Source: Nitrosarchaeum sp.
GTDB lineage: Archaea > Thermoproteota > Nitrososphaeria > Nitrososphaerales > Nitrosopumilaceae
Length of the DNA stretch: 64,000 bases
Reading direction: 5' to 3'
Assembly: GCA_002737445.1 (NCBI GenBank)
Contig: NSIR01000002.1
Location: forward strand, 286,663 to 350,662
Shown here: positions 1 through 64,000 of the stretch, in pieces
Numbering within the stretch: position 1 is the first letter of the stretch
Layout: the number at the start of each line of letters is the position of its first letter
Notes under the pieces: model-generated
Database searches by the model: none
What the model was told of the DNA's origin: nothing
The model's input: only the letters and a program-made list of their open reading frames with translations
Program-made: the position numbers and the translations under genes

Positions 1-196
1 CATTTTTCAAAGATTCTAGTGCTGAAATAATTTTTTTTGCATCATTTTTTGTAATGATTTGCTGTTCATACAACATAAGAGTGTGAGCCTCACTTCCCAA
101 AATATCATAGAGTGCTATTTGTAAATCTTCATTTATGGATGAAACATAATCTAAAGTCACATCACTCAAATCAGAACCAAGACGTGAACGATACAT
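1..196 (-). CDS. argH: Argininosuccinate lyase, N-terminal part (runs off window)
   Basis: Reading the minus strand from an ATG at 196 gives about 65 residues beginning MYRSRLGSDLSD and continuing through a segment with YDILGSEAHTLMLYE. This resembles the N-terminus of argininosuccinate lyase (fumarase/aspartase superfamily), which splits argininosuccinate into arginine and fumarate in arginine synthesis. The rest of the gene lies before position 1, so no catalytic residue can be checked. It is divergent from the MIP18-type gene, with only 49 nt between the starts. Confidence 0.72.
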   Translation of the reverse strand, partial: MYRSRLGSDLSDVTLDYVSSINEDLQIALYDILGSEAHTLMLYEQQIITKNDAKKIISALESLKN

Positions 197-245
197 TGAA
201 TAAAGTTTTAGAATGGTTATATATAGGATCTATGCTTTTTTTGAC

Positions 246-569
246 ATGAGTCTAGATCTCAAACAACTTCGAGTAAAAATTTTTGATGAACTATCAAAAA
301 TTGTAGATCCTGAAATCAATACATCTATTACAGATTTAGAATTAATTGATGAAGTTGATATCAATAATAGTAATGTCAAAGTGGATTTACATCTAACTAG
401 TCCATTTTGTCCTGCAGTTTTTGGATTTAAAATATGTCAAGATATTCATGATAACCTTTTGAAAGTAAATGGAATTGATGATGTTAAAGTAAATGTCTCA
501 AATCACTTTATGGCTGAACAAATCAATAATCAAGTAAATAATAGCCCAAATCCAAAAAAACAGAATTAA
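246..569 (+). CDS. MIP18/DUF59 family iron-sulfur assembly protein
   Basis: The protein is about 107 residues from the ATG at 246. An upstream ATG at 213 would add 11 poorly matching residues, so 246 is preferred. The fold signature is a DPEIN segment near the N-terminus followed by LHLTSPFCPAVFGF, where the Cys in the TxxxCP-like segment is the conserved residue of the MIP18/PaaD/SufT family. Family members help deliver or assemble Fe-S clusters. It lies tail to tail with sdhB, an Fe-S protein, and the two stop codons interlock in a shared TTAA. A role in maturing such proteins is inference. Confidence 0.75.
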   Translation: MSLDLKQLRVKIFDELSKIVDPEINTSITDLELIDEVDINNSNVKVDLHLTSPFCPAVFGFKICQDIHDNLLKVNGIDDVKVNVSNHFMAEQINNQVNNSPNPKKQN

Positions 570-1333
570 CTTTTAAATCCCAACATATAGCCTCGTAGTA
601 ATTGAATTCCCATGGCTGGATCTACACCTTTTGGACATACTTGACTACAAGAACCTGCAAAATGGCATCTCCAAATACCGTGTGACTCATCTATAATTTT
701 TAATCTGGTATCTTTCCCCTTATCTCTACTATCAGCAACGTATCGATATGCTTGAGCTAAAGCTTGAGGTCCAACAAATGAAGAATCTGTTGCCATTGTA
801 GGACATGCAGAATTGCATAAACCACATTTAATACAATTTGAAAATTGAATATATTGTTCTAGTTCTTCAGGAGATTGTAAGAATTCTTTTGTATCACTAG
901 TAATCTCAGTATCATCTCGAATAATGTATGGTTTTACTTTATGATGTGTATCAAATAATCTTTCAAACTTTACTGCCAAATCACGAATAATTGGAAAATT
1001 ATTCATTGGCTCTACGGTGATAATGTTTGAATTTAATTCACTGATTTTTGTAAAACATGCAAGTCTTGGCTTACCGTTGATGATCATTCCACATGAACCG
1101 CATGTTGCTTGTCTACAAGAAAAACGAACTGCAACAGAATGATCAAAATGCTTCTTTACTTCAAGAATTGCCTCTAATACAGTAGTCCATTTTTCATATG
1201 GAATATTAAATTCCATAAATTTTTTTTCTGTATCATGTACTGGATTATATTTTGCAATACGTAGTGTGATTGATTGTGATGATGAAAGTGGTGTTGATGT
1301 GTGCTCTTCAGCTAGACCAGGAATTTGTGTCAT
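566..1333 (-). CDS. sdhB: Succinate dehydrogenase iron-sulfur subunit
   Basis: The 255-residue protein carries the [2Fe-2S] ferredoxin motif with Cys73, Cys78, Cys81 and Cys93. Two downstream cysteine groups, CIKCGLCNSACP near residue 170 and CHFAGSCSQVCPKGVDP near 223, ligate the [4Fe-4S] and [3Fe-4S] centres. It passes electrons from the flavoprotein to the membrane anchor in complex II of the TCA cycle. It is the last gene of a four-gene minus-strand operon (A, two membrane subunits, B), 5 nt after its upstream neighbour. Length is normal for SdhB. Confidence 0.95.
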   Translation of the reverse strand: MTQIPGLAEEHTSTPLSSSQSITLRIAKYNPVHDTEKKFMEFNIPYEKWTTVLEAILEVKKHFDHSVAVRFSCRQATCGSCGMIINGKPRLACFTKISELNSNIITVEPMNNFPIIRDLAVKFERLFDTHHKVKPYIIRDDTEITSDTKEFLQSPEELEQYIQFSNCIKCGLCNSACPTMATDSSFVGPQALAQAYRYVADSRDKGKDTRLKIIDESHGIWRCHFAGSCSQVCPKGVDPAMGIQLLRGYMLGFKS

Positions 1334-1338
1334 CTATA

Positions 1339-1677
1339 TCATCCCATATTTACCATTATTATTGTACGTGTGCCATAAGTAATTAATCCGATCATTGCTA
1401 TAAAACAACTGTAAGAGATCACTTTTTCATAGATTCGACCTTGTTTTAATTCAAGTAAAATAACTCTCAATCCAATAAATCCGTGAATAGATAATAAAAT
1501 TAGAATTATTTCAAGCATTCCAGCATAAGGTAAAAAGTGGTAATTTCTAATCACATTGGCATATTCAAGTGATTCTGCATATCCCTGTGTAAGTCGCATT
1601 AAAATGTGAACTGCCACAAGTCCTACAGCAGCCAAGGCTGAACCATAATGTATTTTCATGATTATGCTTTCTCTCAT
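1339..1677 (-). CDS. sdhD: Succinate dehydrogenase membrane anchor subunit (SdhD position)
   Basis: The 112-residue protein has three hydrophobic helices, beginning with IHYGSALAAVGLVAVHILMRL, whose His is a candidate haem b or quinone-site residue. It overlaps the preceding membrane subunit by 4 nt (ATGA) and precedes sdhB by 5 nt. Primary-sequence similarity in these anchors is weak, so the assignment rests on size, topology and operon position between the other anchor and sdhB. Which anchor is called C or D is a convention. Confidence 0.8.
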   Translation of the reverse strand: MRESIIMKIHYGSALAAVGLVAVHILMRLTQGYAESLEYANVIRNYHFLPYAGMLEIILILLSIHGFIGLRVILLELKQGRIYEKVISYSCFIAMIGLITYGTRTIIMVNMG

Positions 1678-2114
1678 TTTAATTCACCAAACATTACTGC
1701 TAAACCATACATCATTGCAATAGCTGCAAGTATTATTGCAGAATAAATACCAATTTTATGTTTAATATTTTGTGATGCTGGAGAATATGGATAATCAGGT
1801 CTTGTAGGGGTACCAACACCAACTCCACCATGTCCTAACATTACTCTAATTCCATTAACAGTATGAAAAACACACATTCCAATAATTATTGCTAAAATAA
1901 TGTGACCATGTGTAGTTTGTGTGGATGCAATCATTTCATTCCAACCAAATTGACCTTGTAAAATTTTACTGGTTTCATAAATATGAGCTATGAAATATAC
2001 CAATAATCCCAATCCACTTAATCGCATTAACAAATATGCAATTCTTTCAATACCATATCGTCTAGGATCAATCATTCCTCCAATGCCTTTTTTATTTTCA
2101 CTATTGTTTGTCAT
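1674..2114 (-). CDS. sdhC: Succinate dehydrogenase cytochrome b-type anchor subunit (SdhC position)
   Basis: The 146-residue protein has three predicted membrane helices and His residues in helices that could hold haem (LLVYFIAHIYE and MCVFHTVNGIR). It begins with a soluble stretch of about 25 residues. The HTVNGIRVMLGH segment resembles the conserved C-terminal part of SdhC cytochrome b556. The start overlaps the stop of sdhA by 1 nt, so translation is probably coupled. It anchors complex II in the membrane and passes electrons to quinone. Confidence 0.83.
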   Translation of the reverse strand: MTNNSENKKGIGGMIDPRRYGIERIAYLLMRLSGLGLLVYFIAHIYETSKILQGQFGWNEMIASTQTTHGHIILAIIIGMCVFHTVNGIRVMLGHGGVGVGTPTRPDYPYSPASQNIKHKIGIYSAIILAAIAMMYGLAVMFGELK

Positions 2115-3826
2115 TAGTATTTCCTTTCTACTGGTTTGTATTTTGTTATTGTAACAGGATGTGTTTTCATTATAGGTTCCTTTTTATCATAATATGCTAG
2201 TGTGTGATGTAAAAAGTTTAGATCATCACGTTTTGGATAATCAGTTCTTGCATGAGCACCTCGTGATTCTTTTCGGTTAATAGCTCCAATCAAAACTATT
2301 TCTGCAACTCGGAACATTGAATCTAGCTCCATTACATTTGAAAAATTGGTATTGTATTCTTTTGCTTTATCATCAACGTGTTTCCAAGTTTGCTCTTTTA
2401 ATTGACGAATTTTTTTTAATCCTTCAACCATATTTTTTTCATTTCTAAAAACATATGCTTTATCATTCATGGTATCAGTTAATTCTTGTCTAATCTCATA
2501 TGGATTAGCATCTCCATTACCTCGAAAAATTCCATCGTAGATTCGCTTTTCTTCAGATGTAACTAAATGATGTGGCCATGGAGTTGATGGTAATCCTTTT
2601 TCAATATAATCAACAGCTAAACTACCAGTGATTTTTCCCCAAACTAAACATTCAGAAGTAGAGTTTGCACCAAGCCGATTTGAGCCATGAACACTATTGC
2701 ATGCAGCCTCACCTGCAGCCCATACACCCTGTAATTCTGTCGCTCCATCAATATCAGTATGAATACCACCCATCATGTAATGACATACAGGTCTGACATC
2801 AAGAACATCAGTTGCAGGATCTAATCCAGAAAATTTGATTGAGATTTCTCTAATTCCACCTAATTTTTCTTTAATTTTTTCATCGCCAATATGTCTCAAA
2901 TCAAGTTTAAGGCAATCAACACCGGTTTCATGTGTATATCCACGACCTTCATTCATTTCCGTCATCATAGATCTTGAAACAATATCACGCGGTGCTAGTT
3001 CCATTTTTTCAGCGGCATATTTTTTCATAAATCTTTCACCTTTATTATTAAGAAGATAAGCTCCTTCTCCTCTTGCACCTTCAGTGATTAATATTCCAGA
3101 AGGTAAAATTCCGGTTGGATGAAATTGTACAAACTCCATATCTTTTAATGCCATACCAGCACGTAATGCCATATCCAAGCCATCCGGAGTTGAAGATAAT
3201 GCATAAGTTGAAAAACTATACAATCTTCCAGCACCGCCCGTTGCAATAATTAGAGCTTTTCCTTTAATGCTGTAAAAATTACCAGATGATAATTCAATTG
3301 CAGTAATTCCCATAAATCTTTGTCCATCATGGATAATTGATGTTGCAAACCATTCATTGAGATATTCGATGTTTTCATATTTTTGGCAAGTATCATACAA
3401 TGTTTGCATTTCAAAAAAACCGACTTTATCAGATGCATATGTAGCTCTAGGAAAACTATAACCTCCAAAATTTCTTTGTCCTACTCTTCCATCTTTTCTT
3501 CTAGACCAAGGCATTCCCCAATGATCTAATTGGTAAATTTCCTTTGGCATTTCTACACAAAGTCTTTCAGCAACATCTTGGTCAGCAAGAAAATCACTTC
3601 CTTTAACAGTATCATAAATATGAGATTCTATCGTGTCACCTTCATCTTCAAAGAGCACAGCTGCAGTTCCACCTTCTGCAGATACTGAATGTGAGCGCAT
3701 AACTTGTAATTTTGAAACTATTCCTATTTTAATTTTTGAATTCTTTTTAGCAGCCTCTATTGCAGCCCTTAAACCTGCCAATCCAGAACCGCATATTATC
3801 AAATCAAATTCAATAGATTCAACCAT
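2114..3826 (-). CDS. sdhA: Succinate dehydrogenase flavoprotein subunit
   Basis: The 570-residue protein begins with the FAD dinucleotide fold (IICGSGLAGLRAAIEAA). It has the SHSVSAEGGTAAV segment with the His that covalently binds FAD, the QFHPTG active-site motif and the HGSNRLGANS segment. It oxidises succinate to fumarate in complex II. It is the first gene of the sdh operon, divergent from a PadR-type regulator 95 nt away. Length and motifs are complete. Confidence 0.96.
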   Translation of the reverse strand: MVESIEFDLIICGSGLAGLRAAIEAAKKNSKIKIGIVSKLQVMRSHSVSAEGGTAAVLFEDEGDTIESHIYDTVKGSDFLADQDVAERLCVEMPKEIYQLDHWGMPWSRRKDGRVGQRNFGGYSFPRATYASDKVGFFEMQTLYDTCQKYENIEYLNEWFATSIIHDGQRFMGITAIELSSGNFYSIKGKALIIATGGAGRLYSFSTYALSSTPDGLDMALRAGMALKDMEFVQFHPTGILPSGILITEGARGEGAYLLNNKGERFMKKYAAEKMELAPRDIVSRSMMTEMNEGRGYTHETGVDCLKLDLRHIGDEKIKEKLGGIREISIKFSGLDPATDVLDVRPVCHYMMGGIHTDIDGATELQGVWAAGEAACNSVHGSNRLGANSTSECLVWGKITGSLAVDYIEKGLPSTPWPHHLVTSEEKRIYDGIFRGNGDANPYEIRQELTDTMNDKAYVFRNEKNMVEGLKKIRQLKEQTWKHVDDKAKEYNTNFSNVMELDSMFRVAEIVLIGAINRKESRGAHARTDYPKRDDLNFLHHTLAYYDKKEPIMKTHPVTITKYKPVERKY

Positions 3827-3888
3827 ATTCAGATAGACTAGTTAAAAGTGGGTTAAATATGTAGTATGCAGAATTAAAATCAAGAAAA

Positions 3889-3900
3889 TAATTATATATC
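3889..3900 (+). promoter_or_regulatory. TATA box for a probably leaderless PadR transcript
   Basis: The sequence TAATTATATATC is centred about 26 nt before the ATG at 3921. That is the usual archaeal distance from TATA box to transcription start, so the transcript would begin at or next to the start codon. No Shine-Dalgarno-like sequence lies between them. Confidence 0.5.
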
Positions 3901-3920
3901 GCTAGTGATATTATTTTTTT

Positions 3921-4430
3921 ATGAGTTCTGATTGGTTTCAAAGAGTAGGTAGTTCAATACCAAGAGGATTTTCAAGGTATTTTATTTTAGAAGTATTAAA
4001 AAATAAATCACATACTGGAAAAGAAATCATAGATTATGCAGTTGAACAAAGTGACGGAATATGGAAACCTTCACCAGGTTTGATCTATCCATTATTAGGA
4101 AGACTAGCTGATGAAAATCTAATTGAGGAAACCAAAGATGGAAAATATCAACTTACAAAAAAAGGAATGGATACTGCACTAGATCTAGATAAAATTAATG
4201 ATATAGTTAGAAAGCAGTTGGATGTTCTTTTTAGATTAGGTAATGTTGGAAGATTTGTTGCGATGGATCTATTAGAAAAAATGTTTACAATAAGTTCAAT
4301 TCTTGGATGTAATTTTGCCAATATGACAAACGAAGAAACTCAAAAATATAAGAAATTCTTAGAGTCAGAATTAAAGAAAATTGAAGAAAATAAAATAAAT
4401 AAAAAAAGAAAAGAAATCAAAATTCAATAG
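3921..4430 (+). CDS. PadR family winged-helix transcriptional regulator
   Basis: The 169-residue protein has an N-terminal winged helix. It includes the PadR signature RYFILEVLKNKSHTGKEI and PSPGLIYPLLGRLADENLIEE, whose recognition helix and wing follow the family pattern. The C-terminal third is helical and very Lys-rich, probably a dimerisation arm. PadR proteins are mostly repressors that respond to small molecules. It is divergent from sdhA, so regulation of sdh is possible but not shown. There is no obvious second operon partner. Confidence 0.85.
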   Translation: MSSDWFQRVGSSIPRGFSRYFILEVLKNKSHTGKEIIDYAVEQSDGIWKPSPGLIYPLLGRLADENLIEETKDGKYQLTKKGMDTALDLDKINDIVRKQLDVLFRLGNVGRFVAMDLLEKMFTISSILGCNFANMTNEETQKYKKFLESELKKIEENKINKKRKEIKIQ

Positions 4431-4535
4431 AAAAATGCATTTGATATAAAAAGTAAAAAACAACAAAAATTATGTCAATAAAGGATTAAGCAGTTATTTT
4501 TAAAATATTAAATAATTCAATCTAAAAGTAAAACC

Positions 4536-5402
4536 ATGAAAAATTTAAAAAATATGTTAAAATCAAATAAACCTCTTGTTGTCCCAGGAGTATATGATGC
4601 AATAGGAGCAAAAATTGCAGAAAAAGTAGGATTTGAAGCCATGTTTCAAACAGGATATGGAACTTCAGCCACATTATTTGGAATGCCAGATTATGGTTTT
4701 ATTGGGGCAACCGAAACCCTGGATAATGCAAGAAGAATTTGTTCTGCAGTTTCAGTTCCAGTGATTATTGATTCAGATACAGGTTATGGTAATGCATTAA
4801 GTGTTTGGAAATTAGTTAAGGAATTAGAAGTGGCAGGGGCATCCGGAATTTTTTTAGAAGATCAACGATGGCCAAAAAGATGTGGACATATGCAAGGAAA
4901 AGAGGTGATACCTCAGGAAGAATACACAGAAAAATTAGGGGCAGCTATAGATGCAAGAGAAAATAAAGATTTCATAATTGTTGCACGAACTGATGCTAGA
5001 GCAACAGAAGGTCTAGATGTTGCAATTGAACGTGGACTACAAAATAAAAAAACAGGTGCAGACGCAATATTTATCGAAGCACCAAGATCATTAGAAGAAA
5101 TGAAAATAATTGGAAAAGCAATTAGAGCACCTCTTGTAGCAAATATGATTGAGGGTGGTGCAACTCCGATGACTTCATCAGAAACATTACATAAATTAGG
5201 ATTTAAAATAATTTTATATCCACTTTCAGTATTGTTTGCAAATACATTTGCAACAATGAGTATTTTAAAAGAATTAAAGAGAACAGGAACAACGATTAAG
5301 CTAAAGAAAAAAGTTGTAAATTTTGATCAGTTTAACGATTTAGTTGAATTATCAAAATTTCAGAAATTAGAAAAAAAATATAGATTTTTAAAAAGACAAT
5401 AA
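4536..5402 (+). CDS. Isocitrate lyase / PEP mutase family carbon-carbon lyase
   Basis: The 288-residue (beta/alpha)8 enzyme has the superfamily Mg-binding motif DSDTGYGNAL and the KRCGH active-site loop with its catalytic Cys, followed by HMQGKEVIP. Length and the KRCGH loop fit the methylisocitrate lyase / 2,3-dimethylmalate lyase branch rather than the longer classic isocitrate lyases. The substrate cannot be set from sequence. No methylcitrate synthase or malate synthase is in the window, so a glyoxylate or methylcitrate role is unsupported. The gene stands alone. Confidence 0.8.
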   Translation: MKNLKNMLKSNKPLVVPGVYDAIGAKIAEKVGFEAMFQTGYGTSATLFGMPDYGFIGATETLDNARRICSAVSVPVIIDSDTGYGNALSVWKLVKELEVAGASGIFLEDQRWPKRCGHMQGKEVIPQEEYTEKLGAAIDARENKDFIIVARTDARATEGLDVAIERGLQNKKTGADAIFIEAPRSLEEMKIIGKAIRAPLVANMIEGGATPMTSSETLHKLGFKIILYPLSVLFANTFATMSILKELKRTGTTIKLKKKVVNFDQFNDLVELSKFQKLEKKYRFLKRQ

Positions 5403-5431
5403 AAGAAAAAATAGCAAGTAAAGTACAGTTA

Positions 5432-5716
5432 TCAACTGTTTCTCTTTACTTCAATATCGATTGTTGAAACATTTCTGGTTCTACCGTCCTGTGACTCTAA
5501 TGATTCAGAGCCTATTTTGATTTCTCCAATAGAGTATCCAGCATTTTCTGTTTTTCTAACAATGATTTGAGCTACATCTACAGCACGACCAATACTTAGA
5601 CCTCTTGCTTTGATGTAGACAGATGGTATATTTGCCAATTGAATTAGCGTTGATGTTACATAAGCCATCAATGGTTTTTTACCAATGAATATTGTGTTTC
5701 TGGATTCATTTGACAT
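5432..5716 (-). CDS. albA: Alba chromatin protein
   Basis: The 94-residue protein has the Alba pattern: an N-terminal IFIGKKPLMAYVTS with the DNA-contacting Lys, then IKARGLSIGRAVDVAQII and a C-terminal beta hairpin. Alba dimers bind double-stranded DNA and RNA and are major archaeal chromatin proteins. It is transcribed alone toward the convergent lyase gene. A 575-nt AT-rich spacer with a perfect 22-bp tandem repeat lies upstream. Confidence 0.93.
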   Translation of the reverse strand: MSNESRNTIFIGKKPLMAYVTSTLIQLANIPSVYIKARGLSIGRAVDVAQIIVRKTENAGYSIGEIKIGSESLESQDGRTRNVSTIDIEVKRNS

Positions 5717-6291
5717 GAGAAAATTGACATTAAACTATAATTTAAAGCTAAAAGAGGTTTTTACATATTAAAGAAAATTTAATAAAAATATTGTCTCATT
5801 ATAAAGTATATTTATTGATTTTAATGGATTATTTCAAAATTATCAAATAAATTTCATTTCAAGAAATTATTCAAAATAAAATGAAAATTTAGAACATATT
5901 ATAAAATAATTATGAGATAATTATAAAATAATTATGAGATAATTATAAAAAAGAGTATAATGAATTATTTTTAAAATTATATTATGTAGAGTAAAATATG
6001 AAATAAAATAAAAATAATTTTTTAAAAAATTAGTAAATATTTTAAAAATATTAATTATGTAATCAATACATAAATAGAAATATCGGCTATTTTATGTCAT
6101 AATTCTAAAATCATATAGAACATATTACAATTATAAAAAATATTATTACTTAAATCAAAAGAAAGAAATTAGAATTAGTTTAAAGATGTATAATAATAAA
6201 AAATATTTATATTAAATTATCAAAAAAAAAATTAAAAAACACTAAATAAAAATTCTAAAATAAAGAGGTAATTAATAATAGAAAGAAAAAG
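5717..6291. other. AT-rich spacer without genes
   Basis: I see no coding sequence with plausible composition in this stretch between the alba start and the tRNA-Ala gene. It is very rich in A and T runs, and its one clear structure is the tandem repeat listed separately. The alba promoter must lie near its left end. Confidence 0.6.
5901..5950. repeat. Perfect 22-bp tandem repeat, about 2.3 copies
   Basis: The unit at 5901-5922 (ATAAAATAATTATGAGATAA plus TT) is repeated exactly at 5923-5944, and a third copy begins with its first 6 nt at 5945-5950. It lies about 185 nt upstream of the alba start in the alba promoter-side spacer. It could be a protein-binding array or simple replication slippage in AT-rich DNA. 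Confidence 0.85.
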
Positions 6292-6365
6292 TGGACCGAA
6301 AGGGATTTGAACCCTCGATCTGATGCATGCCATGCACCCATCCTACCGGACTAGACGATCGGCCC
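6292..6365 (-). tRNA. tRNA-Ala (anticodon GGC)
   Basis: The minus strand folds as a 74-nt cloverleaf: acceptor GGGCCGA/TCGGTCC, a T arm with GGTTCAAATCC, and anticodon stem GGTGC/GCATC with loop ATGGCAT. The G3:U70 wobble pair, the alanine identity element, is present, and the discriminator is A. No intron and no encoded CCA are seen. Confidence 0.95.
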
Positions 6366-6490
6366 AATAATCAGTAAACTGATCGAATTACATTTTTCAA
6401 ATTGGTTATTAACGTTTAGTGATTAAACAAAAAATATAACTATAAAATCAACACAAGATATTTAACCATAATTATGGAGATTGTAACGTT

Positions 6491-7336
6491 ATGGTAGTAG
6501 ATAATAAAGCAACTATAACATATGTTCAATTATTAAAAGAAGATCTTGTAATTATCAGATTAGTACCAAAAGATGGATTAGTGCCTGATTATCAAGCAGG
6601 TCAATTCATCACATTAGGATTACCAAATCCTAATGAAGGTGGGAAAATTGTACGAAGAGCATATTCAATTGCATCACATCCTGAAAACAGAAAATATATC
6701 GAACTTGTAATTAGATGGGTAAGAAAACCACTTCCAGGTAGATTAACTACACAATTATTTAATGCAAAAGAAGGGGATGAGATTTTATGGTTAAAACCTG
6801 TTGGTAAAGCTCTTTCGATAAATGAAATACTCCCAAATGGTGAAAAAGATAATCGAAGAATTATTTGTATTGGTGGTGGAACTGGACTTGCACCATTCGT
6901 AAGTTTTGCACAACAATTACACGCTATTGGAGATAAAAGAGAAATCATTGTTCTTCATGGTGCAAGTTATGTTGATGAGCTAAGTTACAAGGAATTACTA
7001 ATTGATTTAGAAAATGAAAGTAAAATAAAAGGAAAAGATCAATGGAATTTTAAATATAGAGCCGCTATTAGTAGACCACAAGAATGGTTTAACCGATCTT
7101 GGTCAGGTCAGATTGGAAGAGTTGAAACGTTTCTGAGACCAAAAGAAAATGAAATTTCACCATTGGAAGAATTGGTGGGCGATAAAATAACTAAAGAAAA
7201 TACAATGTTCTATGTTTGTGGTTGGCAGGGGACAATAGATGGCGTAATGGATTTTTTAAAACCAAAAGGATTTGTTACAGAACACGACAAACGCTCAGAT
7301 GGCAGCTTTGAGGTAAAGTATGAGTCATACGGATAA
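6491..7336 (+). CDS. Ferredoxin-NADP reductase type flavoprotein
   Basis: The 281-residue protein has an FAD-binding barrel ending in the RAYSIAS motif (RxYS type) and a nucleotide-binding domain with GGGTGLAPF. A C-terminal FYVCGWQGTID segment matches the CG motif of the ferredoxin-NADP+ reductase superfamily. It should shuttle electrons between NAD(P)H and ferredoxin or another one-electron carrier. The paired ferredoxins at 18.4-19.6 kb are possible partners, which is inference. The gene is flanked by two tRNAs. Confidence 0.85.
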   Translation: MVVDNKATITYVQLLKEDLVIIRLVPKDGLVPDYQAGQFITLGLPNPNEGGKIVRRAYSIASHPENRKYIELVIRWVRKPLPGRLTTQLFNAKEGDEILWLKPVGKALSINEILPNGEKDNRRIICIGGGTGLAPFVSFAQQLHAIGDKREIIVLHGASYVDELSYKELLIDLENESKIKGKDQWNFKYRAAISRPQEWFNRSWSGQIGRVETFLRPKENEISPLEELVGDKITKENTMFYVCGWQGTIDGVMDFLKPKGFVTEHDKRSDGSFEVKYESYG

Positions 7337-7380
7337 TCAAATTTTAAAGAAATAAAATCATCAAAAAATATGAGTAGGTT

Positions 7381-7454
7381 GGGGATGTAGGTTAGCTTGG
7401 TATACTGCCAGCCTCGGGTGCTGGAGATCGTGGGTTCAAATCCCATCATCCCCA
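7381..7454 (+). tRNA. tRNA-Pro (anticodon CGG)
   Basis: The 74-nt cloverleaf has acceptor GGGGATG/CATCCCC, anticodon stem CCAGC/GCTGG with loop CTCGGGT, and T loop TTCAAAT. The discriminator is A. There is no intron and no encoded CCA. Confidence 0.94.
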
Positions 7455-7505
7455 TAATTAAAAAAAGTCAATCATTGAAATATGACATTTTTTTTAGTAT
7501 TGTAG

Positions 7506-8108
7506 ATGAAAACTGCCCTATATCTTGCACATCTTAATCCTGTTACGAATGCACATATTGAAATAATTAATGAGTTAAAAAATAGTGCAGATATTGTAAA
7601 AGTTATGCCTGTTATTTTCAAATCTGGAATAAATGAAATAAATAGCAAAAGTTTCCCATTTAATTTTGAGATCAGAGAAAAAATGCTGAAATCAGTTTTT
7701 GGAAATTCTATTTTAATTACTAATGATTATACATTTTTTGCTCCTTTTAAAAAATACATGCCACCAGTATTATCACTAAAATCGTGGAAGTTAAGAAAAC
7801 AAATACTAGCAGACGTGAAAGGGGATTTCTTTTCATACACAGGTGATAAAGCAGAAAGACATATGCTCAAAATATACAGATTAAAACCCAAATTAGGACA
7901 AAGAAAACTACTATCAGCATCTAGTGTAAAAGAAAATCTCTATGAATCAGCATTAGGAAGGGAATCAAGCTGGAAAAAAGATGTTCCAGAAAGTGTTGGA
8001 CGAATTATAGAAGAAAATTGGGAGATAATTGAGAAATTTTCAGGTTTAGAAGATCAAACTAACCGAGTTTTAGGTATGAAATTTCCAAAAGATGGATGGT
8101 CCAAGTGA
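7506..8108 (+). CDS. Nucleotidyltransferase-like (NMN adenylyltransferase superfamily) protein
   Basis: The 200-residue protein opens with a Rossmann nucleotidyltransferase start, LYLAHLNPVTNAHIEII. Its NPVTNAH corresponds to the (T/H)xGH-type nucleotide-binding motif. A later KLLSASSVKENL resembles the ISSTxxR motif of the superfamily. Both motifs deviate from consensus, so activity on NMN or another substrate is uncertain. It follows tRNA-Pro by 51 nt and has no operon partner. Confidence 0.6.
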   Translation: MKTALYLAHLNPVTNAHIEIINELKNSADIVKVMPVIFKSGINEINSKSFPFNFEIREKMLKSVFGNSILITNDYTFFAPFKKYMPPVLSLKSWKLRKQILADVKGDFFSYTGDKAERHMLKIYRLKPKLGQRKLLSASSVKENLYESALGRESSWKKDVPESVGRIIEENWEIIEKFSGLEDQTNRVLGMKFPKDGWSK

Positions 8109-8199
8109 AATCATTAGAAAACAAACATTTTTGCAATTAAAAAATTAGATAATAAAAAATAAAGATTAGAAAATAAAAAATAAAACAAGCTTCAAAAGT

Positions 8200-8265
8200 T
8201 TATTTCTTTTTTGAAGCCTTTTTGGTTGTTGTCTTTTTTGCTGCTGCTTTTTTCTTTGCTGCCAT
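8200..8265 (-). CDS. 21-residue Lys/Ala/Thr-rich basic peptide
   Basis: The minus-strand ATG at 8265 opens a frame of 21 codons reading MAAKKKAAAKKTTTKKASKK and a last Lys before TAA. About half the residues are Lys, as in histone H1 C-terminal tails, so nucleic-acid binding is a reasonable inference. GCA/GCT-Ala and mixed AAA/AAG-Lys use argues against a chance A-rich frame. The end of the gene forms an inverted repeat (GCTTCAAAA at 8189 against TTTTGAAGC at 8210) that may terminate the transcript. Confidence 0.6.
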   Translation of the reverse strand: MAAKKKAAAKKTTTKKASKKK

Positions 8266-8607
8266 AATTAATTTGATAATTTACTTGAATTTCTACAGGT
8301 GGAATTAAAAAGATTACACAAAATGGTTGATGTTAAGAATACAATTTTAAAAAAGAAAAATCAATACAGATCAAAATCAGATCCATATTTTCAATGATTT
8401 ATCTAAATTTTTTATCATAATAAAATTGTAAAAATCGTTTGATTAAAAGTTTTAATGAAATTTGAATTGTGTTATTACATAATCAAATTTCAGTATTTTT
8501 AGAAAGTAGAATAATTAGAATTATGTATCAATTCGTTGATTTGGAGAAAATAGTAAAAAAAGACTTCACTAAATAGATTAATTACAGACATAGTCTAAAA
8601 AAAAATT
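8266..8607. other. AT-rich spacer between the peptide gene and ilvE
   Basis: This 342-nt divergent spacer must hold promoters for the small basic peptide gene (minus) and ilvE (plus). I see no further open frame, tRNA or strong hairpin in it. Confidence 0.5.
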
Positions 8608-9525
8608 ATGAGTTTATCACTTTCAAAATATGTTTGGTTTAATGGTAAATTTATGACATTAGATAAAGCAAATGTTCCTATAACAACACATGCAATACAT
8701 TATGGAACATCTGTTTTTGAAGGAATACGTGCATACTGGAATGAAAAAAATCTTTTTGTATTTAGATTAGATGAACACATTAAACGATTTAGGAGTTCAG
8801 GGCAATTTTATAATATTTCGTTGAATTTTTCAGATAAAATTATCAAAGATGCCATAATTGGAATTTGTAAAAAAAATAAAATAAAAAAATCATGTTACAT
8901 AAGACCGTTTTATTTTATTGGTGATTATGGAATTAATTTACATGTTACAGAAAAGGCACCAACTAATGTTGCTATTTTTACATTTCCATTTGGTGATTTA
9001 TTTAATAAAAATGGAATCACTGCAGGAGTTGTATCATGGAGAAAATTTTCAGATATGTCTACACCTACTCAAGCAAAGATGGGTGGTAATTATCTTAATT
9101 CAATCATCGCAACACAAGAAGCAAAAAAAAATGGATTTGATGAGGCAATTCTACTAGATTATAATGGAAATGTGAGTGAAGCACCTGGTGAAAATATTTT
9201 TATTGTAAAAGAAAATAAATTAATTACACCTCCATTATCCTCATCAGCTTTGAATGGAATTACACGTGATGCTATTATTAAAATTGCAAAAGATCTTGAT
9301 ATAGATGTAATAGAAACTGAAATTGCAAGAAGTGAATTAACTATTTCTGATGAAATTTTTCTCACTGGTACAGCAGCTGAAATTACACCAATAATTTCAA
9401 TGGATGGTAAAAAAATTGGAGAGGGTAAATCTGGAAACATCACCAAAAGAATGATGGGTGAATATGCAGGCATAGTAATGAACAAAAACAAGAGTTACTC
9501 TCATTGGTTAACTGCGGTGTATTAG
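8608..9525 (+). CDS. ilvE: Branched-chain amino acid aminotransferase (fold-type IV PLP enzyme)
   Basis: The 305-residue protein shows HAIHYGTSVFEGIRAY, a PLP-site Lys in AKMGGNYLNS, the EAPGENIF segment and the TGTAAEITPI signature of IlvE. It transaminates Val, Leu and Ile with 2-oxoglutarate. A second IlvE of equal length is at 60960. This copy ends at 9525 and the next gene starts at 9526, so it is probably co-transcribed with a sugar-modification set. That leaves open whether its substrate is a branched-chain acid or something else. Confidence 0.9.
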   Translation: MSLSLSKYVWFNGKFMTLDKANVPITTHAIHYGTSVFEGIRAYWNEKNLFVFRLDEHIKRFRSSGQFYNISLNFSDKIIKDAIIGICKKNKIKKSCYIRPFYFIGDYGINLHVTEKAPTNVAIFTFPFGDLFNKNGITAGVVSWRKFSDMSTPTQAKMGGNYLNSIIATQEAKKNGFDEAILLDYNGNVSEAPGENIFIVKENKLITPPLSSSALNGITRDAIIKIAKDLDIDVIETEIARSELTISDEIFLTGTAAEITPIISMDGKKIGEGKSGNITKRMMGEYAGIVMNKNKSYSHWLTAVY

Positions 9526-10461
9526 ATGAAAATTGTTCAAATTGGTACTGGTGGGTGGGGGAAAAATCACACCAGAATACTATCACAGTTAGGTGTCCTC
9601 TCTGCAGTTTGTGATGTAAATGCTGAAAGAAGTAAGGAATATGGAGAAAAATATTCAGTAAATCACTATAGTTCATTAGATGATTTGATCAAGTCTGAAG
9701 AATTTGACGGAGCTTTTGTTGTAACACCAACTTCAACTCATACAGAAATTGCTACAAAATTGCTTGAAGCAAAAAAACATGTATTTGTAGAAAAACCAAT
9801 GACATACAAATCAGAAGACGGTCAGAGAATTGCAGAGTTGGCAGAAAAAAACAAGGTCATCCTAACATGTGGATACATTGAACGTTTTAATCCTGCAGTT
9901 GATATTGTGAAGAAATTTGTTAAAGAAAAAAAGTTTGGAGACCTAGTAATGCTCGAATTTCATCGAGAGAATAGGATGCCACTTCACATCAAAGATGTTG
10001 GAATAATTTATGATACTTCTGTACATGACATAGATACGGCAAATTGGTTGTTTGACGATACACCGCAGGTAGTTTTTGCAAGATCAGGTAGAATAAATCA
10101 TGAGCATGAAGATTTTGCAAGCATAATGTTAGGATATAAAAATGATAAAGTAGCAATTATTTCATCAAATTGGATCACACCAAAGAGAGTCAGAACATTT
10201 ACTGCAGTTTGCACAGATGCAATAATTACATCAGATTTTATTTCGCAGGAAGTAAAAGTAGAGAAAAAAGAAGAAACAGAAATTCCACGTAATGAAAAGC
10301 AAGAGCCATTATTATTAGAGATTCAAAGTTTTTTGGGATCCATAGAAGGAAAAAATGATGTAGTTGTAAAATCACAACAAGCAGTAAATGTAACGAAAAT
10401 AGCAGAAGCGGCACTTTTATCTAGCCAAAAAGGAATCCCAATTTATCTAGATTTAAAATGA
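9526..10461 (+). CDS. Gfo/Idh/MocA family NAD-dependent oxidoreductase
   Basis: The 311-residue protein has an N-terminal Rossmann motif (IGTGGWGKNH) and the family EKP motif (VFVEKPMTYKS), with its catalytic Lys. The C-terminal half holds the alpha/beta sugar-binding domain. Together with the acetyltransferase at 10733 it resembles the WlbA/WbpB plus WbpD steps that make acetamido-sugar nucleotides for surface glycans. The matching DegT aminotransferase (WbpE) is not in the window. It overlaps the next gene by 4 nt (ATGA). Confidence 0.85.
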   Translation: MKIVQIGTGGWGKNHTRILSQLGVLSAVCDVNAERSKEYGEKYSVNHYSSLDDLIKSEEFDGAFVVTPTSTHTEIATKLLEAKKHVFVEKPMTYKSEDGQRIAELAEKNKVILTCGYIERFNPAVDIVKKFVKEKKFGDLVMLEFHRENRMPLHIKDVGIIYDTSVHDIDTANWLFDDTPQVVFARSGRINHEHEDFASIMLGYKNDKVAIISSNWITPKRVRTFTAVCTDAIITSDFISQEVKVEKKEETEIPRNEKQEPLLLEIQSFLGSIEGKNDVVVKSQQAVNVTKIAEAALLSSQKGIPIYLDLK

Positions 10462-10727
10462 ACAAAACAATGATGGGTATTTTGGCATGTCCTATAGACA
10501 AAAATTATCCTTTAGAATTATATGAAATTAAAGAAAAAAACAATGTTGTTTCAGAAGGTGCACTATTTTGTTCCAAATGCTCTAGGTTTTATCCTATAAT
10601 CGAAGAGATACCAATAATGTTGCCAGATGAATTAAGAAATAAGGAGCAAGAGATTAAATTTCTTACAAGCAATAAGAAAAACTTACCTGAAAAAATTATT
10701 AGTATGGCAAATCCATGGCATTTGTGA
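10458..10727 (+). CDS. Trm112-like zinc-ribbon protein
   Basis: The 89-residue protein begins MNKTMMGILACPIDKNYPL and has a second knuckle CSKCSRFYPIIEEIPIMLP. This Cys and PIxExIPxMLP pattern is that of Trm112/YcaR family proteins. In archaea and eukaryotes Trm112 binds and activates several RNA and protein methyltransferases. Only three of the usual four Cys are evident (C11, C38, C41), since the first knuckle lacks its second Cys. It sits inside a sugar-modification operon, an odd place for a methyltransferase activator. Confidence 0.72.
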   Translation: MNKTMMGILACPIDKNYPLELYEIKEKNNVVSEGALFCSKCSRFYPIIEEIPIMLPDELRNKEQEIKFLTSNKKNLPEKIISMANPWHL

Positions 10728-10732
10728 TATAG

Positions 10733-11209
10733 ATGGTTACTAATTTTATTTCAGAAAAAGCAAAAATTGGAAATAATGTAAAGATTTGGCATTTTTCATA
10801 TATTGGAGATAATGTAGAAATTGGAGATAATGTAAAGATTGGTTCACTTGTACATATTGATTATGACGTAAAAATTGGAGAGAATACAAAGATAGAAGGA
10901 CAAGCATACATTCCACCACTCTCAAGAATTGGAAAAAATGTGTTTGTAGGACCTGCTGTTGTACTAACAAATGATCCATATCCAATGTGTAATAAAATGA
11001 TTGGAGTTACCATAGAAGATAATGCAGTAATTGGAGCACGAGCTGTTATCAAGGCAGGAGTAACCATTGGAAAGAACAGTGTTGTTGCAATGGGGGCAGT
11101 AGTAACTAGAGATGTTCCAGAAGATTCGGTGGTTATAGGAGTTCCGGCCACAATAAGATACACACGTAAAGAATATGATAAAAAACAGAGAAAGTGGATT
11201 GAAAGTTAG
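10733..11209 (+). CDS. Hexapeptide-repeat N-acetyltransferase (WbpD/WlbB type)
   Basis: The 158-residue protein consists largely of left-handed beta-helix hexapeptides (VKIGSLVHI, VEIGDNVKIG, VTIGKNSVVAMGAVV). It has a FVGPAVVLTNDPYP loop typical of acetyltransferases acting on 3-amino sugar nucleotides. With the upstream oxidoreductase it suggests synthesis of a diacetamido sugar for N-glycans or other surface polymers. It is the last gene of the ilvE-led cluster, and its TAG interlocks with the stop codon of the convergent membrane protein gene. Confidence 0.85.
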   Translation: MVTNFISEKAKIGNNVKIWHFSYIGDNVEIGDNVKIGSLVHIDYDVKIGENTKIEGQAYIPPLSRIGKNVFVGPAVVLTNDPYPMCNKMIGVTIEDNAVIGARAVIKAGVTIGKNSVVAMGAVVTRDVPEDSVVIGVPATIRYTRKEYDKKQRKWIES

Positions 11210-11436
11210 GATTTTATCTCTTTTTTAAATATCCAGTTTTTTAATTTCGACAATATCAGAATCCAAACTATCACTAAAATTATTGCAATAATTGCTTTAA
11301 GTATAGAAGTCAATAACAAATCAAAATCACCATAACCAGAGATAGAAAAAGGACCCAAAATTGTCACTAGAATTCCTCCTCCAGCAAGAATCAAAATCCA
11401 CATTACAAACAGAAATCCAAAAAGCCCTATCTTCAA
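11206..11436 (-). CDS. Small two-helix membrane protein
   Basis: The 76-residue protein has two long hydrophobic segments (about residues 5-30 and 42-63) and a basic C-terminal tail. I recognise no family. It overlaps the end of the sugar-phosphate transferase gene by 4 nt, so it is probably translated with it. It may be an accessory to that membrane enzyme, but this is inference from position only. Confidence 0.65.
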   Translation of the reverse strand: MKIGLFGFLFVMWILILAGGGILVTILGPFSISGYGDFDLLLTSILKAIIAIILVIVWILILSKLKNWIFKKEIKS

Positions 11437-12422
11437 ATTAACACGCTCATAAATGCAGTAATTATTGCAAGTATTCCTGAAAAAATTGCTAGTTTGAAAA
11501 TTGCATACCCAACTTGTTTTTCAGATAATGGTCCACTTGTAAGTATTAATCTCACGAGCGTTATAGGTGCAGTTTTATCACTAGTTGCTTTTAGTTTGAA
11601 ATCTTCAGTATGCTCTACAGGTTTTCCTTTGATTTGTCTGTGTTCTACAATTCGTTTCATGCTTGAGAGAAACAAAAATGAGTTAATTATAGCCGGTAAA
11701 AGTGCAACAGCTGCAATAATTTCTACATGTCCCACAATTGCAATTGCACCGTACATGGCACCCAAAGTCAAAGCACCAGAATCTCCAGGAAATATCTTGC
11801 TTGGAATTTTATGATATTTGTAAAATGCCAATGAAACAAATCCTAACGGTAAACTGATTATTGCTATTTCATAATTTTGTAAAATAAATAATGCAATACT
11901 TAATGAAAAACTTGCAATTATCATAAAACCACTTGCTACACCATTTAGTACATCAATTGAATTAATCGTATTACCTGTAATCGGAATCATAAAAATTATG
12001 AGTCCAAGATAAAGAGCAGGTATTTGGACGGTGCCAAATAAAGGAAATGACAAATTAGAATCATAGGTGCCAAGAAAAATTATTGGTGTCGAGGCAATTA
12101 CTAGAGCAATTGGTTTAAACCATCCACCCATAACTTTTCTATCATCTACATAACCAATCATAAATGCAATAAAGCTAGTAATAATTATTGCAAGAATTTC
12201 ATTGAGCTGAAAAAATCCATACAAAACAAGTTCAGATGTAATAATTCCAGCAATAATTGAAGGGCCGCCTGGTCTTACTACCATTACATGATCTTTTTTG
12301 TTCATGTCTTTAACTACAAGATTTCTTTTTTGTAGAAATTTGATTAGAGGTGGAGTGGTTACATACACTGTAAAAAATGCAACAATGCATGAAACTATTG
12401 CAGGTATTATCAATTCAGTCAA
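11433..12422 (-). CDS. Polyprenyl-phosphate N-acetylhexosamine-1-phosphate transferase (GT4, WecA/MraY/AglH type)
   Basis: The 329-residue integral membrane protein has about ten helices and the conserved loops of the family. These are IGYVDDRKVMGGW (the DDR metal site), NSIDVLNGVASG (usually NxxDGxNGL), FPGDSGALTLGAMYG and a His-containing VEHTEDFKLKA loop. It starts N-glycan or surface-polymer synthesis by moving a sugar-1-phosphate onto a lipid carrier. It directly follows the Hel308 gene in a run also holding MCM and GINS. The glycan genes at 9.5-11.2 kb lie on the other side. Confidence 0.85.
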   Translation of the reverse strand: MTELIIPAIVSCIVAFFTVYVTTPPLIKFLQKRNLVVKDMNKKDHVMVVRPGGPSIIAGIITSELVLYGFFQLNEILAIIITSFIAFMIGYVDDRKVMGGWFKPIALVIASTPIIFLGTYDSNLSFPLFGTVQIPALYLGLIIFMIPITGNTINSIDVLNGVASGFMIIASFSLSIALFILQNYEIAIISLPLGFVSLAFYKYHKIPSKIFPGDSGALTLGAMYGAIAIVGHVEIIAAVALLPAIINSFLFLSSMKRIVEHRQIKGKPVEHTEDFKLKATSDKTAPITLVRLILTSGPLSEKQVGYAIFKLAIFSGILAIITAFMSVLI

Positions 12423-14549
12423 TTATCTAACCTTACGTAACTCTGACTTTATGTTATCTGCGATGGTTGAACCAATTTTATCTATTTCTGCTAATTTATT
12501 CACAGGAATCTTTGCTAAATCATCCAAGGTCTTAATTCCGTGTTTATAGAGTACTCTTGCCCTTATTCGTCCAATTCCCTTTACTCTAACTAAATCTAAT
12601 AATTCTTCTCTAATACCATAAATAATTCGTCTTCGCAGATTCTCTAATTCATCAAGTAGATCTGCGCGCTCAACATGTTTTGAAATTTCTCTAAGACAGT
12701 ACAATAACCAATCTGCAGTCTCAACCATTCTATGCATATCTCCAGACTCGATTCCAAGACTATCAGAAAGGCTCAATTCAGAGGATTCGGTAATCCAAGA
12801 TTGTAAAGCAAGTAAACTCCTAGAGCAATCATATTCAGATATTGGCCTTAAAAGATCAGAGGAGTGATTTGTTATCATCAAACTTGCAGTTGAGTTGTCT
12901 TTTTGTCGAAGTGAAAATTTGGGGAAAAATTCTTCACAACTTGAAATCAAGTGTAAAAATCCAAAAGTGTGTGTCCTTTCTTTTGATACATTTTCAATTG
13001 CATCTCTAAAGTAAGTTGCAGTAAGCGGATCAATGTATAGCATTGAAGTCTTTTTTCCAAATTCTGTTGCAGCATATCTTTCACCTTTTTTAATAATTAA
13101 AAATGCGTTTGTGAGAAATCGTAAGGAAATATCAATTGCAAACTTTATTGTTGCTTTTCTTGATTGCAACCCACCTAATGTTTGCAAAAAGAAATCCAGA
13201 ATATCTTCTTTTTTAATTCCAGGACTAGTTACAATTACACTTAGCACATGAGTTCTCAGTGATTTATCATCTGTAATTTTTGATGCAATGGGTTCAGGTT
13301 CTCCGTGGATATAGTATTCCATTAGATCCTCACTATTTCCATTTCCAACAATAATTGATTCTCCGTAATCATCATACTGTGGTCTTCCTGCTCTGCCACA
13401 AAGTTGTTTGTACTCTAAAATACTAATTGGTGTGTTTCTGCCAACTTTTGCATTGTACCTATTGATATTTGATATAACGACTCTTCTTGCAGGAAGATTT
13501 ACACCTGCAGCTAAAGTTGGTGTGGAAGATAATAATTTGATCGTTCCTTTACGAAATTCAGTTTCTATTGTTTGTCTGCAGTTTTGATTCAGTCCAGCAT
13601 GATGAAATGCAACACCTTTTTTTATCAATGTTGCTAGAGTCTTGACCAATTCGGTATGTTCATTATTTGATAAAATTTTTTTTGAAATCTTTTCTAACTC
13701 TTCTGATTCTTTTTTTTCTAAAAATTGTGAAATAACCTCAGCTGCCTTTGTTGCAAGCGCTTTTGAGCGAGTCCTAGTTTCTGCAAAAACTAAGGATTGT
13801 CCTCCATCTCTTACTGATTGTACGCCTAAATCAATTGGTATTCCACAAAGACTAGGCTCGACTTCAAATTTTTTACCATCACTCATAGTTACTTCACCTG
13901 CATCATAGACTCCTTCTGAAAGAGGTACAGGTCGCCAGTCATTTTTTACCAGAATACAATCAAGCCAATTTGCTATCTCATCAGAATTTGTTATAGTAGC
14001 ACTAAGACCTACAATCTGCGGTTTAGATGCCAATAGTTTTAGTTTTGTCAAGATCATCTCCAATGTTGGCCCTCTACTTTCATCACCAATAAGATGAATC
14101 TCATCTGCAATAACCAATCCTATATCATCAATCCATTCAGCATTATGTCTGATTATAGAATCCATCTTTTCATTTGTTAAAATTATCACATCATTTTTTT
14201 CAAGATTTTTTTCAAGATTTTCAAAATCTCCAGTAGAGATACCAACTTTGATTTTTTTTCCTAATTCAACTTTTTCCAGTTTTTTAAATTCTGTGAATTT
14301 TTCAGCAGCTAATGCCCTTAGTGGACTAAGATAGATAACTTTACCATTGTTTTTTGAAAGATAACTAATTGTTGCAAGTATCGCTGTAAGAGTTTTTCCA
14401 CTTGCAGTAGGTGCAGAAACAAGTATGCTTTTTCCATCGAGTAATCCTGCATCAACACAATCAGCTTGAGGAGGATATAATTTGGAAAATCCTTCAGATA
14501 ATAGAAAATCAATTGCAGGTTTAAGAAGATCTAACTGTTCTATTTTCAT
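12423..14549 (-). CDS. hel308: Hel308/Hjm family Ski2-like DNA helicase
   Basis: The 708-residue protein has Walker A APTASGKT at residues 46-53, the DEIH box (VIADEIHLIGD), motif III SATITNSDEIA and motif VI QLCGRAGRPQYD. The C-terminal HhH-type segment reads VKGIGRIRARVLYKHGI. Hel308 enzymes unwind 3'-5' at stalled forks and recombination intermediates. Its start overlaps the MCM stop by 4 nt, so replication helicase and fork-repair helicase are probably co-translated. Confidence 0.95.
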   Translation of the reverse strand: MKIEQLDLLKPAIDFLLSEGFSKLYPPQADCVDAGLLDGKSILVSAPTASGKTLTAILATISYLSKNNGKVIYLSPLRALAAEKFTEFKKLEKVELGKKIKVGISTGDFENLEKNLEKNDVIILTNEKMDSIIRHNAEWIDDIGLVIADEIHLIGDESRGPTLEMILTKLKLLASKPQIVGLSATITNSDEIANWLDCILVKNDWRPVPLSEGVYDAGEVTMSDGKKFEVEPSLCGIPIDLGVQSVRDGGQSLVFAETRTRSKALATKAAEVISQFLEKKESEELEKISKKILSNNEHTELVKTLATLIKKGVAFHHAGLNQNCRQTIETEFRKGTIKLLSSTPTLAAGVNLPARRVVISNINRYNAKVGRNTPISILEYKQLCGRAGRPQYDDYGESIIVGNGNSEDLMEYYIHGEPEPIASKITDDKSLRTHVLSVIVTSPGIKKEDILDFFLQTLGGLQSRKATIKFAIDISLRFLTNAFLIIKKGERYAATEFGKKTSMLYIDPLTATYFRDAIENVSKERTHTFGFLHLISSCEEFFPKFSLRQKDNSTASLMITNHSSDLLRPISEYDCSRSLLALQSWITESSELSLSDSLGIESGDMHRMVETADWLLYCLREISKHVERADLLDELENLRRRIIYGIREELLDLVRVKGIGRIRARVLYKHGIKTLDDLAKIPVNKLAEIDKIGSTIADNIKSELRKVR

Positions 14550-16633
14550 ACTCTATTATAATGCCCGGGTTTTGATTCATAAATAGATGCTTCGCGAAGC
14601 ATTCTTCGAACATAGTTTCGTGCTTCTTCTTCAGTGAATTTTTCTGTTTTTTGTAATTCTTTTACAAATGCTTTTTCTTCAACTGCAATTTTATTATCAC
14701 CCTCCATTGATTTTAGGATATCCATGAACAATTGCATCTTAGATACTTCACTTCTTGGTCTTCCCTGTAAAACTCCTAAATCAACTTTACCGGTATTGAC
14801 ATCCACACCTGCATCTTGAAGCATACTCTGAATAAGAAATATTGCGCGTTCTGCATCTTCTTCTTCAACTTTATCTTTCATAAGCAATCTGGCTCTTGCT
14901 GTTGAAAGTCTAATTATACCTTCAAGTTGTCTAGGTGTAACTGTAATCATTTCTGGAGATTCTACATTTCTCATTTGAAGATAATATTCGAGAATCTTTT
15001 CTTCTGCTTCTTTTGTTAAATCAGGACTAGATCTTTTTGCATACGAAAGATATTTTGTTAAAGTATCTACATCAATTACAGAACGTTTGTCAGTTCCCTG
15101 CGGGGTGTGTAAATCAATTATGTGTCTTGCAATTTTTTCATCTTTTTCTCTTCCAGGAATATCACGTACTACAAAAATTAAATCAAATCGGGTCAATAAT
15201 GGAATTGGTAAATTAACATTTTCTGTTATATTTTTGAATGGATCATATTTTCCATACATTGGGTTTGCTGCTGCCAAAATGGATGTTCTTGCATTTAATG
15301 TCGCAACAATACCACCTTTTGCAATACTTGCTGATTGTTGTTCCATAACTTCATGAAGTGCACTTCTATCTTCAGGTTTCATTTTATCAAATTCATCTAT
15401 ACAAACAAGACCTTGATCACCAAGAACTACAGCGCCTGCTTCCAACATCATAATTCCTGTTTTGTCGCGGACTACTGCAGCTGTAAGACCTGCTGCAGTT
15501 GAACCTCTACCTGATGTGTATAATCCTCTTGGTGCAATTCGCGCACAAAATTTTAGCATTTCACTTTTTGCAGTACCTGGATCACCAACAAGAAATACGT
15601 TAATGTCACCTCTAATCTTGCTTCCATCTCCAAGTAATCTTTGATTTGAACCTACAATTAATAATAAAATTGCCTCTTTGATCAAAGATTGTCCCTGTAT
15701 ATGAGGTGCAAAAGAATCAATCAGTTTTTGATAAATATTTGGACTTTGTGAAAGGATTTTAATCATTTTTTCATCTTCAGGTGAAACTTCTTCTCTTACT
15801 ATTTTACGTGACGTCTTAGAACCACGCCCTCCCAAAAATTCAATATTATTTCCTTCAATTCGTAATCGATATAATCCACTGTGTCCTCTAGTTATTCCAG
15901 CAATAGATTCTTGTTCTACTCTTACTATTCCTGTTAAAATTATTCTATCCCCAGGTCTGGCATTATCTACAAGATCCTGCCTAATTGTTACATCAATGTA
16001 ATGAGGTAATTGCCCTGGAGGTAAATCTTCAGGAAGTTCCTGTAATCTGAGAATTTGAAAATCTATGAATTTACTAGCCTCAGGTTTTAATTCAAAATCT
16101 CGGTGCTTACAACTTGGATTATTACATATCATTGGAGTTTTTACATCCATTCCTTTAAGCTGAATTACTATAGTCTGATGTTCATCTGGACATAAAAATA
16201 CGAGTTCTTTTGCTAGTGGTTTTACTTCTGATGCTCTTACCACCATACCAGAAACACTAGCAATATTTCCAATAGTTTCAGCATTAATTTGTCGTAAACT
16301 TCTTTGAAGTGGATAATTTACTAATCTTACACGAGATTCATCTTTTATTTTTTCTGCGTAATCAGGAAATCTTGTTTGAAGTGTTTCATTAATTGCTCTT
16401 GAAAATGCATTTAAAATTCGATCAGGATCAATTGTAAAGATAATTTCTATTTCAGGTTCTACTACAAGATCATTATAATCAACAACAATGTATTTTGCAT
16501 TCTTTGGCATCATTTCATCAATTTGTTCTACATACTTGTAACTACCAAATTTGTCCTTAAATCGGGTGAGAAACTCTTTAACTTTATCAGATAATGCAGA
16601 ATCCGTAAAAGTACTAGTTTGAACTTTGCTCAT
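14546..16633 (-). CDS. mcm: Replicative MCM helicase
   Basis: The 695-residue protein has an N-terminal OB/zinc domain (FLCPDEH and ICNNPSC supply ligands). The AAA+ core shows Walker A GDPGTAKSEML, Walker B VCIDEFDKM and the arginine finger LTRFDLIFVVRD. A winged helix closes the C-terminus (EEEARNYVRRML). It is the hexameric 3'-5' helicase of the archaeal replisome. Its start overlaps the GINS gene by 20 nt, consistent with coupled synthesis of two CMG components. Confidence 0.97.
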   Translation of the reverse strand: MSKVQTSTFTDSALSDKVKEFLTRFKDKFGSYKYVEQIDEMMPKNAKYIVVDYNDLVVEPEIEIIFTIDPDRILNAFSRAINETLQTRFPDYAEKIKDESRVRLVNYPLQRSLRQINAETIGNIASVSGMVVRASEVKPLAKELVFLCPDEHQTIVIQLKGMDVKTPMICNNPSCKHRDFELKPEASKFIDFQILRLQELPEDLPPGQLPHYIDVTIRQDLVDNARPGDRIILTGIVRVEQESIAGITRGHSGLYRLRIEGNNIEFLGGRGSKTSRKIVREEVSPEDEKMIKILSQSPNIYQKLIDSFAPHIQGQSLIKEAILLLIVGSNQRLLGDGSKIRGDINVFLVGDPGTAKSEMLKFCARIAPRGLYTSGRGSTAAGLTAAVVRDKTGIMMLEAGAVVLGDQGLVCIDEFDKMKPEDRSALHEVMEQQSASIAKGGIVATLNARTSILAAANPMYGKYDPFKNITENVNLPIPLLTRFDLIFVVRDIPGREKDEKIARHIIDLHTPQGTDKRSVIDVDTLTKYLSYAKRSSPDLTKEAEEKILEYYLQMRNVESPEMITVTPRQLEGIIRLSTARARLLMKDKVEEEDAERAIFLIQSMLQDAGVDVNTGKVDLGVLQGRPRSEVSKMQLFMDILKSMEGDNKIAVEEKAFVKELQKTEKFTEEEARNYVRRMLREASIYESKPGHYNRV

Positions 16634-17144
16634 TTAGATCCCCTCTAATTTGTTTTTCGAATTCTATACTATTATCATGAATTGTTTTAAAGAAAATATT
16701 TTCTTCAACTGTTAATTTATTATATAAATCAGAATTAAGTTTTGTTGAATCTGCAAGTTTTACAAGCTTTCCCCTTCTCATTCTAAATAATTCTAACATG
16801 ATACTCTCCACATGATTGAAATCATCGCGATTCAAATTTTTCATTGATTCTTTAAGCTTAATGTAGAAATGAGGATCAAGTGTAGATAATTGGTATTCAC
16901 CGACCATTTTTTCTTTTGATAGTGCTTGTTTTAGTTCAGTGATCATATCAGGGGTTTCAAGTGTTGCAAGTTTATTTTGAGATAAAATTTTTCCTATCCA
17001 TTGAGGTAAATTCAACACTTCGCCTTGAGTTCCATAAATTTTAATTCCTGCCACATTAAATTTTATATCATGAATTATGGCAACTTTGGCATCCTTTAGC
17101 CCATATCCAATAGAATGAAGTTTTTCTATCTTATTAATTTCCAT
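16614..17144 (-). CDS. GINS complex subunit (B domain first, Gins23-like order)
   Basis: The 176-residue protein begins with a beta-rich segment containing INxPQW-like residues (LNLPQWIGKIL), as in the B domain of Psf2/Psf3. The helical A domain follows with ELFRMRRGKLVKLA, a hallmark of GINS proteins. The order B then A suggests the Gins23 class rather than Gins51. GINS activates MCM in the CMG helicase. It is the promoter-proximal gene of the mcm-hel308 unit, divergent from RFC. A second GINS subunit was not found in this window. Confidence 0.8.
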   Translation of the reverse strand: MEINKIEKLHSIGYGLKDAKVAIIHDIKFNVAGIKIYGTQGEVLNLPQWIGKILSQNKLATLETPDMITELKQALSKEKMVGEYQLSTLDPHFYIKLKESMKNLNRDDFNHVESIMLELFRMRRGKLVKLADSTKLNSDLYNKLTVEENIFFKTIHDNSIEFEKQIRGDLNEQSSN

Positions 17145-17186
17145 GTGAGATCAATACTTTTTCACAGGATCCTGATGTAGTGGATC

Positions 17187-17224
17187 GATCAATTCTGTTC
17201 ACTATTTTGTTAGATCAATTGATC
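17187..17224. promoter_or_regulatory. Repeated GATCAATT with a 12-bp palindrome between GINS and RFC
   Basis: GATCAATT occurs at 17187-17194 and again at 17213-17220. The second copy extends into the perfect palindrome GATCAATTGATC (17213-17224). These lie in the roughly 120-nt divergent control region of the GINS-mcm-hel308 and RFC genes. They are candidate operator sites. Their role is unproved. Confidence 0.4.
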
Positions 17225-17268
17225 CTATTAATTTCGATTTATTAGTGGGAAATAGACAAGAAGATCAC

Positions 17269-18219
17269 ATGTTGTTAACAGGTATGTGGGTAGAGAAATA
17301 TCGCCCATCAAAGCTTTCGGAGATAGTAAATCAAACAGAAATTATTTCTAGCCTAGAATCTCTAATTAAAGACCCAACAGATATGCCACATTTGATGTTT
17401 TCCGGTTCTGCAGGAGTTGGTAAAACAACTACAGCATTATGTATATCCAGACAAATTCTTGGGGAATACTCTAGAGATTATACGCTTGAGCTAAATGCAT
17501 CAGATGAAAGAGGCATAGGCATGGTTCGAGAAAAAGTAAAGAAATTTTCAAGATATGCAGGAATGGTAGACGTTCCATTTAAAATAATTATTTTGGATGA
17601 AGCTGATGAGATGACTTCTGATGCACAAACTGCATTAAGACGCATTATAGAAGACACTGCAAAATATTGTAGATTTATTCTAATTGCAAATAATATTTCA
17701 AAGATCATTGCACCAATTCAAAGTAGATGTGCCACATTCAAATTTACAACTATTCCAGAGGAAGAGATGATAAATCATTTGGAAACTATAGCCAAAAAAG
17801 AAAAAGTCAAAGCTGATAAAAATGGGCTTAAAGCAATTTATGATTATTCGGAAGGGGATCTCAGACATGCCATAAATTTAATGCAAGCAACTGCAAGTAT
17901 TGGAGAAATTTCAGAAGTTAATGTAAAAATATCTGCAGGTTTAACAAAAACTAGTGATGTTGATGATATTTTAAAAATGGCATTATCTGGAAAAATTATT
18001 GAATCTAGAGAAAAAATGATTGAATTAATCAAAGTTTATGGAATGTCAGAATCAGATTTTCTAAAATATCTCAATTCAGCAGTGTTTAAAATAAATCATG
18101 AAAAAATATCAAGTATTTTACAAGTAATTGCAAAATACGATTATAGAATTTTGGTTGGTGCGAATCCTGAAATTCAGCTTTCTTCTTTGTTAGCTGAATT
18201 AGGTAAATTAGAAAAATAA
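17269..18219 (+). CDS. rfcS: Replication factor C small subunit
   Basis: The protein is about 316 residues from the ATG at 17269; a GTG at 17245 and an ATG at 17284 are alternatives. It has the RFC box WVEKYRPSKLSEIVNQ, Walker A GSAGVGKTTTA, Walker B IILDEADEM and the SRC motif (QSRCATFKF). It is the AAA+ clamp-loader subunit that loads PCNA. The starts of other RFC small subunits lie only a few residues before WVEKYRP, which favours 17269 or 17284. The RFC large subunit is not in the window. Confidence 0.95.
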   Translation: MLLTGMWVEKYRPSKLSEIVNQTEIISSLESLIKDPTDMPHLMFSGSAGVGKTTTALCISRQILGEYSRDYTLELNASDERGIGMVREKVKKFSRYAGMVDVPFKIIILDEADEMTSDAQTALRRIIEDTAKYCRFILIANNISKIIAPIQSRCATFKFTTIPEEEMINHLETIAKKEKVKADKNGLKAIYDYSEGDLRHAINLMQATASIGEISEVNVKISAGLTKTSDVDDILKMALSGKIIESREKMIELIKVYGMSESDFLKYLNSAVFKINHEKISSILQVIAKYDYRILVGANPEIQLSSLLAELGKLEK

Positions 18220-18222
18220 AAA

Positions 18223-18306
18223 CGCAGAGAGAGGGATTTGAACCCCCGAATGCTTGCGCACACAGGCTCTCAAGGCCCGCGCCCTACCGAGCTAGGCGAC
18301 CTCTGC
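18223..18306 (-). tRNA. tRNA-Ser (anticodon TGA)
   Basis: The 84-nt class II tRNA has acceptor GCAGAGG/TCTCTGC with a terminal G-U, anticodon stem CGGGC/GCCTG with loop CTTGAGA, and a long variable arm. The discriminator is G, as expected for archaeal Ser and not for Leu. A reading of the loop as GAG (Leu) breaks the stem. Confidence 0.92.
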
Positions 18307-18389
18307 AAAAAGTGTTAAACAATAGTGATTAAAATTTGTTGGGCTAAAAAACAAAGTTTTAAAAAATAAGAAAAAAAGAAATTAATTCT

Positions 18390-18932
18390 TTAATCGTGTG
18401 CGTGTGGATTACCACTACCAGTCATTTTGACATATGTACCAGCTGCTTTCTCATGCCATTCCAAATTTGCAGGTTCAATTCTAATTGCTCCTGTAGGACA
18501 AATTTCCTGACATGCCATACAAATAGTACAATCATGTTCACGGATTGGTTGTGATTTATCAGTTGCATCTAATCTTTCGTTGTATTCAGTTTTTCCAGTT
18601 CCTTCGAAAACTTTACCAATTACATCTTTAGATGGAATATCTTGTTCTGTTCTATACCACTGGAATGTTTGAACTGGACATACACTCATGCATGAACCAG
18701 CTGCAATACAAGAATCCCAATCAACTGCGACTGTTGTACCGTGAATACCGAGAGGAACTTGTTCTTCTCCTCGTTCTTCATATGCTGCTTTTACATCATC
18801 ATTTGAAAATGCTGCACCTTCAGTATTTCCTTCACCCCAAATCCAATGAAAATTTTCACCATTTCCATGGCTAGTTTTTCCGACTGGTTTTTTGTCGTGA
18901 AAATAATCTTCGGGTATTACTAATTCTACCAT
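18390..18932 (-). CDS. Sulfolobus-type (zinc-containing class) dicluster ferredoxin, paralogue A
   Basis: The 180-residue protein aligns through [15 protein letters not shown] and CPVQTFQWY with the zinc-containing ferredoxins of Sulfolobus and Thermoplasma. Cluster I ligands would be Cys75, Cys81 and Cys85. The position equivalent to the Asp in CxxDxxC is Ala78. Cluster II is Cys135, Cys138, Cys141 and Cys145. His22, His29 and His64 could serve the zinc site, but the Asp ligand position holds Gln128. The C-terminus is His-rich (GNPHAHD). A paralogue lies immediately upstream. It is a likely main electron carrier for oxidoreductases. Confidence 0.92.
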   Translation of the reverse strand: MVELVIPEDYFHDKKPVGKTSHGNGENFHWIWGEGNTEGAAFSNDDVKAAYEERGEEQVPLGIHGTTVAVDWDSCIAAGSCMSVCPVQTFQWYRTEQDIPSKDVIGKVFEGTGKTEYNERLDATDKSQPIREHDCTICMACQEICPTGAIRIEPANLEWHEKAAGTYVKMTGSGNPHAHD

Positions 18933-18972
18933 ATGATTGGATTATTCAAATATTATTTAAAGTTAGACAAAA

Positions 18973-18986
18973 TTAGTCTAGACTAA
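18973..18986 (-). promoter_or_regulatory. 14-bp palindrome upstream of ferredoxin A
   Basis: TTAGTCTAGACTAA is a perfect palindrome ending 41 nt before the start codon. It sits just upstream of the TATA-like TTTAAATA on the gene strand. The same palindrome occurs at the same distance before ferredoxin B. It is a strong candidate for a shared regulator-binding site. Confidence 0.65.
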
Positions 18987-19059
18987 ATTATTATTGTTCT
19001 CAGTCAACATGAATATTTTGTATACAATGTTTGTAAAAATAATAAAAAGAAACTAAATT

Positions 19060-19635
<576 letters not shown>

Positions 19636-19651
19636 TTAAAGCTAAATAAAA

Positions 19652-19665
19652 TTAGTCTAGACTAA
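19652..19665 (-). promoter_or_regulatory. 14-bp palindrome upstream of ferredoxin B
   Basis: This second exact copy of TTAGTCTAGACTAA ends 41 nt before the ATG at 19611, the same spacing as in ferredoxin A. A TTTAAATAATAT TATA-like element follows in both. The flanking promoter DNA is also similar, so the pair may have been duplicated with its control region. Confidence 0.65.
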
Positions 19666-19745
19666 ATTTTGCTATAAAATATTTATGCTCAAATACACTA
19701 CAAAATTTCCTTACGTTCATATCGTTTAAAAATTAAATATAAAAA

Positions 19746-20411
19746 ATGGATATTTTCAAATATGATGTTTACCGAGGACCGAACATCGGAATTTACATTA
19801 ATACAAATGATGATTTTATTTTACTTCCAATGGGTTTTGCTCAAAATAAAGCGGAAAAGCTTGGGGAATATTTGAAAGGTAAAATTTTATATTCTTCCAT
19901 TGCAAATACTCGTCTTTTAGGAGCATTAATGGTTATGAACAACAATGGAATTTTACTTCCAAAAACTGCTTACATGGATGAATATGAATTTTTAAAAAAA
20001 GAAACTAAAATGGAAATTGGAGTATTAGATTCAAAATACACTGCACTTGGAAATGTCATATGTGCAAATGATAAAGGAGCTATTGTATCACCGTGGTTAT
20101 CAAAAGAAGATTGTCATACCATAGAACAAGTTTTAGGAGTAGAAGTAATGCAAAAAAGAATTGCCGGATTTAATCAAACAGGTGCAGTGATGGTTGCAAA
20201 TAATTCAGGTGCAGCAATACATCTTGATGCTGACGAGGAGGATATGAAAATATTTAGTGATATTATGGGAGTAAAAATTGAAAAGACTAGCATCAATAAC
20301 GGTATTCCATATGTTATGTCTGGAATATTGGTAAATAATCACACAGTGGTAGTTGGATCTATGACCAGTGGTTCAGAAATTATGATGTTGACTAGTGCTT
20401 TTCTAAATTAA
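19746..20411 (+). CDS. eif6: Translation initiation factor aIF6
   Basis: The 221-residue protein shows the pseudo-fivefold repeat of eIF6 (GPNIGIYINTNDDFILLP, NTRLLGALMVMNNNGILLP, GNVICANDKGAIVSP). aIF6 binds the large ribosomal subunit and prevents premature joining to the small subunit. Its 3' end overlaps the 3' end of convergent hisS by 9 nt. Length is normal. Confidence 0.95.
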   Translation: MDIFKYDVYRGPNIGIYINTNDDFILLPMGFAQNKAEKLGEYLKGKILYSSIANTRLLGALMVMNNNGILLPKTAYMDEYEFLKKETKMEIGVLDSKYTALGNVICANDKGAIVSPWLSKEDCHTIEQVLGVEVMQKRIAGFNQTGAVMVANNSGAAIHLDADEEDMKIFSDIMGVKIEKTSINNGIPYVMSGILVNNHTVVVGSMTSGSEIMMLTSAFLN

Positions 20412-21671
20412 AAGAGTAGTTGGATCATCTGTAAGCTTTTCAATATCTATTTTTACTTCAGTACCATTTTCCATGTTTCTCAATACAACTTTACTTTGTT
20501 CTAATTCTTTTGGAGCTACAATAATACAATATTTTGATTCAGATGATTGTTCCATTTGTTTTTTAAGATTTTTTCCAGATAGATCAATGTCTGTAGGAAT
20601 ATTATTTAATCTAAGTAAAGAAGCAATACTCATTGCAACTTTTTGCATTTCTTCATTAATGTATAAAACTGAAATTCGGATTTGTTTTACTTCTTTGATA
20701 ATTCCCTGTTCATGCATAGTAAGTAATATTCTTTCTACACCTCCAGCAACACCTGTAGCTCCAATATCATCTCGTCCAAATGCTTTAGTTAGTGAATCAT
20801 ATCTACCACCACCAGCTAAAGCACCAAGTGTTGAATTTTTATCAAATACCTCAAATACAATTCCAGAGTAATAATCTAATCCTCTGACGATACCAAAATT
20901 TATACGTACATTTGTAATTCCACGATTTTCTAATGAATCCAGTAATTGCTTTAATTCATTCCAGGATTTCAATTTGGATGTATCAAATTTTGATTCTACT
21001 TCAGATATGCTTCCTTTAATTTGTGAAAAATCAATAATTTTTTCTAGTTTCGTAATATCATATCGATCCTTAAATTCATCAATAATTTCGTGTTTTGATT
21101 TTTTTTGTATTTTATCAATCGCCCTTAACATATCTCCAACCAAATTGAAATCTTCTGAATCAAATGTTTGTTGAATAAATGATTCAACTAAATTTCTGTG
21201 ATTGATATCTATGGTGATATTTTTTAAAAATAATGAATCAAAAAGACGAGATGTGAATTCAATGATTTCAGATTCAGATTCTATTCCAGGTTTTCCATAA
21301 ATTTCTATATCCCATTGATGAAAATATCTATATCGTCCTTTTTGTGGTTCATCATATCTGAATACACCTCCAAATGCCGAAATTTTTGATGGCAGTCTCA
21401 TTGATTTTTGTGAAGAAGCATATCGGGTTAATCCAACTGTAAAATCGAATCGTAATGCCACTTCTCTATCTCCCTTATCTTTAAAATAATAAATTTCATC
21501 TCTAATTGCAGGTCCAGATTTTGTCTCTAAGACAGATAAAAGCTCAATTGGGGATGGATCCATGAATGAAAATCCATATAAATTTGATAATTTTTTAAAA
21601 TGATTTCTAATATGTTCTATATTGAAATTCTCTTGTGATTCAAAATCTTTCATTCCACGAGGTAATTCCAA
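20403..21671 (-). CDS. hisS: Histidyl-tRNA synthetase
   Basis: The 422-residue class II synthetase has motif 2 (GGVFRYDEPQKGRYRYFHQWDIE), whose core FRYDEPQKGR is clear. The histidine-specific segment RGLDYYSGIVFEV and motif 3 GATGVAGGVERILL are also present. A C-terminal anticodon-binding domain follows. It charges tRNA-His. It is convergent with aIF6, with a 9-nt overlap and no room for a terminator between them. Confidence 0.95.
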   Translation of the reverse strand: MELPRGMKDFESQENFNIEHIRNHFKKLSNLYGFSFMDPSPIELLSVLETKSGPAIRDEIYYFKDKGDREVALRFDFTVGLTRYASSQKSMRLPSKISAFGGVFRYDEPQKGRYRYFHQWDIEIYGKPGIESESEIIEFTSRLFDSLFLKNITIDINHRNLVESFIQQTFDSEDFNLVGDMLRAIDKIQKKSKHEIIDEFKDRYDITKLEKIIDFSQIKGSISEVESKFDTSKLKSWNELKQLLDSLENRGITNVRINFGIVRGLDYYSGIVFEVFDKNSTLGALAGGGRYDSLTKAFGRDDIGATGVAGGVERILLTMHEQGIIKEVKQIRISVLYINEEMQKVAMSIASLLRLNNIPTDIDLSGKNLKKQMEQSSESKYCIIVAPKELEQSKVVLRNMENGTEVKIDIEKLTDDPTTLLI

Positions 21672-21981
21672 GATAAGTTTGTTGTAAACAGTATAGATTT
21701 AGATTTTGCTATGATAGAAAATTAGACAGTTTTATCTCAATAATAGCAAATATGATAAATAAATCTAAATTAAATTTATAGAGACAAAAATCAGTATAGA
21801 ATAATGTGAAAATTATTTCAATTATACAAATTATAGATTAAAGCTAAGCATAGATTAAAACTAATTTAATAAATTGTATTTGTAGTGAAATTAATGATTA
21901 TATTAACTGGTAGTAATTTATTAACTCAAAATATTTTAAAATTAAATTTATGAATGCTTTATATTATAATATCAATCAAGA

Positions 21982-22054
21982 GATGTAACATAAGGAAGAT
22001 TTCATTTCAATTAATCGCAAATTCCTTGACAAGTCATTTTCCTTATGTTATATC
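21982..22054 (+). ncRNA. Candidate hairpin RNA with 16-nt arms
   Basis: The left arm at 21982-21997 (GATGTAACATAAGGAA) pairs with the right arm at 22039-22054 (TTCCTTATGTTATATC), 15 Watson-Crick pairs and one G-U, around a 41-nt loop. A second TTCCTT at 22022-22027 can compete for the AAGGAA of the left arm. A TATA-like CTTTATATTATAA lies about 25 nt upstream of the left arm, and T-runs follow the right arm near 22063. It sits in the spacer between hisS and archease. It could be a small RNA, a 5' leader or a miniature inverted repeat. Confidence 0.45.
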
Positions 22055-22167
22055 ATTAAATAATTTTTAATAAATTAAATAATAAAGATTTTATTTTTTA
22101 TCTAATTCACTAGAGAGTATAAATTAGAACCATCTAAATTAATAATTAGTAATAATTTAAAAGATAA

Positions 22168-22584
22168 TTGAGTTATAAAATGTTAGATCATGCAACTGAT
22201 GCATTTATTGAAGTAACTGCAAAAGATCTCAAAGAAGCATTTTTAATTACAGCAAACGCTGTAATTAATCTCACATTAGATCAACATAAAGTAGAAGAAA
22301 AAAATGAAAAAAAAATCACAGCTAAAGGTAAAGATCTTAGATATCTTTTATTTAATTGGATAGAAGAAGTAACTTTTGTTTTAATTACAGAAGGATTTGC
22401 TATAAAAAGAATAGAATTAGAAATTGAGGAAAATGAAGATTTTAAAATTAGTGCCAAAGCTTATGGAGAAGATCTTAATTTCTTAAAACATAATTTTAAA
22501 GTTGAAATTAAGGCACCGACATTTTATGAGATGAAAATTGAACAAAAAGATGGAGTTTTCATGAGATTTTTACTTGATCTCTAA
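22168..22584 (+). CDS. Archease
   Basis: The 138-residue protein begins at a TTG with SYKMLDHATDAFIEV, matching the N-terminal (Y/F)xxLDHTADxxI signature of archease. It continues with the paired NWIEEVTFV and FKISAKAYGE segments. Archease speeds guanylylation and turnover of the tRNA ligase RtcB. The start is chosen from the signature, since the first ATG would remove conserved residues. The typical HTAD is HATD here. RtcB is not in this window. Confidence 0.85.
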   Translation: MSYKMLDHATDAFIEVTAKDLKEAFLITANAVINLTLDQHKVEEKNEKKITAKGKDLRYLLFNWIEEVTFVLITEGFAIKRIELEIEENEDFKISAKAYGEDLNFLKHNFKVEIKAPTFYEMKIEQKDGVFMRFLLDL

Positions 22585-22805
22585 ATTTATGAAAGTTAAG
22601 TAAATAATAAAAACCATATATTTTTCAATAAATTAATTTATAATAAAAATTATTTCATACACAACTAAATATTTTTAATTCATAAAAATATATTTTTAAA
22701 AATTATATGAAAAATATGTTTATTTTAAAATAAGTTAGCATTATTTAATTAATTTAATAAAATAAAAACACCTAAGTTTTTAATCCCAATCAATATTAAG
22801 ATAAT

Positions 22806-22958
22806 ATGGATAAATTAAGTAAAAATCTTAGAATTTGCGGGGATTGTGGAATTGTTTACGCATCTGTGAGTTTAACAAAATACATCGATAGTTGTCCCAT
22901 GTGTAATTGTAAAAGATATGAATCAATTCCAATAAAAACAGATATGGTTAAAAATTAA
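22806..22958 (+). CDS. 50-residue zinc-ribbon protein
   Basis: An ATG at 22806 opens 50 codons beginning MDKLSKNLRICGDCGIVYAS. There is one CxxC (ICGDCG) and a second CxxCxC (CPMCNC), the pattern of a rubredoxin-like zinc ribbon. AT-rich non-coding DNA flanks it on both sides, which supports a real gene. The function is unknown. A similar very small zinc-ribbon gene lies at 54830. Confidence 0.65.
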   Translation: MDKLSKNLRICGDCGIVYASVSLTKYIDSCPMCNCKRYESIPIKTDMVKN

Positions 22959-23039
22959 TTTATAAAAAAAAGTATAATATAAAAATTATTTAAAAAAATC
23001 AAACATAGATTTTTTAATTGAATCAAATATCAATAATTA

Positions 23040-23441
23040 TTGTCAGATGATCCTGAAATTGAAAAAATAAAACAAAAGAAACTTGAAGAAATGATTAAAC
23101 AGCAAAATTTATCTCAAACACAATCAAAAATTTTAGAATTAAACGATACAAATTTTACTCAATCAATTTCTTTAAACAGTCCAACGCTAGTTGATTTCTG
23201 GGCAGATTGGTGCGGTCCATGTAAAATGATGCATCCCATATTTGAAAGCCTTTCAAAAACATATCAAAAAATACAATTTGCCAGGGTAAATGTAGATCAA
23301 AATCAAAATATTGCAATGAGATTTGCAGTTCAATCAATTCCAATGTTTATTATGTTCAAATCAGGACAAATTGTTGATAAAATGATGGGAGCTGTTGGTG
23401 CTCCTGGAATACATATGATTTGTAAAAAATATTCTAATTAA
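23040..23441 (+). CDS. Thioredoxin
   Basis: The 133-residue protein starts at TTG and has a charged 35-residue N-terminal helix before a standard thioredoxin fold with active site WCGPCK. The cis-Pro segment is QSIPMFIMF. It reduces protein disulfides in the cytoplasm; no signal peptide is seen. Its stop codon interlocks with that of convergent infB in TTAA. The N-terminal extension is unusual for a plain thioredoxin and could mediate docking. Confidence 0.9.
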   Translation: MSDDPEIEKIKQKKLEEMIKQQNLSQTQSKILELNDTNFTQSISLNSPTLVDFWADWCGPCKMMHPIFESLSKTYQKIQFARVNVDQNQNIAMRFAVQSIPMFIMFKSGQIVDKMMGAVGAPGIHMICKKYSN

Positions 23442-25219
23442 TAACCGTAAGATGCATCTTTATTTCGTTGAATTTCAACAATCTTACGTAAAATATCCTG
23501 TTCATCTGAACTTAATTTGTGCATGAATCGAGCAAGAAGTTTTTTGGTTTCATGTGAAGAAGGAAATGTGTAAAATATTTCTTCTTCAAAAATCTGTCTA
23601 CCAATTGTAACATCTTGAACAGAACATGCTACCTCTTGCCCGGTTTTAGCAGAAGTCACGGTTTTACCATCAAGTTGAAGTTGATGAACTAAACCGATTC
23701 TCCGGCCATCCTTGTTCATAAGTGGAACTTTTTGTTTTAACGTTCCAACATCTATTCTAATTCCAAATACTGCGGGATTATTATTTCTAAAAACATACCC
23801 TTTGAGAAATGTAAATTTTGATATTGGTGTTATTTCTGCAAATATAGCATCTTCTTCATTTGCAGTATCTTCACTTACCCAAGCATTGTAATTATCAATT
23901 AAACTGTAAATTATTTTGTTTTCAAAAATTTTAATATGGCTATTTTCTGATTCGTCTTTTGCATCAGGAAGTATTTTGACATTAAATGCTAAAACTACTC
24001 CTAAATGTCGATCATTTTCCTTTATGGCTTTAGATTCAATTATGTCTCGACGATTAACTGGTCCAATATCAGCTTTAGATATTGGTACTTGAGAGCGTCG
24101 CAACATCTCCACTACAGCTTCAAGTGATCCTATAGTATCACATTTTAAAACAACACCATTTGTCTCTGTATCAATAAATACAGATTTCATTTCAGATTCA
24201 ATTAATTTGGTATATTTTTCTATATCAGATTCATTGGATACAACATAAAGAGTACTACCAGGTAAAACACCTTCAAGATCAGGAGAAGCAATTTTGAGTC
24301 CTGCAGCTGCACTAACATTTGATACAGGTTTGAATTTATCTCTAGGATCTCTCATTTCATCAAGTGGTTTTGGTAAAAGAATAGCTTTAGGTTTTGTTAC
24401 AATAACTGAATCTCTTTTTGCTACAACTATACTGTCACCTTTTTTGATGCTACCATCAATCAAAATTATGTTAGCTGTATGACCTAAACCGATCTCATCA
24501 TTCACTTCAAGTACAATACCTCGTGATTCTTTTTCTTTTTGTTCTAATCTTTTTTGTAAGTATTGTTGTGTTAAACCAACTAGTACTGCAAGTAATTCAG
24601 GTATACCAACTCCAGATCTTGCAGAAATAGGCACAATTGCAATTTCACTTTTAAAATCTTTAACTCTATAAAATGCTTCAGATTGATATCCCAGAATAGA
24701 TAGTGTTCCTACAACATCGTAAATTTTTTGATCAAGATCAGTCTGAATAAAAGGATCTTGTTCTTTAATTGCTTGTGTAATAAATTTAGTTTCAGATTTT
24801 CTCCATCCAGATATTTGATCACATTTGTTTAGTGCAACTACAAATGGAACTTTTCTACTCTGTAAAATTTTTAAACTTTCATTTGTTTGTGGTTGAAATC
24901 CTCTATTAACATCAACTACCAGTATAGCAATATCAGCAGCAGATCCACCTCTCGCTCTAAGATTTGTAAAGATTTCATGACCAGGTGTGTCAATTACCAA
25001 AATTCCTGGAACTTGATTTTCAGATTCTTGTAATTTTTTATATAATTGACCACATGTTTCTTTGATTGTTTCAGTTGGAAGAAAACTTGCACCTATATGT
25101 TGAGTGATGCCGCCAGCTTCTCTACCTTGAACACCAGTTCCTCGAATTTTATCTAAAAGAGATGTTTTACCAGAGTCTACGTGACCTAAAACTACCACAA
25201 TTGGTTGACGAATTTCCAT
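23438..25219 (-). CDS. infB: Translation initiation factor aIF5B (IF-2 homologue)
   Basis: The 593-residue GTPase has G1 GHVDSGKTSLLDKIR at residues 12-26, the DTPGH switch II motif and NKCD. The C-terminal domains of aIF5B follow. It promotes subunit joining and initiator tRNA positioning. It is the last gene of a classical archaeal cluster L7Ae, S28e, L24e, Ndk, aIF5B. No intein is present; the length matches intein-free aIF5B. Confidence 0.97.
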   Translation of the reverse strand: MEIRQPIVVVLGHVDSGKTSLLDKIRGTGVQGREAGGITQHIGASFLPTETIKETCGQLYKKLQESENQVPGILVIDTPGHEIFTNLRARGGSAADIAILVVDVNRGFQPQTNESLKILQSRKVPFVVALNKCDQISGWRKSETKFITQAIKEQDPFIQTDLDQKIYDVVGTLSILGYQSEAFYRVKDFKSEIAIVPISARSGVGIPELLAVLVGLTQQYLQKRLEQKEKESRGIVLEVNDEIGLGHTANIILIDGSIKKGDSIVVAKRDSVIVTKPKAILLPKPLDEMRDPRDKFKPVSNVSAAAGLKIASPDLEGVLPGSTLYVVSNESDIEKYTKLIESEMKSVFIDTETNGVVLKCDTIGSLEAVVEMLRRSQVPISKADIGPVNRRDIIESKAIKENDRHLGVVLAFNVKILPDAKDESENSHIKIFENKIIYSLIDNYNAWVSEDTANEEDAIFAEITPISKFTFLKGYVFRNNNPAVFGIRIDVGTLKQKVPLMNKDGRRIGLVHQLQLDGKTVTSAKTGQEVACSVQDVTIGRQIFEEEIFYTFPSSHETKKLLARFMHKLSSDEQDILRKIVEIQRNKDASYGY

Positions 25220-25224
25220 TCAGA

Positions 25225-25626
25225 TCACTCAAATGCTACCCTCGATTCATGATCAAAACTTTCCTGTGAATCAGATGCATGAATGATATTATCACTAAAT
25301 CCTAATCCAAAATCTCCCCGAATTGAACCTGGTACTGCCTCAAATGATTTTGTTGCTCCAATCATAATTCGTGTAGTTGCAATTGCATTATTTCCCTCAA
25401 TTATTGCTACAACCACTGGACCTGATGTGATAAATGATGTAAGCTCACCAAAGAAAGGTTTGTCCTTATGGACTCCATAAAAATTTTCAGATTGTTTTTG
25501 TGAAAAAGTAAACATCTTTAATTTTAAAAGTGTGAATCCCTTTCTTTCGAATCGTGCAATGATTTCGCCAGTAAGTTTTCTAGATACAGCATCAGGTTTA
25601 ACAATAAAAAGAGTTTGTTGAGTCAA
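25225..25626 (-). CDS. ndk: Nucleoside diphosphate kinase
   Basis: The 133-residue protein has IVKPDAVSRKLTGEII at the N-terminus and an IRGDFGLGFSDNIIHASDS segment containing the phospho-acceptor His (NIIHASDS). It balances NTP pools by phosphate transfer. It lies 5 nt upstream of infB in the L7Ae operon. All catalytic motifs are intact. Confidence 0.97.
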   Translation of the reverse strand: MTQQTLFIVKPDAVSRKLTGEIIARFERKGFTLLKLKMFTFSQKQSENFYGVHKDKPFFGELTSFITSGPVVVAIIEGNNAIATTRIMIGATKSFEAVPGSIRGDFGLGFSDNIIHASDSQESFDHESRVAFE

Positions 25627-25628
25627 TT

Positions 25629-25832
25629 TTATTTCTTGTGTTGAATTCCGCCTTTAACATATTTTTTGGTCCATTTTAATTTTCTTGGATCACGTTTTAG
25701 TTCTAGGGCATTTTTTTTACATTTTGCTGAACAAAACCATAAAACAGTGCCATCATTTTTTGCAAGCATTGTACCTGAACCTTTTGGAACAGGTCTAGCA
25801 CAGAAACTGCATGGTTTTACTAAAAGACTCAT
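25629..25832 (-). CDS. rpl24e: Large-subunit ribosomal protein eL24 (L24e)
   Basis: The 67-residue protein has two CxxC pairs (CSFCARPVPKGSG and CSAKC) forming the zinc finger of L24e, and the family segment WFCSAKCKKNALELKRDPRKL, cited here by its core CSAKCKKNALELKR. Length is typical for the archaeal form. It is 2 nt upstream of ndk. Confidence 0.96.
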   Translation of the reverse strand: MSLLVKPCSFCARPVPKGSGTMLAKNDGTVLWFCSAKCKKNALELKRDPRKLKWTKKYVKGGIQHKK

Positions 25833-25841
25833 CTATTTCAC

Positions 25842-26054
25842 CTAATGAATTTTCTTTGCTTCTCTTTCTGTTTCTCTTAACATAAGAATTTCACCAATTC
25901 TAACAGAACCTTTTACATTTCTTGTTAAAATTCTACCTTTGTCTTTTCCAGATAGAACTTTAACTCTAACTTGAATAACTTCACCTGCAATACCAGTTCT
26001 TCCAACAATTTGAATAATTTCAGATTGAGTTACGTCATCTACTATAGTGCTCAT
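25842..26054 (-). CDS. rps28e: Small-subunit ribosomal protein eS28 (S28e)
   Basis: The 70-residue OB-fold protein has [20 protein letters not shown] and the conserved C-terminal [14 protein letters not shown] segment of S28e. Its start overlaps the stop of L7Ae by 4 nt. It binds the 3' end region of 16S rRNA. Confidence 0.96.
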
Positions 26055-26437
26055 TTAGTACTCTTTCCATCTTTAATTTTAGCAATCGCTGATACAATTT
26101 GATCAACTATGTGTTGTGCATCACCAGCATCTAAAATTGCTGCAGCGGCAGAAGTAATATCAATGCCTAAAGATTTACCTAATTCTGATTTACTTGGAAC
26201 AAATGCATATGCAGCACCTTGTTCTTCACATAGAATTGGAATATGAGCTACTACCTCTGGTGGTTCTACATCTTCGGCGATAATAATTAATTTACTTGTT
26301 CCTCTTTCAATTGCTTTTGTGGCTTCGTTAGTTCCTCTTTTAACTTTACCACTTGTAGTTGCAACTCTAACAGCTTCTAATATAGGACTTACAAGTTCTT
26401 CAGGTGTTTCAAATTTTACATAATAAGGCTTACCCAT
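26051..26437 (-). CDS. rpl7ae: Ribosomal protein L7Ae / kink-turn binding protein
   Basis: The ATG at 26437 gives 128 residues starting [15 protein letters not shown]; an ATG three codons earlier is possible. The motif [28 protein letters not shown] is the L7Ae k-turn binding region, seen in its core [12 protein letters not shown]. It binds k-turns in rRNA, box C/D and H/ACA RNAs and RNase P. It is the first gene of the S28e-L24e-Ndk-aIF5B run. Confidence 0.96.
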
Positions 26438-26463
26438 ACTATTCACCCTTTAGATTCTCCATT

Positions 26464-27843
26464 TCAATTATTCTCAGGATTGGTTTTAAAAGTGTTATCG
26501 GAAATGACCGATTTGACTTTTTCAATGTATTTTATCATTAAACTGTCTAATTTTTCTTGATTTTCAGCTTCGCCATATATTCTAATTATAGATTCAGTTC
26601 CACTAGATCTAATCATTACCCAGTTTTTAGAATTAATTGTAATTTTGATTCCATCTGTAGTATTAGAATTAGGAAATTCATTCTGTAATAATTGGATTAT
26701 TTTTATATGATCTTCTTTAGAACACACAACTTTATCTTTTGTTGTAAAAGAGGGTAAAAAATCAGAAGCTTCTTCAGATAGTGTTTTTTTAGAGGTGGCT
26801 AAAAATTCAAGCATTAGTGCTAACGTCATACAGCCATCTCTTACTTGATTATGTTTTCCATACATGAATCCACCATTTTCTTCAAAACCAATTAATGCGT
26901 TTGTTGATAACATTTTTCGTGATACTTCCACACTGCCAACTTTAGTTCGTATAACTTTTGAATTAAATTCATTTGCAACAAGTTCTATACTTGAACTAGA
27001 GTTTAAACAAGTAACAATTATAGAATTCAGATTTTTTTGTAAGATAAATTTTGTAAGAACTAATGCAGACTTGTCACCAGTAAGAATATCTCCATGATTA
27101 TCACAGAAAATACTTCGATCACCATCACCATCAAATGCAATTCCAAAATCTGCATTATTTTCTTGAACTTTTTTGGAAAGTTCTAAAAGATTTTGTGGTG
27201 TTGGTTCAGAACCTCGTCCTGGAAACAAACCATCAATTTTTTCATTAATTAAAAATATTTGACATCCAACTAATTTACAAAATAAAGGAGCTGTTACTGC
27301 TTGTACACCATTTCCTAAATCTAAAACAACTTTGAGATTTTTTGATTTAATGATGTGTGAATTAATTTGAGAAGTTATTCCTTCAACATAAACATCAATC
27401 GCTCTATTGTCTATTCCTGTAATACCAAATTTTGAAGTATTTTTAATCCATTCTTTTTTTAGAAAAATATCTTCAACTATAATTTCATCTTCTCGTGAAA
27501 TTTCTACACCGTCATTTCCACAGGGTTTAATTCCATTATATTCTGGCGGATTATGTGATGCAGTGATCATGATTCCACCACTGTAATCAAGTTTCTTTAC
27601 AGCAAATTCAAGACATGGTGTTGGAACAAGTCCTGCGATATTACAATCAAATCCAACAGAATTTAGTGCGGCGCATACAATTTTTAAAATGATGGGACTG
27701 GATTCCCTACCGTCATATCCAACTAAAATTGGACCTTTTTTAAAATATGTAGCAATTGACAAAGTCATATCATGAACAAATTCTAACGAGAAATTTTCAG
27801 GAAAGACCCCACGTATGCCATTAGTACCAAAAAATTTTGCCAC
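26464..27843 (-). CDS. Phosphoglucosamine/phosphomannomutase family protein
   Basis: The 459-residue alpha-D-phosphohexomutase has the phosphoserine loop TASHNPPEYNG, the metal loop DGDGDR, the sugar loop FEENGGFMYG and the phosphate loop RSSGTES. It interconverts hexose 1- and 6-phosphates, most likely glucosamine or mannose phosphate for nucleotide-sugar synthesis. Sequence alone does not fix the sugar. It lies 26 nt upstream of L7Ae, probably in its own unit. Confidence 0.92.
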   Translation of the reverse strand: MAKFFGTNGIRGVFPENFSLEFVHDMTLSIATYFKKGPILVGYDGRESSPIILKIVCAALNSVGFDCNIAGLVPTPCLEFAVKKLDYSGGIMITASHNPPEYNGIKPCGNDGVEISREDEIIVEDIFLKKEWIKNTSKFGITGIDNRAIDVYVEGITSQINSHIIKSKNLKVVLDLGNGVQAVTAPLFCKLVGCQIFLINEKIDGLFPGRGSEPTPQNLLELSKKVQENNADFGIAFDGDGDRSIFCDNHGDILTGDKSALVLTKFILQKNLNSIIVTCLNSSSSIELVANEFNSKVIRTKVGSVEVSRKMLSTNALIGFEENGGFMYGKHNQVRDGCMTLALMLEFLATSKKTLSEEASDFLPSFTTKDKVVCSKEDHIKIIQLLQNEFPNSNTTDGIKITINSKNWVMIRSSGTESIIRIYGEAENQEKLDSLMIKYIEKVKSVISDNTFKTNPENN

Positions 27844-27890
27844 GATTCACTTCAAGAATAGATAAATTTGTGTTTAATGGTACGTCCGAT

Positions 27891-27975
27891 GCGGGAGTCG
27901 CCCAGCCTGGTCAAAGGCGTAGGGCTTAGGACCCTATCTCTTAGGAGTTCGTGGGTTCAAATCCCACCTCCCGCA
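27891..27975 (+). tRNA. tRNA-Leu (anticodon TAG)
   Basis: The 85-nt class II tRNA has acceptor GCGGGAG/CTCCCGC, anticodon stem TAGGG/CCCTA with loop CTTAGGA, and a long variable arm. The discriminator is A, as expected for leucine. No intron is seen. Confidence 0.95.
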
Positions 27976-28031
27976 TTAATTATAAATTTCTGTGAATGAT
28001 TAATAATGAGAAAATAGTGAACAAAAAAGTT

Positions 28032-28889
28032 ATGAAAAAGACAATAATCGGAATCACAGTTGTTGGAAAAGATAGAGAGGGAATAGTGGCGTCATTTACT
28101 AATTTTGTATTTCAAAATGGTGGAAACATAGAAAAAGTAAATCAAAATGTTATCAAAGGTCTATTCGGAATGTATCTTGAAGCATCTTTTACAGATATAA
28201 TAAATGTAAAAAAATTTGATTCTGGAATTCAAATTTTATCTAAAAAAGAAAAAATGGATGTAAATACACATCATGAAACAAATTTAGAAAAAAATATTGG
28301 GGTGTTTGTTACTAAAGAGCCTCTTTGTATAGAAACAATACTTGATGCTACAAAAAAGAAATTATTGAATGGAAAAATTTCTGTCATTATAGGAACTGAA
28401 AAAACTTTAGAAAATATAGCAAAAAAAGTAAAAATACCATTTATTCTAATAGAAGAATCTAATCAAGATAAAGCTGAAGAAGAAATAATAAAAGTTTGTA
28501 AAAAATATGAAATAGATTTAATTGTACTTGCAAGATATATGAAAATTCTCAGTCCAAATTTTGTATGGAGGTATCCAAATAGAATTATAAACATTCATCC
28601 ATCATTACTACCTGCATTTCCAGGTGCAGTAGCATATGCACAAGCTTATGAAAGAGGAACAAAAATTGTTGGTGTTACATCTCACTATGTAACTGAAAAC
28701 TTAGATCAGGGACCAATAATTTTACAGGATTCTTTTAAAGTTGATCCAAATGATACTTTAGAACAAATTAAATCAAAAGGTCAAAAATTAGAGGCAGATA
28801 CTTTACTAAAAGCAATAAAAATGCACCTAGAAAACAAACTTGAAGTTAGGTGGAGAAAAGTTCATATAAAATCTAAATCAATGCAATGA
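28032..28889 (+). CDS. purU: Formyltetrahydrofolate deformylase (PurU-like)
   Basis: The ATG at 28032 gives 285 residues; an ATG at 27996 adds 12 atypical residues. The N-terminal ACT domain starts IIGITVVGKDREGIVASFT. The C-terminal formyltransferase-fold domain has LARYMKILSP, INIHPSLLPAFPG with the catalytic His, and NLDQGPII with the catalytic Asp. PurU hydrolyses 10-formyl-THF to formate and THF. It overlaps the next gene by 4 nt. The joint presence with a possible FAPy deformylase suggests formyl-group handling. Confidence 0.85.
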   Translation: MKKTIIGITVVGKDREGIVASFTNFVFQNGGNIEKVNQNVIKGLFGMYLEASFTDIINVKKFDSGIQILSKKEKMDVNTHHETNLEKNIGVFVTKEPLCIETILDATKKKLLNGKISVIIGTEKTLENIAKKVKIPFILIEESNQDKAEEEIIKVCKKYEIDLIVLARYMKILSPNFVWRYPNRIINIHPSLLPAFPGAVAYAQAYERGTKIVGVTSHYVTENLDQGPIILQDSFKVDPNDTLEQIKSKGQKLEADTLLKAIKMHLENKLEVRWRKVHIKSKSMQ

Positions 28890-29620
28890 CAGAAATTAGA
28901 TTTCAATTAGATCCTAATTTAAGAAAAAAAATAAAAAATAAAAAACAAATTGCAATAATTCCCATAGGATCAATAGAACAACATGGACCACACTTACCAA
29001 TCTCAACTGATTCAGATATTGTTACTGAAATAGCAAAACAATTAGCAATAAAAAAAAATTTTTTACTTTTACCTACATTAACATATGGAGTATCATTTGA
29101 GCATACGCCTTTTTTTAATTTAAGTTTAAAAGAATCAACTTTGCGTAATGTTATAATTGAATTATGTATGTCACTACTTACAAATAATATAAAAACCGTT
29201 TTTATCATTAATGGACATTATGGAAATCTCAAGTCATTAAAAAATATAGATAAAAAATTACAAAAACTATCAAAAAATAAGCTTAAAGTTTTTCCACTAT
29301 CATATTGGCATTTTATGGAAAGAGATTTTGATCATGCAGGATTTGTAGAAACTTCACTTATGCTTTTAATTTCAAAAAATATCAAAATGACATTAGCAAA
29401 AAAAGGACTTGTGACAGATGGTATGAAACAGCATGAAATTAAAAATTTAGGACTATTGGCAGCAAAGTCATTTCCAAAAGTCACTAAAAATGGAATATGG
29501 GGAGATCCAAGAAATGCAACTAAAAACGAGGGACGAGTGATTTTAGATGAAATCATGAAAAAGATTGAAAAAAAGTGTCAAACTTGTCTTACTGAGCATA
29601 GTTCAAATTTACACCAATGA
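28886..29620 (+). CDS. Creatininase-family amidohydrolase (possible ArfB)
   Basis: The 244-residue protein has the creatininase metal residues in PIGSIEQHGPHLPISTDSD (Glu, His, Asp), INGHYGN (His) and HAGFVETSL (Glu). In archaea one branch of this family, ArfB, removes formate from the first ring-opened intermediate of riboflavin and F420 biosynthesis. Its length suits ArfB. Ammonia-oxidising archaea make F420, so ArfB is a good guess but is not proved. It is coupled to PurU by an ATGA overlap. Confidence 0.78.
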   Translation: MTEIRFQLDPNLRKKIKNKKQIAIIPIGSIEQHGPHLPISTDSDIVTEIAKQLAIKKNFLLLPTLTYGVSFEHTPFFNLSLKESTLRNVIIELCMSLLTNNIKTVFIINGHYGNLKSLKNIDKKLQKLSKNKLKVFPLSYWHFMERDFDHAGFVETSLMLLISKNIKMTLAKKGLVTDGMKQHEIKNLGLLAAKSFPKVTKNGIWGDPRNATKNEGRVILDEIMKKIEKKCQTCLTEHSSNLHQ

Positions 29621-29665
29621 AATTTTAATATAATCCCTCAATATGATAGCCAATAAGTGAAATAG

Positions 29666-29902
29666 ATGTCCGTTGATATGGCTGTAAAAGTACTGGATGA
29701 GAGTATCAATCAAATTGTATTGATCAAACTCAAAGGTGGCAAAACAATTAGAGGAAATTTACTCGGTTTTGATCAGCATATGAACTTGCTACTTGATTCA
29801 TCAGAGGAAATTCCTATTGATGGTAATTCAAAAAGCCTAGGCACCATCGTCGTTAGAGGAGACAATGTTGTCATGATATCCCCTCCCCCAACAGCAAATT
29901 AG
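29666..29902 (+). CDS. Sm-like (Lsm) RNA-binding protein
   Basis: The 78-residue protein has Sm1 ([25 protein letters not shown], core [17 protein letters not shown]) and Sm2 ([14 protein letters not shown]). Archaeal Lsm proteins form heptameric rings on U-rich RNA. It directly precedes the L37e gene, an arrangement conserved widely in archaea. Confidence 0.95.
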
Positions 29903-29912
29903 GTGATTTGAG

Positions 29913-30080
29913 ATGACAAGAGGCACTACTTCTATGGGTGGATTTACCAAGAAAAAAGTTCACATAAGATGTAGAAGATGTGGCAACAATGCATTTCATA
30001 AACGTCATCATCAATGTGCAAGCTGTGGTTTTCCAGAAGCTAAACGCAGAAAGTATTCCTGGATTAAATGGTATACATAG
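29913..30080 (+). CDS. rpl37e: Large-subunit ribosomal protein eL37 (L37e)
   Basis: An ATG at 29913 opens 55 codons: [20 protein letters not shown] and onward. The zinc knuckles CRRCG and CASCG and the C-terminal [10 protein letters not shown] are diagnostic of L37e. It lies 10 nt after Lsm, and the following gene starts on the next base after its TAG. Confidence 0.96.
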
Positions 30081-31016
30081 ATGCAAGAGATTGTAATTAT
30101 TCTTAGTTCAATAGCAGGTATTGCTACAGCAGCTGCTGCAAGAAAAATGCCAAGAAATAAAACTCAATTATTAACTCTTGGCGCAAGTTCACATATCAAA
30201 AGTCAAATTAATTCTTTAAAAATTGAAAAAGATATTCTCACAAAAACAATTTCCAGATTATATCAAAAAGATTCAGATTTTCCAAAGATTCAACGGGATA
30301 AATTATTGTTAAAGTATCAACACCAATTAGGAATTGTATTAGTAAGATTAGAAAAACTAGAGGATGCAAGTAATCATCCAGATTTAGGTCCAATTGGAGA
30401 TGGATTAATCACACTAATGGATCAAAAACTATCAAAATTAGATGATAGATTGTTTGAGTTGTCATCAAAGATTGCAACTGTAAATGTATCAATTCCAGAA
30501 ACAAAAAAAGAAGAGTCATCAAATATTACACCAGATATAAAATTAAGTACAAAAATATTTAATTTTGAAAAACCAAAAGATATGAAATTAGACCCAATAG
30601 TAATTCCACAAGCAAGTTTAAGACAATCATTTGAATTAACTACATTAACCAAATTTTCAAATAAGGAACCAAAATTTGAAATATTTGAAAAACTAATTGA
30701 ACCAAAAGAGCAAATCATACAAGAAATAATTCAGTCAAATGTAACAAGAGAAATAATTCAACCTAAAATTGAAGATAAAGTTGAAATTATACAGCAACTA
30801 ATTGCAAGCCCTGAAATTAAATTTGAAGTAAAGCCAGATATCAATAAAGAAATTGCAAAAATATCTGAGCATAAAGCCCTTCCAGAACCAAAAAAATTAA
30901 ATCAAAATATAACTCTAGAAGATTCTTTTGATGAAGATGATTCAGATGACTTGGATAAGATAAAAATAGAAATCATGAAAGTTCTTTCCAAGATTGAGCA
31001 AGCAGAGGTAGAATAA
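30081..31016 (+). CDS. Thaumarchaeal coiled-coil protein of unknown function
   Basis: The 311-residue protein begins with a short hydrophobic segment (IVIILSSIAGIATAAAA), possibly a signal anchor. A helical, coiled-coil-like region runs to about residue 140. A Glu/Lys/Ile-rich low-complexity region and an acidic tail (EDSFDEDDSDDLDKI) follow. I recognise no domain. Its start abuts the L37e stop and its stop is 1 nt from the rpiA start, so it belongs to a translation-linked operon. The repeated (I/E)IIQ segments near residues 215-240 may be a helical repeat. Confidence 0.75.
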   Translation: MQEIVIILSSIAGIATAAAARKMPRNKTQLLTLGASSHIKSQINSLKIEKDILTKTISRLYQKDSDFPKIQRDKLLLKYQHQLGIVLVRLEKLEDASNHPDLGPIGDGLITLMDQKLSKLDDRLFELSSKIATVNVSIPETKKEESSNITPDIKLSTKIFNFEKPKDMKLDPIVIPQASLRQSFELTTLTKFSNKEPKFEIFEKLIEPKEQIIQEIIQSNVTREIIQPKIEDKVEIIQQLIASPEIKFEVKPDINKEIAKISEHKALPEPKKLNQNITLEDSFDEDDSDDLDKIKIEIMKVLSKIEQAEVE

Positions 31017-31017
31017 A

Positions 31018-31692
31018 TTGTCTTTCGATGATGCCATAGAGGCATTGTCAATAGATGCATTAAAATTTGTTAAAGATGGTTTCATAATTGGTCTTGGTAG
31101 TGGAAGAGCCTCTACAGCTCTTGTAAAATCTCTTGCATTATTAATCAAAACAAAAAATTACAAAATAACAGGAGTTCCAACATCCTTACAAATTAAAATG
31201 ATTGCAGAAAAATTAGGTATTCCATTAATTGAGGCTGATCAAGTTGATCATATTGATATTGTCTTTGATGGTGCTGATCAGATTGATTCTCAAAGATTTG
31301 TAATTAAAGGAGGAGGAGGAGCTCTTTTGCGAGAAAATATTTTGTTTAGTTTAGCTAAAAAAGTAATAATTATGGCAGATAAATCAAAATTCGTAAAAAA
31401 TTTTACTAGAACAGTGCCAGTTGAAGTTCATCCACTTGCAAGAAATACAGTAACAAAAGCAATTAACAAATTAGGAGGAAATACAGAATTACGTTTACTG
31501 GATAAAGGATATCCATTCTTTACAGAAAATGGAAATATTATTTTAGATTGTGATTTTGGAATAATAAAAAATCCAAAACCACTTTCCCAAAAAATCAAAC
31601 AAATTACAGGAGTAATGGAATCAGGAATATTTATTAAAAAACCAGATATCATCTACAAAGCTAATACAGGCGGCAAATTTGATACAATTTGA
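31018..31692 (+). CDS. rpiA: Ribose-5-phosphate isomerase A
   Basis: The 224-residue protein starts at TTG. It has GLGSGRAST near the N-terminus, the DGADQID motif with catalytic acids and the KGGGGALLREN loop. It interconverts ribose 5-phosphate and ribulose 5-phosphate. The start lies 1 nt after the stop of the coiled-coil protein gene. Confidence 0.95.
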   Translation: MSFDDAIEALSIDALKFVKDGFIIGLGSGRASTALVKSLALLIKTKNYKITGVPTSLQIKMIAEKLGIPLIEADQVDHIDIVFDGADQIDSQRFVIKGGGGALLRENILFSLAKKVIIMADKSKFVKNFTRTVPVEVHPLARNTVTKAINKLGGNTELRLLDKGYPFFTENGNIILDCDFGIIKNPKPLSQKIKQITGVMESGIFIKKPDIIYKANTGGKFDTI

Positions 31693-31696
31693 AAAT

Positions 31697-31810
31697 TTAT
31701 TCATCGTCTGAGATTAACCAAGATATGCCTCTTACTTCTTCCCATTCAAGTTTTGACTCAGTATTATTTTCCAATATACGTAATAGTAAATAGTAGTTTA
31801 AAAGAACCAC
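31697..31810 (-). CDS. Small hypothetical ORF, possibly a remnant
   Basis: A minus-strand frame from a GTG at 31810 encodes 37 residues ending ESKLEWEEVRGISWLISDDE. The acidic, Trp-containing C-terminus looks protein-like. The frame stays open for eight more codons upstream (to a TAG) but offers only ATT or CTG starts, so the N-terminus may be lost. It sits between convergent rpiA and the amidohydrolase. It may be a real small gene, a non-canonical start, or decay. Confidence 0.3.
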   Translation of the reverse strand: MVLLNYYLLLRILENNTESKLEWEEVRGISWLISDDE

Positions 31811-31882
31811 GAATAATTTGTTCAGATCAATAATCTATAGAATATTCAAATTTATTAAAAAAAATTAAATATCATACAATAA

Positions 31883-33277
31883 TTATTCAATGGAACGTTC
31901 AATCAATTTTCCATGTCCTAGTTTACCGACAACTTGAAAATCTTCAGATACTAGATGTCCTCTTACAATTGTTTTAACAGGCCATCCCTTTAATGACATT
32001 CCGTCATATACGATATAATCAGAAAATCCACCAAACAATTCAGAAGATACTTTATTTTCTTTTTTCAAATCTATCATGGTAATATCAGCATCTGCATCTT
32101 TAGCCAGCGTTCCTTTTTTTGGATACATTCCAAATATTTGAGCAGCGTTAGTACTAGTAAATCGTACAAATTGTTCAAGTGAAATTCTATTTTTATTTAC
32201 ACCCTCACTTAACAAAATTGGTATTGCAGTACCTATGCCTGGAAATCCAGCAAGAGCTTCCCAAACATCAGTACCACCAAGTTTTAGTTTGATTTGATTT
32301 GCAACATGATCGGTTCCGATTGTATCGATAAAATTATTGGAAAGTGCATTCCATACTGCAGTATTATCTTGCATTGTTCTAATAGGAGGCATGACTTTGG
32401 CAAGATATCCTTGTTGATTTTCATATGATAGTGTAAGATAATGAGGACATGTTTCAACAAAAATTTTAGTTCCAAATTTTCGCTCTATCTTAATTTGATC
32501 TAATGCTTTTTGAGAGCCAATATGAACAAAATAAATTGTACACCCATAATCTCTTCCTAACTTTGAAACTTTTTTTATTGCCTTTACTTCAAACTCAGGA
32601 GATCTACTTTCAGACCATGCAGAAAGTCCATCGCGTTTTTTTTCTTTAGCAGTTTTTATTCCACATGCACATGATTCATAATCTTCGGCATGAACTAGGA
32701 CTGGACATTTAAGTAGCGCTGCAGTTTTTACAATTTCTTCTACAAGTTTATCATCTACATTTACAGTTGTTTCAGATAAAGTGTTGGAGTATGGAGACAT
32801 ATCCATATAGACATGACCTACATCACCACCAAGATTCATGTAAATTTTAAATGAAGTTATACCTTTTTCAATACAATAAGGCATTTCACTGATTTGTTGT
32901 GGAGTAAAAATTGATGCATGTATGGAATAATCAATATAATGATTTTTTGATGCCGCCTCTAATTGATCTGGTAATAAAATTTTAAATGAATTTTTCAATC
33001 GTAACATTCTCATCATAGTTGTTATTCCTCCAATGGCAGCTGCGTGTGATTCTGTTTTTGCGGACTGATCAATTGGGGAATACACACCATAGTGAACATG
33101 TGTGTCTATTGGTCCAGGTACGGAGATAAGACCAGTTCCATTAATTTTATGATCACATGATGGAATATCATTTGTATAACCGATAATTTTTCCCTCATCG
33201 ATAATTATATTTTTGTCAAGCATACCTTGAGGTAAAATTATGTGTGAATTTGTGATTACTGTATCATATGTCATCAA
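31883..33277 (-). CDS. Dihydroorotase / hydantoinase-type cyclic amidohydrolase
   Basis: The 464-residue TIM-barrel amidohydrolase has the metal ligands in PIDTHVHYG, the carboxylated Lys in SFKIYM, and His in VHAEDYE and YFVHIGS. The catalytic Asp lies in IGTDHVAN. Dihydroorotases usually read TDHAPH at that place, and dihydropyrimidinases differ too, so pyrimidine synthesis is likely but not certain. The domain order and length fit the type I DHOase/hydantoinase group. It is transcribed alone. Confidence 0.8.
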   Translation of the reverse strand: MMTYDTVITNSHIILPQGMLDKNIIIDEGKIIGYTNDIPSCDHKINGTGLISVPGPIDTHVHYGVYSPIDQSAKTESHAAAIGGITTMMRMLRLKNSFKILLPDQLEAASKNHYIDYSIHASIFTPQQISEMPYCIEKGITSFKIYMNLGGDVGHVYMDMSPYSNTLSETTVNVDDKLVEEIVKTAALLKCPVLVHAEDYESCACGIKTAKEKKRDGLSAWSESRSPEFEVKAIKKVSKLGRDYGCTIYFVHIGSQKALDQIKIERKFGTKIFVETCPHYLTLSYENQQGYLAKVMPPIRTMQDNTAVWNALSNNFIDTIGTDHVANQIKLKLGGTDVWEALAGFPGIGTAIPILLSEGVNKNRISLEQFVRFTSTNAAQIFGMYPKKGTLAKDADADITMIDLKKENKVSSELFGGFSDYIVYDGMSLKGWPVKTIVRGHLVSEDFQVVGKLGHGKLIERSIE

Positions 33278-33394
33278 AAATTATTTATTTCTTTCATGCT
33301 ATTATGCGTTGAGATAGTATTTTTAATAAAATTACACAAAAACATTTACAAAAATATAGAATAAAGTTAATTAGTTCAAAAATATAATTTTTTT

Positions 33395-34942
33395 ATGAAA
33401 TCGTTACTTTTCATTTGCTTTATTATTTTTATTGTAATTACAATAATTCCAGATATATTTGCAAGTCATGTCAATAATTCTGAAGGATTAGTACTACCAG
33501 ATATTATTGATAAAAACTATGTAGTTCAACAATTTAGTGTAGAAGGTATTCCAAATAGTCCAACTACAATGACTTTTCTTAAAGATGACATTTTAGTATT
33601 ACAAAGATATGATGGAATAGTTAGACTAGTAAGAAATGGAAATTTGCAACCAGAATCTGTTTTGGATGTATCTGTTGCAAAAGATGGTGAAAGAGGAATG
33701 TTAGGAATTACATCTAATGGATCTCAAGTCTATATTTATTTTACAGCAGCTGATGTTGATGCAGGTAAAGCAATTGAAAATAGAATTTACAGGTATGATT
33801 GGAACGGGGAAAAATTAATAAATCCAGTATTGCTCAAAACATTACCAAGTGATAATTTTTATCATAATGGTGGTGCTATGACTACTTTTAATGGACAGAC
33901 ATATGCTGTGATTGGAGATAATGGAAATTATGGCAGATTACAAAATAAGAATGAAGATTGGAAAAATGATACTAGTGTAATTCTTAGAATAGATCCACCA
34001 GGAACATATTATGCAATAGGAATTAGAAACAGTTTTGGAATAACAGTAGACCCAAAAACTGGAAATCTTTGGGACACTGAAAATGGTGATGATATATATG
34101 ATGAAATCAATATGGTACCAGAAAACTTCAACAGTGGTTGGATGGAAATATCAGGAATTACTAAAAATCAAACACTAATTGATTCATTGCCGAAATATGG
34201 AAATTTTGTATACAGTAATCCAGAATTTACATGGGAAAAAACCGTATGTCCAACAGGTATTGCTTTTAGTACATCGGAAAAATTTGCTCAAACAGATAAA
34301 GTGTTTGTTGGGGATTGTAATAATGGAAATATCTATCGCTTTAATTTAAATGAAGATAGAACAAAACTTATTTTTAATACAGCTGATCTACAAGATAATA
34401 CATTAAACATTGGTGATTCAAATAAAGAAATTTTATTTGGAACTGGTTTTGGAACGATTACAGATATTGAAGAAGGACCTGATGGTTTTTTATACATAGT
34501 ATCGTTATCTAATGGAAAAATATACAGAATAGTTCCAAAAGAATTTGCAGATAATATAGCTCAATCAAATGGTGGAGGTTGTCTAATAGCTACTGCAACA
34601 TATGGAACAGAATTATCTACCCAAGTACAGCAATTACGAGAGTTACGTGATAATTATCTATTACAAACGGAATCTGGAAAATCTTTCATGGATGGTTTCA
34701 ATCAATTCTATTATTCGTTTAGTCCAACTATAGCAGATTGGGAACGAGAGAATCATATCTTTAAAGAAATGGTAAAAATTACATTAACCCCTATGATTGG
34801 TTCACTTTCTATTTTGAATTATGTAGATATTGATTCAGAAATTTCAGTACTGGTATATGGAATTTCTTTAATTTCGCTTAATGTAGGAATGTATTTCATG
34901 ATTCCTGCCATCATTATTGTACAAATAAAAAAGAAAATATGA
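33395..34942 (+). CDS. Secreted PQQ-type sugar dehydrogenase-like beta-propeller with CFI-box C-terminus
   Basis: The 515-residue protein has an N-terminal signal segment (LLFICFIIFIVITIIPDIFA). The beta-propeller of the glucose/sorbosone dehydrogenase family follows (residues about 40-385; DTENGDDIYDEIN and GFGTITDIEEGPDG). A C-terminal CFI-box domain begins GGGCLIATATYGTEL, and terminal hydrophobic helices anchor the protein. CFI-box domains end many exported thaumarchaeal proteins. It probably faces the outside with the propeller free. Cofactor and substrate are not established. Confidence 0.83.
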   Translation: MKSLLFICFIIFIVITIIPDIFASHVNNSEGLVLPDIIDKNYVVQQFSVEGIPNSPTTMTFLKDDILVLQRYDGIVRLVRNGNLQPESVLDVSVAKDGERGMLGITSNGSQVYIYFTAADVDAGKAIENRIYRYDWNGEKLINPVLLKTLPSDNFYHNGGAMTTFNGQTYAVIGDNGNYGRLQNKNEDWKNDTSVILRIDPPGTYYAIGIRNSFGITVDPKTGNLWDTENGDDIYDEINMVPENFNSGWMEISGITKNQTLIDSLPKYGNFVYSNPEFTWEKTVCPTGIAFSTSEKFAQTDKVFVGDCNNGNIYRFNLNEDRTKLIFNTADLQDNTLNIGDSNKEILFGTGFGTITDIEEGPDGFLYIVSLSNGKIYRIVPKEFADNIAQSNGGGCLIATATYGTELSTQVQQLRELRDNYLLQTESGKSFMDGFNQFYYSFSPTIADWERENHIFKEMVKITLTPMIGSLSILNYVDIDSEISVLVYGISLISLNVGMYFMIPAIIIVQIKKKI

Positions 34943-35032
34943 ATTCTGGTTCAAATCAAGTATAATTATAATTTTTAGAATTAGAAGTTTCATTAGAAAA
35001 TGAATAAAAACACAGTATGAAGTTCTAAGATG

Positions 35033-35104
35033 GGGCCGGTGGTTTAGTGGTATAATGCCTCGTTCGCAACGAGGATGTCGGGGGTTCGATTCCCCCCCGG
35101 TCCA
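35033..35104 (+). tRNA. tRNA-Ala (anticodon CGC)
   Basis: The 72-nt cloverleaf has acceptor GGGCCGG/CCGGTCC with the alanine G3:U70 pair, anticodon stem CCTCG/CGAGG with loop TTCGCAA, and T loop TTCGATT. The discriminator is A. One extra G precedes the acceptor. Confidence 0.94.
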
Positions 35105-35155
35105 TTAATAATTTTTCCAGAAACTATTATACATAAACAAAGATTCTAAAATTTT

Positions 35156-35515
35156 ATGAAAGTGTTTGATGGAAAAAAAGCTGCACAAGATTATATGTCT
35201 AAACATACTCTTGCATTTTCAACTCCAGAACTAACTCTTATGAGATTTGCATTTTGGTTAGGAGACACTGTGCCAGATCCTGAAAACAAAGATAATTCAC
35301 TTCCAAGAATGCTGACTTTTATGATAGACCAGGATTTTGCACCAATTCTAATTGATGATGATAAATATGAGCCATCAGGAGCTGTAAAAAGTTCAAACGT
35401 TTATGGAAACATATTTTCAGAAACTGCTGTAGATGGGAGATTTTGTCCTGAATGTGGTACATCACTATCAAAGACAGCAAAATTTTGTCCTGAATGTGGT
35501 ACAACATATGATTAA
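35156..35515 (+). CDS. Hypothetical protein with C-terminal double-CxxC zinc ribbon
   Basis: The 119-residue protein has an alpha/beta N-terminal region of unknown fold (about residues 1-90). A zinc ribbon follows with CPECGTSLSKTAKFCPECG, two CPECG knuckles 14 residues apart. It is the first of three genes within 2.2 kb that end in such ribbons (also 35537 and 36585). Zinc ribbons of this kind are protein or nucleic-acid interaction modules. The function is unknown. Confidence 0.75.
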   Translation: MKVFDGKKAAQDYMSKHTLAFSTPELTLMRFAFWLGDTVPDPENKDNSLPRMLTFMIDQDFAPILIDDDKYEPSGAVKSSNVYGNIFSETAVDGRFCPECGTSLSKTAKFCPECGTTYD

Positions 35516-35536
35516 ATTTAAAAATATTTTTTAATT

Positions 35537-36061
35537 TTATGCTTTATTACCACATTTTGTACAGAATTTTGCATTTGGTCTTAATGATGAACCACAAGAG
35601 GTACATCCAGTTCCATCAGAAACAATAGTTCTTCTTGGCATGAGAGATGGATCTGGTGATGGTAAAGTTCCTACATCACCAAATGCTTGTTGTGCAGATA
35701 CAATACCAGGAGGACCGCCAACTGGATTTTGTGCAGTGCCAGATCTTGCAGTCATTCCCATTCCACCAACCATTCCAGGTTGACCCATACCAGGCATAAG
35801 ACCTGGTGATTGTGTATTGCCAGAATTAGAACCTCGTGATTTTTTTAATTCAAAAATAACTTTGATTGCTAGAAATTCTAATGCAGAATAAGCTACTACG
35901 TAATCTCCCAATTTTTGAAAGAACTCTTTGTCAGTCAATAGACCTTTTTTGTACATGTTATTGGTGTCAAGAAATGATTCATAGTATCCCTGAGAATCAT
36001 CAAACAAACTTTGTAATTTATCAAATAACATATTCAATGTGTCTACTTCACCAAATGACAT
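35537..36061 (-). CDS. Hypothetical helical protein with Gly/Pro/Met linker and C-terminal zinc ribbon
   Basis: The 174-residue protein has a helical N-terminal part (1-75). A flexible Gly/Met/Pro-rich linker follows (about 85-145; PGLMPGMGQPGMVGG), then a C-terminal ribbon CTSCGSSLRPNAKFCTKCG. The layout resembles a tethered zinc-ribbon adaptor. It is convergent with the 35156 protein, which has the same ribbon type. No catalytic motif is seen. Confidence 0.75.
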   Translation of the reverse strand: MSFGEVDTLNMLFDKLQSLFDDSQGYYESFLDTNNMYKKGLLTDKEFFQKLGDYVVAYSALEFLAIKVIFELKKSRGSNSGNTQSPGLMPGMGQPGMVGGMGMTARSGTAQNPVGGPPGIVSAQQAFGDVGTLPSPDPSLMPRRTIVSDGTGCTSCGSSLRPNAKFCTKCGNKA

Positions 36062-36126
36062 ATCGATGCTTTACTTTTGGAATATTAATTACTTTAGGAT
36101 CAAAAAATAGAAAAATGTGTAATGAT

Positions 36127-36456
36127 TTATGCTTGTAATGCTCTATCAATCATATTTTGGTATGATTCTTTTGATGCTGCACCGACTTGTTGACTAATTA
36201 TTTCACCTTTATTGATGATAATCAAGGTTGGAATGCTAAAGACATTATATTTTGATGCTAGTTCATTAGCTTCATCTACATTGACTTTAACAAATTTTAC
36301 TTTTCCCTGATAATCATTTGCAAGTTCTTCTACTACAGGACCTACCATCCTACATGGACCACACCATTGAGCCCAAAAATCAACAAATACTGGTATATCA
36401 GAGTTGATGACATCAACTTCCCAAGATTTTGCATCTGAAATTTCTGTTATTCCCAT
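36127..36456 (-). CDS. trxA: Thioredoxin
   Basis: The 109-residue protein is a standard thioredoxin: VFVDFWAQWCGPCRMVGPVV with the WCGPCR active site, VKVNVDE and the cis-Pro FSIPTLIII. It has no extension, in contrast to the thioredoxin at 23040. It is a cytoplasmic disulfide reductase. Confidence 0.95.
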   Translation of the reverse strand: MGITEISDAKSWEVDVINSDIPVFVDFWAQWCGPCRMVGPVVEELANDYQGKVKFVKVNVDEANELASKYNVFSIPTLIIINKGEIISQQVGAASKESYQNMIDRALQA

Positions 36457-36584
36457 AATAATGCAATTTATTGAACATACCTAAATATGTTCACTAAAAT
36501 TAACGCTGGTTTTTTATTCAAAATAAAATTAAGAAAAGAGATTTGCTAACATATACTTAAATGTCGTTTCAGTAAAAAGTATGT

Positions 36585-37313
36585 ATGAGTGCTGAACTTA
36601 GACTTAAAAAATTACGAGGATCTGGAGGCTATGTAATGGCAACTGTGAATGATCAACAGCAAATGAAAGGAAATCTAGGAGGTCCGGATTTATTTTTAGC
36701 ACCAATTGGTAGATTAGATTCTCAAAAAATTACTAAATATTTTTGTAATACATGTGAAAAGGAATTTGAAGGTACTCCAAAAATTGAATATGAAAATCCA
36801 AATGAAGAAGTTGCAGAAAATTTAGTTCTTGCAGAAAAAGGCCAGTATATCTGTAATTCATGTAATGCAGTAATAGCTGAATATAGAGAATTTAAAAAAC
36901 AAAATGAAACCGTTGGTGTTGGAGTTGCAAAATCAATTGAAACTACAACTCAAAGTAGTCCATCCAAAATAATAGAACAAATTCAAATTAAACCAGAAAT
37001 AAGCACACAGCCTACTACTGAAATTAGTTTAATTGAAGGATTGTCAGTATATGATGAAAGTGCAAGAAAGATTGGAATTGCAAAACAAGTTGGAATAGAT
37101 TCTAATCAATTAGTAGTGTTAATAATTATAAAAAATGACGGTGTAGAAGCCAGTATTTTATGGAATAATATAAGAAAAGTGGGAGAAGTAATTCTCTTAG
37201 GAAACCCTACAGTCATACCAGAACGAATACAGCAAGGAAAATGCACAAGTTGTGGATTTTCAAATAAAGAAGGTTCTAAATTTTGTGAAGAATGTGGAAA
37301 TAAAATACAATAA
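36585..37313 (+). CDS. PRC-barrel-like protein with N- and C-terminal zinc ribbons
   Basis: The 242-residue protein has an N-terminal zinc site (CNTCEKEFEG ... CNSCNAV, about residues 48-90) and a low-complexity linker. A PRC-barrel-like domain follows (about 150-215; GLSVYDESARKIGIAKQVG), then a C-terminal ribbon CTSCGFSNKEGSKFCEECG. PRC barrels act in RNA processing and as docking modules. Two neighbours share the C-terminal ribbon type. Function is unknown. Confidence 0.72.
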   Translation: MSAELRLKKLRGSGGYVMATVNDQQQMKGNLGGPDLFLAPIGRLDSQKITKYFCNTCEKEFEGTPKIEYENPNEEVAENLVLAEKGQYICNSCNAVIAEYREFKKQNETVGVGVAKSIETTTQSSPSKIIEQIQIKPEISTQPTTEISLIEGLSVYDESARKIGIAKQVGIDSNQLVVLIIIKNDGVEASILWNNIRKVGEVILLGNPTVIPERIQQGKCTSCGFSNKEGSKFCEECGNKIQ

Positions 37314-37353
37314 CAATGCATTAATTTAAGAAATCAAAAGGCAGAGAACATAG

Positions 37354-38028
37354 TTGAATAAAAAATCTATGTCAAAAGGAATAATCAAAGATATTCTAAT
37401 TGTAGCTATAGGAGTGCTTGCCATTTGGATTGGTTTACAAGTTGCATTTGGCACACAAAATCCATTTTATGTTGTAGCAAGTGGAAGTATGATCCCAGTT
37501 TTACAAGTATATGATGTATTAATCGTTCAAGGACATGAACCATTTGAAGATATTAAAGTTGGAGATGTTATTGTTTTTAACCGTCCATCAGGACATGACA
37601 GAGTAATTGTGCATAGAGTTGCGTCAATTATTAATGATGATCCTAAAACAATTAGAACACAAGGTGATGCAAATCCAGCTTCAATTCCAGGAACTGATTT
37701 TCCAATTACTAAAGAAGAATATATCGGTAAGGTTGCATATGTAATTCCACAGATTGGGTATGTCACTCAAATATTAAAACCACCAATGAATTATATCATA
37801 ATTGTAATTGTAGTAGGAATAATGATAGTAAAACAAATATCCAAAAAGAAAAATGATAAAGGATTGAATATAAATAATCTATTTACTAAAAATAATTCCG
37901 AACAAACTGAAAATCATTTTTCTGAGTTAGATACACTAGAAAAAGATAAAGAATATTCAACACATGTAGAAAGTAAACTTTTAGATGAAGATAATTCAAA
38001 AAATAATTCAGATAAAGAACAAAAATAA
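37354..38028 (+). CDS. Signal peptidase I (Sec11-type)
   Basis: The 224-residue protein has an N-terminal membrane helix, the catalytic Ser45 in SGSMIPVL, the box GDVIVFNRP, and HDRVIVHRV with the His that replaces the bacterial Lys (Sec11/S26B type). A second helix lies near residue 150 and a long Lys/Asn/Glu-rich cytoplasmic tail follows. It cleaves signal peptides of exported proteins. The start may be TTG at 37354 or ATG at 37369. Confidence 0.92.
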   Translation: MNKKSMSKGIIKDILIVAIGVLAIWIGLQVAFGTQNPFYVVASGSMIPVLQVYDVLIVQGHEPFEDIKVGDVIVFNRPSGHDRVIVHRVASIINDDPKTIRTQGDANPASIPGTDFPITKEEYIGKVAYVIPQIGYVTQILKPPMNYIIIVIVVGIMIVKQISKKKNDKGLNINNLFTKNNSEQTENHFSELDTLEKDKEYSTHVESKLLDEDNSKNNSDKEQK

Positions 38029-38186
38029 TTTTCAAAAATTTAACACAGATATAAAATAATTAGATCTTTCATACAAATTCATTTCAAATAAGCTATAAAA
38101 ATAATATGAGATTAATCCATCAAGGCTTTTTTCATAAATAAATTCCTGAAGATAACGAAAGTAGCAAAATTTTAGTTTTAAAAGTA

Positions 38187-39719
38187 TTATAAAATAGAAT
38201 TATTAGTCTTAAAAACACGATTAAAATAATCAGAATTTTCATTTGGTTTTTCAATATCGTTTGTAATTCCAGCAAGCTTTTTTGCAAGATTCTTTTTGTA
38301 TCCAATTTGCATTTGTTTCTGAATTTGAATTCTTTGTGCTTGTGGAGAACCGGCACCATGCATTGATTCAGTGAGATAACCAACAGCATTTCGTCCTAGT
38401 GTCATATTTTCAATAAGTCGTAGTATTCTTATTCTATTTTCAACACTTGTGCCCTTACGCCCTATAAGATATTTTTTAAGTAGTGGTCCTGCAATTGGAT
38501 GGATGAAATCTTTTTCAGATGGTAATGTTACTACTAGTCCACCTGCAATATCTTGGGCAAGTCTACTAATTTCATATGGGAATCGGGTTACATTGTGTTT
38601 ACAAACTTGAGCAAGCATATCATCATTAAGAAAAACACCGGACTTCATTTTGTGTGCTTGATATGAGGATGCAATTCCAGCTGCAAAAATAGTTTCATTA
38701 AGATGAGTCATTTCAGTGATTTTATCTTTAATGTGAGATACATTTGGTATTCCATTATAGTCAGCGATTGTCGCTGCTGCACCAATTAAGACATCACCTA
38801 ATCCAGTCTTGCAGACATAGCTACGTCTATGATAGCATGTAAAACGTTCAATTAGCATTGATGCAAATTCATATTCACCATGCATGAATACTTTATCCCA
38901 TGGAATGAATACTCGATCTAAAACAATTATAGCTTCTTGTCCACCATATTTTGCATTTCCAACATCAATGCTTCCCTCCTCCATACTTCTGGTGTCACAT
39001 GATTGTCTACCATAGATGTAAGTCACACCTTTTTCATCTGCTGGAATTGCACCTACTATAGCCCAGTCTTTATCATTTTCAGTTAATCGTACTGTAGGCA
39101 TTAGAATAATCCAATGTGAATTGATGCAACCGGTTTGATGCGCTTTTGCACCTGAAACATAGATGCCTTTATCGTCTTGTGCAACAACTCTAGTAAACAA
39201 ATCAGGATCATCTTGTTCTGCGGGTCCTTTGCTTCTGTCTCCTTTCGGATCCGTCATGGCACCTCCAATTACAAGATTTTCTTTTTGAACCATCTTGACA
39301 AATTCCAAAAATCTTTTATGATAATTTGTATTATGTTTTTCATCAATTTCAAATGTAGTAGAATGTAATGCATTTAATGCATCCATTCCAACACATCTCT
39401 GAAAACAAGTACCTGTATTTTGTCCTAATTTTCTTTGCATTTTATTTTGTAAAACTAAATCTTGTGCACTTTCTGCAATATGTAAAAATCTATTAACTTT
39501 TAATCCAGTAATAGATGAATTTGCAGAAGCAAGTTCCTCTTCTCGTAAAGCCAAATCATATGTTTCTGCTACTGCATTAATTGATGGTCGAATCATTGGA
39601 TGATCTACTGGTTCCTTAACTAATTCTCCAAAAAGGTAAATTGTTAGATTTCTACCTCTAAGACTTTCAATGTACTCGTCACCGGATCTTATGGTTTTGA
39701 ATTTATTAATACTGACCAT
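38187..39719 (-). CDS. 4-Hydroxybutyryl-CoA dehydratase / vinylacetyl-CoA isomerase
   Basis: The 510-residue protein belongs to the FAD and [4Fe-4S] AbfD family. Cluster residues are seen as Cys105 and Cys109 (TCFQRCVG) with His297 and Cys303 (YHRRSYVCK). It dehydrates 4-hydroxybutyryl-CoA to crotonyl-CoA, the key step of the 3-hydroxypropionate/4-hydroxybutyrate CO2-fixation cycle. The ADP-forming acyl-CoA synthetase that supplies the substrate in Nitrosopumilus is the upstream neighbour, 70 nt away. The His-to-Cys spacing is six, against seven implied by His292 and Cys299 of the clostridial enzyme. Confidence 0.92.
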   Translation of the reverse strand: MVSINKFKTIRSGDEYIESLRGRNLTIYLFGELVKEPVDHPMIRPSINAVAETYDLALREEELASANSSITGLKVNRFLHIAESAQDLVLQNKMQRKLGQNTGTCFQRCVGMDALNALHSTTFEIDEKHNTNYHKRFLEFVKMVQKENLVIGGAMTDPKGDRSKGPAEQDDPDLFTRVVAQDDKGIYVSGAKAHQTGCINSHWIILMPTVRLTENDKDWAIVGAIPADEKGVTYIYGRQSCDTRSMEEGSIDVGNAKYGGQEAIIVLDRVFIPWDKVFMHGEYEFASMLIERFTCYHRRSYVCKTGLGDVLIGAAATIADYNGIPNVSHIKDKITEMTHLNETIFAAGIASSYQAHKMKSGVFLNDDMLAQVCKHNVTRFPYEISRLAQDIAGGLVVTLPSEKDFIHPIAGPLLKKYLIGRKGTSVENRIRILRLIENMTLGRNAVGYLTESMHGAGSPQAQRIQIQKQMQIGYKKNLAKKLAGITNDIEKPNENSDYFNRVFKTNNSIL

Positions 39720-39789
39720 ACTTAGATTTATTCTAGCTTGTATAAATATTCTAAAATAATATAAATTAAATTTTATGAATAAATTACGA

Positions 39790-41886
39790 TTAAAGTCCGA
39801 TTCTTACATCAAGAATCTTGCATCCCTTACCTTTCTCCATTACCAATACCGGATTCATGTCAAGTTCCTTTATTTCTTTAAAATCAGTAACTAGCTGAGA
39901 TAATCTCTGAATACATTCAGATAGTTTTAAAATATCAGATGGTTTTTCGCCTCTAACACCTTCCAGTATTTTTTGTGTTTTAATAGACGCTATCATGTCA
40001 TTTGCTTCTTTATCAGTAACTGGTGCAAGTTTGAATGTTACATCTTTTAGAACTTCAACATAAATTCCACCCATTCCAAGCATTATAACAGGACCGAATC
40101 CAGATTCTAATTTAGAACCTATAATCAATTCTTTACCACCTTTAATCATTTCAACAATTAAAACTCCCTTTATCTCGGCATTTTTGTTATATTTTTTGGC
40201 ATTTGAAATAATTATCTTGAATGCTTCTTTAATTTCTGAATCATTTGTTAGATTAACTTTAACACCACCAGCATCTGATTTGTGAATAATTTGCGGTGAT
40301 GCAATCTTCATCACTACTGGATAACCTATTTGTTTCGCAATTTTTATGGCATCTGCTTCTGTTTTTGCAAGTGCACTTTTTGGTAATGGTAAACCATATG
40401 CTTTAAGAACTTCTTGTCCTTCTTCTTCCAAAAGATTTGGTCGTTTTTCTTTTTTAACTTTATCGAAAATTTTCTTTGCTTTTAGTTTGTCAACTTTAAA
40501 TTGTATAATTTTTCCTTCAGGTGTTTTAATCCAATTTGAAAATTTAAGCATTGCAGCAAGTGCTCTAATTGCTCCTTCTGCATATGTATAATATGGAACA
40601 TTGCCTAAAGCTAAAATTTTCCTATTAGTAATTCCTTCATCCAAACCCATCAGACTTGCAAGCATTGTTTTTTTATATTTTTTTGACATTGCAACAATCA
40701 CTTGTGCTAATTTATCATAGTTTAAAGTTCCAGATGGAGTACACATTGAGATTACAGAGCCCACATTAGGATGTGTTAATACACGATCCAAAACATTACT
40801 GAATCTATTAAAATCAGCATCACCTACAATATCTACAGGATTGCGTGAACTTCCCCAAGGAGGTATTACAGTATCAATTTTTGAACGAATACTATCAATA
40901 TTTGCCATTTTAATTCCAAGTTTGGAGCATATGTCAGTTGAAATAATTGCAGGTCCACCAGCATTTGATACAATTACAAGATCTCCACTTGTTGGAAGTG
41001 GTTGTTTTGAAAATGCAACTGCATAATCAAAAAGTTCTTCCATAGTATCAACACGAATTGCACCTGATTGTTTTAGTAAAGCATCATAAATTTCATCAGA
41101 ACCCATTAAAGCTCCAGTGTGAGACATTGCAGCCTTTGCACCTTCAGGACTACGGCCAGATTTAAGAACAAGAACAGGTTTTTTGAGTTTTTTAGTAATA
41201 TTTTTACAGACTTTAAGAAATTCCTGACCATTACCCATATCTTCAAGATACATTACGATAACTTTGGTTTGATTGTGATTAGATAACATCTTGAGAATAT
41301 CAACTTCGCTCATTGCAGCTTTATTTCCCATACTAATTACTGCAGAAAATCCAATTCCTTGCGCACTAGCATCTTCAACTAGTGCTGCACAAATTGCACC
41401 ACTCTGAGATACAAGTGCTATCTTACCAGATTTTGGAGTAACTTTAAGGAAAGTAGAATTCATCATTGTCTTTGGATCAAGATTCATGACACCAAGACAA
41501 TTTGGACCAATAATTTGTATTTTGTATTTTTTTGCAATATCTTTTAGTGTCTCTTCTCTTTTTGCTCCTTCCTCATCCACTTCTTTAAAACCAGCAGTGA
41601 TTATAATTACGCCTTTTATTTTTTTCTTTCCACATTCTTCCAAAACATCTGCAACAAAAATATTTTTGATTACAATGACTGCAAGATCAACAGGTTTTGG
41701 AATGTCTAGAACGCTTTTGTAAGCTGTTTTATAAAATACGGTAGGTCTTGTAGGACTAACAGGAAAAACTGCACCTTTGAAGCCATTCATAATATTTGAT
41801 GTGATGGTTGCTCCAACACTACCTAGTTTATCAGATGCACCAATAATTGCTATAGATTTTGGTGAGAGAAAAACAGATTCGGCCAC
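39790..41886 (-). CDS. ADP-forming acyl-CoA synthetase (likely 4-hydroxybutyrate-CoA ligase)
   Basis: The 698-residue protein fuses the alpha (CoA-binding, succinyl-CoA synthetase-like; SVGATITSNIMNGFKG) and beta (ATP-grasp; QIGYPVVMKIASPQIIHKSDAGGV, core KIASPQIIHKSDAGG) halves of NDP-forming synthetases. The phospho-His lies in AMSHTGALMG. Adjacent ADP-forming synthetase and 4-hydroxybutyryl-CoA dehydratase genes are a known thaumarchaeal arrangement that makes this cycle energy-efficient. A 3-hydroxypropionate ligase or acetate ligase cannot be excluded from motifs. Confidence 0.88.
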   Translation of the reverse strand: MAESVFLSPKSIAIIGASDKLGSVGATITSNIMNGFKGAVFPVSPTRPTVFYKTAYKSVLDIPKPVDLAVIVIKNIFVADVLEECGKKKIKGVIIITAGFKEVDEEGAKREETLKDIAKKYKIQIIGPNCLGVMNLDPKTMMNSTFLKVTPKSGKIALVSQSGAICAALVEDASAQGIGFSAVISMGNKAAMSEVDILKMLSNHNQTKVIVMYLEDMGNGQEFLKVCKNITKKLKKPVLVLKSGRSPEGAKAAMSHTGALMGSDEIYDALLKQSGAIRVDTMEELFDYAVAFSKQPLPTSGDLVIVSNAGGPAIISTDICSKLGIKMANIDSIRSKIDTVIPPWGSSRNPVDIVGDADFNRFSNVLDRVLTHPNVGSVISMCTPSGTLNYDKLAQVIVAMSKKYKKTMLASLMGLDEGITNRKILALGNVPYYTYAEGAIRALAAMLKFSNWIKTPEGKIIQFKVDKLKAKKIFDKVKKEKRPNLLEEEGQEVLKAYGLPLPKSALAKTEADAIKIAKQIGYPVVMKIASPQIIHKSDAGGVKVNLTNDSEIKEAFKIIISNAKKYNKNAEIKGVLIVEMIKGGKELIIGSKLESGFGPVIMLGMGGIYVEVLKDVTFKLAPVTDKEANDMIASIKTQKILEGVRGEKPSDILKLSECIQRLSQLVTDFKEIKELDMNPVLVMEKGKGCKILDVRIGL

Positions 41887-41949
41887 GTTGATTTTGACTA
41901 AGAATTTTGTATAATAAAGTTATTCATAGAAATTTCTGATCTCTGTTTT

Positions 41950-42306
41950 TTAGCTTCCTAACATCTTTCCTGCCAAATTTTCTTTTCGTGGAACCCACAA
42001 AAGAGTAATTTTAGAAAATTTTCCGATCAAAGTCCACGCCTCACGTGCAAGTTCTCGTAATTTTTCATTATTTATTGCAAAGTCGTGATTTAATTGAGAG
42101 ATAGTATTTTTTGAATCGCTAAAAATTATAATCTCTTCAGTAAAATCTGTAAAGTTTTTCAATACTGCAATAATTGCCATGTATTCAGCCTGATTGTTTG
42201 TTATTTCTGGTTTTTTTTCATAAAAAGATTCACCTGTCTCTTTTACAAAATAGCCAAATCCGCCATTAGGACCGCCAGATCCATCTACGTAAACACTAAT
42301 TCCCAT
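41950..42306 (-). CDS. RNase HI-like protein lacking the fourth catalytic Asp
   Basis: The 118-residue RNase H fold has Asp8 (VYVDGSGG), Glu41 (NNQAEYMA) and Asp64 (IIFSDSK), three of the four usual metal ligands. The C-terminal motif NxxAD reads ENLAGKMLGS, so the last Asp is Gly, and the protein ends six residues later. RNase HI degrades the RNA strand of RNA-DNA hybrids. The change could reduce or alter activity. It overlaps the upstream membrane-protein gene by 11 nt and ends the ureohydrolase unit. Confidence 0.8.
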   Translation of the reverse strand: MGISVYVDGSGGPNGGFGYFVKETGESFYEKKPEITNNQAEYMAIIAVLKNFTDFTEEIIIFSDSKNTISQLNHDFAINNEKLRELAREAWTLIGKFSKITLLWVPRKENLAGKMLGS

Positions 42307-42748
42307 CTTTGTACAACCTTGTCATTTTTACACTCAAATTAATTACTATCAGACAAATTATCATAGATATGGTTTGTGATATTATAGAAGCAAGATATGC
42401 ATCATAGTTTATTGTTAGAAAATAATATTGCAAGAACCATCTTGCTATTGTGTAAACAACTTCAGCTATTCCAAGTGAAGTTATAAGTTTTATTAGATCA
42501 TGTTTTAGTTTTGATTTATCAATCTGGCTAGATTCAAGTAAATATTTTTTTCGATTATCTAAATAATACAAGCCACTAAACACAGAAAAATAAACTACAT
42601 AATCAACAAGTAATGTATAAGTGGTATTAAGATAATTTGCTTGTTGAGATAATACATGAGCAACAATTGCAGATATTATAATTGATGTTGAAATAGCAAT
42701 AAGAAGATTTTTGTTTAACATGAAATATTTCTGATATTTTTCCAACAT
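42296..42748 (-). CDS. Four-helix membrane protein of unknown function
   Basis: The 150-residue protein has four hydrophobic segments (about residues 13-35, 43-62, 84-108 and 118-142) and a basic loop with KHDLIKLITSLGIAE. I recognise no family. It lies 30 nt after the 88-residue membrane protein and overlaps the RNase HI-like gene by 11 nt. It is part of the tightly spaced minus-strand run that starts with the ureohydrolase. Confidence 0.7.
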   Translation of the reverse strand: MLEKYQKYFMLNKNLLIAISTSIIISAIVAHVLSQQANYLNTTYTLLVDYVVYFSVFSGLYYLDNRKKYLLESSQIDKSKLKHDLIKLITSLGIAEVVYTIARWFLQYYFLTINYDAYLASIISQTISMIICLIVINLSVKMTRLYKDGN

Positions 42749-42778
42749 AAGATTATTAATTATTTGATTACAATTAAA

Positions 42779-43045
42779 CTAGTCTAAAGTAATCTTCAAA
42801 AATATCAACAGTCCCGCAAGTTCTGCAATACCTACTCCTAGCATGTATGGAAATATATCATATGAAAAAATTTGATCCATTGAAAAGTATGCAAATGCCG
42901 CAATAACATTATGAAGAAACAACATGCCTGCAACAACAATCATTCCTAATGGAAGTTGTGCCCTTGTCTTTGCATACATTCTTCCAAAAATGTAAATCAA
43001 GACCCCAAGTACTACCATATTAAGAATTGAAACAACAGATAGCAC
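42779..43045 (-). CDS. Three-helix small membrane protein
   Basis: The 88-residue protein consists of three predicted membrane helices with a short basic loop (GRMYAKTRAQLP) after the first. Small three-helix proteins of this kind are common in archaea, with no agreed function. It lies 46 nt after the NicO-like gene and 30 nt before the four-helix protein gene on the same strand. Confidence 0.68.
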   Translation of the reverse strand: MLSVVSILNMVVLGVLIYIFGRMYAKTRAQLPLGMIVVAGMLFLHNVIAAFAYFSMDQIFSYDIFPYMLGVGIAELAGLLIFLKITLD

Positions 43046-43091
43046 TAGAGAATTAGATTCTATTTAAAGAGAAACATATCTGATCTTTTAT

Positions 43092-43322
43092 TTACTTTTG
43101 TCCAGCCTTCCACAATGCACTTAGAATTGAGCTTTTGATAGCGCCTGAGCCAATCTGTCGAAAAAAAGATAAAGAACTTTTTTGTGTTGATTTTACATTT
43201 TGTGTCGCTACAGCAACAACATGATCAGGTTCAAAGGCATGGAAAAGACCTATCACAAATCCAGCAACAAGGACAAAGAAAGGAGTTGCTGTTGGAAGTT
43301 GTTTGATTAGTTCTTCAATCAT
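43092..43322 (-). CDS. Short NicO/UreH-like nickel-transporter N-terminal fragment
   Basis: The 76-residue protein has one membrane helix leading into GLFHAFEPDHVVAVA, the HAx(E/D)PDHxxAV metal-selectivity motif of NicO/RcnA/UreH nickel and cobalt transporters. It then has SSILSALWKAGQK at the place where full transporters read LWGLGHT. Full family members have six or more helices and over 200 residues. Here the frame stops right after that point and no continuation is seen in other frames. It is 16 nt downstream of the urease-gamma-like gene. It may be a truncated remnant or a small regulatory or metal-binding protein. Confidence 0.62.
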   Translation of the reverse strand: MIEELIKQLPTATPFFVLVAGFVIGLFHAFEPDHVVAVATQNVKSTQKSSLSFFRQIGSGAIKSSILSALWKAGQK

Positions 43323-43338
43323 AGTTTTTACCTTTAAT

Positions 43339-43728
43339 TCAACTAGATTTTAGAATATAATCCGAAATTTGGATTGGTGTATTTAAAACAACAAACTTCA
43401 TGCCCCCATCATCAAGCATGATCTCAAAAGATATTTTTCTCAAAGTTTCAGGAACTCCGATCATTACCTGTTCTGGACTTAAGAGATGTGATGCATTTTT
43501 TTGAATTTGTTCAATTTGTGTGTCATCACGAAGTTCAGAAACAATAAACGCAGAATATACAAGAATAGCTTCGTTGATATTGATTTTAAGATTCTTGTCT
43601 AGTCTATCTTTTGTCATAGCCGATGAATTAATGAAAATTTCCTCATCTGATTTACTAGAATATTGATAAACTCTTGTAAAAGGAGATGTATCAGGTTCTC
43701 CTTTTACAGTTATTTTGATGTAGATCAA
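43339..43728 (-). CDS. Orphan urease gamma subunit-like (UreA-like) protein
   Basis: The 129-residue protein has a 46-residue N-terminal part of unknown kind. From residue 47 (LKININEAILVYSAFIVSEL) to 120 it follows urease gamma subunit nearly without gaps: LKLNYPEAVALISA-type helix, RD, then LLSPEQVMIGVPETL against LTADQVMEGVPEMI, and DDGGMKFVVLNTPI against PDGTKLVTVHNPI. The start overlaps the ureohydrolase stop by 4 nt (ATGA). No ureB, ureC or ureDEFGH is in the window. A partner role for the ureohydrolase is inference. Confidence 0.75.
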   Translation of the reverse strand: MIYIKITVKGEPDTSPFTRVYQYSSKSDEEIFINSSAMTKDRLDKNLKININEAILVYSAFIVSELRDDTQIEQIQKNASHLLSPEQVMIGVPETLRKISFEIMLDDGGMKFVVLNTPIQISDYILKSS

Positions 43729-44843
43729 TCTCGTTTTGGAATTTGAGCACGTGGACCATCACTAAAGTGATATGTATTTCCAGTTCCACGGTAATTGTGT
43801 GGTCGTACAGGATCACCATTTTGTAAACCTCTCTTTGTAAGTGACAAACCAGCTAATAGTTCTATAATGAGTCTTTGTCCAAGTCCAGAGGTAATACCTC
43901 CATTGTATGAACTGTTATCACTTACATCATAAGCAGGAGCTACCTCCACAAGATCCATTGCAAATCTATTAGGATCAAATGATTTTGATAATAATCTTAC
44001 CATTCTCATTCCTTCTCTTGAGGTAAGACCATTTGGTTCTGGCTCACCTGTACCTGGTGCATAAGAAGGATCAAAAGAATCTATATCCCAACTAAGATAA
44101 ACCGCATCGGTTCCATCATTAGCTCTATCTGCTATCTCCTTAGCAATCATGTCAATTCCTAATTCTTCAACATCTAGCATTGTAAACCATTGGAAATCTT
44201 GGTCTGCCATCCATTTATACAAATCACGTCCTGGCCAATATCCTCTTGGTCCTACCAAAGTGTAATTTTTTCCTCTCAAACAACCCATTTCCATTATTCT
44301 TCTAATATGTGCACCATGATCATACTTGTAACCTGTAAGGCCTTGCGGTGCACAATCTGCATGAGTGTCAAAGTGAATCATACCAATATTTTTATATTTT
44401 TTAGCAAATGCACGAACATTTGCAAATGTAATTGAGTGATCTCCACCTAACATAACAGGAATTCCTTGTTCATCAAGAACCTCCTTGACTTTTTTTGTCA
44501 TTCTTTTGTGTGATTCTATTACATCACCAGGTGAAACTTGTACATCACCATAATCAACAGTTCTAAAAGTTCCAAATGGATCTGCTCCTGTCTCAATATT
44601 AAATCTCTCATATGGTGGAGATGGAATAGTAGACGCTGCACGAATTGCACGTGGACCATAACGTGCACCAGGACGAATAGTGGTTCCAAAATCAAAAGGT
44701 TCACCTATAATAGCAACATCAGGTTTTGCATTAATTAATTCCTGATGTGATCTTATCCAAGGTAAATGTAAGAATGTGTTGATACCAACAAATGGTGCAA
44801 CATCAGCTCCATTAAAATCATCACCATAAAATTCCATTCCCAT
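43725..44843 (-). CDS. Ureohydrolase (agmatinase/guanidinase superfamily)
   Basis: The 372-residue protein has all six binuclear metal ligands: His136 (GGDHSI), Asp159, His161 and Asp163 (HFDTHAD), and Asp253 and Asp255 (SWDIDSFDP). The family segment TIRPGARYGPRAIR is also present. It is longer than classical agmatinases (about 300 residues) because of N- and C-terminal extensions. It should hydrolyse a guanidino compound to urea plus an amine or ammonia; agmatine, arginine, guanidine or guanidinobutyrate are candidates. It leads a run with UreA-like and NicO-like genes. A TATA-like TTTAATTATACAA lies about 30 nt before the ATG. Confidence 0.9.
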   Translation of the reverse strand: MGMEFYGDDFNGADVAPFVGINTFLHLPWIRSHQELINAKPDVAIIGEPFDFGTTIRPGARYGPRAIRAASTIPSPPYERFNIETGADPFGTFRTVDYGDVQVSPGDVIESHKRMTKKVKEVLDEQGIPVMLGGDHSITFANVRAFAKKYKNIGMIHFDTHADCAPQGLTGYKYDHGAHIRRIMEMGCLRGKNYTLVGPRGYWPGRDLYKWMADQDFQWFTMLDVEELGIDMIAKEIADRANDGTDAVYLSWDIDSFDPSYAPGTGEPEPNGLTSREGMRMVRLLSKSFDPNRFAMDLVEVAPAYDVSDNSSYNGGITSGLGQRLIIELLAGLSLTKRGLQNGDPVRPHNYRGTGNTYHFSDGPRAQIPKRD

Positions 44844-44952
44844 TTTATATCCACAATATTTCTACAGTTGTATAATTAAACATTTCAAGTAAACTACGTA
44901 TTTATTTATGAATTTTACAAAATTTTTATACATGTAAGTGAACAACAAATGT

Positions 44953-45204
44953 ATGACAAAAGTCAGTTCGAAAGAAGATATCGAAAGGGAATCTAAAAGA
45001 GTAATTTCTGCTTTGTATGGAAATGTAAGTGATTTTCGAGTCAATGAAACATTTCAAATTCCTGAAAAAGGACCAAGGGAGGCATGGGATGTTCAAGTTA
45101 ATTTCATGCGAAATGATCTAAAATACACTGTGGATCTTGAAATACAGGAAAAAGATGGTGAAGTCACCAATGCAAGATTATTAGATACAAAGACTCCGCT
45201 TTAA
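44953..45204 (+). CDS. Small hypothetical acidic protein
   Basis: The ATG at 44953 gives 83 residues; a GTG at 44938 is possible. A TATA-like TTTTTATACATG centred near 44928 places the transcription start at the ATG, so the mRNA is probably leaderless. The N-terminal helix (KEDIERESKRVISALYG) followed by three beta strands vaguely recalls GvpO/PepSY-like small domains, but the match is too weak to name. Its stop interlocks with that of the convergent 45201 gene. Confidence 0.65.
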   Translation: MTKVSSKEDIERESKRVISALYGNVSDFRVNETFQIPEKGPREAWDVQVNFMRNDLKYTVDLEIQEKDGEVTNARLLDTKTPL

Positions 45205-45767
45205 ATTTTTTCGGTATTTTTAAAATCTAAATTACTAGAAAAATTTGTTAGTGTTAGAATTTCCTGTGCTGTTTTAATTTTGTTAAATAATTCATTAAGG
45301 CATACATCAGTAAATTTTTCAAATGTTGGTATTGAATCTTTCAGTTTACTATCAACTTTAAATTTTACATACTCTTTTTGAAGCCATTCAAAATCAGACT
45401 CTTTTAACTTAATTACATGGTTTTGAGCATCAAGTTTTGATTCAAACAAATTTGCCAGGAAATAACTCGTAAATGTAGTAAAACATTTGGTATGATATTT
45501 TTGTTCATATTTTTCTTTCAACTCTTTATAATTTTCTTTTAACCAATCACTTACATCTGATCTAATAGTAATAGTATTGTAACGTCCAGATAAATCTAAT
45601 TTGATATTATGAAAGTTTACACTATAATATCCACGTTTAACTTCATTCATTATAATTATTAATGTGCTAGGAAGAAACATACCTGGATAATATGCATCAG
45701 TGATACTATGCAATCTTGCTAGAATATCAGGCTTTAATCCAATGGTAGAATAACCTTTGCTAGGCAC
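45201..45767 (-). CDS. Protein with three ribbon-helix-helix-like repeats
   Basis: The 188-residue protein seems to hold three copies of one unit, beginning YSTIGLKPDILARL (residue 6), YNTITIRSDVSDWLKENY (63) and HVIKLKESDFEWLQKEY (117). Each has a beta strand with alternating polar residues, then an amphipathic helix, then a Phe/Leu-rich second helix. That layout is like ribbon-helix-helix DNA-binding domains. Function as a regulator is inference. It may face its own promoter in the long spacer upstream. Confidence 0.6.
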   Translation of the reverse strand: MPSKGYSTIGLKPDILARLHSITDAYYPGMFLPSTLIIIMNEVKRGYYSVNFHNIKLDLSGRYNTITIRSDVSDWLKENYKELKEKYEQKYHTKCFTTFTSYFLANLFESKLDAQNHVIKLKESDFEWLQKEYVKFKVDSKLKDSIPTFEKFTDVCLNELFNKIKTAQEILTLTNFSSNLDFKNTEKI

Positions 45768-46146
45768 ATTATACTTTAGAATAGAAGTTTATATAATTTT
45801 TACATAGTTAAATAGAATAAAAATATTTTTGTTTAAATTTTTACTATTCTAAAAATAACCAGAAGATGTAATTCAATTGATCCTATTGTAATTCTCGTGT
45901 AAAAAAGATCAAATTTACTAGACGGTTCAATCATCTCTAAGAGAATAAAATTATAACAAAATCACATATGTTTTTACAAAGATCAATATAAAAAATAAAT
46001 CATAAGATGTGAAAGAAATTGGAAAACTTTGATCTTTATCAACATTACATCATTTTTGATGTAATGTGTGGTTTTAAGATGAGTTACAGGTATAAAATTC
46101 TGGGATGTACTGACAATTATTATTCAATAGTTAAAATTTAGAAAAA
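45768..46146. other. Spacer with a strong hairpin and no clear gene
   Basis: This 379-nt stretch lies between the start of the triple-repeat protein gene and the end of the small membrane protein gene (both minus). It holds the perfect hairpin at 46042-46067 described separately. I see no plausible open frame. Confidence 0.5.
46042..46067. terminator. Perfect 11-bp hairpin with TTTT loop
   Basis: ACATTACATCA (46042-46052) and TGATGTAATGT (46057-46067) are exact inverted repeats around a 4-nt loop. It lies just after the 3' end of the minus-strand 46147 gene, so it may end or stabilise that transcript. It may equally be a dimeric protein-binding site for the neighbouring DNA-binding-like protein. 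Archaeal termination does not need hairpins, which weakens the first reading. Confidence 0.45.
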
Positions 46147-46335
46147 TTATTTCTTCTTCAAGTCTCGTATTATAAGAAGAACTATCCACAGTGACGCAAT
46201 TACAACTGTCCCCACGCCAAGGCCCACAGTAAAGGGTTCTGTAGTTCTAAATTGGGTTAGGCCGATACCAAATACAATCAATATTACTGCAATCATATTT
46301 TGCTTACTTACCATTAAAAAACATAATATTAACAA
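46147..46335 (-). CDS. Two-helix small membrane protein
   Basis: The 62-residue protein has two hydrophobic helices (residues about 14-30 and 36-55) and ends in a basic RDLKKK tail. The start may be the ATG at 46335 or at 46314. No family is recognised. Confidence 0.55.
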   Translation of the reverse strand: MLILCFLMVSKQNMIAVILIVFGIGLTQFRTTEPFTVGLGVGTVVIASLWIVLLIIRDLKKK

Positions 46336-46471
46336 ATTAATAAAACTACCAATTGAATTACAGCGTGTATTTATTAAGTTAAAAAAAGTTTTTTAACGTA
46401 ATAGAACTTTTAGTTTGGTTATAAGCAGATAAGAAATAAATCTTCAATAAGCCTAAATATTATTAGTATTC

Positions 46472-47503
46472 ATGAAATTTCCATTTTTAAAAAATTCAAC
46501 CGAATTTATTGATAGGGGAATTTATTTTTCTAAAAAAAATAATTTTACAGAGGCAATATCATACTTTGATAAAGTTCTAAAAACAGATACAGCCAGCACT
46601 GTTGCATTGTTACACAAAGGATTAGCTCTTAAAGAACTTGGAAGAAATAAAGAAGCCATTACAGTTTTTGATAAAGTTTTAGAACTGGAATCAGATAATT
46701 CTAATGCATTATGCAATAAAGGACTTGCATTACGTAATCTTGGAAGAAATGAAGAAGCCACATCATATATTGATAAATCTATATACATAAAATACAATAA
46801 TTCAGTAAATTTGTATGCTGAGGGTAATGAACTTAAAAGGTGTGGTAAATATGACGAAGCACTTTCTTTCTATACCAAGGCTTTAGAAAGCAATCCAAAT
46901 AATGTTCATGCCTTAATAGCGAAGGGCTTCGTTCTTGATTTACTTGGAGTGCCACCAAAAGGCGTAATACTTTTTTTTGATAAAGCATTGGAAATTGAAC
47001 CAAGTAATGTTGAATCCTACCTTCACAAAGGTTTCTTATACAATAGAATTGAAAAATATCAAGAAGCACTAGGATGTTTTGACAAAGCATTGGAAATTGA
47101 ACCAGATAATGTTCGTGCATTATATAGTAAAGGAGTTGTCCTGCATTTTTTAAAAAAATATCAAGAGGCCATTTCATATTGCAATAAAGCCTTGGAAATT
47201 AATCCCAGACATATCAAGGCACTATGTACAATGGTGTGGGTTTTGGCCCATCAAAAAAAATATGAAGCTGCATTGATTTATTGTGATAAAGCTATTGAAA
47301 TTGAACCAGAATATGTGTATGCGTTAAGTTACAAAGGTTATTTGCTTTTTGAACGTGGTGTATTTGATGAGGCCTTGAAATATTATAATAAAGCACTAGA
47401 ATTTGATCCAAGTAATTTTAGATCTTTACATTATAAAAATAAAACACTAGATAAAATAGAAAAGAGTAAAAAAACATCATTCCTCAACAGGTTTAGATAT
47501 TAA
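46472..47503 (+). CDS. Tetratricopeptide-repeat protein
   Basis: The 343-residue protein consists of about nine TPR units of 34 residues, with the pattern YxEAxxYxDKALEIxPxNxxALxxKG visible throughout. Examples are FDKALEIEPDNVRALYSKG and CNKALEINPRHIKALC. It has no signal peptide or membrane helix. TPR solenoids mediate protein-protein contacts, and the partner is unknown. It lies alone beside the symporter gene. Confidence 0.9.
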   Translation: MKFPFLKNSTEFIDRGIYFSKKNNFTEAISYFDKVLKTDTASTVALLHKGLALKELGRNKEAITVFDKVLELESDNSNALCNKGLALRNLGRNEEATSYIDKSIYIKYNNSVNLYAEGNELKRCGKYDEALSFYTKALESNPNNVHALIAKGFVLDLLGVPPKGVILFFDKALEIEPSNVESYLHKGFLYNRIEKYQEALGCFDKALEIEPDNVRALYSKGVVLHFLKKYQEAISYCNKALEINPRHIKALCTMVWVLAHQKKYEAALIYCDKAIEIEPEYVYALSYKGYLLFERGVFDEALKYYNKALEFDPSNFRSLHYKNKTLDKIEKSKKTSFLNRFRY

Positions 47504-47576
47504 TATTTTATTAACAAGTTAATTAAATAAAAATTCAGTATAAATTTGCAGTAGTTTTTTAATAATTCAGCATGAA

Positions 47577-49124
47577 CTAAGCAGCTGAGCGAGTTCCCTG
47601 TTGGGAAGCATGGAAATGTTTCAAATCTTCACCGGATATTACATCTTCTTCTGGAGGAACATAATCATTAATATCATGTCTTTCTTTACCTGGATATTTT
47701 TTCTGAGTTGCAAGAGCTACTATGATAAAGAGTGTGAAAGAGACGACTGGAGGTATCATTGTATCTAAACCTGCTAACTCTACCGGCATAACAAAGAACA
47801 ATACCAATCTAAGTACTGTTCCAACAATAAGCGATACAATAGCTGCAGGCATGTTGGCTTTTTTCCAGAATAATCCTAATGTCAATGGAGCTAAAGCTCC
47901 AGCAAATACAAGATCAAATGCAACAATCAAGTATATTCCAGGTTGAGGCATAAAGTAACCAAGTACAAGTGCAGCCACCATGACAGGAATAACAGCTGTT
48001 CTAGTTATCATAAGTAGTTTGGAATCACTCCAACTGCCTTTACCTAGCAATCTTTGTCGGATAATTCTTTGAAGTAGATTTCTAGAAATTACTGCAGATA
48101 CAGCAAGCATACCACCGTTTGCAGTAGACATTGAAGCACCAAGAACTCCCATTAATAGTGCCGCTCCTATTGCAAATGGCATATGATTGAGAGCTAATTC
48201 TGGGAGTGCGGTATATGGATCTGCAAGTCCTGGTAAAAAGTGAAATGCTATAATTCCTAACATGCCTATTGGTATCACAGTAAAGAATGTGAGTCCTGCT
48301 CCCATGAAAGCTCCCCTACGTGCTGTCTTTGGATCTTTTGCTGCAAATACTCTTTCCATAAAGTCCAACGCAATTAGATCACCTAATCCTAATGCCAGTA
48401 TTCCAGCCCAATTAATCAAAGCACCATTTGCAGTATCAAATAGTCCAGAAAGATCAAGATATCCAGGTGGAGCACTAGCTAGGATTGTATCAAATGAAAC
48501 TCCAGAAAATCCTCCTGCAAAGAAAATGAAAGCTGCCCAAAATGAACCGATTGCAAGATATATCTGGAAAATATCAGTATATGCAGAAGCAAATAATCCT
48601 CCTGCGATGGTATACGTTAAGACTACTAATGCCGCAATAATAATTGCCAATAAGAAAGGTATCCCTAAAACAGTCTGTAAGATAAAACCACTTGCAGCAA
48701 AATTCCCAGCAACGAGTATAACGAAACTAACTATCATCAAAATACCAGAAATTCCTTCTGCACCATTTCCATATCTTCTGAAATAGTAATCAGGTAAAGT
48801 AAACATGGCCATTTTGTTGAGTTTTTTTCCATAAACCAAACCGGTGAGAAGAAGACAAACGCCTAATCCAATTGGTATGCCAGCTCCTGCCCAGAAACCA
48901 AATTGATAAACTAGTGCAACAGCTCCAAGCGATGAATTGCCATCAACTGCTTGTGCCGCGAGCATGGTTCCAACCATAAACAAAGGCAAACTTTTTCCTG
49001 CAACGATTAATCTTTTACCACTTTTTTGTACAAGCTTGTATGTTAAAGTTCCAATGATTAATGATACAACAAGAAAGCCAATTACAGCTATTCCATAGCC
49101 TGTTATCTCGACCATGTTATGCAT
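47577..49124 (-). CDS. Sodium:solute symporter family (SSS) transporter
   Basis: The 515-residue protein has about 13 membrane helices and SSS family features: GKSLPLFMVGTMLAAQAVDGNSS near the N-terminus and AGGLFASAYTDIFQ for the sodium site region, followed by DLIALDFMERVFAAKDPKTARRG. The C-terminal tail is hydrophilic (PGKERHDINDYVPPEED). Substrates in this family include urea, amino and organic acids; which applies here is unknown. A near-identical 70-nt piece of its 3' end lies in inverted orientation at 49281. Confidence 0.9.
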   Translation of the reverse strand: MHNMVEITGYGIAVIGFLVVSLIIGTLTYKLVQKSGKRLIVAGKSLPLFMVGTMLAAQAVDGNSSLGAVALVYQFGFWAGAGIPIGLGVCLLLTGLVYGKKLNKMAMFTLPDYYFRRYGNGAEGISGILMIVSFVILVAGNFAASGFILQTVLGIPFLLAIIIAALVVLTYTIAGGLFASAYTDIFQIYLAIGSFWAAFIFFAGGFSGVSFDTILASAPPGYLDLSGLFDTANGALINWAGILALGLGDLIALDFMERVFAAKDPKTARRGAFMGAGLTFFTVIPIGMLGIIAFHFLPGLADPYTALPELALNHMPFAIGAALLMGVLGASMSTANGGMLAVSAVISRNLLQRIIRQRLLGKGSWSDSKLLMITRTAVIPVMVAALVLGYFMPQPGIYLIVAFDLVFAGALAPLTLGLFWKKANMPAAIVSLIVGTVLRLVLFFVMPVELAGLDTMIPPVVSFTLFIIVALATQKKYPGKERHDINDYVPPEEDVISGEDLKHFHASQQGTRSAA

Positions 49125-49607
49125 TAAATTAAAATTATATAAGTATTGAAAAAATTATGTATTATACGTTTTAGAAACAAGAGTAATAGACAAATCAAAT
49201 TTATTAAGAAAAAATCAAAATAATTACTAAAAGCAGGATATATACATATAAAAAATACATCTGACATCCTTTTGCACTCTATCATAGTAGCTCTTACAAC
49301 TCAGAAGAAATGTCCAGGTAAAGAAAGACATGATATTAATGATTATGTTCTTCTTAGATGTTTTGTAAATATTCAAGCATTTTAAGAATAGTAATGAATT
49401 GATGCAAAAAGAAAGGATCAGATGTATTTGATCTTGATAAATATATCTCAAGTAAAACACTATTAAATTAAGATTTTTGAAATTTGATTTTTTTGAAAAA
49501 ATATTTTTTGATTAATTATTAACATAGACATTAATATATTTCTTAATTTTCAACAATGAAATTTTTTTTTAGATATGCTTTAATAATTTAAGAAGTGTCC
49601 TAATTGA
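49125..49607. other. Spacer with a decayed symporter fragment
   Basis: This 483-nt stretch divides the start of the symporter gene and the chaperonin-like gene. It holds the plus-strand symporter remnant listed next and then AT-rich DNA that must carry the promoter of the chaperonin-like gene. No intact gene is seen. Confidence 0.5.
49269..49360 (+). pseudogene. Decayed inverted copy of the symporter 3' end
   Basis: Plus-strand translation from 49284 reads IVALTTQKKCPGKERHDIND, matching the intact symporter's IVALATQKKYPGKERHDIND. Over 49281-49350 the DNA matches the reverse complement of 47657-47726 at 67 of 70 positions. Similarity fades outside this span: a short CACTCT match extends to the left, and to the right the frame diverges after NDYV. 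It has no start and no upstream coding part. It is either a partial duplication with inversion or the relic of a second transporter gene. Confidence 0.8.
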
Positions 49608-51302
49608 GTGAAGTACCCTGGTCTGCTTAATCATGATGTAGCACGAGTTGGAACAGAAGAATCTAGAAAATTAAATTTAATTGTAGGCGCAATGGTTACA
49701 GATGCAATTAAGACATCTTTTGGTCCTCGTGGAATGGAAAAAGTTTTCATCGATATTCTCGATGAAGATACTATCACAAAACACGGTGGTGCATTTTTGA
49801 GAAAGATTGATGTTAACCATCCAGTTGCAAAAGCTATCATCGAGGGAGTTAATACTGTTGATACTCATGTGGGTGATGGAACTATTTCTACAGCTATTTT
49901 AATTGGAATGTTACTAAAGAAATCACAAGAATTATTGAAAATGGGAATACCACCAATAATAATTATCAAAGGTTATGAAAAAAGTTTAGAATTTGCATTA
50001 GACATACTTGATAGAATTAAGAGGAAGGAAGATATTAACAACAAAGAAATCATGTATCGTCTTGCTACTTCATGTTTAGCAGGAAAGGCAATTACAAGTT
50101 TAATATCTGAGGATGTATCAATTGTCAATTTAATAGTAGATGCGGTTTGTCACATCACCAATTTTCAAAAAAAGGAGATAGATATAGATGATATAAAGAT
50201 TGAAGAAAAAACTGGAAATGCAAATAATATTCAATTAGTAATGGGAACAATAATTGATAAAACAATTGATAATTCTGCGATGCCAAGAAGTATTGAAAAT
50301 GCAAAAATTCTTCTATTAAATGAGCCTCTGGAAATAATGCGTACCAAAACAGATGACCAAATTGAAATAAATTCACCTGAGCAGATGACACTTTTTCTGA
50401 ATCAAGAAACGGTGGATATACGTGCAAAAATAAAACATATCGCTAATTCCGGAGCTAATGTCATAATATCTAGAAAAGGAATTAATTCCATTGCACAGGA
50501 ATATCTTTCAAAATTAGGAATAATTTCAATGCGGAGAGTAAAAATGAATGATCTTATGTGGCTTGAAAAATCCACAGGAGCTAAAATATGTAAGAATTTG
50601 GAGGATATTTCTAAGAATGAATTAGGATTTGCAAAGAAAGTATATGAAAAAAATGTAGGGGATGAAAAAATGGTGTTTTTAGAAGGTTGTAGTAATCCAA
50701 AATCTGTAACTATTTTACTGAGATGTAATTCCAAGCGTTATCTAGATGAATTTCATAGGGATACACTGAATGTAATTTATGTTCTACGAAACTTTATCGA
50801 AAATTCGTTCATTGTTCGTGGTGGAGGTTCTACTGAGGCAATCATTGCAAATAAAATCAGAGATCAGTGTACAATTGTTGAAGGACGAGAACAGATCGTG
50901 ATTGAAAAATTTGCAGATGCGATAGAAGAGATTCCAATAACTCTGGCAAGAAATATAGGCATGGATCCAATAGATACACTAACTCAATTGAGATCAAAAT
51001 ATGCAAATTGCCCCAAGGGTGTACTCAAATGGTATGGCATAGATTCTGAAAAAAGAAAAGTTTCAGAAATATTTCCAGATAAAGTTATTGAATCATTAAT
51101 AGTAAAACAACAAATGATTAAAACTGGAGTTGAAGTAACTAATATGATACTAAATGTTAATGACATATTTATGAAAGATGAAATTGACAATACTCATTGC
51201 CATATTGATGGAATTGTTCATGCACATCATGATGGCGGAAAAGCACATGATCATTTTGAACAAGAAGGGCTAGAACAACGACAGATGCATCATTATTACT
51301 AG
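49608..51302 (+). CDS. Divergent chaperonin (TCP-1/thermosome family) paralogue with His-rich tail
   Basis: The 564-residue protein starts at GTG and follows the group II chaperonin fold: SFGPRGMEKVFID, VGDGTISTAILIG (usually GDGTTT) and FIVRGGGSTEAIIA. The conserved NDG near residue 59 (equivalent to GroEL Asp52) is KHG, so one catalytic Asp is His. The other catalytic Asp position (HRDTLNV) is kept. The usual GGM-rich C-terminus is replaced by a tail with nine His residues (HCHIDGIVHAHHDGG ... MHHYY). It is probably a specialised or hetero-oligomeric subunit. The main thermosome genes are elsewhere. Confidence 0.88.
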   Translation: MKYPGLLNHDVARVGTEESRKLNLIVGAMVTDAIKTSFGPRGMEKVFIDILDEDTITKHGGAFLRKIDVNHPVAKAIIEGVNTVDTHVGDGTISTAILIGMLLKKSQELLKMGIPPIIIIKGYEKSLEFALDILDRIKRKEDINNKEIMYRLATSCLAGKAITSLISEDVSIVNLIVDAVCHITNFQKKEIDIDDIKIEEKTGNANNIQLVMGTIIDKTIDNSAMPRSIENAKILLLNEPLEIMRTKTDDQIEINSPEQMTLFLNQETVDIRAKIKHIANSGANVIISRKGINSIAQEYLSKLGIISMRRVKMNDLMWLEKSTGAKICKNLEDISKNELGFAKKVYEKNVGDEKMVFLEGCSNPKSVTILLRCNSKRYLDEFHRDTLNVIYVLRNFIENSFIVRGGGSTEAIIANKIRDQCTIVEGREQIVIEKFADAIEEIPITLARNIGMDPIDTLTQLRSKYANCPKGVLKWYGIDSEKRKVSEIFPDKVIESLIVKQQMIKTGVEVTNMILNVNDIFMKDEIDNTHCHIDGIVHAHHDGGKAHDHFEQEGLEQRQMHHYY

Positions 51303-51401
51303 AAAATTAAAAAATATTTTGAGTATTATATAAAAAATCCTAAAGCAAAAGAAAACTGAGAACAAAAGGTTTAAAGTTAAAATCAATGTAAGAAGCTAAT
51401 T

Positions 51402-51635
51402 GTGGATGCTGAAAATAATAATTTGATATACTATGACGATGTTTTTAATTTTATAAATGAACACAGACCAGATTGGGAGAGATTAACAGATGGCAATAAA
51501 GTTAAGATTAAAACTAATGAGCATGCAGTAAAATTTGAATTTCTAGAACAATTAAAGAAAAAATACAATTTCAGAATCACTGAAGTGTCATTTTCGGATT
51601 ATTATGGTATTGTATTTGCAATAGAAAGACAGTAA
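51402..51635 (+). CDS. Small hypothetical protein
   Basis: The 77-residue protein starts at GTG and has balanced composition (YYDDVFNFINEHRPDWERL, then KIKTNEHAVKFEFLEQL). It looks alpha/beta and cytoplasmic. I recognise no family. It follows the chaperonin paralogue by 99 nt on the same strand. Confidence 0.55.
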   Translation: MDAENNNLIYYDDVFNFINEHRPDWERLTDGNKVKIKTNEHAVKFEFLEQLKKKYNFRITEVSFSDYYGIVFAIERQ

Positions 51636-52027
51636 AGATATTAATTTTTCACTTAAGAGAAGAAAAATTTGATGTTTTCGTAAAAATCTCGGTCATTGAT
51701 AAATCATGTCAAGACAAATCGGTTCATTGTTGCACTTGTATGAATTTTCGTAAAATTCCAGGATAAATTTAATTATATTTTATCTGTTAGTTGTGGGATC
51801 AAAAACGAATTAGTTTATCCATATTATTTTGTTGACGCATTTAGTTTTTTGTGAATAAATTATTTTTTAAAATTATTCGTAATGTACGAATATTATGTAT
51901 AAAATACTAGATAGTTTATAGCATTCACAAATTTTACACGTAAAATATTATCTAAATTCACCTTAAAATAATTAAAATTTTCACAAAAAAAGAATACATT
52001 TAGATACGAAAAAAAATTCTTACCAAC
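51636..52027. other. Spacer upstream of the universal stress protein gene
   Basis: This 392-nt stretch has no frame that I would call a gene; the longest ATG frame near 51706 is 15 codons. It holds the 8-bp inverted repeat at 51874-51892 and two TTTTCGTAAAA-like words (about 51677 and 51744). Confidence 0.5.
51874..51892. promoter_or_regulatory. 8-bp inverted repeat TATTCGTA-ATG-TACGAATA
   Basis: TATTCGTA (51874-51881) and TACGAATA (51885-51892) form a perfect inverted repeat with a 3-nt spacer. It lies 135 nt before the UspA-type gene. Such a short symmetrical site fits a dimeric regulator, but no function is shown. Confidence 0.35.
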
Positions 52028-52438
52028 ATGAAAGCAATTAAAAAAATTCTTGTTGCAATTGGAAATGAATCTAGTTTAAACAGATGTTTGAGTATAGCGA
52101 TTCCAATAGCTAAGGGTCTTGGTGCCTCGATTACATGTATTTACGTTCTTGCTCCTTTACCTAGAAACTTGCAAATTGCTTTACAACGATCTTCGATAAA
52201 ATTTGAAAAAGAAAATGCTGGAAAATATTTTGAAATTGCAAAAGAAAAATGTAAAGAAAGTGGAATAGAATTCGAACAGATTACCGCAAAAGGACAACCA
52301 AGAGAAGCAATACTAGAAAATGAAAAAGAATTTGATCTCATTGTGATTGGCAGAGCTGATTGGGGTTCTAAATTACTTGGTAGTGTTTCAAACGGTGTTG
52401 TATCTAGTTCAAAAAAAGATATTTTACTTGTAAAATAA
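52028..52438 (+). CDS. Universal stress protein (UspA) family protein
   Basis: The 136-residue protein opens with KKILVAIGNESSLNRCLSIAI and ends with DLIVIGRADWGSKLLGSVSNGVVSSSKKDILLVK. The GRADWGSKLLGSVS segment corresponds to the ATP-binding G2xG9xG(S/T) motif, so nucleotide binding is possible. Usp proteins accumulate under stress. It is transcribed alone after a long spacer. Confidence 0.92.
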   Translation: MKAIKKILVAIGNESSLNRCLSIAIPIAKGLGASITCIYVLAPLPRNLQIALQRSSIKFEKENAGKYFEIAKEKCKESGIEFEQITAKGQPREAILENEKEFDLIVIGRADWGSKLLGSVSNGVVSSSKKDILLVK

Positions 52439-52528
52439 TTTATTCATAATTTACTATAGATTAATTCAACCTTAAAATTAATTATTTATATAAAATATTT
52501 ACTTGTTAGAATATACTAATACATTTAG

Positions 52529-53467
52529 CTATTTTATTCTAGCAAGAAGTGCGGAATAAATAAATGGTAAGATGGTAGTTATTTCTGCGTGTATTGTAGT
52601 TTGTTTTGCATTCCGAGTAACTTTACCCCATGAGATGGCTTCTTTTACTAGAGCTCCACTTAAGCTTCCGTCAAATTCTTGAGCTGTAGTAATGTAAACA
52701 GCATAATCAAGACCATCACGATATTGATTCCACCAAAGTGTATGATGTTTTGATATTCCACCACCCAACATGAGAGAACCAGATTTTTTTGCTTTGAAAA
52801 CAAGTGAGGATAAAAGTTCGCTGTCAGCTACGACGTTGAGTTTAAAATCATTATGTTTTTGAGTAAATAACCAAATCTGACTACCTACTGCACCATCTAC
52901 TATTCCAGGTACTACTACTGGTATATTGTTCTTGTACGCCCAATACAAAAATGAACCCTCTCCAAGGTTTTCGCCTATCATTCTTGTAATATCCGCTGTA
53001 GACATTTCTCTCTTACCAGAGTTATAAGCAGTTTCCAAAAACATTTGCATTTTTTCTTCAATTATTGGTCCATAACTTTCCATAGGAACAAGCACATTGC
53101 CCAATCGATGAATGTTCTTTTCTAAAAGTTCTGCATCATCTAGAGTAAATGATCCCTCCAGATAATTTGAGAAATATCTTGCTATATCATGATCTAAAGC
53201 ACCACATGTAGTAATAACAACATCAAACATTTTGTTTTTTAGCATATCTGTAATTATTCCTCGAATACCAGTGGATGTAATTGCTGCAACAAATGAGAGA
53301 AACTTTAGACAGTCTTTATCATTTATCATTGTTGAGAGAATTTCAAGCCCATCAGCAAGATTTCTTGATTCAAACCCACCAGATGTTGATAGTTGCTCAA
53401 AAATGCTTTGAAGATCATCTCCATTTTTTATTGAAATGTCTTTTACTACTCTATGTTGCTCTTCCAT
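52529..53467 (-). CDS. dys: Deoxyhypusine synthase
   Basis: The 312-residue protein has the DHS active-site segment LGGGISKHHTLWWNQYRDG with the catalytic Lys, then DYAVYITTAQEFDGSLSGA and EAISWGKV. It transfers the aminobutyl group of spermidine to aIF5A to start hypusine synthesis. The set of conserved residues is canonical. A second DHS-family gene lies 153 nt upstream on the same strand. Confidence 0.92.
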   Translation of the reverse strand: MEEQHRVVKDISIKNGDDLQSIFEQLSTSGGFESRNLADGLEILSTMINDKDCLKFLSFVAAITSTGIRGIITDMLKNKMFDVVITTCGALDHDIARYFSNYLEGSFTLDDAELLEKNIHRLGNVLVPMESYGPIIEEKMQMFLETAYNSGKREMSTADITRMIGENLGEGSFLYWAYKNNIPVVVPGIVDGAVGSQIWLFTQKHNDFKLNVVADSELLSSLVFKAKKSGSLMLGGGISKHHTLWWNQYRDGLDYAVYITTAQEFDGSLSGALVKEAISWGKVTRNAKQTTIHAEITTILPFIYSALLARIK

Positions 53468-53620
53468 TCTGTTCTAATTTATCTTGGAGTATAAATTTCT
53501 TGAAGTTGTATTTTCATCCTAAAAGATCACACACATTATATTCGCTATTAGTGTGATTTTGCTACTATGATACGGATATTTTTAATGATACTTTTAAAAA
53601 AAACTGAACCGGCATACATG

Positions 53621-54694
53621 CTATTTCTTTAGTTTATTTTTATTAAAATAAGTTTTAGATAGTTCATCATAATATTGTCCTAGTTTCTTGTACAATCGTT
53701 TTGGTTTTCGCGGACTTTCCATACTAAGTGCATATAAGCATAAAACTGGAAACGCTATTGTGGCATCAGCATAAACTACAATGACGTCTTCATGAGAATC
53801 CTTTACTTTTCCCCAGCTCTTACCCTCTTGAAGTGTGGCTCCAGACAAACCTCCGGTATCAGGTCTAGCGTCAGTAATCTGAATAATGTAATTTTGTCCT
53901 CCGTGATCAAGACCCAAAATTTGATCTAATAATGGACCTGTCTGTTGTGCAGTATTTTTTGGTACACCTCCACCTATCTCTACAATTCCAGCCTTTTTTG
54001 AATTGTATAAAATTGCCGCCTGTTCAATTATTTCTCTTACAAAATCTAATGAAAATGGTTTGTTAGCAAGTCTAAGGGGAGCTAGATCAAGTGCAAGTGA
54101 AGAATCTTTAAGCGTTGAAATGTATAGTGGTAAATCATAATCATATGCAGAAACAACAAAACTCTTTTCTGGATGTTTTGAATATTCTTTTGAATATTTA
54201 CCCATCCAGTTTGCAAATTCTGCAGTAGTAAATGGTTTTTCAAAGAAATTATTTTCAAACATTTTTTGTACAATCATATCTTGTTTTTTCAGTGTTTCCT
54301 CACCTTTGATATAGACATCTCTTATTCTAACAATATCTTTCTGATACAAAATCATGTCATCTACATCAAAATGGCCTTGTTTTACAGGTAGATCCCATGC
54401 AAAATGTTCTTCATGATACAAATTAGAACCTGTAGATATTATCCAATCAACAAATCCTTTTTCGATAAGGGATTTGAATAAACCTCCAAATCCAACTGGA
54501 GTCATAGCACCAGCAATAGTAAGACAAATTGTTGCGTCATCTTCAATCATCTTACGGAATAGTTTTGCAGCTTCTCCAAGTTGTCTTGCGTTGTAACCTG
54601 AACTTGCGTAAATTTCTACAAGATCATCAATTTTCATATCTGGATTTACTTCTATATGAGGAATATTTTTTCCATGAAAATTATGATAATCCAT
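53621..54694 (-). CDS. Deoxyhypusine synthase-like protein (second paralogue)
   Basis: The 357-residue protein has the DHS fold but a different active-site version: EIGGGVPKNTAQQTGPLLD and IQITDARPDTGGLSGATLQEGKSWGKV. The Lys is kept, but KHH is KNT and the TAQEFDGS segment is TDARPDTGG. This is the form found in bacterial and archaeal DHS-like proteins, some linked to other polyamine reactions. It may use another acceptor or form a complex with the canonical paralogue next door. Either role is inference. Confidence 0.85.
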   Translation of the reverse strand: MDYHNFHGKNIPHIEVNPDMKIDDLVEIYASSGYNARQLGEAAKLFRKMIEDDATICLTIAGAMTPVGFGGLFKSLIEKGFVDWIISTGSNLYHEEHFAWDLPVKQGHFDVDDMILYQKDIVRIRDVYIKGEETLKKQDMIVQKMFENNFFEKPFTTAEFANWMGKYSKEYSKHPEKSFVVSAYDYDLPLYISTLKDSSLALDLAPLRLANKPFSLDFVREIIEQAAILYNSKKAGIVEIGGGVPKNTAQQTGPLLDQILGLDHGGQNYIIQITDARPDTGGLSGATLQEGKSWGKVKDSHEDVIVVYADATIAFPVLCLYALSMESPRKPKRLYKKLGQYYDELSKTYFNKNKLKK

Positions 54695-54829
54695 ATTTCA
54701 TAATTAAATTATACTAGATAATATATCTAATGTCACCAACTATTTTGATGAATTTAATTAGAGTTGATATAATGATTATACAAATATAGATCTACACCAC
54801 AAAAAGTTTAGATCTACTAATGTAAAATT

Positions 54830-54952
54830 CTAATCGAATTTTATTTCTTCTTGTTGTGTTGATGAATTACAGTGTGCACATTTTTCTGAGGGAGTTTTAA
54901 AATATACCATATGACATAGTTTACAGGCTCGTAGTTCATTTAGTTTAACCAT
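54830..54952 (-). CDS. 40-residue zinc-ribbon protein
   Basis: A minus-strand ATG at 54952 opens 40 codons beginning MVKLNELRACKLCHMVYFKT, with CKLC and CAHC knuckles 15 residues apart. The pattern is an RpoE''/Spt4-like or ribosomal-type zinc ribbon, but it is too short for Spt4. It resembles the 50-residue protein at 22806 in size and motif. Function is unknown. Confidence 0.6.
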   Translation of the reverse strand: MVKLNELRACKLCHMVYFKTPSEKCAHCNSSTQQEEIKFD

Positions 54953-55200
54953 ACCAATCCACCATAATAGCCATACAAAAATCTTGTTTTAATCATTCGT
55001 ATTCCAATTATTTATTATAGCATAACTAAATCTTAATAATTTATTAATACTTTTAGAAAAGGTTACACCAGATAGAATATTTAATCCAATTTTCTTCAAG
55101 TTTCTCATATTTGTATCAATTAAAGGTAATACTAGAGTTATTTCTTAAAAAAAATTAGAAAGTATAAAAAACATAATCAATTACTTTCTATGAATTACAA
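54953..55200. other. Spacer between divergent small zinc-ribbon and radical SAM genes
   Basis: This 248-nt AT-rich spacer shows no gene. It must hold promoters for the zinc-ribbon gene (minus) and the radical SAM gene (plus). Confidence 0.4.
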
Positions 55201-56082
55201 ATGATGTTAAACTATGAGGGTCCATTATATAGACCTCCTTCAGAGGCAAATTCATTAATTTTTCAAGTCACATTAGGTTGTTCCTTTAATGAATGCTCTT
55301 TTTGTGATATGTATAGATCAAAACAATATTCAGAAAAATCATGGGATGAAGTCAAAATGGAAATTGATCTTATGGCAAAACAATTACCAGATACAAGAAA
55401 AATATTTTTGGCAGATGGAGATGCATTAAATCTCGATACAGAATATATGATAAAAATTGTAAAATATATTTATGAAAAATTTCCAAGTCTTGAAAGAATT
55501 TCTTGCTATGCAATGCCCATGAACATTTTAAAGAAAACTCCTGAAGAATTAAAAAAAATGCATGATGCCGGATTGAATATGTTTTATTTAGGAATTGAGA
55601 GTGGTTCAGATATTATTTTAAAAAAAGTAACAAAAGGAGCAATTGCAAAAACAATTATCAAATCAGTCAACAAAGCAAAAGATGCAGGCTACATCATGTC
55701 TTGTATGATCATTTTAGGATTAGGTGGGAAAACTTATTCTAAAGAACACATTAAGGGTACTGCAGAAGTGATTAGTGCATGTTCTCCTAATTATGTAGGT
55801 GCATTAACTCTCTATTTAGAAAATGGAATCAAACAAGAATTTTTAAATAAATTTGAAGAACCATTTATTCAAATAAATGATGATGAATCTTTAGAAGAAT
55901 TAAATAATTTAATCAGTCAGATACATACTAAGGAAGAAATAATTTTTAGAGCAAATCATGGCTCAAATGCATACACAATCAAGGGTACATTCCCCCAAGA
56001 CAAACAAGAAATGTTAGACAAAATAGAATGGATGAAAAAACACCCAGAAATCATACGTCCAGAAGGTATTAGAGGATTTTAA
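55201..56082 (+). CDS. Radical SAM enzyme
   Basis: The 293-residue protein has the cluster motif LGCSFNECSFCDMYR, a CX4CX2C spacing seen in a known radical SAM subgroup in place of CX3CX2C. KIFLADGDALNL and LGIESGSDIILKKVTKG follow, corresponding to the GGE-like and GxIxGxxE-like SAM-binding segments. It should reductively cleave SAM for an unknown substrate. No precursor peptide or partner is adjacent. Confidence 0.85.
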   Translation: MMLNYEGPLYRPPSEANSLIFQVTLGCSFNECSFCDMYRSKQYSEKSWDEVKMEIDLMAKQLPDTRKIFLADGDALNLDTEYMIKIVKYIYEKFPSLERISCYAMPMNILKKTPEELKKMHDAGLNMFYLGIESGSDIILKKVTKGAIAKTIIKSVNKAKDAGYIMSCMIILGLGGKTYSKEHIKGTAEVISACSPNYVGALTLYLENGIKQEFLNKFEEPFIQINDDESLEELNNLISQIHTKEEIIFRANHGSNAYTIKGTFPQDKQEMLDKIEWMKKHPEIIRPEGIRGF

Positions 56083-56201
56083 ATTAAATCGTATAAATTT
56101 AGATGTGAAATTTTTAAAAATTATAATTAAATTCTCATAAATATAACTACGTATCATGTAAGTATAGTATCAGAGAAATAATTTAAAAATATTTTTGAAA
56201 A

Positions 56202-56453
56202 TTAAAGATTCTCAATAATTGGTATTAATGATACTGGCAATTCAGGAATATCTGTATGACTTTCATTGTTTTCTAGTATTTCTGGACCTATTCTTCGTAC
56301 TCGCTGAGTTCCAATTAAAGTATCAATATTTCTTTGAATATCTTTTTCTGATAAAATTGTCTTTAATTTTTCAATTATGATTTCTTCATTTTCATATTTT
56401 TTTATTGCATATTGAACAAGGATTATTTTTTCATTTGGAGAGTAATCCGTCAT
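56202..56453 (-). CDS. Small hypothetical protein downstream of the CcdA unit
   Basis: The 83-residue protein is mainly helical (KIILVQYAIKKYENEEIIIEK, core YAIKKYENEEI) with a Pro-rich C-terminus. No motif is recognised. It lies 42 nt after the thioredoxin-like gene on the same strand, so it may be the last gene of the CcdA-YHS-thioredoxin-like unit. Confidence 0.6.
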   Translation of the reverse strand: MTDYSPNEKIILVQYAIKKYENEEIIIEKLKTILSEKDIQRNIDTLIGTQRVRRIGPEILENNESHTDIPELPVSLIPIIENL

Positions 56454-56495
56454 TTGAAAATATTATCACATTCAGAGTAAAAAACATTCGTGAAA

Positions 56496-56717
56496 CTAGA
56501 ATAATTTCTTTTTTAGATCTTCTTTTTTAGGAACACCTGTAAATTCTAATTTTCCATCAATTATTAATGCAGGAGCTGTAAATATTGGGTATTTTTCTAA
56601 ATATTCTGGTTTTTCAGTAACATCAATCAAATCATATTGTATATCTAATTCATTTAACATTTTTTCAAGAATTATACAATTTGAGCATCCAGGACTGGTA
56701 AGAACTTGGACTTTCAT
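56496..56717 (-). CDS. Small thioredoxin/glutaredoxin-like protein
   Basis: The 73-residue protein has a thioredoxin fold with active site SPGCSNC (CxxC) and TAPALIIDGKLEFTG, with the cis-Pro. Its size matches the small thioredoxin/glutaredoxin group of archaea. It overlaps the YHS gene by 4 nt. Together with the CcdA-type membrane protein it suggests a thiol relay across the membrane. Confidence 0.88.
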   Translation of the reverse strand: MKVQVLTSPGCSNCIILEKMLNELDIQYDLIDVTEKPEYLEKYPIFTAPALIIDGKLEFTGVPKKEDLKKKLF

Positions 56718-56851
56718 GACTCTGTAAACTGAACAGGATTTTGCTCAAAAGCCCACCTGCAACTAGCACAACAAAAATAGTATTTGTTACCTTTGTGTTC
56801 TATAGAATCATGTTTTTCATTAATCTCCATGCCACACACTGGATCTTTCAT
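56714..56851 (-). CDS. YHS-domain protein (45 residues)
   Basis: A minus-strand ATG at 56851 opens 45 codons beginning MKDPVCGMEINEKHDSIEHK and continuing with KYYFCCASCRWAFEQNP. The DPVCGM and FCCxxC segments define the YHS domain often found in metal-transporting ATPases and heavy-metal proteins. Its start overlaps the CcdA stop by 4 nt and its stop overlaps the thioredoxin-like start by 4 nt. Copper or another soft metal is a plausible ligand. Confidence 0.85.
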   Translation of the reverse strand: MKDPVCGMEINEKHDSIEHKGNKYYFCCASCRWAFEQNPVQFTES

Positions 56852-57792
56852 AGTATCATCTTCTTTTTTCGATTAATAAAATACCACATTATTGGAAATA
56901 TAATTAATATAGAAAATATTATCGGAACAAGATCATGTGGCATGATAAAATTATATGGATTTTGATGAATGTGTTGTCCTATATGAAATTCAACAGGCAA
57001 GCCTGCCATAGATACTAGATTATTCCAACCAATATGCACTATAGTACTTTCGTACCAAGCATGTCCTCCAGGAAGACCGTTAATTATTAGAAACGCACCA
57101 ATCATAACAAGCATCCATCCTGTGATTTTTTCTACTTTGATTCTATTTGTGGTTAATCCTCTAGTAGCATTTATTCCAAGTACGGCAAGAAGTGAAAACA
57201 GAATCAATGGTATTGCTCTTCCAACACCATGTACAAGACCTAATGATGAACCAATCTCCAAACTTCCAGTTCCTGCGATGTAAATTAATAGCCAGTAAAA
57301 CATTGGATTTGGACATCCAACTCCGGCATTGCCAAGTAAAATACCCATCAGATATGACTTTACATATTCACCTCTGTTTTGAATAAATTTAGGTGTTCTG
57401 GAATATGTTGGCATTTTGATTGTAATCAACTTTAGTTGCGATAAACCAAAAACAAATCCTGCAATACCAGCTATCAAAAACATTATTGTGGAGAATTGAT
57501 CAAGTGATGCTGTTTTTCCAATAGCTGCAACACCCAAGCCATACAAGGTTATGGTTGTGACAAGTCCTGCGCCAAATAATAGAGCCATACTCAAACCCTT
57601 TTTGTATCCTTTTCCCATGCTTAATGGAATTATAATGAATACTAGTGGAAGTGTACAGGGTAAAATAATCATTGAAAGTCCTGCCACATAAGCAATGATT
57701 AACCAAGATGAATACGAAAACTCACTTCCAGATTTTACAGTAAGATCACTAGTTAACGAAAAAATTATCCCAAGAAAGATAAATGAAAACAA
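56848..57792 (-). CDS. CcdA/DsbD-type membrane thiol-electron carrier
   Basis: The 314-residue membrane protein has about eight helices. Its first conserved helix SMIILPCTLPLVFIIIP has the CcdA PCTLP cysteine motif. Its partner helix has GVGCPNPMFYWLL with the second conserved Cys. CcdA proteins carry reducing power from cytoplasmic thioredoxin outward. The N-terminus has an additional helix and the C-terminus a long loop and final helix. It is the first gene of a unit with YHS and thioredoxin-like genes. Confidence 0.85.
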   Translation of the reverse strand: MFSFIFLGIIFSLTSDLTVKSGSEFSYSSWLIIAYVAGLSMIILPCTLPLVFIIIPLSMGKGYKKGLSMALLFGAGLVTTITLYGLGVAAIGKTASLDQFSTIMFLIAGIAGFVFGLSQLKLITIKMPTYSRTPKFIQNRGEYVKSYLMGILLGNAGVGCPNPMFYWLLIYIAGTGSLEIGSSLGLVHGVGRAIPLILFSLLAVLGINATRGLTTNRIKVEKITGWMLVMIGAFLIINGLPGGHAWYESTIVHIGWNNLVSMAGLPVEFHIGQHIHQNPYNFIMPHDLVPIIFSILIIFPIMWYFINRKKKMIL

Positions 57793-57890
57793 TAGAAATA
57801 AAATAATTATAAGATATTTTTTTACAACAGTTTGACTAGACGTGATTTAATATAAGATTTCATATATTTATCATAGCATAGAGGCTAAAA

Positions 57891-57965
57891 TGGGCCCACA
57901 GGGATTTGAACCCTGGATTTTCGCCGTGTAAGGGCGACGTCATAACCGATCTAGACCATGAGCCC
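57891..57965 (-). tRNA. tRNA-Val (anticodon TAC)
   Basis: The 75-nt minus-strand cloverleaf has acceptor GGGCTCA/TGGGCCC, anticodon stem TCGCC/GGCGA with loop CTTACAC, and T loop TTCAAAT. The discriminator is A. No intron is seen. Confidence 0.94.
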
Positions 57966-58044
57966 AAAAACATTCCTTGCTGAAAACCATTTAAACTTTG
58001 AGACATTTCACAATCTAGAAATTTGATCAAAGTTTTGTACAAGT

Positions 58045-59061
58045 ATGATCGATTTAGATTTTTTTTCAAGTCCAATAGGATTAGGTCACATTACAAGAGA
58101 TATCGCTATTACAAATTATTTTGAAAATATATCAACAAAATTTGTGACAGGAAATGGAGCTGCAAAAATTCTAAAAAATTTAGGATTTAAAGTTGAGAAT
58201 GCATACAATGCTCCCCAATTTAATATAGAAAATGGAAGGCTAAAAAATTCAACAATGTGGCTTTGGAATTATTATCAATATTACAAAAGATGTAAAAATA
58301 TTTCTAAAAATATTATTGATTTAGATAATCCTAAATTAGTAATTAGTGATGAAGATTTTGCATCACTTACAATTGCCCAAAACAAAAAAATACCTACAAT
58401 TTTAATTACAGATGTAATACAAACAAATTTTCTTAATGGAATAGCATCGTTTATTGAAAAAAAGATGAATAAATCAATGCAAGAAATTATGAAAAAATGT
58501 GATGCAGTGATTATTCCAGAAAATGGAGACGATGAAGAAAATATAAAAAGAGTTGGACCTATTGTAAGACAAACAAATTTCTCAAGACAGGAACTTAGAG
58601 AAAAGTTTTCTTTTAATAAAAAAACCATAGTTATATCAATAGGTGGAACAGACGCAGGACTTTTTCTTATTGAAAAAACATTAGAAGCCATACAAAAAAT
58701 AAATCAGGATCTAAATGTAGTAGTTGTTTCAGGTCCAGCCTTAAACAAAAAGTTTGATGATTCTATAAAAAATTTAGGATTTGTTAACAACCTTCATGAA
58801 ATAATTTTTGCAGCTGATGTCATAGTATCACTTGCAGGTAAATCAACTATTGACGAGGCAAGAGCATATGGAACACCTGGAATATTCATTCCAATAAAAG
58901 GGCATTTTGAACAAGAAGATAATGCTAGAAACGAAGGATATGTTTTTGAAGATATTAAAAAATTAGATAAATTAATCATAGAAAAAATAGAGCAAAAACG
59001 TGATCCAGTTGAGAGTAAAGGAGCCATAAAGGCATACAATGTAATCAAAAAATTGTTATAA
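58045..59061 (+). CDS. MurG/GT28-like glycosyltransferase
   Basis: The 338-residue protein shows a GT-B fold. It has an N-terminal FSSPIGLGHITRDIAI (the GxGHxxR acceptor-side motif) and a C-terminal ISIGGTDAG loop followed by VVVSG, FVNNLHEIIFAADVIVSLAGKSTIDEA and GTPGIFIP. It probably transfers a sugar from a nucleotide donor to a surface or lipid-linked acceptor. It precedes aspartate kinase by 53 nt but has no functional link to it. Confidence 0.8.
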   Translation: MIDLDFFSSPIGLGHITRDIAITNYFENISTKFVTGNGAAKILKNLGFKVENAYNAPQFNIENGRLKNSTMWLWNYYQYYKRCKNISKNIIDLDNPKLVISDEDFASLTIAQNKKIPTILITDVIQTNFLNGIASFIEKKMNKSMQEIMKKCDAVIIPENGDDEENIKRVGPIVRQTNFSRQELREKFSFNKKTIVISIGGTDAGLFLIEKTLEAIQKINQDLNVVVVSGPALNKKFDDSIKNLGFVNNLHEIIFAADVIVSLAGKSTIDEARAYGTPGIFIPIKGHFEQEDNARNEGYVFEDIKKLDKLIIEKIEQKRDPVESKGAIKAYNVIKKLL

Positions 59062-59114
59062 AAAAAATTCAATCCAATCATTAATAGATAACCAATTTAT
59101 TTTCTTTAATTACT

Positions 59115-60530
59115 ATGACAAAATTGGTTATAGCCAAATTTGGAGGAAGCGCAATTGGTATTGATGGTATTTCAATTCCATTAATTATTGACAGAATTAA
59201 TGATTTAAAAAAAGATTCCAAAATTATTGCAGTGTTTTCAGCGCCTTTGACCATTCAAAATGGAAAAAAGTGTTCACTTACTGATGTAATTTTAGAACAA
59301 GGAAAAAATGCGGAAAATGGAACAAAAGCAACTTTAGATACGGTGAAATCATGCTATCAAAAAATTCTAGAATTAGTAAATTCAGAAAATAAAGAGGATT
59401 GTCAAAAAATCATAAATTTATTCTTAAAAAAAACAGAAAAAGCCTTAGAGGATGCTTTTGAAAAAAAAGAATTTGCCGAAGAGATACGTTCACGATCATT
59501 GGCTTTTTCAGGAGAAATTTTAATGTCACATGTAATGAATTACATTTTGAAAAGTAATGGCATAAAAACAGACGCAGTAAATTATGAGGATTGGCCAATA
59601 ATTACAGATAACAATATTGAATCAACAAATTTTCTTGCATCAAAATCTAGAGAAAATTTGGATAAAACAGCCAAATTAGTTGAAGAAAATGAGGTTGTTA
59701 CTATTGGTGGTTTTATAGGTAAAACAGTAGACGGTGTAACTACTACCTATGAGCGAGGCGGTTCTGATAGAACTGCTGCTGATTTAGGAATATTATTTTA
59801 TAAAAAATATGAAACAAGAATAGATTTTGAAAAAGATAGTTCTGTAGTATCGGCTGATCCAAAAACTGTAGAAATTGGATTAACTAAAGTAGATCAATTA
59901 TCATACAATGAAGCAAGATTAGCCGGAATGTTTGGTATGAAAATTTTAGATCCAATTGCAATAAAAGAAATTGTAGAAAATGGGGTGGATATACCAATCA
60001 TTGTTACAAATATGAAAGATCCGACAAAAACTACTGTGATAAAGAGAATTCCAGATAGTAAAAATGAACATCCAATAAAAATAATTACTGGAAAAGAAAA
60101 TTGTGCAATTTTTAAAATTGAAACAAATTCTGCTCAAAAATTATTAATTTCTCTTGAAAAAGATAAACGATATAACGAATATGTAATATTATCTCCATTT
60201 ACAAAAGATGGTGTTGAATTTTCAAGAATATTATTTTTAGATGGTGATTATATCAAAAGAAATGAAAAATATTTTCTTGGATTTGATTCTCTTGCATCAA
60301 TTACATACAATCGAGGTGTAATTACATTAATTGGTGATGAAATGTGGAAAGTGCAACAAGTTGCCTCAAGAACTAGTGCAAAAATTGGTGAAGCTGGTCT
60401 AAACATTTTGAATATGGATGCACAAGAAGAAACTTCAAGAATTATTATTGTGATTGAGGATTCTAATGACAATATAAGAAAAGCAATAAATGCAGTACAT
60501 GAAATAAAATCTGAAATTAATTTAATTTAA
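59115..60530 (+). CDS. lysC: Aspartate kinase
   Basis: The 471-residue protein has the kinase N-terminus IAKFGGSAIG, the TYERGGSDRTAADLG substrate segment and two ACT domains at the C-terminus, the last including VASRTSAKIGEAGLNILNM. It phosphorylates aspartate for Lys, Thr and Met synthesis and is usually feedback-inhibited through the ACT domains. A GC-rich hairpin starts 3 nt after the stop codon. Confidence 0.93.
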   Translation: MTKLVIAKFGGSAIGIDGISIPLIIDRINDLKKDSKIIAVFSAPLTIQNGKKCSLTDVILEQGKNAENGTKATLDTVKSCYQKILELVNSENKEDCQKIINLFLKKTEKALEDAFEKKEFAEEIRSRSLAFSGEILMSHVMNYILKSNGIKTDAVNYEDWPIITDNNIESTNFLASKSRENLDKTAKLVEENEVVTIGGFIGKTVDGVTTTYERGGSDRTAADLGILFYKKYETRIDFEKDSSVVSADPKTVEIGLTKVDQLSYNEARLAGMFGMKILDPIAIKEIVENGVDIPIIVTNMKDPTKTTVIKRIPDSKNEHPIKIITGKENCAIFKIETNSAQKLLISLEKDKRYNEYVILSPFTKDGVEFSRILFLDGDYIKRNEKYFLGFDSLASITYNRGVITLIGDEMWKVQQVASRTSAKIGEAGLNILNMDAQEETSRIIIVIEDSNDNIRKAINAVHEIKSEINLI

Positions 60531-60532
60531 AG

Positions 60533-60607
60533 TGGCGTTACGGGTTTTCACCTGTAGCGCCATAAGGGTTTGTTCTTGGACCGTATCTAGATTTAGCCCG
60601 GCGTTAC
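60533..60607 (+). ncRNA. GC-rich structured element with alternative pairings
   Basis: TGGCGTTACGGG (60533-60544) pairs with CCTGTAGCGCCA (60551-60562) as a 12-bp stem with two G-U pairs and a 6-nt loop. The word GGCGTTAC recurs at 60600-60607, so GTAGCGCC can pair with either copy. Between them GGGTTT and AGCCC can also pair. The stretch is far richer in GC than its surroundings. On the opposite strand the same stem has mismatches, which favours the plus strand. It may be a 3' UTR element, attenuator or small RNA. Confidence 0.55.
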
Positions 60608-60959
60608 CCACAACACGCAATATCATGATATAATTTGTAGTATATACATCTAATGGATATAGAAAACATTCAGATAGGCTCCAGTTAACTAATAAAAAAT
60701 TATTTCTCCAGTAATCATCACTAGTGACCAAGTTTTTGTTGTTAAGAAAAATATTATCTGAGGCTAAAAAGAAATTACAGATATTTCTTATTAAAAAATC
60801 ATGAATTTACAAAATCAAGTATTAAAAATTAGTTCTATGAAATCAAAAATGTATTTAATGTTAATTTTGATACTTTTTAAATATCTAATTTTAGATTTAT
60901 CACAGAATACAGTTATCTAAAGATAATTCTTTAAATTAGCAGAATATTTTCACTCTCCT
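60608..60959. other. Spacer before the second ilvE
   Basis: Beyond the GC-rich element the remaining 350 nt are AT-rich and show no gene. The promoter of ilvE must be in the right part, near the TTTTTAAATATC word at about 60874. Confidence 0.45.
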
Positions 60960-61874
60960 ATGAAAGAAATAGGTAAAATTTGGATGAACGGTAAATTAGT
61001 TCCATTCAAAGATGCCAAAGTGCATGTATTAACTCATGCTTTACATTATTCAACGTCGATTTTTGAAGGAGTTAGATGTTACAATACACCTATGGGTTCG
61101 GCAATTTTTAGATTGGAAGAACATGTTGATCGATTTTTCAATTCAGCAAAATTATATTCAATGAAAATGCAATTTTCCAAAAAAGAAGTTACTGATGCAA
61201 TTATTAAAACTGTAAAAGCTAGTGGATTAAAAGAGTGCTACATTAGACCACTAGCATACTATGGTTATGGAACCATGGGACTTACACCAACTACAAACAA
61301 AGTTGATGTATCAATTGCATGTTGGGAGTGGAGTATGGGTGAAGGAAAAGCTGGAAAATTTTCTGGTGCAAAATGTAAAATTTCAAGCTGGATAAAAATC
61401 GATTCAAGATCTCAACCAATGCAGGCAAAAGCAGCATCAAACTATGGAAATGCAGCACTAGCAAGAGTAGAAGCACTTGAAAGTGGATATGATGAAGCAA
61501 TAATGTTAAATTTACATGGAAAAGTTGCAGAAGGTAGTGCAGAAAATATTTTTGTCATAAAAGATGAGATCATTCAAACACCACCATTATCAGCAGGAGG
61601 ACTAGAAGGAATTACTAGAGATAGTGTAATTCAAATCATTGAAGAGAACGGTGGATTTGTAATAGAAAGAGATCTAGAAAGAGGGGACTTGTATTCAGCA
61701 GATGAAATATTTATGACAGGAACTGCTGCAGAAGTAAAATCAGTTACACAAATTGATAAAGTGGTCATAGGAAATGCAAAAATTGGAAAAATTACTAAAG
61801 CATTACAGAAATCATTTTCAAATGTTGCAATGGGTAAAGATGAAAGATTTTTGCCATGGTTAACTTTTATTTAA
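60960..61874 (+). CDS. ilvE: Branched-chain amino acid aminotransferase, second paralogue
   Basis: The 304-residue protein is a canonical IlvE: HALHYSTSIFEGVRCY, the PLP Lys in QAKAASNYGNAALA, EGSAENIFVI and MTGTAAEVKSV. It is closer to typical archaeal and bacterial IlvE in the PLP-Lys region (QAKAASNY) than the copy at 8608 (QAKMGGNY). It is the better candidate for bulk Val/Leu/Ile transamination. It is transcribed alone. Confidence 0.93.
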   Translation: MKEIGKIWMNGKLVPFKDAKVHVLTHALHYSTSIFEGVRCYNTPMGSAIFRLEEHVDRFFNSAKLYSMKMQFSKKEVTDAIIKTVKASGLKECYIRPLAYYGYGTMGLTPTTNKVDVSIACWEWSMGEGKAGKFSGAKCKISSWIKIDSRSQPMQAKAASNYGNAALARVEALESGYDEAIMLNLHGKVAEGSAENIFVIKDEIIQTPPLSAGGLEGITRDSVIQIIEENGGFVIERDLERGDLYSADEIFMTGTAAEVKSVTQIDKVVIGNAKIGKITKALQKSFSNVAMGKDERFLPWLTFI

Positions 61875-61916
61875 TTTTACAAGAAGTTTTTTACCAACAG
61901 AAATAATACTACAAGT

Positions 61917-62078
61917 ATGGAATATTGTGCAACTGGAAATACGCAAGAAATTTGCTGGTTTTGTAGAAAAGGTCGCCATAAAGAATGTATGGTAGAGATT
62001 CCAATGGATGGTAAATCAGATGGTCCTCATGATTGTACATTTGATACAAAACTTGTTCCATGTAAATGTCAACATTAA
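61917..62078 (+). CDS. 53-residue Cys-rich protein
   Basis: An ATG at 61917 opens 53 codons beginning MEYCATGNTQEICWFCRKGR, with seven Cys and four His residues, including CWFC, HKEC, HDC and a terminal CKCQH. The spacing suggests one or two zinc sites. The codon choice and the flanking AT-rich DNA support a real gene. It lies 42 nt after ilvE and 38 nt before the methyltransferase. Function is unknown. Confidence 0.65.
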   Translation: MEYCATGNTQEICWFCRKGRHKECMVEIPMDGKSDGPHDCTFDTKLVPCKCQH

Positions 62079-62116
62079 ACAATTAATATCAAATACAACA
62101 TATATCAAAATATTTT

Positions 62117-62671
62117 ATGAATAATGATAAAGAATTTTGGGATAAATATGCAAATGAAAATGAATCTAAATTTAATGAAGAATTTGCAAAATTTGTTAGA
62201 GATTTAGTTGTGTCACTGCGATGTACAAGTGTATTAGAAATTGGATGTGGTACAGGAATTGATTTGAGGCTATTTCCAGATACGTTTGTTGTTCATGGAG
62301 TCGATTTAAATGATACAGCACTAGATATTGCAAAAACAAAATCACTTACATTTAATTTTAAAAAATCTTCAATTGTAGATTTACCTTTTAAAGATTCCTC
62401 GGTTGATTTTGTTTTTACTCATCAGTTATTGAATTATCTTGAGGATAGTGTTTTAGAAAAAGGTATTTCTGAAATGCATAGAGTTGCAGGAAAATATATT
62501 ATGAATTGTGAATTATATAACGAATTAGAAACACAAATCAATAGTAATTCAAAATTTCGAAATATGCAAAAAAGATGGCTTGATTACAAAGTCAAAATTG
62601 TAAGTAATGTAGATATGCATGAAGAAATTGATCCACAAAAATCCAGATTTACATTACTTCGAAAACTTTAG
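62117..62671 (+). CDS. SAM-dependent methyltransferase (class I)
   Basis: The 184-residue protein has the SAM-binding motif VLEIGCGTGIDLRLF, the acidic VHGVDLNDTAL motif II and VDFVFTHQLLNYLED. It is a small Rossmann methyltransferase with no visible substrate domain. The substrate is unknown. It may share a transcript with the Cys-rich protein. Confidence 0.85.
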   Translation: MNNDKEFWDKYANENESKFNEEFAKFVRDLVVSLRCTSVLEIGCGTGIDLRLFPDTFVVHGVDLNDTALDIAKTKSLTFNFKKSSIVDLPFKDSSVDFVFTHQLLNYLEDSVLEKGISEMHRVAGKYIMNCELYNELETQINSNSKFRNMQKRWLDYKVKIVSNVDMHEEIDPQKSRFTLLRKL

Positions 62672-62739
62672 AAAAAAATACCGTGTGAAATTCAAATTTA
62701 GAAAGATCTATAAGCTAACATAAACTAAAATTATTGAAT

Positions 62740-62820
62740 ATGACAAATAATTCTTGGTGGACAGGATTACCAAAAGAAATTGAAATTGATTTAGAAATGT
62801 TATCAGAATTAAAAAATTAA
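62740..62820 (+). CDS. 26-residue putative small protein
   Basis: An ATG at 62740 opens 26 codons beginning MTNNSWWTGLPKEIEIDLEM. A TATAAG word at about 62710 would put transcription start next to the ATG, giving a leaderless mRNA. The composition is protein-like, with two Trp and a Pro. There is no other support. Confidence 0.35.
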   Translation: MTNNSWWTGLPKEIEIDLEMLSELKN

Positions 62821-62857
62821 AATTTATTTTTAATTTAAAGTAAATTTATTAAAAAAG

Positions 62858-62931
62858 CGGGTCTAGTGGGATTTGGACCCACGACAACCGGATTAAGAGT
62901 CCGGTGCGCTACCTGGCTGCGCCATAGACCC
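62858..62931 (-). tRNA. tRNA-Lys (anticodon CTT) with C at T-loop position 55
   Basis: The 74-nt minus-strand cloverleaf has acceptor GGGTCTA/TAGACCC, D stem GCGC/GCGC and anticodon stem CCGGA/TCCGG with loop CTCTTAA. The T arm GTGGG/CCCAC carries loop TCCAAAT; nearly all tRNAs, including most others in this window, have TTC at its start. The discriminator is G. All stems are intact. Confidence 0.92.
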
Positions 62932-62990
62932 ATAAAAATAGCAAAACTTAGAGTTGTTATTAATCTTAAGATTGTAAAAGAAATGAAAAT

Positions 62991-63596
62991 TTAGTTTTTA
63001 GATTTTGCTTCAATTTCAGCATACTTTTCAAGTATTGCAGTAAGTACAGTTGAAACTGGAACATCATTCATTTTTTTCTTTTCAGCAAGTAACTTTTGAT
63101 ATGCATCTAGTGTAATGTAAACTGGAATTGAACCATTTCCTTCAAGCAATCCACGAACATTATAAAGTGCAGTTTCCATTCCTCTTTCTGCAGATTTTGC
63201 AAATTTTGCTTTATCCAAAATTGCTCCTAATGGACCAAATGGCATGGCATAATCTACAGACATTGTAACTTTGGTTAAATTATCACCTAATGATTTGAAT
63301 TCATTGGTGATTTTCCAATGCTTAAATGGTCCTCTAATTTGTTTTGCAGAAATTCTTTCATTTTTTATAAATTCAGTTGTTTCACAATCCCATTCCAATC
63401 GTTTACCATTAAAATCACCAATAATTCTAAATGTTGTTCCAACACCCATACCTTCCTTGATATCCATAGGAATTACAGTCATTCCCACAGTATCATTTTT
63501 AATTTGATCAGAAACATGTTCTGGTCTTGCAAAATAAGTAAATACATTTCCTACAGGTGTTTTAATATCAATGAATTTTGTTATTAAAGCCAACAT
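62991..63596 (-). CDS. SRPBCC/START-like domain protein with C-terminal helical extension
   Basis: The 201-residue protein has an SRPBCC (polyketide cyclase/START) fold in residues 1-145. It begins KFIDIKTPVGNVFTYFARPEHV and contains WKITNEFKSLGDNLTKVTMSVDY in the beta sheet. A C-terminal part follows with ITLDAYQKLLAEKKKMNDVPVST, resembling an antitoxin or RHH-like helical segment. Such folds bind hydrophobic ligands. The two-part structure is uncommon. Function is unknown. Confidence 0.75.
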   Translation of the reverse strand: MLALITKFIDIKTPVGNVFTYFARPEHVSDQIKNDTVGMTVIPMDIKEGMGVGTTFRIIGDFNGKRLEWDCETTEFIKNERISAKQIRGPFKHWKITNEFKSLGDNLTKVTMSVDYAMPFGPLGAILDKAKFAKSAERGMETALYNVRGLLEGNGSIPVYITLDAYQKLLAEKKKMNDVPVSTVLTAILEKYAEIEAKSKN

Positions 63597-63685
63597 TTCA
63601 GTCTCCTGTCAATAAGGATTTAAAGGTTTTCAGAAGTCACATGAAAATTGATTACTTCTATATTCATGCCAAGTAATATCAAATT

Positions 63686-64000
63686 ATGGGAGTAACAATT
63701 AGATCGGTAATTTTTATGCTTATAATAATATCAGCAATGATTCCTTTATTTTCTGATGCATATGCGCATTCGTTGTTTAATTCTGCTGAAGTGTTTTTTG
63801 GAGGATATAGAGTTCAAGTTGCAACATTGCCAGAATTTCCACAGATTGGAGAAAAATCACAGATTCTATTTAGAATTGGAGATAGTCAGTTTAATGAGGT
63901 GGATCAATTTACAATGGGTATTAGATTTTTTTATAACGATCAACAAATTGATGCAATAAATCCAGAATTACATAAGGGTAGTCATTACGAATTAGATTAT
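63686..64000 (+). CDS. Exported protein, N-terminal part (runs off window)
   Basis: An ATG at 63686 opens a frame that is still open at the window edge (105 codons). It begins MGVTIRSVIFMLIIISAMIP and reaches a likely signal-peptidase site after DAYAHS. The rest is beta-rich (VQVATLPEFPQIGEKSQILF). This looks like an Ig-like or cupredoxin-like exported protein, but too little is seen to name it. It lies divergent from the SRPBCC gene. Confidence 0.65.
   Translation, partial: MGVTIRSVIFMLIIISAMIPLFSDAYAHSLFNSAEVFFGGYRVQVATLPEFPQIGEKSQILFRIGDSQFNEVDQFTMGIRFFYNDQQIDAINPELHKGSHYELDY

Follow-up and report, generated by a model that had tools for sequence, protein, structure and literature searches.

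Chaperonins are commonly viewed as general folding cages. The locus described here raises the question of what a separate chaperonin, with changed catalytic residues and a His-rich C-terminus, would do in a 1.19-Mb archaeal genome, in which it is the third chaperonin copy. The window (the whole stretch of 64,000 nucleotides of Nitrosarchaeum DNA that we analysed) contains this gene and the linked genes listed in Table 1.

Table 1. Positions in the window of the chaperonin, its altered sites and the linked genes.
Feature	Positions	Strand	Remarks
Group II chaperonin paralogue with C-terminal His tail	49608..51302	+	564 aa; GTG start
KHG replacing NDG	49779..49787	+	D59H, GroEL Asp52 position
GDGTIS	49872..49889	+	Asp90 (GroEL Asp87 position) retained; Thr93 to Ile
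Asn388 at catalytic Asp site	50769..50771	+	Mm-cpn Asp386/GroEL Asp398 position
His tail, residues 527-564	51186..51299	+	nine His
HxHxDGxxHxH motif	51195..51227	+	common with His loop of linked NicO-like transporter
Sodium:solute symporter (PF00474)	47577..49124	-	closest and commonest neighbour in KHG clade
Arginase-family ureohydrolase (PF00491)	43725..44843	-	372 aa; tightest co-occurring gene
Urease-gamma-like paralogue (PF00547)	43339..43728	-	start overlaps ureohydrolase stop
NicO-like transporter gene, shortened	43092..43322	-	76 aa versus about 250 aa in relatives
Conserved protein c2	44938..45204	+	88 aa; no family; module member
Conserved protein c3	45201..45767	-	188 aa; no family; module member

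The chaperonin and its catalytic residues

We analysed the fold and the conserved residues of the 564-residue product. The first-pass annotation had taken it for a chaperonin paralogue, and indeed Cpn60_TCP1 (Pfam) covers the whole ORF with 433.6 bits. Foldseek aligned it with the chaperonin Mm-cpn of Methanococcus maripaludis (3ruq) at a TM-score of 0.80, and the apical region is gapless relative to the Thermococcus thermosome alpha subunit (1q3r), which at the sequence level indicates that the built-in lid (helical protrusion) is retained. Among the NCBIfam models, the protein exceeded the cut-offs for NF041082 and NF041083, but fell short of that for TIGR02339 (487.7 versus 671.1).

The changes reported earlier in the ATP-binding loops can be read directly from the codons and the translation: K58-H59-G60 is encoded by AAA CAC GGT, and residues 89-94 are GDGTIS. 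The accompanying statement that the second catalytic Asp is kept is correct for D90; however, it overlooked the third site, where N388 falls on Asp386 of Mm-cpn in a pairwise alignment. As a result, two of the three catalytic Asps are changed, and the triad reads H59, D90 and N388 in place of the three Asps of thermosomes. Alignment with the thermosome subunits of the same genome, proposed earlier as a check, bears this out, as both remaining chaperonins have NDG and GDGTTS and retain the third catalytic Asp. The identity of the window protein to these paralogues is about 40-42% over the body.

The loss of the residue at the GroEL D398/Mm-cpn D386 position makes slow or absent ATP hydrolysis more likely than was first thought. 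Mm-cpn D386A binds ATP without hydrolysing it and remains open (PMC5019054), and GroEL D398A keeps about 2% of ATPase activity (PMC3813556). Given these precedents for N388, together with the loss of the Asp52-position residue, the window protein on its own should bind ATP and barely cycle.

The last 38 residues contain nine His, versus seven in the first 521. The proposal that this His tail replaces the GGM tail of normal chaperonins holds as far as the histidines are concerned, but needs narrowing on the other side, since, of the genome's two normal paralogues, just one ends in GGM. Elsewhere in the genome, no protein besides the window chaperonin matches the tail. In the AlphaFold model the pLDDT of the tail is below 50, and the model is uninformative there.

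Conservation of the tail and order of the changes

Homologues with 46-89% identity were collected from a 200-genome family sample and a scan of GTDB contigs. Residue 59 of 64 distinct homologues is H in 29, D in 25, N in 7 and S in 3, and residue 388 is N in 32, D in 27 and S in 5; all 29 proteins with H59 have N388, and Asp90 is invariant throughout this set. The tail terminates all 75 GTDB homologues whose C-terminus is intact (not cut by a contig end), in Nitrosopumilaceae and Nitrososphaeraceae alike. Thus, neither of the two findings that had been named as fatal to the earlier interpretation, a sequencing error in KHG or absence of the tail from orthologues, can be upheld.

Within the KHG clade the tail is the most conserved stretch of the protein, with a mean pairwise identity of 0.90; the body averages 0.62, and its best 38-residue window reaches 0.80. 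Against close relatives, the body gave dN/dS values of 0.10-0.17. Those of the tail were lower (about 0.01-0.10 wherever a value could be obtained), though few sites entered them. Conservation of the residues and the tail, together with these ratios, rules out a decayed paralogue as well as a sequencing error. Residues of the tail other than His are also invariant, e.g. EQEGLEQRQ, and the HHYY end is kept across families. Among the tail matches listed for 400 genomes of the class, nearly all terminate frames of chaperonin length, and the few shorter frames look like fragments at contig edges. In a sample of the phylum, 10 of 339 genomes have the tail, all within the window's order.

A phylogeny from which the tail was left out still groups all proteins that carry it into a single clade (SH-aLRT 99), which stands apart from the alpha/beta subunits and from the Hsp60 found in urease loci. 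Nitrososphaeraceae members, all of which have the tail, mostly show KDG, GDGTTS and D388; Nitrosotalea-type members have KNG or KSG with D388; and those of marine and freshwater Nitrosopumilaceae, to which the window belongs, mostly have xHG with N388. At least three changes at position 59 and at least five at position 388 took place on the tree; the independent events (three pairs) are too few to relate the two losses to each other. Because most Nitrososphaeraceae keep the Asps and yet all have the tail, it is the tail, not a dead ATPase, that defines the family, and from the distribution of residues we infer that the tail is ancestral and that the Asp losses came later. Some relatives carry another third chaperonin, of normal type and with a short non-GGM end (L079, G002:C1:676000-687000; gene 680748-682247).

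Linkage to urea-releasing enzymes and the case for nickel

We compared the gene neighbourhoods of the family. At ten loci with Nitrosotalea-type or KDG members, the chaperonin gene lies immediately after ureD on the same strand; nine of them have the order ureE-F-G-D-chaperonin, with the chaperonin last, and six have a NicT-type nickel/cobalt permease near it. Members of the KHG clade adjoin a cluster 5 sodium:solute symporter, distinct from the symporter of approximately 660 aa beside ureC, and a few genes off lies a module made of the urease-gamma-like paralogue, the ureohydrolase, two small conserved proteins and the NicO-like transporter, as is also the case in the window. The linked NicO-like transporter scores under the Pfam cut-off (21.4 versus 27.7); a full-length relative, at C1:101970-102716, is 52% identical to the query. 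The window copy was shortened to its 76 aa by an apparent deletion, the nearest relatives being full length. The urease-gamma-like protein is divergent and has no UreB/UreC partners, and it is kept alongside the ureohydrolase across AOA families. Two adjacent related genes for putative deoxyhypusine synthases (52529-53467 and 53621-54694, both on the minus strand) are next to the chaperonin in many loci.

The ureohydrolase is also the tightest partner by co-occurrence. In 400 genomes of the class (MAGs of mixed quality, counted without a species tree, with ureC scored by strong PF00449 matches), the tail was found in 82, ureC in 140 and the ureohydrolase in 86. The ureohydrolase is present in 77 of the 82 tail-positive genomes (phi 0.895) and ureC in 73 (phi 0.575). 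Wherever tail and ureohydrolase share a contig, they lie within 15 kb of each other (62 of 62 pairs), and all nine tail-positive genomes lacking a ureC match have the ureohydrolase. Fisher tests of the co-occurrence disregard kinship, but within the window's genus the ureohydrolase is present in all four tail-positive genomes and missing from 11 of the 12 tail-negative ones, among them G003, which has urease and lacks both. The genomes G031 and G248 have the ureohydrolase without the chaperonin.

Urease as the sole partner, which we initially preferred, is weakened by this difference in phi and by genus g41, where the chaperonin accompanies the ureohydrolase module and the urease operon of one genome (G286) holds the Hsp60 of urease loci mentioned above. 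Moreover, about half of the urease-positive genomes are without the chaperonin, and urease therefore does not need it. The ureC of G286 is cut at a contig edge (L241:39-1289), which makes this genome urease-negative by PF00449 even though the operon is present; the absence of urease from g41 is thus at least partly an artefact. We also considered whether the chaperonin tail offsets an absent His tail of UreE, but a long His tail is missing from UreE whether or not the operon goes with the chaperonin tail, so there is no such trade-off.

Counting against nickel, enzymes of the arginase family are often Mn-dependent. The best PDB matches of the ureohydrolase are nearly equal, to guanidinobutyrase 3nio (1.1e-51) and to the guanidinase GdmH 7esr (6.6e-51), and it is 75-99% identical between AOA genomes, though confined to 86 of the 400 class genomes. 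It is likely to be something other than the ubiquitous agmatinase. AOA yielded no guanidinase in two surveys (PMC11410670, PMC12625717). For one soil clade, a symporter gene has been described as clustered with agmatinase (PMC11131427).

A DNA search of eight genomes for HxHx[DN]GxxHxH gave one match per chaperonin tail and a single further one, in the His loop of a NicO-like transporter (G014) encoded next to the ureohydrolase module. Of 664 neighbourhood proteins, those with the motif are 34 of the 35 chaperonins, 9 of the 18 NicO-like transporters and one further protein. Such a sequence fits metal binding by the tail, and histidine-rich segments are enriched in prokaryotic nickel-binding proteins (PMC6821194). 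Nickel would be favoured as the metal, because the urease operon, the ureohydrolase and NicO/NicT-type transporters, one of them with the same His motif, are linked to the chaperonin. The invariant non-His residues suggest that the tail may dock a protein besides binding metal.

Possible functions and comparison with known systems

Taken together, the constancy of the tail and of the gene partners suggests that the function common to the family is most likely client-specific nickel handling. We give about an even chance to the proposal that the protein is the dedicated chaperonin of a nickel-dependent urea-releasing module, with the tail holding Ni2+ near the client. The His tail, placed by homology, would hang into the chamber at the equator and bind Ni2+, keeping the metal near the client during folding, assembly or metallation. 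The main client would most likely be the arginase-family ureohydrolase that travels with the chaperonin, and urease where the chaperonin belongs to the operon of that enzyme. Proteins of the window's clade probably bind ATP and hardly hydrolyse it; the KHG protein alone may then serve as a holding chamber, open or long-lived, whose tails are charged with nickel or, alternatively, may need to join the normal alpha/beta subunits to cycle, whereas members with all Asps could cycle normally. A more specific version, in which the tails within the chamber give Ni2+ to the folding ureohydrolase or urease and so couple folding to metallation, with a nearly ATPase-dead barrel in marine AOA, is put forward only tentatively.

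Compatible with the dedicated nickel chaperonin, though rather unlikely, is that a modified subunit joins the alpha/beta thermosome in small numbers and so provides some barrels with nickel-binding tails. Lost Asps would be tolerable in a mixed ring, and the normal paralogues are there in the same genome; however, the divergence of the body from these paralogues is high. It is also unlikely that the protein is a dedicated folding or assembly chaperonin whose tail serves to dock a single client or partner (the ureohydrolase, the UreA-like protein or UreG/UreD), with a minor role for metal. Conservation of the non-His residues and of the tail end across families would suit a docking peptide, the gene linkage is compatible with any dedicated chaperone, and other AOA urease operons contain a different Hsp60 without a His tail (PMC5797428). 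Yet the core of the tail is a metal-type motif, which recurs in the linked transporter, within its His loop.

A nickel store or detoxifier, a barrel (of 16 subunits if it resembles other archaeal thermosomes) whose nine-His tails sequester nickel and which in the KHG clade does not fold proteins, is a rather unlikely alternative. The window's clade did lose two catalytic Asps while the tail stayed nearly invariant, and HspA has been proposed as a nickel storage pool (PMC3856676). However, most Nitrososphaeraceae members keep all catalytic Asps, a pure sponge has no need of invariant non-His residues, and the tightest partner is one single ureohydrolase. Copper loading or folding of copper enzymes is highly improbable: His tails can bind Cu2+ and AOA are rich in copper enzymes, but nothing that we found points to copper, and to our knowledge copper enzymes such as AMO occur in all AOA, whereas the chaperonin is found in a minority of the class genomes (82 of 400) and is linked to urea genes. 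Equally improbable is an adaptation to pressure or stress, as suggested for a hadal genome with an extra thermosome (PMC7265257), as the family is also found in groundwater, soil and other terrestrial lineages (habitats taken from record titles) and its distribution tracks the ureohydrolase.

A whole nitrifying archaeal lineage keeps a separate chaperonin with a near-invariant metal-type tail, tied to enzymes through which urea becomes a source of ammonia. If nickel loading by the tail is true, one chamber would serve both folding and metallation, and the chaperonin could mark AOA able to use organic nitrogen via the linked ureohydrolase. In the open-licence literature we found no report of the His tail, the Asp losses or the link to the ureohydrolase.

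The closest known system is the thermosome, whose alpha/beta subunits share with the window chaperonin the fold, the domain layout, the ATP-binding loops and 35-42% identity; the window protein differs in its His tail, which replaces GGM or a short end, in the change of two of the three catalytic Asps in its clade, and in belonging to a separate clade. In the hadal Marine Group I MAG MTA1, an extra thermosome that is phylogenetically distinct was noted close to urease and a sodium/solute symporter and was interpreted as a pressure adaptation (PMC7265257). Likewise a third copy, it is very probably a member of the His-tailed family; the main text of that report mentions neither a His tail nor nickel, nor a link to the ureohydrolase or a loss of Asp.

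An Hsp60 homologue has been described in the urease loci of Nitrosocaldus and Nitrososphaerales, and as absent from Nitrosopumilales (PMC5797428). It is also a chaperonin encoded inside an archaeal urease locus, but is 24-26% identical to the window protein, has no His tail, keeps its Asps intact and lies between ureC and ureE. In our tree it forms a separate clade (support 100), whose place relative to the His-tailed clade rests on long branches. Such chaperonins between ureC and ureE (L222:6625-8175, L223:6792-8348 and L226:11684-13240) have a protein of 122-138 aa encoded beside them.

The GroES protein HspA of Helicobacter pylori has a His/Cys-rich C-terminal extension, which binds nickel and without which hydrogenase does not mature (PMC3856676). 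Like the window protein, it belongs to a chaperonin system and carries a His-rich C-terminal extension, that of HspA binding nickel in an organism with urease (PMC3856676). However, HspA is a co-chaperonin of GroES fold, non-homologous to the Cpn60 of the window, and its extension serves the maturation of hydrogenase, not of urease; we thus regard it as a functional precedent and not as a relative. Finally, GroEL D398A and Mm-cpn D386A lack the same catalytic Asp as the window chaperonin. There the change is an engineered Ala, whereas here it is a natural Asn combined with D59H, and the family provides natural counterparts of the Asp-to-Ala mutants used for dissecting the chaperonin cycle.

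Follow-up and report, generated by a model that had tools for sequence, protein, structure and literature searches.

Background

The retroviral dimerisation-initiation loop is a six-base palindrome in a hairpin loop, which varies yet stays self-complementary. The archaeal RNA described here has a loop of this kind, but the retroviral one belongs to viral genomic RNA and the two are not homologous. H-type pseudoknot riboswitches, of which preQ1-II is one, have an inserted hairpin and an A-rich strand, and so, in its predicted fold, does the archaeal RNA. Unlike these riboswitches it is not part of a 5' leader; its neighbour is the 3' end of lysC, which it faces, and Rfam has no match to it.

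The OLE, GOLLD and ROOL RNAs are several hundred nucleotides long. Their symmetric kissing loops are backed by evolutionary palindrome switches, as described in the structural report on them (PMC12286853). These RNAs are bacterial, whereas the RNA discussed here is archaeal, measures about 85 nt and is without Rfam match.

Tan1 of the marine Euryarchaeota, described as trans-encoded, resembles the predicted RNA in being non-coding, structured and stand-alone, and in coming from marine archaea (PMC5069720). It differs in length (229 nt) and phylum, and it was defined by its expression (PMC5069720). A survey of 104 motifs in bacteria and archaea used the same kind of comparative evidence as is used below; neither Nitrosopumilus nor Cenarchaeum is named in its main text (PMC2864571). 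Those of its motifs that were deposited in Rfam are covered by our Rfam search of the element.

A literature search turned up nothing on an RNA of this kind in the ammonia-oxidising archaea of the Nitrosopumilaceae. These ammonia oxidisers count among the sea's most abundant cells. The predicted RNA matters because it is nearly universal in these very abundant microbes, is undescribed in the literature found, and matches no known RNA family. If the explanation given below is true, natural RNA homo-oligomers extend to the archaea and to very small RNAs. It also makes a testable claim, which is that an RNA of about 85 nt should dimerise by itself.

The element and its setting

"The window" is the whole stretch of 64,000 nucleotides that was analysed, and all coordinates count from its first letter. 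The original prediction placed a GC-rich element directly after the stop of lysC in otherwise AT-rich DNA, and this is what is found there. The three words it named are also exact: GGCGTTAC at 60534-60541, GTAGCGCC at 60554-60561, and GGCGTTAC once more at 60600-60607. The element is single-copy in the source genome. The features of the neighbourhood are:

60532 to 60618, minus strand: predicted small structured RNA, 5' end at 60618 (covariance model E 3.6e-23 in the source genome)
59115 to 60530, plus strand: lysC (aspartate kinase; name as in the original prediction), convergent neighbour, an open frame of 471 aa, conserved as a neighbour in relatives
60960 to 61874, plus strand: divergent neighbour, an open frame of 304 aa which we take to be branched-chain aminotransferase-like, conserved as a neighbour in relatives
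60641 to 60646, minus strand: TATA box of the RNA (TATATA); it begins 28 nt before the predicted 5' end

The original prediction held that no known riboswitch class fits the element, and Rfam 15 agrees: there is no match within the RNA's coordinates, even at E 10. Across the window, gathering scores are reached by tRNAs only, and the sole other Rfam match is a chance match to a plant miRNA further along. The tRNAs number seven in the window (ARAGORN / Rfam), none of them at the element.

Distribution

With blastn, the element was found in 28 of 61 genomes searched (the source included) at E <= 4e-8, all of them Nitrosopumilaceae. A covariance model was then built from 22 of the matched sequences. 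Such a search had been suggested with the original prediction, which named absence from close relatives as evidence against the element; the model instead finds the RNA in 191 of 250 genomes of the family, and in 120 of the 131 of good quality. This conservation puts the element far beyond chance. Judged from these assemblies, the predicted RNA is near-universal in the Nitrosopumilaceae. In all counts given here, related sequences are not independent.

At the level of the class, 162 of 330 genomes have a covariance match at E <= 0.1, and among the matches listed only one genome (G336, E 0.066) is outside the family. A search of 400 class genomes gave five matches outside the family with E from 0.0075 to 0.086, as chance alone would produce. 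An anchor pattern with no constraint on the loop matches 163 of the 400, all in the family among the matches listed, and the reversed pattern used as a control has no match among those listed. In the class genomes searched there is no convincing covariance match outside the Nitrosopumilaceae. Carriers among the matches listed include members of Nitrosopumilus, Nitrosarchaeum, Nitrosotenuis, Nitrosotalea and Nitrosopelagicus, and the RNA is conserved from marine to acid-soil lineages.

Two copies (L211, L218) are on contigs binned as Pseudomonadales and Nitrososphaeraceae, which are probably misbinned or mislabelled. Viral carriers were considered as well: five IMG/VR contigs fit a loose pattern, but by eye all of these matches are in apparent coding sequence and due to chance.

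Predicted fold

The elements of the fold, read on the minus strand from the 5' end, are:

60615 to 60618, minus strand: S1 pseudoknot 5' strand GCGU, invariant in orthologs, with compensatory change in paralogs L316 and L317
60606 to 60609, minus strand: P1 5' strand GGGU, with double changes from GC to AU and from GC to CG
60601 to 60604, minus strand: S1 pseudoknot 3' strand ACGC, on the same basis (L316 and L317, two cases read by eye)
60596 to 60599, minus strand: P2 5' strand GGGC, with AU/GC covariation; departures are GU, never AC
60586 to 60591, minus strand: palindromic loop hexamer UCUAGA, the proposed self-kissing loop, with five different palindromes in the family
60578 to 60581, minus strand: P2 3' strand GUCC, covarying, with one minus-strand G-U pair in the source genome
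60570 to 60577, minus strand: A-rich strand AAGAACAA, nearly invariant in orthologs and most paralogs
60566 to 60569, minus strand: P1 3' strand ACCC, with double changes together with the P1 5' strand
60532 to 60563, minus strand: P3, an optional 3' terminal hairpin, which is the first stem of the original prediction; each of its 12 pairs changes on both sides

Compensatory changes had been called for as a check, and they are found. Without fitting, an alignment of 22 sequences shows changes on both sides at 12 of the 21 pairs, with 89.8% of the cells paired, and none of 500 shuffles reaches any of five measures. In an alignment of 100 sequences that was fitted to the covariance model, 17 of 21 pairs change on both sides, which no shuffle attains, and 93.8% of the cells pair. 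The folding of the stretch beats all 200 dinucleotide shuffles (z -3.1). The idea of a structured RNA under selection is thus borne out by its conservation, its folding and its compensatory changes. Comparison of the copies establishes the minus strand, the helices P1, P2 and P3, the conservation of the element and the palindromy of the loop.

The core looks like an H-type pseudoknot, formed by S1 and P1, which would enclose hairpin P2. S1 is the possible pairing of the 5' GCGU with ACGC across P1; it hardly varies among orthologs, so there it proves nothing. Two paralogs support the putative helix with changed letters, GAGU/ACUC in L316 and GCGUC/GACGU in L317. Both are weak matches (E 0.0097 and 0.022). 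Even so, each ends in T5 and carries a TATA-like box, which by eye lies at -28 or -29. It is possible that AAGAACAA is the minor-groove strand of the pseudoknot, or else a binding site for a partner.

Counts of distinct cores leave out L001, L084, L030, L031 and L078-L083. Four loci were not parsed by the core expression: L029, L244, L247 (cut by contig ends) and L281.

Predicted direction of transcription

The original prediction held that the element is selected as plus-strand RNA. Comparison points to the other strand, with the predicted RNA read from about 60618 down to 60532 and converging on lysC. Four observations favour this. Of 178 distinct upstream regions, 175 have a TATA-like box that starts at -31 to -28 from the conserved GCGTG, whereas shuffles average 4.7%; by this consensus the RNA would have its own promoter, as expected of a stand-alone small RNA. 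In P1 and P2 taken together, eight cells are G-U on the minus strand and none is A-C, the form that a plus-strand G-U would take; another 21 cells hold mismatches of other kinds, mainly in the outermost P1 pair. For P2 alone, the 90 distinct cores give nine G-U and no A-C on the minus strand. GNRA tetraloops on the minus strand close 61 of 142 distinct P3 hairpins (GAAA 49, GTAA 4, GCAA 4, GAGA 2, GCGA 1, GGAA 1); in the source genome the loop is GAAA, at 60546-60549. Finally, a T5 end on the minus strand is present in six of eight paralogs (L310-L312 and L315-L317). Plus-strand G-U pairs are found in P3 alone.

The loop palindrome

The loop hexamer varies, yet it is palindromic in every confident copy. 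The 90 distinct cores have TCTAGA 84 times, TCATGA five times and TCGCGA once, and the paralogs add CCTAGG and ATCGAT. On a tree of 163 rows, a FastTree of a short lysC stretch, the hexamer states of the orthologs need six changes, which could be four; at least about four are needed. When the core is scanned in windows of 6 nt, four of the five distinct in-register hexamers of the loop window are palindromic. The fifth, ATCGAT, is palindromic too, but one position out of register. Other windows of the core give two palindromes only, and one of these is that same ATCGAT.

The palindrome is kept through compensatory change. Adjacent bases in the middle of a loop cannot pair with each other, so the contact would be between two molecules. 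The pattern is as expected of a symmetric kissing-loop homodimer, and the RNA should dimerise. The same argument from palindrome switches has been made for OLE and GOLLD, whose homo-oligomers were solved by cryo-EM in the account given there (PMC12286853).

A palindrome may also be a DNA site. Such sites suit dimeric DNA-binding proteins, and many relatives have a second one, TGATCTATATAGATCA, upstream. However, the hexamer falls squarely within the loop of a hairpin that covaries, and both its half-site and its centre vary (CCTAGG, TCGCGA, ATCGAT), more than a single protein would be likely to accept. A DNA site in place of an RNA kissing loop is improbable, although of all the alternatives it fares best.

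The second palindrome, 16 bp long, is just upstream of the TATA box, at about -50 to -35 of the RNA, in L003, L005 and most relatives. The source genome has lost it. TGATCTATATAGATCA is a possible operator. As the mark of a regulon it was rejected: in 14 genomes searched, perfect or one-mismatch copies among the matches listed occur only at the RNA locus.

Diverged copies and proposed role

A second, diverged copy at E <= 1e-5 is present in six of 12 genomes (L310-L315), a number that is uninformative on paralog frequency, as the 12 were picked mostly for showing two matches earlier. The weaker second copies L316 and L317 are in genomes G069 and G187. P1 changes from GGGU/ACCC to CGGU/ACCG in L311-L314 and to AGGU/ACCU in L310. 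In L311 and L312 there is no P3, and T5 comes straight after the core. L315 seems to be degenerate in part. All of the paralogs sit between genes, with no common neighbour visible in their surroundings.

The best conserved part of the RNA is the 55-nt core beyond P3, not P3 itself. In orthologs and most paralogs the unpaired letters of this core are fixed while the stems change. The suggested tie to lysC does not hold up, as the RNA persists with lysC hundreds of nucleotides away and has paralogs elsewhere without it. Because the paralogs lack lysC, and two of them also P3, the unit is taken to be the 55-nt core, with lysC incidental.

The explanation we favour, and consider probable as a whole, is that of a stand-alone minus-strand RNA that acts in trans. 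It would be about 85 to 90 nt long and transcribed from its own TATA promoter. It would fold into the H-type pseudoknot of S1 and P1, with the P2 hairpin inserted and the P3 hairpin at its 3' end. Two molecules would dimerise by a symmetric kissing loop through the self-complementary hexamer of the P2 loop. Because paralogs keep the unpaired core while their stems change, we infer one common partner, protein or RNA, that recognises the core. For the same reason, the dimer would act as a trans-acting RNA, an RNP scaffold or a decoy, and not as a cis switch of lysC. Chances are about even for the wider claim of a novel non-coding RNA class in archaea, namely a pseudoknotted kissing-loop homodimer, single-copy and near-universal in the Nitrosopumilaceae, whose dispersed paralogs have one core-recognising partner in common.

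P3, a possibly shared hairpin

As predicted, the first stem is GC-rich and its wobbles are G-U on the plus strand, but in the source genome folding pairs 60532-60545 with 60550-60563, which makes 14 bp instead of the 12 given. Of 142 distinct copies, 58 (that of the source genome among them) have a P3 that is stabler on the plus strand, and this counts against the minus-strand reading. The distance to lysC has a bearing on this. Where the end of lysC is at least 60 nt away, the minus strand gives the stabler P3 in 25 of 26 copies, although this is a tendency and not proof, the far group being mostly from two genera (g9 and g6). Where lysC abuts, the minus strand is better in 43 and the plus strand in 62 of 120 copies. 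Five further copies have no lysC match in the flank.

The favoured explanation for the plus-strand preference of many copies is that the hairpin is shared with the abutting lysC; P3 may double as a lysC 3' hairpin. A stronger version has P3 as a bidirectional terminator or mRNA 3' end, shared by convergent transcripts, with no RNA gene at all. The dependence on lysC distance is what one would expect of it, but the core is conserved better than P3 and stands alone in two paralogs, which leaves this version unlikely. A shared 3'-end hairpin is accepted as a secondary role of P3. One lineage of genus g19 (L073-L077) has, in place of P3, an unrelated hairpin whose loop is T-rich.

The upstream gene

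Sequence was sufficient at 256 loci, and at 219 of these an open frame for a small, probable two-helix membrane protein precedes the RNA on the same strand, with 58 nt the commonest spacing. In L003 this is a short frame of about 70 aa, a probable two-helix membrane protein, that ends 51 nt before the RNA. The RNA could then be a processed fragment of that gene's 3' UTR. But the TATA box is between gene and RNA, 37 of the 256 loci keep the RNA without the gene (as effectively does the source genome, which holds at most a scrap of it), and the gene is seen in none of the paralog surroundings listed. Such an origin is very unlikely, and the RNA is better read as having its own promoter.

The proposed three-part switch

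In the original prediction, the central word can pair with either flanking copy. On the plus strand of 129 distinct copies, an 8-bp helix with the third copy is possible in 33, against 0.2% of shuffles, and one of 7 bp in one more; shuffled arms reach 7-8 bp in about 1%. In 64 of the 129, at most 4 bp are possible. The third copy is nearly constant (GGTAACGCC in 265 of 268 parsed loci), and the hairpin is kept by compensatory change while this copy stays fixed. The alternative pairing is thus a property of lineages and not the conserved function, and the plus-strand switch was ruled out on conservation of the alternative helix. What would mark a lysC riboswitch is accordingly not seen: promoter and wobble evidence are on the opposite strand.

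A riboswitch-like element in the 3' UTR of lysC is the least likely reading of all, since the existence of the three words and a stem that is stabler on the plus strand in the source genome are outweighed by a third copy that hardly ever changes with the hairpin, by the P1/P2 wobbles and TATA box on the minus strand, and by paralogs away from lysC and without P3.

Losses and decaying copies

Not every genome in the family has the RNA. In G010, G036, G172, G112 and G087 neither the RNA nor the neighbouring aminotransferase ortholog is present, and in G005 and G024 contigs end at the RNA's place; these seven absences are probably assembly gaps. There are also near-complete genomes without it, for example G023 and G021, and these two, together with G272 and G027, look like true losses. 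A link to ammonia oxidation was considered and rejected: amoA was found in 31 of the 33 genomes examined, among carriers of the RNA and non-carriers alike. As the RNA is lost in some genomes that have amoA, ammonia oxidation as such can do without it.

L078 (in G124) and L079 (in G196) are decaying copies of the RNA. The loop of L079 is TCTATAGA, a longer palindrome.
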